Below, piece after piece: positions 1-15,366 of a stretch of 15,366 nt of DNA. Under the pieces are notes generated by a model. It saw only the letters and a program-made list of their open reading frames with translations, did not search any database and was not told the DNA's origin. The stretch comes from Acidimicrobiales bacterium (GTDB lineage Bacteria > Actinomycetota > Acidimicrobiia > Acidimicrobiales > Poriferisodalaceae), in assembly GCA_020439485.1 (NCBI GenBank), contig JAGQSP010000110.1, positions 1 through 15,366 on the forward strand. Direction: 5' to 3'. The translations under genes were made by a program, and so were the position numbers. Positions within the stretch are counted from its first letter, which is position 1, and the number at the start of each line of letters is the position of its first letter.

Positions 1-1030
1 CGTGATGGACAACCGATGCCAGGTCGCGATCGGTCTCGTCATAGATCTCGCCGACCAACTCCTCGACCAGGTCCTCGACTGTCACGATGCCCTCGGCCCC
101 GCCGTGTTCGTCGACCACCAACGCCATTTGGGCGCGCTGGGCCTGCAGCTCACGCAGCGTGTCGAGCACCCGGGCCGACTCGGGAAACATGGGCAGATCC
201 ATCACCACAGACGAGATAGGTCGGTCGCCGGCGTCGAGCAACTGTCGAAGGTGGACCACCCCCACAACCTGATCCAACCGACCTCCATCGGCAACCGGCG
301 CCCGGCTGTGCCCGGACGCTGCCAACCGGTCCAGCGCCTCGGTGCTGGACCACCCCATGTCGACCACAAAGACATGGCTTCGGGGAACCAGGATCTCGAC
401 TAGCGAGCGGTCGGCGATCTCGAATGCTCCGTCGATGATCTGACGTTGCTCTGGTGTGAATGTCGGCTGCACAGCCACCATGTCACGAAGCTCTTCTTGC
501 GTGACTTCCTCGCGCCTCCGGTCGGGGTCGCCGCCCACCAGGCGCACCACGACATCGGTCGAGTGCGAAAGCAGCCACACCAACGGCCGCGACACCTTCG
601 ACATCGCCGCCAAAGGGCGGGCCATGATTAGGCCCCATCGCTCGGCCATCTGCATCGCGAGACGCTTTGGTGCCAGCTCGCCCAGCACAAGCGTCAGATA
701 CGACAGCGCCAAAGTCACCACGACAATCGCCGCCGGCCCGGCGCCGCGACCCAGGAATGCCAGCGGTTCTTCCAGCGGCTCGGCCAGCGACACCGCAGCT
801 GTGGCCGATGCGAGAAACCCAGCGAGCGTGATGCCTACCTGGATGGTCGCCAGAAACTGGTTGGGCTCGCGGGCCAAGCGCACGAGCAACTCGCCCGTAG
901 CCGAATGCTTCTCGAGGCGCTGAAGCTGGCCTTCACGAAGAGACACCAACGCCATCTCCGTGCCCGCAAACGCCGCGTTGACTACGACCAACACAGCGAC
1001 AAGCCCTACCTGGAACCACAACCCCGACAT
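1..1030 (-). CDS. CNNM/CBS-domain membrane protein (HlyC/CorC family), C-terminus cut off by window edge
   Basis: The minus strand is open from here to the window edge, giving 343 codons. An N-terminal hydrophobic segment (about residues 4-25) is followed by a CNNM/DUF21 region with further membrane segments and the family signature GELAPKRLA. A CBS pair comes next; the second repeat carries VVDEHGG, GIVTVEDLVEELVG and EIYDETD. Members of this family are inner-membrane proteins linked to magnesium, sodium or cobalt transport; the old name 'hemolysin' is misleading. The start at 1030 is preferred because GGAG lies 5 nt upstream; an in-frame ATG at 1045 has no ribosome site. The end of the CBS module and any CorC_HlyC domain lie outside the window. 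The gene is divergent from arsC and shares its palindromic upstream region. Confidence 0.9.
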   Translation of the reverse strand, partial: MSGLWFQVGLVAVLVVVNAAFAGTEMALVSLREGQLQRLEKHSATGELLVRLAREPNQFLATIQVGITLAGFLASATAAVSLAEPLEEPLAFLGRGAGPAAIVVVTLALSYLTLVLGELAPKRLAMQMAERWGLIMARPLAAMSKVSRPLVWLLSHSTDVVVRLVGGDPDRRREEVTQEELRDMVAVQPTFTPEQRQIIDGAFEIADRSLVEILVPRSHVFVVDMGWSSTEALDRLAASGHSRAPVADGGRLDQVVGVVHLRQLLDAGDRPISSVVMDLPMFPESARVLDTLRELQAQRAQMALVVDEHGGAEGIVTVEDLVEELVGEIYDETDRDLASVVHH

Positions 1031-1093
1031 TCGATCTCCGACCATCCGAAGCGGCAATCGACCGCACCTACAGTCTGGCGCCACCAACGCCCA

Positions 1094-1122
1094 CTGCTAT
1101 CTCTCAAGACTTATTGAGTCAA
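1094..1122 (-). promoter_or_regulatory. Possible promoter of the CNNM/CBS gene
   Basis: On the minus strand TTGACT (1122-1117) is followed after exactly 17 nt by TAGCAG (1099-1094). The -35 is good and the -10 weak (3 of 6). The -35 sits inside the palindrome at 1103-1133 and overlaps the opposing arsC -35. Confidence 0.3.
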
Positions 1123-1133
1123 CTGTTCTTGAG
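1103..1133. promoter_or_regulatory. Nested palindromic operator between the CNNM/CBS gene and arsC
   Basis: Two perfect inverted repeats share one centre at base 1118. The outer arms are CTCAAGA (1103-1109) and TCTTGAG (1127-1133). The inner arms are TTGA (1114-1117) and TCAA (1119-1122), separated from the outer arms by 4 non-pairing bases on each side. The element covers the -35 boxes proposed for both divergent genes, as expected for a dimeric repressor. An ArsR/SmtB-type metalloregulator would be the natural candidate beside arsC, but no regulator gene is in the window, so its identity is inference. Confidence 0.5.
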
Positions 1134-1142
1134 GTATATGCT
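1114..1142 (+). promoter_or_regulatory. arsC promoter
   Basis: TTGAGT (1114-1119), a 17-nt spacer and TATGCT (1137-1142) form a sigma70-like promoter. Transcription would start near 1149, about 25 nt before the arsC ATG. This argues against the upstream in-frame starts at 1114 and 1138, which lie within the promoter. Confidence 0.5.
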
Positions 1143-1173
1143 CGCGGTGCGTTGCAACGGAAGGCCACACGAC

Positions 1174-1851
1174 ATGCCGGATGATCAGCCCGACGAAGGA
1201 CCGCTGCGTCTCTCTGCCGAAGAGATCCTGCTAATAAGGCGGTCCTCGCAGCGCCTCGGTGAGGAGTTCGAAGGCGTATTCAACGTCGAGACCATCGAGC
1301 GCTTCATCATCGATTCGCAGACGAAGCTGAGCTCAACTGCTCGAATCGCCAACTGGCTGCCGGTGCTGGTCGAACGCTTCACCCGCGATCGACTCAAAGC
1401 GCTGGCACGCCTCGAAGTCGGCAGCCTCGGCAGGCCGGCCGTGCTGTTCTTGTGTGTTCACAACGCCGGGCGTTCACAGATCGCTGCCGGTTGGCTGCGC
1501 CACATGGCGGGAGATCGGGTCGATGTGTTCTCGGGCGGCTCCCAACCCGAGCACTCGGTCAACGATGTCGCCATCGAGGCCATGCAAGAGGTGGGCATCG
1601 ACATCTCGCACGAGTACCCCAAACCGTGGACCGACGAAATCGCCCGGGCCGCGGACGTGATCGTCAGCATGGGTTGCGGCGATGCATGCCCAGTGTTTCC
1701 CGGGAAGCGCTACGAGGACTGGGACCTGACCGACCCTGCGGGCCAGCCCCTGGAGGTCGTCAGGCAGGTCCGCGACCAGATCCGCTCTCGCGTCGAGGAC
1801 CTGGTCAAGAGTCTGGGTCTCGACGACTACGAGGCTCGACCAACCGGGTAA
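1174..1851 (+). CDS. arsC: Arsenate reductase ArsC, LMW-phosphatase fold with N-terminal helical domain
   Basis: A 225-residue protein that should reduce arsenate to arsenite in the cytoplasm. Residues about 10-75 form the N-terminal helical domain seen in some actinobacterial ArsC proteins. The catalytic domain begins with the P-loop C94-VHNAG-R100-S, followed by FSGGSQP, KPWTDE and MGCGDACP (C168 and C172), then YEDWDLTDPAG. In this family the P-loop Cys attacks arsenate; the resolving thiol is either another protein Cys or mycothiol, and which applies here cannot be read from sequence. The start is set by GGAAGG at 1159-1164, 9 nt upstream. No arsR, arsB or acr3 gene lies beside it, so it is an orphan reductase within this window. 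Its 3' end overlaps the convergent GST-like gene by 25 bp. Confidence 0.9.
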   Translation: MPDDQPDEGPLRLSAEEILLIRRSSQRLGEEFEGVFNVETIERFIIDSQTKLSSTARIANWLPVLVERFTRDRLKALARLEVGSLGRPAVLFLCVHNAGRSQIAAGWLRHMAGDRVDVFSGGSQPEHSVNDVAIEAMQEVGIDISHEYPKPWTDEIARAADVIVSMGCGDACPVFPGKRYEDWDLTDPAGQPLEVVRQVRDQIRSRVEDLVKSLGLDDYEARPTG

Positions 1852-2903
1852 GGGCGGTTCTGGACGGGACGCGCACCTGTGCTGGTGTCGGGCACCGCGG
1901 TCGCCTGGTCGACGTGATCGGCAAACCACCGCAACACGCCGGCTCGCTCCAGCAGATCGTCCAAGCGAGGCGACCTGGCCTCAACGTAGCGGGCCAACAT
2001 GACACCTCTGGCCTGATCCAGGAACGGGGTGGTCGCAATCTCGGCAATTACCCCGTCGGCAAGCGCCACAGACGCCGAACCGGCAACGGTGGCTTGGGCA
2101 ACCCAGGGCAAATAGTGGCGACCCGCTTGCGCTATGACGTCGACCAGCGACTGAGCGATGTCGTCGGCGTCGAGCCAACCGCCGAACTGTTGGCGCTGGG
2201 GCATCATCAGCCGATGCGTATGGCCGACCACGGCCGGGCCATGCTGATCGGCGATTTCGCGACAGTACGGGTCACCCACGAAGTGGGCGGCGTTGGCGCC
2301 GAAAACGGCGAAGTCGGCCAACGACGGCCTACTGCCGAGCAGATAGCCACCATCGCCGAGGTGGACTTCGAGCGCCTCGAACCACGGCACCAACACCGCA
2401 GACATCCAAACGTCGATGTTGTCTGCCGTGACCCCCAGGTCGGGCAGGCTGGCCGTCATGTTCGCGACGACGTTGGTCCTGACCAGCGCTCCGGGCAATC
2501 CGATGGCAGCCGACAGTTCCTCGGCGATCTGCCAGCCGGCGGGTTCGGTGTTGGCCGGGTAGCTCCAGCGGCTTCCGACCGCGGGCCGATAGAACCACTC
2601 GTCGGAGAAGTCGTCCAACAAGTAGGCGACAAACCGAAGCACTGGATCTTCTGGCACAACGCGCCTGTCCTCGTCGACGGAGTGATCGAGATATTCGATG
2701 ATGGCCGTCGAGTCCCACATCAGCTCGCCGTCGGGGGCGGTTACGACAGGGATGCCGCCCGTCCAACCCGCCTCAGTAGCCGCCGGGTGAAGGCTGGGCG
2801 GACACGGCTCGAGCCGCCAGGGCCGGTCGGTGTAGTCGAGGTATCCGGTCACCTTGCGAGTGAAGTACGACCTGGTGAGCCCGTGGACGATGTATGGAGC
2901 CAT
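1827..2903 (-). CDS. Glutathione S-transferase-fold protein
   Basis: A 358-residue protein with a thioredoxin-fold N-terminal part. SYFTRKV sits at the usual catalytic position, GGIPVV supplies the cis-Pro (P52), and WDSTAIIEYLD matches the thiol-binding motif. A GST-C-like helical part contains PSLADFAVFG (about 213-222). The chain is longer than a classical GST (about 210), with a C-terminal extension of about 120 residues of unclear role. Most actinobacteria use mycothiol rather than glutathione, so the thiol partner is uncertain. Upstream in-frame starts exist at 2921 and 2936; 2903 is chosen because the recognisable domain begins immediately after it, though no clear ribosome site is seen. 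Confidence 0.75.
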   Translation of the reverse strand: MAPYIVHGLTRSYFTRKVTGYLDYTDRPWRLEPCPPSLHPAATEAGWTGGIPVVTAPDGELMWDSTAIIEYLDHSVDEDRRVVPEDPVLRFVAYLLDDFSDEWFYRPAVGSRWSYPANTEPAGWQIAEELSAAIGLPGALVRTNVVANMTASLPDLGVTADNIDVWMSAVLVPWFEALEVHLGDGGYLLGSRPSLADFAVFGANAAHFVGDPYCREIADQHGPAVVGHTHRLMMPQRQQFGGWLDADDIAQSLVDVIAQAGRHYLPWVAQATVAGSASVALADGVIAEIATTPFLDQARGVMLARYVEARSPRLDDLLERAGVLRWFADHVDQATAVPDTSTGARPVQNRPYPVGRAS

Positions 2904-2954
2904 GGGCCGATTCTGTCTCATGCGCCGGCTCACCACCGATTAGCGTCGCCAATC

Positions 2955-3407
2955 ATGCAGTCGTTCGCCATCCACGGTGCTGGGCCGCTGATGCCCGATG
3001 CGCTGGTTGGCCTGGCCCGATCGGCTCAGGCTGAGGGTGTTGCCAACGTCTCCGCGACGATTCGAGGCTGGACCGAGGGCACGCAGCGCTTTGAGCTCCC
3101 GGGCGAGTCGCTGCTGATAGCCCGGGACGAATCGGGTCAGGCCGTGGGAGTGGGGGGCCTGACGCTGTGCCCCCATGTCGATGGCGCCTTTCGCATGCGG
3201 CGGTTCTACGTCGAGCCGGCCTGGAGACGCCACGGTGTGGCAAGAACCCTCGCCCGACGGTTACTCGCCCTGGCGGCCCAACACACCGATACCGTCACCT
3301 GCAACGCAGCGGCTTCTGCGGCCGCCCCCTTGTTCTGGGAATCGATGGGCTTCGAGCGATCAGAGGTGGTCGGCATTACCCACCTGTGGAGATCGAGTCA
3401 CAACTAG
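2955..3407 (+). CDS. GNAT-family N-acetyltransferase
   Basis: A 150-residue protein with the GNAT acetyl-CoA signature. The beta4/alpha3 region reads RMRRFYVEPAWRRHGVARTLA; R91-R-H-G-V-A96 corresponds to the pyrophosphate-binding R/QxxGxG/A loop. The later APLFWESMGF (about 124-133) is the usual motif B. The length is normal for a single-domain GNAT. The substrate cannot be predicted. The ATG at 2955 is the first credible start: the frame remains open far upstream, but there it runs antisense through the GST-like gene. There is no clear Shine-Dalgarno. It is divergent from the GST-like gene with only about 50 bp between them, and converges on the thiamine-diphosphate enzyme with 24 bp between stops. 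Confidence 0.85.
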   Translation: MQSFAIHGAGPLMPDALVGLARSAQAEGVANVSATIRGWTEGTQRFELPGESLLIARDESGQAVGVGGLTLCPHVDGAFRMRRFYVEPAWRRHGVARTLARRLLALAAQHTDTVTCNAAASAAAPLFWESMGFERSEVVGITHLWRSSHN

Positions 3408-3435
3408 CGACGGCGTTGGACGCCGCTGGTGCTAG
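3404..3435. terminator. Hairpin between convergent genes
   Basis: An outer stem CTAGC/GCTAG (3404-3408, 3431-3435) and an inner stem CGGCG/CGCCG (3411-3415, 3421-3425) enclose a 5-nt loop. It includes both convergent stop codons. There is no U-tract, so a terminator role for both strands is plausible but unproven. Confidence 0.4.
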
Positions 3436-5051
3436 AGCTGAAGCTGTGAGGCCACCATCGGGTCTATGGCCACATCGATCAGCAGGGGTGTTCCGGGCTG
3501 ACGTTGGGCGATGTGCTTTTCCGCGATGTCGAAACCCGCCACGTTCTCGACCCTGACCGTGTCGTAGCCCATGGCCTCGGCCACCGTGCAGAAGTCGGGC
3601 CACTCATGCTGCGACACAGACGGGTCGATGCCCAATCGGAAGAGCTGGATGTGTTCGGCGCCGTAGCTGCCGTCGTTGAACACCACCACGATCAGGTCGA
3701 GCTGGTGTTCGACCGCCGTGTGCAGTTCGGCGATGCCGCCCATCATGAAGCCGCCGTCGCCGGTCAGCAGCACCGTGGGCCTGTCGGGTTTGGCCACAGC
3801 GGCCCCCACGGCATTACCCATCCCGAGGCCGATCGAGCCGAAGGCGTGGCTGGTCACCAGTGCTGTCGGCTCTGGCACTGGCATCGTCAGGGCTTGACGC
3901 ATGAACCGACCCGTGTCCACCGCAACGGTGCGGTCGCTGGGGATGATCCGGTCCAGTTGCCGCAGCGCAGTTCGGGGGTCCAGGTGTGTGTCGGTGCTGA
4001 GGTCGTCGGCCGCGGGTTCATCCATGAGCTTGCGCTCCAGATCGGGCGAACGAAACGCCGACGGCTGGTGGTCGACGGAGCGCAGCATCTCGGTCATGTC
4101 CTGAACAACCCTGCGCACATCGCCGACCACGGCGACGTCCACGTCTACTCGCACACCGATCTGGGCCGGGTCGATATCGACCTGCACCACCCTCTTGTCG
4201 CGAAGCAGTGCACCTCGATCTGTGGTGTGGCGATTGAGGGCCGCACCGAGCACCAGCACGCAGTCGGCTTGCCCGATGGCGTCGAGCGCCGCGTCGTGAG
4301 CCAGCGTTCCGTGGATACCGAGGTTGAACTCTTCGCCACCGAAGTATCCCGAGCCCAACACGGTGGTGCAAAGCGGCGCTCCGAGTTCGTTGCCGAGGGC
4401 GACTATGTCGTCACGAGCCCCGGACAACACAGCCCCTCTGCCGGCGAGAATCAGGGGTCGGTTGGCCGAAGCCAGCAGACCCACGGCCCTGTCGAGGGCG
4501 TCGGGGTCGGCCCCGACCGATAGGTCGAAGCGACCAGCTGCCGGAACAGGCGTGTAGTCGGCTTCCTGGCGAGAGATGTCTACGGGCACGTTCAGGACAA
4601 TTGGCCTGTGTTCGGCCCATGCCCTGCGGATGGCCTTGGCCAGGTCGGCGGCCAGCGTCGACGCAGACCAGACAGGAGCCCAGCCGGCACCAGTGGTGGC
4701 CACCAGGGCGGCCTGGTCGATCTGCTGGGGATGATCCAGCTCGTCGGCGGGCGTGTCTCCGGCAACCAGCAGCATGGGGGTGCGAGACCTGACCCCATCG
4801 ACCAGCGCCGTGATGGTGTTGGTCATGCCAGGTCCGTGGGTGACAGTTGCGACGCCCAGGCGGCCCGAGCTTCGAGCGAAACCCAAAGCCATGCTGACCG
4901 CTATGGCCTCGTGGGTGGCTCCCACATAGGTGACCCCCAGATCGCGGATCAGGTGGTGCCCCATGAACAGGTTGGCGTCGCCGAGGACGCCGAACACCGT
5001 GTCGACCCCCTGATCGACGAGGCTGCGAGCAAGAACTTCCGAGGCCTTCAT
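3432..5051 (-). CDS. Thiamine-diphosphate-dependent enzyme, acetolactate synthase-like
   Basis: A 539-residue protein with the three-domain layout of acetolactate synthase, benzoylformate decarboxylase and related enzymes. The N-terminal pyrimidine-binding domain holds the catalytic glutamate E48 in ATHEAIAVSMALGFAR. A central nucleotide-binding-like domain follows. The C-terminal domain carries the ThDP/Mg motif, from GDGG (431) to NDGSYG (459-464). It probably decarboxylates or ligates a 2-oxo acid. It has no small regulatory subunit or ilvC/ilvD neighbours, so it is unlikely to be the housekeeping IlvB. ATG 5051 is chosen because MKASE matches the usual family N-terminus; a TTG at 5066 would add five residues. 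Neither start has a good ribosome site. Confidence 0.85.
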   Translation of the reverse strand: MKASEVLARSLVDQGVDTVFGVLGDANLFMGHHLIRDLGVTYVGATHEAIAVSMALGFARSSGRLGVATVTHGPGMTNTITALVDGVRSRTPMLLVAGDTPADELDHPQQIDQAALVATTGAGWAPVWSASTLAADLAKAIRRAWAEHRPIVLNVPVDISRQEADYTPVPAAGRFDLSVGADPDALDRAVGLLASANRPLILAGRGAVLSGARDDIVALGNELGAPLCTTVLGSGYFGGEEFNLGIHGTLAHDAALDAIGQADCVLVLGAALNRHTTDRGALLRDKRVVQVDIDPAQIGVRVDVDVAVVGDVRRVVQDMTEMLRSVDHQPSAFRSPDLERKLMDEPAADDLSTDTHLDPRTALRQLDRIIPSDRTVAVDTGRFMRQALTMPVPEPTALVTSHAFGSIGLGMGNAVGAAVAKPDRPTVLLTGDGGFMMGGIAELHTAVEHQLDLIVVVFNDGSYGAEHIQLFRLGIDPSVSQHEWPDFCTVAEAMGYDTVRVENVAGFDIAEKHIAQRQPGTPLLIDVAIDPMVASQLQL

Positions 5052-5099
5052 TTGGCCAACGTACAACCCAGCCGCTTCAGCAACTCAGCCGAGAGGGCT

Positions 5100-5113
5100 G
5101 CAACTACAGTTGC
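5100..5113. promoter_or_regulatory. Short palindrome in divergent intergenic region
   Basis: GCAACT (5100-5105) and AGTTGC (5108-5113) are perfect 6-bp arms around a 2-nt centre. The element lies between the divergent thiamine-diphosphate enzyme gene and the acidic-protein gene. The position suits an operator. No convincing -35/-10 pair was found, so the assignment is tentative. Confidence 0.3.
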
Positions 5114-5144
5114 CACAACCTGCCGACGAGCACAGGGGACTGCG

Positions 5145-5690
5145 ATGGCCGGCAACTTCGGTCCACCAAATGGCGATGGGGGCGTTAACCCCAACGGTCA
5201 CTACGACGGAGGGGGCAGCGGCGGCACGGACCCTGTCCCCTATCCCGACGTTGGCGGTGACGGCGGCAGCGGCGGCGACACCAAGGAAGTGGATCTCGAG
5301 TTCGACTCGGGATCGTCCAGCAGCGCTGGCGACGATGCGGGTGTCAACAAGGGCGTGGGCACGCAGAGCAATGCGGGCCCATCGGAATTCCTGACCTACG
5401 CCTTCGACGTCAAATACGAAGGCAAAGACCCTGCGTTGTCCATGGCTACGCCTCACTCCTCCGAAGAGCCCGAAAAAAAGGGCGAGGATGGTGAGGGCTC
5501 GGACCCACAGCAGGCAGAGGAGCAGGAATCCAGCTCGATTTTCAAGATGGACCCTTACGAGGGCCCGGGCCACGACCCTGTGGGGCCTGACGGCACAGGC
5601 TCTGGGCTGAACCTCGACGACGATCGCCTTCACGACTTCTTGGACGACGACGCGGTCGAGGAGTTCGACGACGTCGACCTGTTCGATTGA
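5145..5690 (+). CDS. Acidic Gly/Asp-rich protein of unknown function
   Basis: I do not recognise this 181-residue protein. AGGGGA (5134-5139) five bases before the ATG is one of the strongest ribosome sites in the window and supports a real gene. The chain is low complexity: residues 1-45 are Gly/Asn/Asp/Pro-rich with repeated GGDGGSGG-like runs, and residues 45-75 are Ser/Asp-rich. A more ordered-looking stretch, EFLTYAFDVKYEGKD (about 84-98), follows. Then come a Glu-rich section and a very acidic tail, LDDDAVEEFDDVDLFD. There is no signal peptide, membrane segment or cysteine. It is probably intrinsically disordered. It is divergent from the thiamine-diphosphate enzyme and ends before a strong hairpin. 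Confidence 0.75.
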   Translation: MAGNFGPPNGDGGVNPNGHYDGGGSGGTDPVPYPDVGGDGGSGGDTKEVDLEFDSGSSSSAGDDAGVNKGVGTQSNAGPSEFLTYAFDVKYEGKDPALSMATPHSSEEPEKKGEDGEGSDPQQAEEQESSSIFKMDPYEGPGHDPVGPDGTGSGLNLDDDRLHDFLDDDAVEEFDDVDLFD

Positions 5691-5742
5691 CACACTGGGC
5701 TTCCTGTTAAGAGGGCGGCTGAGAGCCCGGGCGACGAACGCG

Positions 5743-5778
5743 CCAGTGGCGTGACCACATCGGCGGTCACGCCACTGG
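5743..5778. terminator. Strong 14-bp perfect hairpin, probable bidirectional terminator
   Basis: CCAGTGGCGTGACC (5743-5756) and its exact complement GGTCACGCCACTGG (5765-5778) enclose an 8-nt loop. It lies between the converging acidic-protein gene (stop 5690) and fasciclin gene (stop 5799). Placement and stem strength fit a terminator for both; there is no U-tract on either side. Confidence 0.75.
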
Positions 5779-5798
5779 AATGCTCGGTTGTGGTTGGC

Positions 5799-7031
5799 TC
5801 AGCTCGAAGGAAGCAGAACCGAGTCGATGATGTGCACGGTTGCGTTGGCGGTCTGGACGTCCATGCACAGCGTGGTGGCGGTGCCGTTGACCAGAACCGA
5901 GTCGCCGTCGGCCGTGAAGGTGATGGTCTCGCCGTTCACGGTCTGCGCCGAACCGGCCTCGATGAGCTCGGCCGAGCTGAGTCGCTCACCGGCGAGCACG
6001 TGCAGGGTCAAGACGCTGGTCAGCAGGTCCTGATCGGCCAACACCGCAGCCAGCTGGTCTTCGGGCAGCGCAGCGAACGCATCGTTGACAGGTGCGAAGA
6101 TCGTGAACGGTCCATCGCTGTTCAATGTGTCGACCAGATCGGCCGCCACAACCGCATCGACAAGCGTGCTCAACAGCGGATTGTTCGAAGCAGCAGTGGC
6201 CGCAGTGTCGTCTGCCATGCCGGCAAACGAACCCTCACCATCGGCAGGAACAGCACCACACGCAGGGCCCGAGGGCATCATCGCCGACTCGCCCATCGAG
6301 TCGCCACCCATCGAGTCGCCACCCATCGAGTCATCGGTCATCGCTGCAATGGCGTCGAGAGCCACCTGGGGCAGCAGAACCGAATCGATGATGTGCACAG
6401 TGCCGTTGGCAACCGGCACATCAGAGCAGATGACGTGGGAATCGTTGACGGTCGTACCGTCGGCGCCCAGGCTGACCTCGCCGCCCTCTACGGTGGCAAA
6501 CGTTCCACCGCTCAGTGCGGCTGCGTCGTTGTCACCTGGCACGACGTGATAGGTCAGCACCGCCGTCAGCAAGTCCTTGTCGGCCAGCACGGCGTCGAGG
6601 ATCTCGGGATCGATGGCTGCGAACGCATCGTTGGTCGGGGCGAAGATCGTGAACGGCCCATCGCTGTTCAACGTGTCGACCAGATCGGCCGCCACAACCG
6701 CATCGACCAGCGTGCTCAACAGCGGATTGTTCGAAGCAGCAGTGGCCGCAGTGTCGTCGGCCATGCCGGCAAACGAACCCTCACCATCGGCAGGAACAGC
6801 ACCACACGCAGGGCCGAAGGCTCCCATCATGTCGCCCATTGCGCCGTCATCGACCATGGCTTCGGTGGTTGTCGAAGCCTGAGTCGTGGTGGTCTGGTCG
6901 GCATCTGCCGCGGCATCGCCGTCGTCACTTGCACACGAAGCGAAAACCAGGGCGCCTGCCGCCACCACTGCCGCGAGCCGCAACCTCGAGCGGGCCGGGC
7001 GCTTGTGGTGGTCGAGTCTGTTGTTGTTCAT
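5799..7031 (-). CDS. Tandem fasciclin (FAS1) lipoprotein, MPT70/MPT83-like, with Met-rich linkers
   Basis: A 410-residue exported protein. A basic N-terminus and a hydrophobic stretch (about 17-32) end in the lipobox FAS-C33, so it should be lipid-anchored outside the membrane. A Thr-rich spacer is followed by two FAS1 domains (about 73-223 and 255-410). Both contain ATAASNNPLLSTL, TIFAP and TVHIIDSVLLP, close to what I remember of mycobacterial MPT83/MPT70. Each domain has exactly two cysteines (C76/C202 and C258/C389), a likely disulfide as in MPT70. The linkers are Met-rich: M59, M65, M68, M69, then M231, M236, M241, M246, M251, M252. GAAAGG 7 nt before the ATG fixes the start. It follows the Mo enzyme by 50 bp and has its own SigK-type site at 7140-7167. 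FAS1 proteins usually serve adhesion; a redox role is inferred from context. Confidence 0.9.
   Translation of the reverse strand: MNNNRLDHHKRPARSRLRLAAVVAAGALVFASCASDDGDAAADADQTTTTQASTTTEAMVDDGAMGDMMGAFGPACGAVPADGEGSFAGMADDTAATAASNNPLLSTLVDAVVAADLVDTLNSDGPFTIFAPTNDAFAAIDPEILDAVLADKDLLTAVLTYHVVPGDNDAAALSGGTFATVEGGEVSLGADGTTVNDSHVICSDVPVANGTVHIIDSVLLPQVALDAIAAMTDDSMGGDSMGGDSMGESAMMPSGPACGAVPADGEGSFAGMADDTAATAASNNPLLSTLVDAVVAADLVDTLNSDGPFTIFAPVNDAFAALPEDQLAAVLADQDLLTSVLTLHVLAGERLSSAELIEAGSAQTVNGETITFTADGDSVLVNGTATTLCMDVQTANATVHIIDSVLLPSS
6094..6269 (-). repeat. Internal direct repeat, copy in FAS1 domain 2
   Basis: 176 bp that match 6640-6815 except at four positions. All four differences are synonymous, so the two domains share 60 identical residues (255-314 and 73-132). 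Confidence 0.95.
6292..6332 (-). repeat. 15-bp tandem repeat encoding GDSMG units
   Basis: Plus-strand unit cccatcgagtcgcca occurs at 6292-6306 and 6307-6321, and partially at 6322-6332 (about 2.7 copies). It encodes the repeated DSMGG of the methionine-rich linker between the two FAS1 domains. Such in-frame repeats can expand or contract by slippage. Confidence 0.95.
6640..6815 (-). repeat. Internal direct repeat, copy in FAS1 domain 1
   Basis: Partner of 6094-6269: 172 of 176 bases identical and translation identical. The similarity stops abruptly inside each FAS1 domain; the C-terminal halves are clearly diverged. Confidence 0.95.
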
Positions 7032-7070
7032 GATCTTGCCTTTCTTGCAGTTGCGATCATCTGGAGCGTT

Positions 7071-7120
7071 GGTCACCGGCCTCAGGCCTCGTCTACGAGG
7101 ACCACGACCGTGTGGTGACC
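7071..7120 (-). other. Potential RNA structure in the leader of the fasciclin gene
   Basis: GGTCACC (7071-7077) and GGTGACC (7114-7120) can pair. Inside them CCTCG/CGAGG (7087-7091, 7096-7100) forms a hairpin with a 4-nt loop. The region spans the Mo-enzyme stop codon and lies in the roughly 100-nt leader predicted from the promoter at 7140-7167. It could slow 3' decay or affect translation; no function is shown. Confidence 0.3.
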
Positions 7121-8647
7121 GGTCGCTCCGTTTGGAAGTGGTTCGGAGCGGTCGGCGGTCTGGATGGATCCGTTTCGATCTGTTGCACGAACGGTGACGG
7201 AGTGCCGGCCAGGCGTGGCGTCCCAAGGCATCGACCACTGGCGCCACGTGTCGTCGCTCACGACGTCAGCCAGATCGGCCGGCATCCACGGGCCGTCGTC
7301 TATCGACAGTTCAACTCGCTCGATGCCCACGGTCTGGGCCCACGCCACCCCGCCGATCACGAACGGTCCTGCAGCGATGCGGGCCAGGCCCCTTGGGGTG
7401 TCGATGCGGCTCTGGAGCTTGATGGGTGCCTCGACCGAATAGCCGCGCGGTACCCAGTAGTGATCGAAGGCGTCGAATGTCGTCAGCTCGATCTCGCTGA
7501 GCCACTTGGTTGCCGACACATAGCCGTACAGTCCGGGGACGATGAGCCGCGCCGGGAAGCCGTGGGTCAGCGGCAGCGGCTCGCCGTTCATACCAACGGC
7601 TATCAGGGCGTCGCGGCCGTCCAATGCCGCCACCGGGAACCCGCAGGTGTAGCCGTCGACCGAGCGCCCCACGATCTGGTTTGCGGACGGGTCTATGCCC
7701 GCCTCGTCGAGCAGGTCATCCAGACGGGCGCCCAGCCAGCGGGCGTTGCCGATGAGGTTTCCGCCCACGGTGTTGGAGACGCACGCCAGCGTTATGTCCT
7801 TCTCCACCAGTTGCCGGTCGAGCAGTTCCGCGTAGCTGAGCCGCAGCTCGTTGTCGACCATTCCTGTGACCCTCAGCGACCAGGTATCGACGGGCACCTG
7901 GGGAACCACCAGCGCAGTGTCTATGCGGTAGAAGTCGGCGTTGGGGGTTACGAATGGGGCGGCGTTCTGGGCTTGGGCACCCGCAGGGATGGGGCTCAGA
8001 TCGTTGGCCGGAGGTGGCAGCTGAACCGCCGCCCTCGAATCGGCGACTCCGAAGCGGCCGTTCAGCTTGCGGCCCGCGATGCCGGCAACCCCGGCCCCGG
8101 CAGCGACCACGCCCACAGCGGCAAGGAACCGGCGGCGCTCGTTGGGGTGTTCCATCCCCACGTGCCGAGGCTCGGCCAGGTTTGCGAAGCCCACCAGAGC
8201 CAGCCCAGCGGCGACCGAGCCCACAATCGTCGGAAGCGCCTGCCACCAGGCACCACCCGACCGACTGGTCCAGGCTGCAGCAGAACCCACCAATGCAAAC
8301 AGCGCTATGCCCGCCAGGCCAACCCGAAGCCGGTGCCGAAGTGAGACCACTCCAACGGCGGCGGAGTAGGCGACCAACACCACGGCAATTCCGGCAAGCA
8401 GAGCAAGCTTGTCGTTGGTGCCAAACCAGTCGATTGCCCGCTCCTTCAGGGGGGCCGGCGCCAGATCGACCACCCGATCGCCCACCGACACAACGGGCGA
8501 ACGCAGCGAGCGACTTGCCGCGCCGACCATCTCGGCGATGCCCAAGCCCAGGCCGGCCGAAGCGATCCCCGCAGCCGCCGCGCCTGCGATACCAGGGCGG
8601 GCTGTGTCGTCTCGAGAGTTGGCTTCGGGTTCCTCGCTGGTCTTCAT
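7082..8647 (-). CDS. Membrane-anchored sulfite-oxidase-family molybdopterin oxidoreductase
   Basis: A 521-residue protein. The N-terminal part carries about five hydrophobic segments (19-44, 80-102, 108-126, 134-157, 172-192), with RRRFLAA just before the last. The Mo-cofactor domain of the sulfite oxidase/YedY(MsrP) fold follows (about 230-400). C289 in LACVSNTVGGNLIG is the expected Mo ligand, and GFPARLIVPGLYG is typical of the family. An Ig-like dimerisation domain of sulfite-oxidase type ends the chain (about 427-520). Membrane topology should place the catalytic part outside. The substrate is unknown; MsrP relatives reduce methionine sulfoxide in exported proteins. The ATG at 8647 has no Shine-Dalgarno and lies 7 nt after a SigK-type -10, suggesting a leaderless mRNA. 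It stands between rskA and the fasciclin gene. Confidence 0.88.
   Translation of the reverse strand: MKTSEEPEANSRDDTARPGIAGAAAAGIASAGLGLGIAEMVGAASRSLRSPVVSVGDRVVDLAPAPLKERAIDWFGTNDKLALLAGIAVVLVAYSAAVGVVSLRHRLRVGLAGIALFALVGSAAAWTSRSGGAWWQALPTIVGSVAAGLALVGFANLAEPRHVGMEHPNERRRFLAAVGVVAAGAGVAGIAGRKLNGRFGVADSRAAVQLPPPANDLSPIPAGAQAQNAAPFVTPNADFYRIDTALVVPQVPVDTWSLRVTGMVDNELRLSYAELLDRQLVEKDITLACVSNTVGGNLIGNARWLGARLDDLLDEAGIDPSANQIVGRSVDGYTCGFPVAALDGRDALIAVGMNGEPLPLTHGFPARLIVPGLYGYVSATKWLSEIELTTFDAFDHYWVPRGYSVEAPIKLQSRIDTPRGLARIAAGPFVIGGVAWAQTVGIERVELSIDDGPWMPADLADVVSDDTWRQWSMPWDATPGRHSVTVRATDRNGSIQTADRSEPLPNGATGHHTVVVLVDEA
7140..7167 (-). promoter_or_regulatory. SigK-type promoter for the fasciclin lipoprotein gene
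   Basis: On the minus strand CCATCC (7167-7162), 15 nt, then CCGAACC (7146-7140). It lies within the 3' end of the Mo-enzyme gene. It shares the pattern CCATCCA-N11-GCTCCGAACC with the sites at 8654-8681 and 10054-10081, while the 11 central bases differ. Predicted start near 7133, about 100 nt before the ATG. Confidence 0.75.
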
Positions 8648-8653
8648 GAACCA

Positions 8654-8681
8654 GGTTCGGAGCCCTCGGCCTGGTGGATGG
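8654..8681 (-). promoter_or_regulatory. SigK-type promoter for the Mo oxidoreductase gene
   Basis: On the minus strand CCATCC (8681-8676), 15 nt, then CCGAACC (8660-8654). The -35 begins directly after the rskA stop codon. The expected transcription start coincides with the ATG at 8647, so the transcript would be leaderless. Confidence 0.8.
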
Positions 8682-8682
8682 G

Positions 8683-9393
8683 CTAGCTCGTCTCGCCGAC
8701 CAGCAGGATCTCCCCGGTCGGCACATCTGAGCCGGTGTCGGGTTCGATGGTGATGCCCCAAGCCGCCGGGGCCCGCCCTTGGAGTTCAAGCGCAAGACGA
8801 ATCGACCCGTCCTGTGGTGAGAACAGGCCCGTAGGGTTCGGGCCCTCGGCATCTATCAGCCACAGCTCGTAGGCGTTGCCTTCGCCGGGTTCGGCCAACC
8901 CGTTGGCAACCAAGACAGCCCGGTCCTGCGACGCCGACCAGACGACGCTGGCCTCGCCTGCATCGCCAACCAGCTCGGTGGAGCGGGCGTCGTAGGCAAA
9001 CAGAAGCTCGGTCGACTCGTCCCTGGTTGTTGCTGCCACCTGCATTCCAGCGAGGAACCCGGCCACTGCGACTACGGCCGCGGCGGCAAAGGCCAGAACG
9101 CGCCTTCTGGGAAGGTCTCGCCGCTTGCGTTCGGCCAGATCGACGACGCTGTCGGGAAGCGAGGGAGCGATCTGTCTGACCTGGCTGATCTCTGCAAACA
9201 CTCGTTCTCGTACAGCCGATGGCGCATCGGTGGCCGTAGACGAGGCGAGCTTTGCTGCTGCCTCTCTGAACTCGGCCACATCGGCCGAGCAGATCGAGCA
9301 GGTCGGCAGGAACGCCTCGAATGCACGAGCCTCTTCTTCGTCCAGGGCATCGAGGGCGTATGCCGCGGCGAGGTGATGAAAGTCGGCGGTCAT
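8683..9393 (-). CDS. rskA: RskA-like anti-sigma factor with zinc-type HCC motif
   Basis: A 236-residue single-pass membrane protein. The cytoplasmic N-terminal domain reads FHHLAAAYALDALDEEEARAF, followed by C32-SI-C35; with H6 or H7 this forms the zinc-binding anti-sigma (ZAS) pattern. A basic stretch precedes one membrane helix (about 98-120). The extracytoplasmic part (about 122-236) matches the RskA C-terminal domain, with AYELWLIDAEGPNPTGLFSPQDG and AAWGITIEPDTG. It should bind and inhibit the adjacent sigma factor and release it after regulated proteolysis. Its ATG overlaps the sigma stop codon (ATGA), indicating translational coupling. As I recall, mycobacterial RskA lacks the zinc cysteines, so this is the more ancestral-looking form. 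Confidence 0.9.
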   Translation of the reverse strand: MTADFHHLAAAYALDALDEEEARAFEAFLPTCSICSADVAEFREAAAKLASSTATDAPSAVRERVFAEISQVRQIAPSLPDSVVDLAERKRRDLPRRRVLAFAAAAVVAVAGFLAGMQVAATTRDESTELLFAYDARSTELVGDAGEASVVWSASQDRAVLVANGLAEPGEGNAYELWLIDAEGPNPTGLFSPQDGSIRLALELQGRAPAAWGITIEPDTGSDVPTGEILLVGETS

Positions 9394-9971
9394 CGGTTCA
9401 CCCCCAGGTGATCTCTCAGCTTGATGAGGCCGTCACGTATGCGGCCTTTGACGGTCCCTTCGGCGGCACCGAGCAACGCTGCCACCTCTCTATAAGTGTG
9501 GCCGTCGAAATAGGCGAGCTCGACAGCTGCCCTTTGATCCTTGGTCAGATGGTCCAGTGCGGCCATCACGCGGGTGCGCTCGAACCTGTCGATCACCACC
9601 TCGCTGACCTGGTCGTGATCGGTTTCGGCCTGGCGGCCGATCAGGTCATTGCGGTTGCGGTGGGATTGCTCGGAGCGAGCCCGGTCGACGGCTCGACGAT
9701 GGGCCATCGTCGCGATCCACGACGACGCGGCGCCACGATCGGGGTCGTACCGGGCCGCCAGACGCCACGCCTCGACGAACACCTCTTGGGTGACTTCCTC
9801 GGCATGTGACGGGTCACGCAGGACGCGCAGCACCAGGCCATAGACCATGCTCGACGTTGCGTCGTAGAAGTGCCCGAAGGCCTGCTGGTCACCGCGCCCT
9901 GCTGCGGCCAGAGCCGCCGAAGCGGCATCGCGTTCGTTGAATGGGTCGGTCGATGGGCGATCGTTCACCAT
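9390..9971 (-). CDS. sigK: ECF sigma factor, SigK-like
   Basis: A 193-residue ECF sigma factor. Region sigma2 (about 25-95) contains MVYGLVLRVLRDPSHAEEVTQEVFVEAWR and ARYDPDRGAASSWIATMAHRRAVDRAR; the last is typical of SigK relatives. Region sigma4 (about 130-187) contains LTKDQRAAVELAYFDGHTYREVAALLGAAEGTVKGRIRDGL, the -35-binding helix-turn-helix. GAGGG 10 nt upstream supports ATG 9971; a further 11 codons of open frame upstream are less likely. The first gene of a four-gene block, it is stop-start overlapped with its anti-sigma. A SigK-type promoter 83 nt upstream of the ATG implies positive autoregulation. The protein contains no cysteine, so the SigK disulfide switch reported in M. tuberculosis cannot operate here. 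Confidence 0.92.
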   Translation of the reverse strand: MVNDRPSTDPFNERDAASAALAAAGRGDQQAFGHFYDATSSMVYGLVLRVLRDPSHAEEVTQEVFVEAWRLAARYDPDRGAASSWIATMAHRRAVDRARSEQSHRNRNDLIGRQAETDHDQVSEVVIDRFERTRVMAALDHLTKDQRAAVELAYFDGHTYREVAALLGAAEGTVKGRIRDGLIKLRDHLGVNR

Positions 9972-10053
9972 GCGAAGTCGCCCTCGACGGTACGGCTCAC
10001 GCATCGCCCGGCCACATCCTCAGGCCACATCGGCCGATCAGAATCATGCCCCC

Positions 10054-10081
10054 GGTTCGGAGCCGCCGCCCTCCTGGATGG
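10054..10081 (-). promoter_or_regulatory. SigK-type autoregulatory promoter of the sigma/anti-sigma operon
   Basis: On the minus strand CCATCC (10081-10076), 15 nt, then CCGAACC (10060-10054). Predicted start near 10047, giving a leader of about 76 nt. The rest of the 277-bp gap 9972-10248 shows nothing else convincing apart from the direct repeat GGCCACATC at about 10010 and 10023. Confidence 0.8.
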
Positions 10082-10248
10082 GTTGATTTTCCGCAGGAAC
10101 GCTCTTGGAACGCATGAGCGATCGGCCTCACACCGCGCACTAATCACGTCGCATCGCTACCCAGAAGCATCAAAGCCAAACCTGCGGCACCAAAGACCGA
10201 TCTGGGGCAACTCGCCCCGCCGCTTTGACGCGCTGCGATACTAGGGCG

Positions 10249-10845
10249 ATGCGGTTGCGAACCGTTCTCCTCGACCTGGACGGTGTCATCAGGCACTTCG
10301 ACCCTGGGCACGTTGCAGGCGTCGAACAACGTCACGGGCTGCAGCCAGGAAGCCTGCCCGCGACCGCGTTCGAATCCGCGCTCCTCGATCGGGTCATCAC
10401 AGGACGAATCAGCCGCAGCGACTGGGTGACAGAGGTGGGGCGCAGAATCGGCAACCTCGCCGCCGCCGAGCAGTGGATGGCAGATCGAGGCTGGGTTGAT
10501 GATGCGATGATGCGCGAGGTCGACCGGTTGCGGTCTGGGGGCCACGTGGTAGCCGTGCTGACGAACGGCACCGACACGATCGCCGAAGAGATGCGTGAGC
10601 TGGGTCTCGATGACCGGCTCGACGCGGTCTTCAACAGCGCCGAGCTGGGTGTTGCAAAGCCCGATCTGCGGGCTTTCCAGCTTGTCGCCTCCATGCTCGA
10701 CGTCGACCCGACCACGGTGTTCTTCACCGACGACAGCGAATCGAAGCTGTCTGGAGCGGTCGAGCTTGGCATGACCGCCAGACGTTTCGTCGGGGTCGAG
10801 ACCTTCCGCCGACATCTCGTCGAGCTGGGAATCACCTCCACCTGA
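10249..10845 (+). CDS. HAD-superfamily hydrolase (subfamily IA)
   Basis: A 198-residue protein with all four HAD motifs. Motif I is D9-L-D11-GV (nucleophile and acid/base), motif II VLTNG with T105, motif III K137-PD, and motif IV TDD with D161 and D162. The region between motifs I and II (about 15-90) is a helical cap as in subfamily IA phosphatases and haloacid dehalogenases. Most relatives hydrolyse small phosphate esters; the substrate is not predictable. ATG 10249 lies directly before the catalytic domain; a TTG eight codons upstream is less likely. The only purine-rich stretch, AGGG, lies too close to the ATG to be a good ribosome site. It is divergent from the sigma gene and followed by a hairpin at 10857-10886. 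Confidence 0.88.
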   Translation: MRLRTVLLDLDGVIRHFDPGHVAGVEQRHGLQPGSLPATAFESALLDRVITGRISRSDWVTEVGRRIGNLAAAEQWMADRGWVDDAMMREVDRLRSGGHVVAVLTNGTDTIAEEMRELGLDDRLDAVFNSAELGVAKPDLRAFQLVASMLDVDPTTVFFTDDSESKLSGAVELGMTARRFVGVETFRRHLVELGITST

Positions 10846-10856
10846 ACGGTCGATCG

Positions 10857-10886
10857 TCCGAACCGTAAGCGGGCAAAGGGTTCGGA
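10857..10886. terminator. Inverted repeat after the HAD gene, possible terminator
   Basis: TCCGAACC (10857-10864) and GGTTCGGA (10879-10886) are perfect 8-bp arms with a 14-nt loop, 12 nt after the HAD stop codon. There is no U-tract. It could equally be an operator for the following GNAT-like gene. Confidence 0.4.
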
Positions 10887-10920
10887 AATTGATCCGAAGT
10901 CGTGGGCGGCTTCTGCGATC

Positions 10921-11526
10921 ATGCCGATCATGAGCTTTGCCAGTCGCGGAATAGACCCGCCGCCAGGATTCGCGGGCGACGGCTTTGTGGTGAGGCCGCT
11001 GCTGCCGTCTGACGTCGAACTCGACTATGCGGCCGTGATGGCCAGCCGCGAGTTTCTCTACCACTGGGAACAAGATCCGCCGTATCCGGCCGAGGACTTC
11101 TCGCTCGAAGACAACCTGGCCGACCTCGAGCAGATGGCGGCCGAGCACAGCGTCGGCTCTCGCTACACCTACACGGTGATGAACGCCGACGAGACTGAGA
11201 CGCTTGGATGTGTCTACGTGCTGGCCAACGACGACCGGATGTATCAGACGGCAACCGTGACCTCCCACGACGGGACCGACCTGTCATCGGTCGATGCAAC
11301 CGTGGTGTTCTGGGTCCGGCCATCGACCTGGGCCGATGGATTCGAGCGCACACTTCTCGAGGCACTGCTCGAGTGGTTCGGCAGTGATTGGAGTCTGGAA
11401 CGGCCGGTGTTCGTCACCAACGAGAGCCTCGACCACCAGATCGCCACCATCGAGTCGCTCGGGCTCGTAAGGCGCTTTGACTACGACAGAGCCAAGGACA
11501 TGTACACGTCTCACGCTTACGCTTGA
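10921..11526 (+). CDS. GNAT-like acetyltransferase family protein
   Basis: A 201-residue protein resembling a recognisable group of GNAT-like proteins: FVVRPLLPSDVELDYAAVMASREFLYHWEQ near the N-terminus, YTYTVMNADETETLGCVYV for the central strands, and the closing NESLDHQIATIESLGLVRRFDY. The usual acetyl-CoA loop RxxGxG/A is not obvious: the equivalent stretch reads WVRPSTWADGFERTLLEALL. Enzymatic activity is therefore uncertain. In-frame ATG codons lie at 10921 and 10930; neither has a strong ribosome site, so the start may be off by three residues. It lies 75 bp after the HAD gene on the same strand, with an inverted repeat between. It converges on the VOC gene with 10 bp between stops. Confidence 0.7.
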   Translation: MPIMSFASRGIDPPPGFAGDGFVVRPLLPSDVELDYAAVMASREFLYHWEQDPPYPAEDFSLEDNLADLEQMAAEHSVGSRYTYTVMNADETETLGCVYVLANDDRMYQTATVTSHDGTDLSSVDATVVFWVRPSTWADGFERTLLEALLEWFGSDWSLERPVFVTNESLDHQIATIESLGLVRRFDYDRAKDMYTSHAYA

Positions 11527-11536
11527 CGTTCCTGGT

Positions 11537-12238
11537 TCAGCCGAGGGCTATCTCGAACTGGTTTCCGCCCGGGTCCATCAGACACTGGACGCCGTCGCTG
11601 TGCGGTTCGGCTCGCGAGGCCCCCAGCGACACCAGTCGAGCGATCTCGCTATCGAGATCGCCGCTTGCGACAACGAAGAGCCGAAGTCGCCTGCGAACCG
11701 TTGACGGCGCGGGCGGCTCGCCTCCCCACGAGACCTTGGTGCCGCCTGCGGGAGACTGCACAGCTGTCTCCTCATCTTGATCCCACACGAGGGGCCAACC
11801 GAGAGCTTGGCTCCAGAAGACACCCACCTCCCGGGGGCCGTCACACGCGAGTTCGCCCAGAAAGCCACATCCGGCAAGAAACCGATTGCCGGCTTCCATC
11901 ACACAGAACTCGTTGCCGTCGGGGTCTTCGAGCACGATGTGACCATCTTCGGGGGTCTGACCGAAATCGACGTGGCTGGCTCCCAGCTCGAGCGCCCTTG
12001 CGACCGTCGCCTCTTGGTCGGCCGCAGTGTGACTGGTCAGATGAAGGTGCGCGAGGTTGGGTCTCGTCTTTGTCGCCGGGTCAGGCACGAAGCGAAGGCC
12101 GAGCTTCGACTCGTCGCCAGGCAGCAGCAGGCCGGCTCTGTGTCGGACCGGTTCCCTGCCAAGCAACCCGGCCCAGAAGCCTGCGAGCCGACCGACATCG
12201 CCGGCATCGAACGTCACCGCCAGCAGATGCGAGCCCAT
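11537..12238 (-). CDS. Two-domain VOC (glyoxalase/bleomycin-resistance fold) protein
   Basis: A 233-residue protein made of two VOC modules. The first (about 1-118) starts HLLAVTFDAGDVGRLAGFWAGLLG and ends HIVLEDPDGNEFCVME. The second (about 122-233) has GVFWSQALGWPLVWDQDE and ends VQCLMDPGGNQFEIALG. The DPDGNEF/DPGGNQFE ends are the classic VOC C-terminal strand carrying a metal-ligand glutamate. Such proteins range from small-molecule binding to dioxygenase or isomerase activity; none can be chosen here. No Shine-Dalgarno precedes the ATG. It lies 39 bp after the YCII-type gene on the same strand, so the two could be cotranscribed. Confidence 0.85.
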   Translation of the reverse strand: MGSHLLAVTFDAGDVGRLAGFWAGLLGREPVRHRAGLLLPGDESKLGLRFVPDPATKTRPNLAHLHLTSHTAADQEATVARALELGASHVDFGQTPEDGHIVLEDPDGNEFCVMEAGNRFLAGCGFLGELACDGPREVGVFWSQALGWPLVWDQDEETAVQSPAGGTKVSWGGEPPAPSTVRRRLRLFVVASGDLDSEIARLVSLGASRAEPHSDGVQCLMDPGGNQFEIALG

Positions 12239-12277
12239 GTGCGGACACTAGCCGGGCGGCCTCGCACGCAGACGGGG

Positions 12278-12619
12278 TTATGACTCGGAGTCGTACATGA
12301 ACTCGCGAAGTTCCTGAGGGCAACGGCAGGCGGCGGCGAAGCGTGCTGCCCACGCCTCGGCTTCGGCCCGCGTCGCAAGCTCGAGGATGGCAAAGCCGCC
12401 CGACAGTTGCTGGTTGACGGGGTACGGACCTTCGATAATCTGCCCGTCGCTCGCAACACGAACCGCAGGGACGGTCTCGTCGATGCCGCCACCGAATACC
12501 CAGGCGCCGGCCTCTTTGGCCTGCCGCAGCACCTGGTGTGCGTCGCGGCCGACCTCTTCCAGTTCTTCGTCAGCGACATCCATCGCGCCGCTGGGGAACG
12601 AGATCAGATAATTGGTCAT
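12278..12619 (-). CDS. YCII/DGPF-domain protein
   Basis: A 113-residue protein of the dimeric alpha/beta-barrel YCII-related family. It begins MTNYLISFPSGAMDVADEELEEVGRDAHQVLRQAKEAGAWVFGGGI and ends ILELATRAEAEAWAARFAAACRCPQELREFMYDSE. In actinobacteria this family often stands beside ECF sigma factors or VOC proteins; its biochemical role is unknown. AGGGGAG five bases before the ATG fixes the start, although the frame stays open upstream. It is divergent from the serine hydrolase gene and followed on the same strand by the two-domain VOC gene. Confidence 0.85.
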   Translation of the reverse strand: MTNYLISFPSGAMDVADEELEEVGRDAHQVLRQAKEAGAWVFGGGIDETVPAVRVASDGQIIEGPYPVNQQLSGGFAILELATRAEAEAWAARFAAACRCPQELREFMYDSES

Positions 12620-12763
12620 GGTCGCTCCCCTGTAAACCACCCCGTCAGCTCCACCCACGACTCGTGCGCAACGATGTAGCTCCGTGCAATCCTCATCGGC
12701 CAATCGTACGCTCGGCGCGATGCGGGGCCCTGATGGTGGTTCCGCAAACCCAGGAGATATGGC

Positions 12764-13921
12764 ATGACCGACGAAACACCCGGGCCGGCGGCCGAACGCC
12801 CTCGGTTCTTCAGCGGAGAGCCGGTGTTCGAGGTGTTCTGTCGGCCAGCCGAGGTGCTCGCCTCGACGACCATGCCCGCTTCGTCGCACCCAATCGAGTG
12901 GCCCACCGCCGAGCCCATCGATCTGCCGCGGAGATATGAATTCCACGGCACCGAGCGGCCTGTCGAAGCGTTCGTCAGCGAGACCGACACCGCTGCACTG
13001 CTGGTCATCCACGACGGCGCGATCCGCTACGAGAACTACTGGCACACCGGAGGGCCGCACGTGCGCTGGCTGTCGATGTCGGTCGCCAAGAGCTTCATCT
13101 CCGCCCTGGTCGGCATCGCCGTGGGCCAGGGTGCGATCAACAGTCTCGATGATGCGATCAGCGACTACATCACCACACGGCCAGGCAGTGCCTACGACGG
13201 AGTGGCCATCCGCGACGTTCTCCAGATGTCGTCAGGAGCGCGATGGGATGAGGACTACAGCAACCCTCAGTCCGACATCTTCGCGTTGAGCGCAGCTTTC
13301 TCCGGCGTCGGTTCTCTCGACGGGTTCGTGGCCGCCGCGACCCGGGCTACCGAGCCGGGAACCGTGTGCCTCTACAACTCCACCGACACCCAGGCGTTGG
13401 GCGCCCTGCTGGTGGCAGCCACGGGGCGCTCGATAACCGACTTCATGACCGAACACCTCTGCGAGCCGCTGGGCATGACCAGACCCAGCCACTGGCTCGT
13501 GGACTCCACAGGCAGAGAAGCCGCCTACTTTGGGCTTGCGATGACGGCACGCGACTTCGCTCGGCTCGGCGAGCTGTACCGCAACGGCGGTCGGTGCGGT
13601 GAACACCAGGTGGTTCCGGCCGGCTACGTCGCCGACTCGATCAGGGCTCATCACCCGCATACCCAACCCGGCAATGTCCAGGTGTCAGGTCACGAGTTCG
13701 AACTGGGCTATGGCTACCAGTGGTGGCTACCAGACGTAGACCCTGGCGAGTTCAGTGCCATCGGTGTGTACAACCAGCTCGTCTACGTGCATCCACAATC
13801 GGGCTCGGTCATCGTCAAGCTCTCGGCCAATCGCACCTATGGCACCACGACCGACGAGGCAACGAACCGTGACGCCGAGAACGTGGCGTTCCTACGCGGC
13901 ATCGCCCGCAGCCTCACCTGA
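12764..13921 (+). CDS. Serine hydrolase of the class C beta-lactamase fold
   Basis: A 385-residue protein with the penicillin-binding/beta-lactamase class C fold. The SxxK motif is S106-V-A-K109 in LSMSVAKSF, giving the nucleophile and general base. The second motif is Y204-N-S206 in CLYNSTDTQALGALL. The third, KTG-like element is replaced by GVYNQLVYVHPQSG, as in many esterase and 6-aminohexanoate-dimer-hydrolase-like relatives. No signal peptide is present, so it is probably cytoplasmic and more likely an esterase or amidase than a true beta-lactamase. AGGAGA six bases before the ATG fixes the start. The 144-bp divergent region upstream shows no convincing promoter pair. Confidence 0.88.
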   Translation: MTDETPGPAAERPRFFSGEPVFEVFCRPAEVLASTTMPASSHPIEWPTAEPIDLPRRYEFHGTERPVEAFVSETDTAALLVIHDGAIRYENYWHTGGPHVRWLSMSVAKSFISALVGIAVGQGAINSLDDAISDYITTRPGSAYDGVAIRDVLQMSSGARWDEDYSNPQSDIFALSAAFSGVGSLDGFVAAATRATEPGTVCLYNSTDTQALGALLVAATGRSITDFMTEHLCEPLGMTRPSHWLVDSTGREAAYFGLAMTARDFARLGELYRNGGRCGEHQVVPAGYVADSIRAHHPHTQPGNVQVSGHEFELGYGYQWWLPDVDPGEFSAIGVYNQLVYVHPQSGSVIVKLSANRTYGTTTDEATNRDAENVAFLRGIARSLT

Positions 13922-13957
13922 CACCCAGGTCAGGTCGAACAATCCCTGATTGGGGTC

Positions 13958-13988
13958 TTGATCCTGACGCGACGTCAGGTCGTACCTT
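13958..13988 (+). promoter_or_regulatory. MerR-type promoter with 19-bp spacer and central dyad
   Basis: TTGATC (13958-13963) and TACCTT (13983-13988) are separated by 19 bp, the overlong spacing typical of MerR-regulated promoters. The dyad CCTGACG-CGA-CGTCAGG (13963-13979) fills the spacer, centred at 13971. Transcription would begin about at the ATG at 13995, which has no Shine-Dalgarno, so the mRNA is probably leaderless. A further GTCAGGTCG at 13929-13937 repeats 13974-13982. Confidence 0.65.
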
Positions 13989-13994
13989 GACCTC

Positions 13995-14798
13995 ATGGCA
14001 ACCGACGAAGACGCACGCGGCCACCGGATAGGGCAGGTCGCTGCCGCGGCCGGCGTCACCGTACGCACGCTCCACTACTACGACGAGATCGGCTTGCTGA
14101 CCGCCGCGGGACGCACATACGCCGGGCACCGGGTCTACAGCGACGGCGACATCGCGGTCCTCTATCGCATCCAGTTGCTGCGCCAGCTAGGCCTTTCTCT
14201 CGACGAGGTTGGCGCCGCACTGAACGACCCCGACTGGGATCTGGCTTCGACCCTGCGAGCCCACCTGACCGCGACCGAGTCGCGCCTGACGGCCGGCACC
14301 AGGCTTCGGGGCCACCTCGCGTCCCTGCTCGCTCAACTGGACAACGCCGGCACTGCCGACCAACTGATGGAGGTACTCCAGGACATGACCGCTTTCGAAT
14401 CACCCGTCCGCCAACGCGTGTCGATCCTCGTGTACCAAGACCTCGAGGCGGCGTTCACACACCTGCAGCAGGTATTCGGACTGGGGCCCGGCAGCATCGA
14501 GCGCGACGGCCACGGGAATCCGGTTCACGCATCACTCGAAGCAGGCGACGGGGTCGTTTGGCTCCACCCCGAAACAGCCGAATTCGGCCTCAAGTCTCCC
14601 AAGACTCTCGGTGCCGCTACCGCGACGATGGCCATCATGGTCGACGATGTCGACGCCCACCACGCTGCAGCCAGCGACCGGGGAGCCGAGGTCGTCTACC
14701 CACCGGTAGATCAGCCCTACGGCTATCGCGAGTACAGCGCCCGCGACCTCGAGGGTGGGCTCTGGTCGTTCATGAAACCTCTGGAATCGGCCGGGTAG
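13995..14798 (+). CDS. MerR-family regulator fused to a VOC (glyoxalase-fold) domain
   Basis: A 267-residue fusion. Residues 10-76 are the MerR winged helix-turn-helix: RIGQVAAAAGVTVRTLHYYDEIGLL, then GHRVYSDGDIAVLYRIQLLRQLGLSLDEV. A helical, coiled-coil-like linker (about 80-135) would mediate dimerisation. Residues about 140-262 form a VOC module: VSILVYQDLEAAFTHLQQVFGL, then YGYREYSARDLEGGLWSFMKP. The VOC part probably serves as ligand sensor, since it occupies the usual effector position; residual enzyme activity cannot be excluded. There are no clustered cysteines, so it is not a metal sensor of the classical MerR kind. The promoter architecture at 13958-13988 indicates autoregulation. 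It follows the serine hydrolase by 73 bp on the same strand. Confidence 0.9.
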   Translation: MATDEDARGHRIGQVAAAAGVTVRTLHYYDEIGLLTAAGRTYAGHRVYSDGDIAVLYRIQLLRQLGLSLDEVGAALNDPDWDLASTLRAHLTATESRLTAGTRLRGHLASLLAQLDNAGTADQLMEVLQDMTAFESPVRQRVSILVYQDLEAAFTHLQQVFGLGPGSIERDGHGNPVHASLEAGDGVVWLHPETAEFGLKSPKTLGAATATMAIMVDDVDAHHAAASDRGAEVVYPPVDQPYGYREYSARDLEGGLWSFMKPLESAG

Positions 14799-14856
14799 GA
14801 CAGAGCCGACGGCCGGCATGGCGATCCATAGGCAGTGTGGCTGCGACAATTGGGTG

Positions 14857-15366
14857 ATGTCGATGGGTGGCACCAGCTCGTATCGCGACCTCCCTGCGAA
14901 CTTCACCGTGCCTCAGCTGGTCCGCGATGCCGTATCGGCAGCCGAGCGCCTCGATTTCGGCCTGTGCGTGCGACCCGAGATCGGTCGCCTTCTCGGCGTC
15001 TTGGCCGCCGGGCTGGGTTCGGGTGCGCTCATCGGTGAGACCGGAACCGGCACCGGCGCCGGGCTCGCCTGGCTTTTCGCACGCGCCCCGAGCGGCTGCA
15101 GGTTCCTGAGCTACGAGATCGACCCCGACCGCGCCGCCGCGGCCCGCCGACTGTTCGCCGACCACGACAACGTCACCATCGTCACCGGCGACGCAGCCGG
15201 CCTGTTCGCCGATGGGCCGTTCGACCTGCTCGTCCTCGACGGCGGGCCGGGCAGTGGAAAGACCCCCGACGACCCGCCTGTCGATCCGTCCAAGGTGCTG
15301 AGGCCTGGTGGCACCGTCACGGTTGACGACTACACCCCGGCCACGAGTTGGCCACCGACCTTCGGC
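14857..15366 (+). CDS. SAM-dependent methyltransferase, 3' end beyond the window
   Basis: 170 codons are visible and the frame runs off the right edge. The class I Rossmann methyltransferase motifs are clear: motif I LIGETGTGTGAGLAWLF (about 58-74), the acidic SAM-ribose residue E87 in SYEIDPDRAAAAR, DAAGLF, and the strand 4 motif FDLLVLDGG (D128). Next comes KVLRPGGTVTVDDYTP. The layout resembles O-methyltransferase family 3-like proteins; the substrate is unknown. Start candidates are GTG 14854, ATG 14857 and ATG 14863. No Shine-Dalgarno is seen, and GACAAT (14845-14850) could be a -10 giving a leaderless transcript. It lies 58 bp after the MerR-VOC gene and may be its target or simply a neighbour. 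Confidence 0.85.
   Translation, partial: MSMGGTSSYRDLPANFTVPQLVRDAVSAAERLDFGLCVRPEIGRLLGVLAAGLGSGALIGETGTGTGAGLAWLFARAPSGCRFLSYEIDPDRAAAARRLFADHDNVTIVTGDAAGLFADGPFDLLVLDGGPGSGKTPDDPPVDPSKVLRPGGTVTVDDYTPATSWPPTFG

Follow-up and report, generated by a model that had tools for sequence, protein, structure and literature searches.

The window (the whole stretch of 15,366 nucleotides analysed here, from an uncultured Acidimicrobiales bacterium) carries a block of minus-strand genes for a stress-response sigma factor, an anti-sigma factor, a molybdenum (Mo) enzyme and a fasciclin protein, together with three copies of one predicted promoter sequence. From high to low coordinates, the features are:

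10054..10081, minus strand: P1, predicted SigK promoter of sigK-rskA (autoregulation); exact motif, CCGAA at 10056-10060, predicted start near 10047
9997..10047, minus strand: 16-codon open reading frame starting where P1 transcription is predicted to begin, in a different frame from sigK; possibly a leaderless leader ORF or just untranslated leader
9390..10004, minus strand: ECF sigma factor of the SigK family (Pfam Sigma70_r2 and r4_2)
8683..9393, minus strand: RskA-type anti-sigma factor, with a 4-base overlap with the end of sigK
8654..8681, minus strand: P2, predicted SigK promoter of the Mo-enzyme gene; exact motif, one base past the rskA stop
7082..8647, minus strand: molybdopterin oxidoreductase of the sulfite-oxidase superfamily (PF00174, E 3.5e-42)
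7140..7167, minus strand: P3, predicted SigK promoter of the fasciclin gene; exact motif within the last 30 codons of the Mo gene (SIQTADRSEP), start near 7133
5799..7031, minus strand: two-domain fasciclin protein, MPT83-like in kind (PF02469, E 7e-67, two stretches), start codon at 7031

Profile searches bore out the gene identities that a preliminary description had given for the block. The sigma factor, proposed there to be of SigK type, passed the NCBI curated SigK model NF007228 (242 bits, cut-off 226), and its best solved relative was M. tuberculosis SigK (PDB 4nqw, E 8e-43), both of which support that assignment. Its true start is probably 9971 (MVNDRP...), judged by eye from a nearby GAGG. 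The anti-sigma factor matched RskA_C (PF10099; E 6e-21, 75.5 bits, cut-off 29.4) and the anti-sigma factor model NF052375 (170 bits, cut-off 100), and scored just under the cut-off of the RskA_N model (25.6 bits, cut-off 27). By eye, 10 of 12 positions of its helix 1, HHLAAAYALDAL, are identical to the consensus HTLAGAYALDAL of the ECF19 anti-sigma group AS19-1 (class I), as given in PMC7406223. The placement of M. tuberculosis SigK itself differs between sources, with ECF18 in PMC7509140 and with AS19-1 in PMC7406223. The translation of the window sigma factor contains no cysteine and thus none equivalent to C133/C183, which are common but not universal: according to PMC7509140, 94% of ECF18 and only 56% of ECF19 members conserve them.

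When compared with the PDB, the Mo enzyme matched sulfite dehydrogenases (from E 3e-19). It has the molybdopterin-binding domain in common with SorA, SoxC, SorT and MsrP of the Oxidored_molyb superfamily, and the NCBI models for all four match it partly, but it lies far under every curated cut-off (the SorA equivalog model, at 121 bits against 600, was not passed) and differs in its N-terminal region, which is hydrophobic by eye. A lipobox, LVFASC, was seen by eye in the fasciclin protein.

Scanning the window for CCATCCA-N11-GCTCCGAACC returned three exact minus-strand matches (7140-7167, 8654-8681 and 10054-10081), identical at the 17 fixed positions and placed at the same coordinates by the preliminary description; 200 dinucleotide shuffles gave an expectation of 0, and allowing up to three mismatches added no match in the window. 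That description had also proposed a scan of the full genome with this 28-bp pattern. In the 77% complete assembly (3,889,074 bases, 777 contigs), the only exact matches were the window's three, and the reversed control pattern had 0. With up to three mismatches, there were 21 matches and 13 for the reversed control, the next best two after the exact triple having 2 mismatches each. The form CMATCC-N15-CCGAAC gave six matches, the window's three and three others (control 0). Six weaker matches (L004, L005, L026 and L313-L315) were inspected as candidates for further regulon members in the organism's own genome; none has an ATG or GTG 8 nt past CCGAA, and they are probably chance occurrences. 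The proposal of a local regulon fits the 77% of the genome that is covered, in which the exact pattern is confined to the block and the six weaker matches lack the start codon.

We then considered the motif in relatives. Most of them read CAATCC, and a scan for CCATCC alone missed most sites for this reason; (C/A)ATCC was used instead. The generalised site, (C/A)ATCC-N15-CCGAA, occurs far more often than expected ahead of genes for fasciclin, the Mo enzyme and sigma. Allowing gaps of 14 to 16, it was present within 480 bp before the aligned start in 36/57 fasciclin, 30/102 Mo and 30/85 sigma loci (L241 duplicates L085 in these counts), with an expected background of about 0.006 per 500 bp, as estimated from unclaimed sites. 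By the same definition, 55/85 sigma loci and 72/102 Mo loci had no upstream site, in a sample that includes distant homologues. The gap between ATCC and CCGAA was 15 bases in 85 of 99 site rows, 16 in 13 and 14 in one; these rows take in the window's three sites and one duplicate locus. The mycobacterial SigK consensus is given in the preliminary description as CCATCC-N16/17-CCGAATC; its spacing of 16/17 may differ from the 15 found here, depending on how the bases are counted. The motif is not equally frequent in unrelated genes, an outcome that had been named as one that would speak against promoters: a strict form of it gave 60 hits in 397 genomes of the order, with 7 hits anywhere for the reversed control (by eye), and 31 of the 60 had a sigma, Mo or fasciclin homologue at the site or within 700 bp downstream (by eye; window's three included). 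The other 29, about half, had no such neighbour.

The predicted starts at 10047, 8647 and 7133 each follow directly after the 8 nt behind CCGAA, and the predicted P2 start is the A of the Mo gene's ATG at 8647, as in a leaderless mRNA. Outside Micrococcaceae, 15 of 17 Mo site rows have ATG or GTG exactly 8 nt after CCGAA, all 15 in frame, against a background of 0.03 per position for a start codon at a given distance. Given these fixed distances, the Mo-gene transcripts from such sites are probably leaderless mRNAs. Among sigma site rows from elsewhere, 19/29 have a start codon at 8 nt, and 11 of these share the frame of sigma. We asked whether a leaderless leader ORF might regulate sigK; with the start in frame in 11/19 and out of frame in 8/19, the window among the latter, we make no claim for it. 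The fasciclin site rows outside Micrococcaceae have a start codon at 8 nt in only 2/21, and the start-codon argument therefore does not apply to P3, for which the leader would be about 100 nt, with 110 bases from CCGAA to the fasciclin start.

P3 lies inside the coding end of the Mo gene, as had been stated from the letters. This site upstream of an mpt83-like fasciclin gene is of the SigK type, its likeness to the mycobacterial box resting on the consensus given above. The match could in principle follow from the protein, if the peptide IQTxxRSEP is essential to the Mo enzyme; the QTxxR core is indeed frequent in Mo homologues without any site. We analysed 99 of the 102 Mo loci, having dropped L155 (cut by a contig end), L080 (tail unreadable in frame) and L241 (identical to L085). 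Twelve of the 99 have the internal site at the same codons. It is present in 11/36 loci with a fasciclin gene within 600 bp downstream versus 0/59 without (Fisher p 8e-6, the species not being independent); four contig-end loci, one of them with the site, were counted apart. Fasciclin genes were recognised by their similarity to the window protein, and distant ones may therefore be missed. Defined without reference to the DNA, the Mo proteins reading I..R[ST]E at the P3 columns are also 12, exactly those with the DNA site. These proteins are only 49-65% identical, yet their codons for the site's Ile, Arg, Ser and Glu are invariant (for Ser in 11 rows; one row has Thr). Among 165 invariant degenerate columns, 12 are codon-invariant, including these four, and the site's columns are the sole codon-invariant ones among 6 Glu, 17 Arg and 5 Ser columns. 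CGC, TCC and GAA are kept even in genes in which GAA makes up 4-12% of Glu codons, and codon usage in the respective genes gives the observed site codons a log10 probability of -23.6 if relatedness is left out of account. A coding coincidence would account neither for this codon invariance, nor for the co-occurrence of I and R[ST]E only at site-bearing loci, nor for the lack of the site wherever a fasciclin gene is not close downstream, and we regard it as extremely unlikely. Judged by its codons, the intragenic P3 is no mere by-product of the protein sequence.

Among loci added later, the internal site was found in 5/5 assessable ones with fasciclin downstream and in 0/2 without. L380 has the entire block in the same co-linear order, its three CATCC sites placed as in the window. 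L382, a candidate Mo-fasciclin fusion, was dropped since sequence is missing at that place, and was left out of the counts. Twenty-five Mo loci with fasciclin downstream have no internal site. Seven of these belong to the window's Mo clade (22 rows) and have an intergenic site instead, exact in 3 and a one-base variant in 4 (found by eye, strings checked); the majority of the remaining, more distant loci have no intergenic site, exact or variant. The promoter reading of the preliminary description is supported by the recurrence of sites before the same gene types, the fixed start-codon distance and the codon-level conservation of the intragenic copy.

If these sites are real, they could still be used by a different ECF sigma factor or a repressor rather than by the adjacent SigK, whose specificity is deduced from the neighbourhood only. 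In one genome, G040, a long distance separates the sigma locus (L135) from the Mo-fasciclin locus (L239) on the same contig, and each of the two has sites, an arrangement that fits SigK acting at a distance but equally another factor. However, the sigma gene itself has the site upstream in 30 of the 85 loci counted above, and SigK sites before the fasciclin genes mpt83 and mpt70 are described in PMC7509140 and PMC9861118; we consider a different factor unlikely. It is also conceivable that only P1 is active and yields one polycistronic mRNA, P2 and P3 being weak or inactive relics. Read-through is possible, as only short gaps separate the four co-linear genes. Relics would hardly be expected to keep a codon-invariant P3 across proteins as diverged as these, and in several relatives (e.g. 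L138, L140 and L141) Mo-fasciclin points away from sigK and therefore shares no promoter with it. Transcription from P1 alone thus appears very unlikely.

Veyrier et al. are said to have described, in 2008, an mpt83-sigK-rskA minimal cassette. Mycobacteria are already known to have SigK with RskA, fasciclin targets and a separate promoter for each gene: according to PMC9861118, mpt83, mpt70 and dipZ each have a single SigK-dependent promoter, and PMC7509140 reports SigK sites conserved in Actinobacteria and also upstream of mpt83 in Yersinia. Like the mycobacterial regulon (mpt83, dipZ, mpt70 and sigK-rskA), the window combines a SigK-family sigma factor, an adjacent RskA and a fasciclin lipoprotein target. 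It differs in that a Mo enzyme is among the targets and that one promoter is embedded in the coding sequence before the gene it would drive, and its sigma factor lacks any cysteine, in contrast to the C133/C183 that PMC7509140 describes for ECF18/ECF19. Among the literature matches listed, none described a SigK regulon with a Mo enzyme or an intragenic SigK promoter; we do not claim absence from print.

Overall, our sequence analysis suggests that the block is very probably a SigK/RskA regulon with three promoters of the same sequence, of which P3 lies in the coding end of the Mo gene; the DNA of these last codons would therefore be under double selection, as promoter and as protein. RskA would keep SigK at the membrane until an envelope signal releases it, a mechanism proposed by analogy with the mycobacterial system. 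Free SigK would then read the three predicted sites, with transcripts starting at the predicted positions: sigK-rskA from P1 (autoregulation), the Mo enzyme from P2 on a leaderless mRNA, and the fasciclin lipoprotein from P3. It is also likely, though we hold this with less confidence, that in a clade of the Acidimicrobiales a sigma promoter has long been part of the 3' coding end of the enzyme gene upstream and dictates protein sequence there, the codons and residues being freed where fasciclin moves or has an intergenic promoter. The residues I and R-S/T-E of the Mo enzyme would then be present because ATCC and CGC-TCC-GAA are required in the DNA.

The predictions give the start sites to the base (10047, 8647 and 7133). 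The locus would add a Mo enzyme to the SigK regulon, in a group that has been little studied. As a natural example of a promoter set within conserved coding sequence it would be unusually clean, with built-in controls in the same Mo gene with and without the downstream target and in loci that have the promoter between the genes instead.

The preliminary description had claimed three matching SigK-type promoters (CCATCCA-N11-GCTCCGAACC, positions 7140-10081), and we found all three 28-base copies at these positions and no further copy in the window. They are also the only copies genome-wide in an assembly that is 77% complete (777 contigs) and whose missing part may hold more. The copies P1, P2 and P3 are the predicted promoters of sigK-rskA, of the gene for a molybdopterin oxidoreductase (Mo enzyme) and of the fasciclin gene, and P3 lies within the last 30 codons of the Mo-enzyme gene. 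The block comprises four genes in this order:

10004-9390, minus strand, sigma factor
9393-8683, minus strand, anti-sigma factor
8647-7082, minus strand, Mo enzyme
7031-5799, minus strand, fasciclin protein

The sigma factor passed the curated SigK model, and SigK of M. tuberculosis is its closest relative of solved structure. The Mo enzyme is sulfite-oxidase-like and passed none of the curated equivalog models. Known systems already feature SigK, RskA, fasciclin targets and a separate promoter for each gene; a literature search, which did not reach the original 2008 regulon paper, found neither a Mo-enzyme arm nor coding sequence that contains a SigK promoter. The system is patchy: within the window's family, a sigma relative at E 1e-25 is present in 2 of 39 genomes, one of them the window's own. 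A genus mate (G004) lacks both a sigma relative in this search and a Mo homologue at E 1e-150, and a co-linear block (L380) that is 70/65/73% identical to the window's is present in G1048, which belongs to a different family (f20). Transfer and frequent loss would both fit this spread.

We gathered loci around sigma and Mo homologues, selected by similarity to the window's proteins, in which the site has the general form (C/A)ATCC-N15-CCGAA. Counting one locus twice (L085 = L241), a site was present in the 480 bases preceding the aligned start in 36/57 loci for fasciclin, 30/102 for the Mo enzyme and 30/85 for sigma, against a background from unclaimed sites of about 0.006 per 500 bases. In 15 Micrococcaceae loci (L073-L084, L086, L087, L098) the fasciclin gene stands upstream of sigK-rskA-Mo, and CAATCC-N15-CCGAA precedes fasciclin in 15/15 and the Mo gene in 13/15. 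A protein-independent scan of 397 genomes of the order with MATCC-N12-GCTCCGAAC gave 60 matches in 41 genomes, compared with 7 for the reversed pattern (tallied by eye). By eye, 31 of the 60, including the window's three, had a homologue of sigma, the Mo enzyme or fasciclin at the match or up to 700 bases downstream of it; a match within a Mo gene was credited via the tail of that gene. Among the remaining 29 are a few candidate targets whose start codon lies 8 nt past CCGAA, and probably also chance matches. Three genes with a SigK-type site and an ATG 8 nt past CCGAA are possible members of a wider regulon: a cupredoxin lipoprotein gene (L137:7751-8122), a lipocalin-like protein gene (L356:2715-3320) and L358:2536-3336, which has only sub-threshold desaturase/rubrerythrin matches.

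The site inside the Mo gene occupies identical codon positions in 12 of 99 Mo loci. It was found in 11 of 36 loci with a fasciclin gene up to 600 bases downstream versus 0 of 59 without; four loci, among them L245, which has the site, were too short for this call. The 12 were initially chosen by DNA pattern, and a DNA-free definition, proteins reading I..R[S/T]E at the site columns, selected exactly the same 12. These proteins share 49-65% pairwise identity, and codon identity for shared residues elsewhere has a median of 45%. At the site, ATC, CGC, TCC and GAA are invariant (TCC in 11 rows; L239 has Thr ACC); codons vary in the site's columns for Gln, Thr and Pro, which have their third bases in the spacer or beyond the box. 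No internal stop codon occurs in any of the 12 genes. In a later set of all eight further Mo loci, near relatives found by similarity to the window's Mo protein, the site was present in 5/5 assessable loci with fasciclin downstream and 0/2 without, the eighth being not assessable.

A tree of 57 Mo proteins placed 11 of the 12 loci in one supported 22-row clade, with L247 outside. They are interspersed with intergenic-site loci and loci lacking fasciclin behind; the starred branches require at least five changes, and the internal-site label was no more clustered than by shuffling (121/500 shuffles as low). Of this clade's 17 loci with fasciclin downstream, 10 carry the exact site inside the Mo gene and 3 carry it between the genes; the other 4 have a variant that differs by one base, which is internal in L251 (AGTCC) and L240 (ACGAA) and intergenic in L244 and L246 (TCGAA, spacer 16). 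Most Mo-fasciclin neighbours outside the clade have no such site.

Outside Micrococcaceae there are 17 site rows for Mo genes; in 15 of them ATG or GTG lies exactly 8 nt past CCGAA, and all 15 share the reading frame of the Mo gene. Across these loci, such a codon starts at 3% of positions. Sigma sites have a start codon at 8 nt in 19/29 rows (11/19 in frame), and fasciclin sites outside Micrococcaceae in 2/21 (none in frame). Within Micrococcaceae, 13 loci have the start codon 6 nt past CCGAA, 5 of them in frame. From this spacing we read the Mo mRNAs, and in some species those of sigma, as leaderless, with the start codon as transcription start; fasciclin mRNAs would carry a leader, of about 100 nt in the window. 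At P1 the ATG 8 nt past CCGAA starts an ORF of 16 codons (9997-10047) in a different frame from sigK; in 11 other sigma rows, the in-frame codon at that spot would yield an N-terminally extended, leaderless sigma.

Upstream of sigK in two loci, ORFs of 116 codons (L244:6779-7129) and 86 codons (L246:2867-3127) start 8 nt past a SigK-type site. Their only match is to PF22618, the N-terminal domain of RskA, just above the cut-off for L244 and below it for L246; they possibly encode a soluble second anti-sigma factor. Work on mycobacteria and Yersinia (PMC7509140) describes RskA as a SigK inhibitor that is also able to activate SigK and is cleaved by proteases. SigK of M. tuberculosis has a C133/C183 pair, whereas the window's sigma factor (9390-10004) has no cysteine; therefore, a switch by this pair cannot operate there. 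The presence of a sulfite-oxidase-superfamily Mo enzyme together with a surface fasciclin lipoprotein suggests an envelope or oxidant response.
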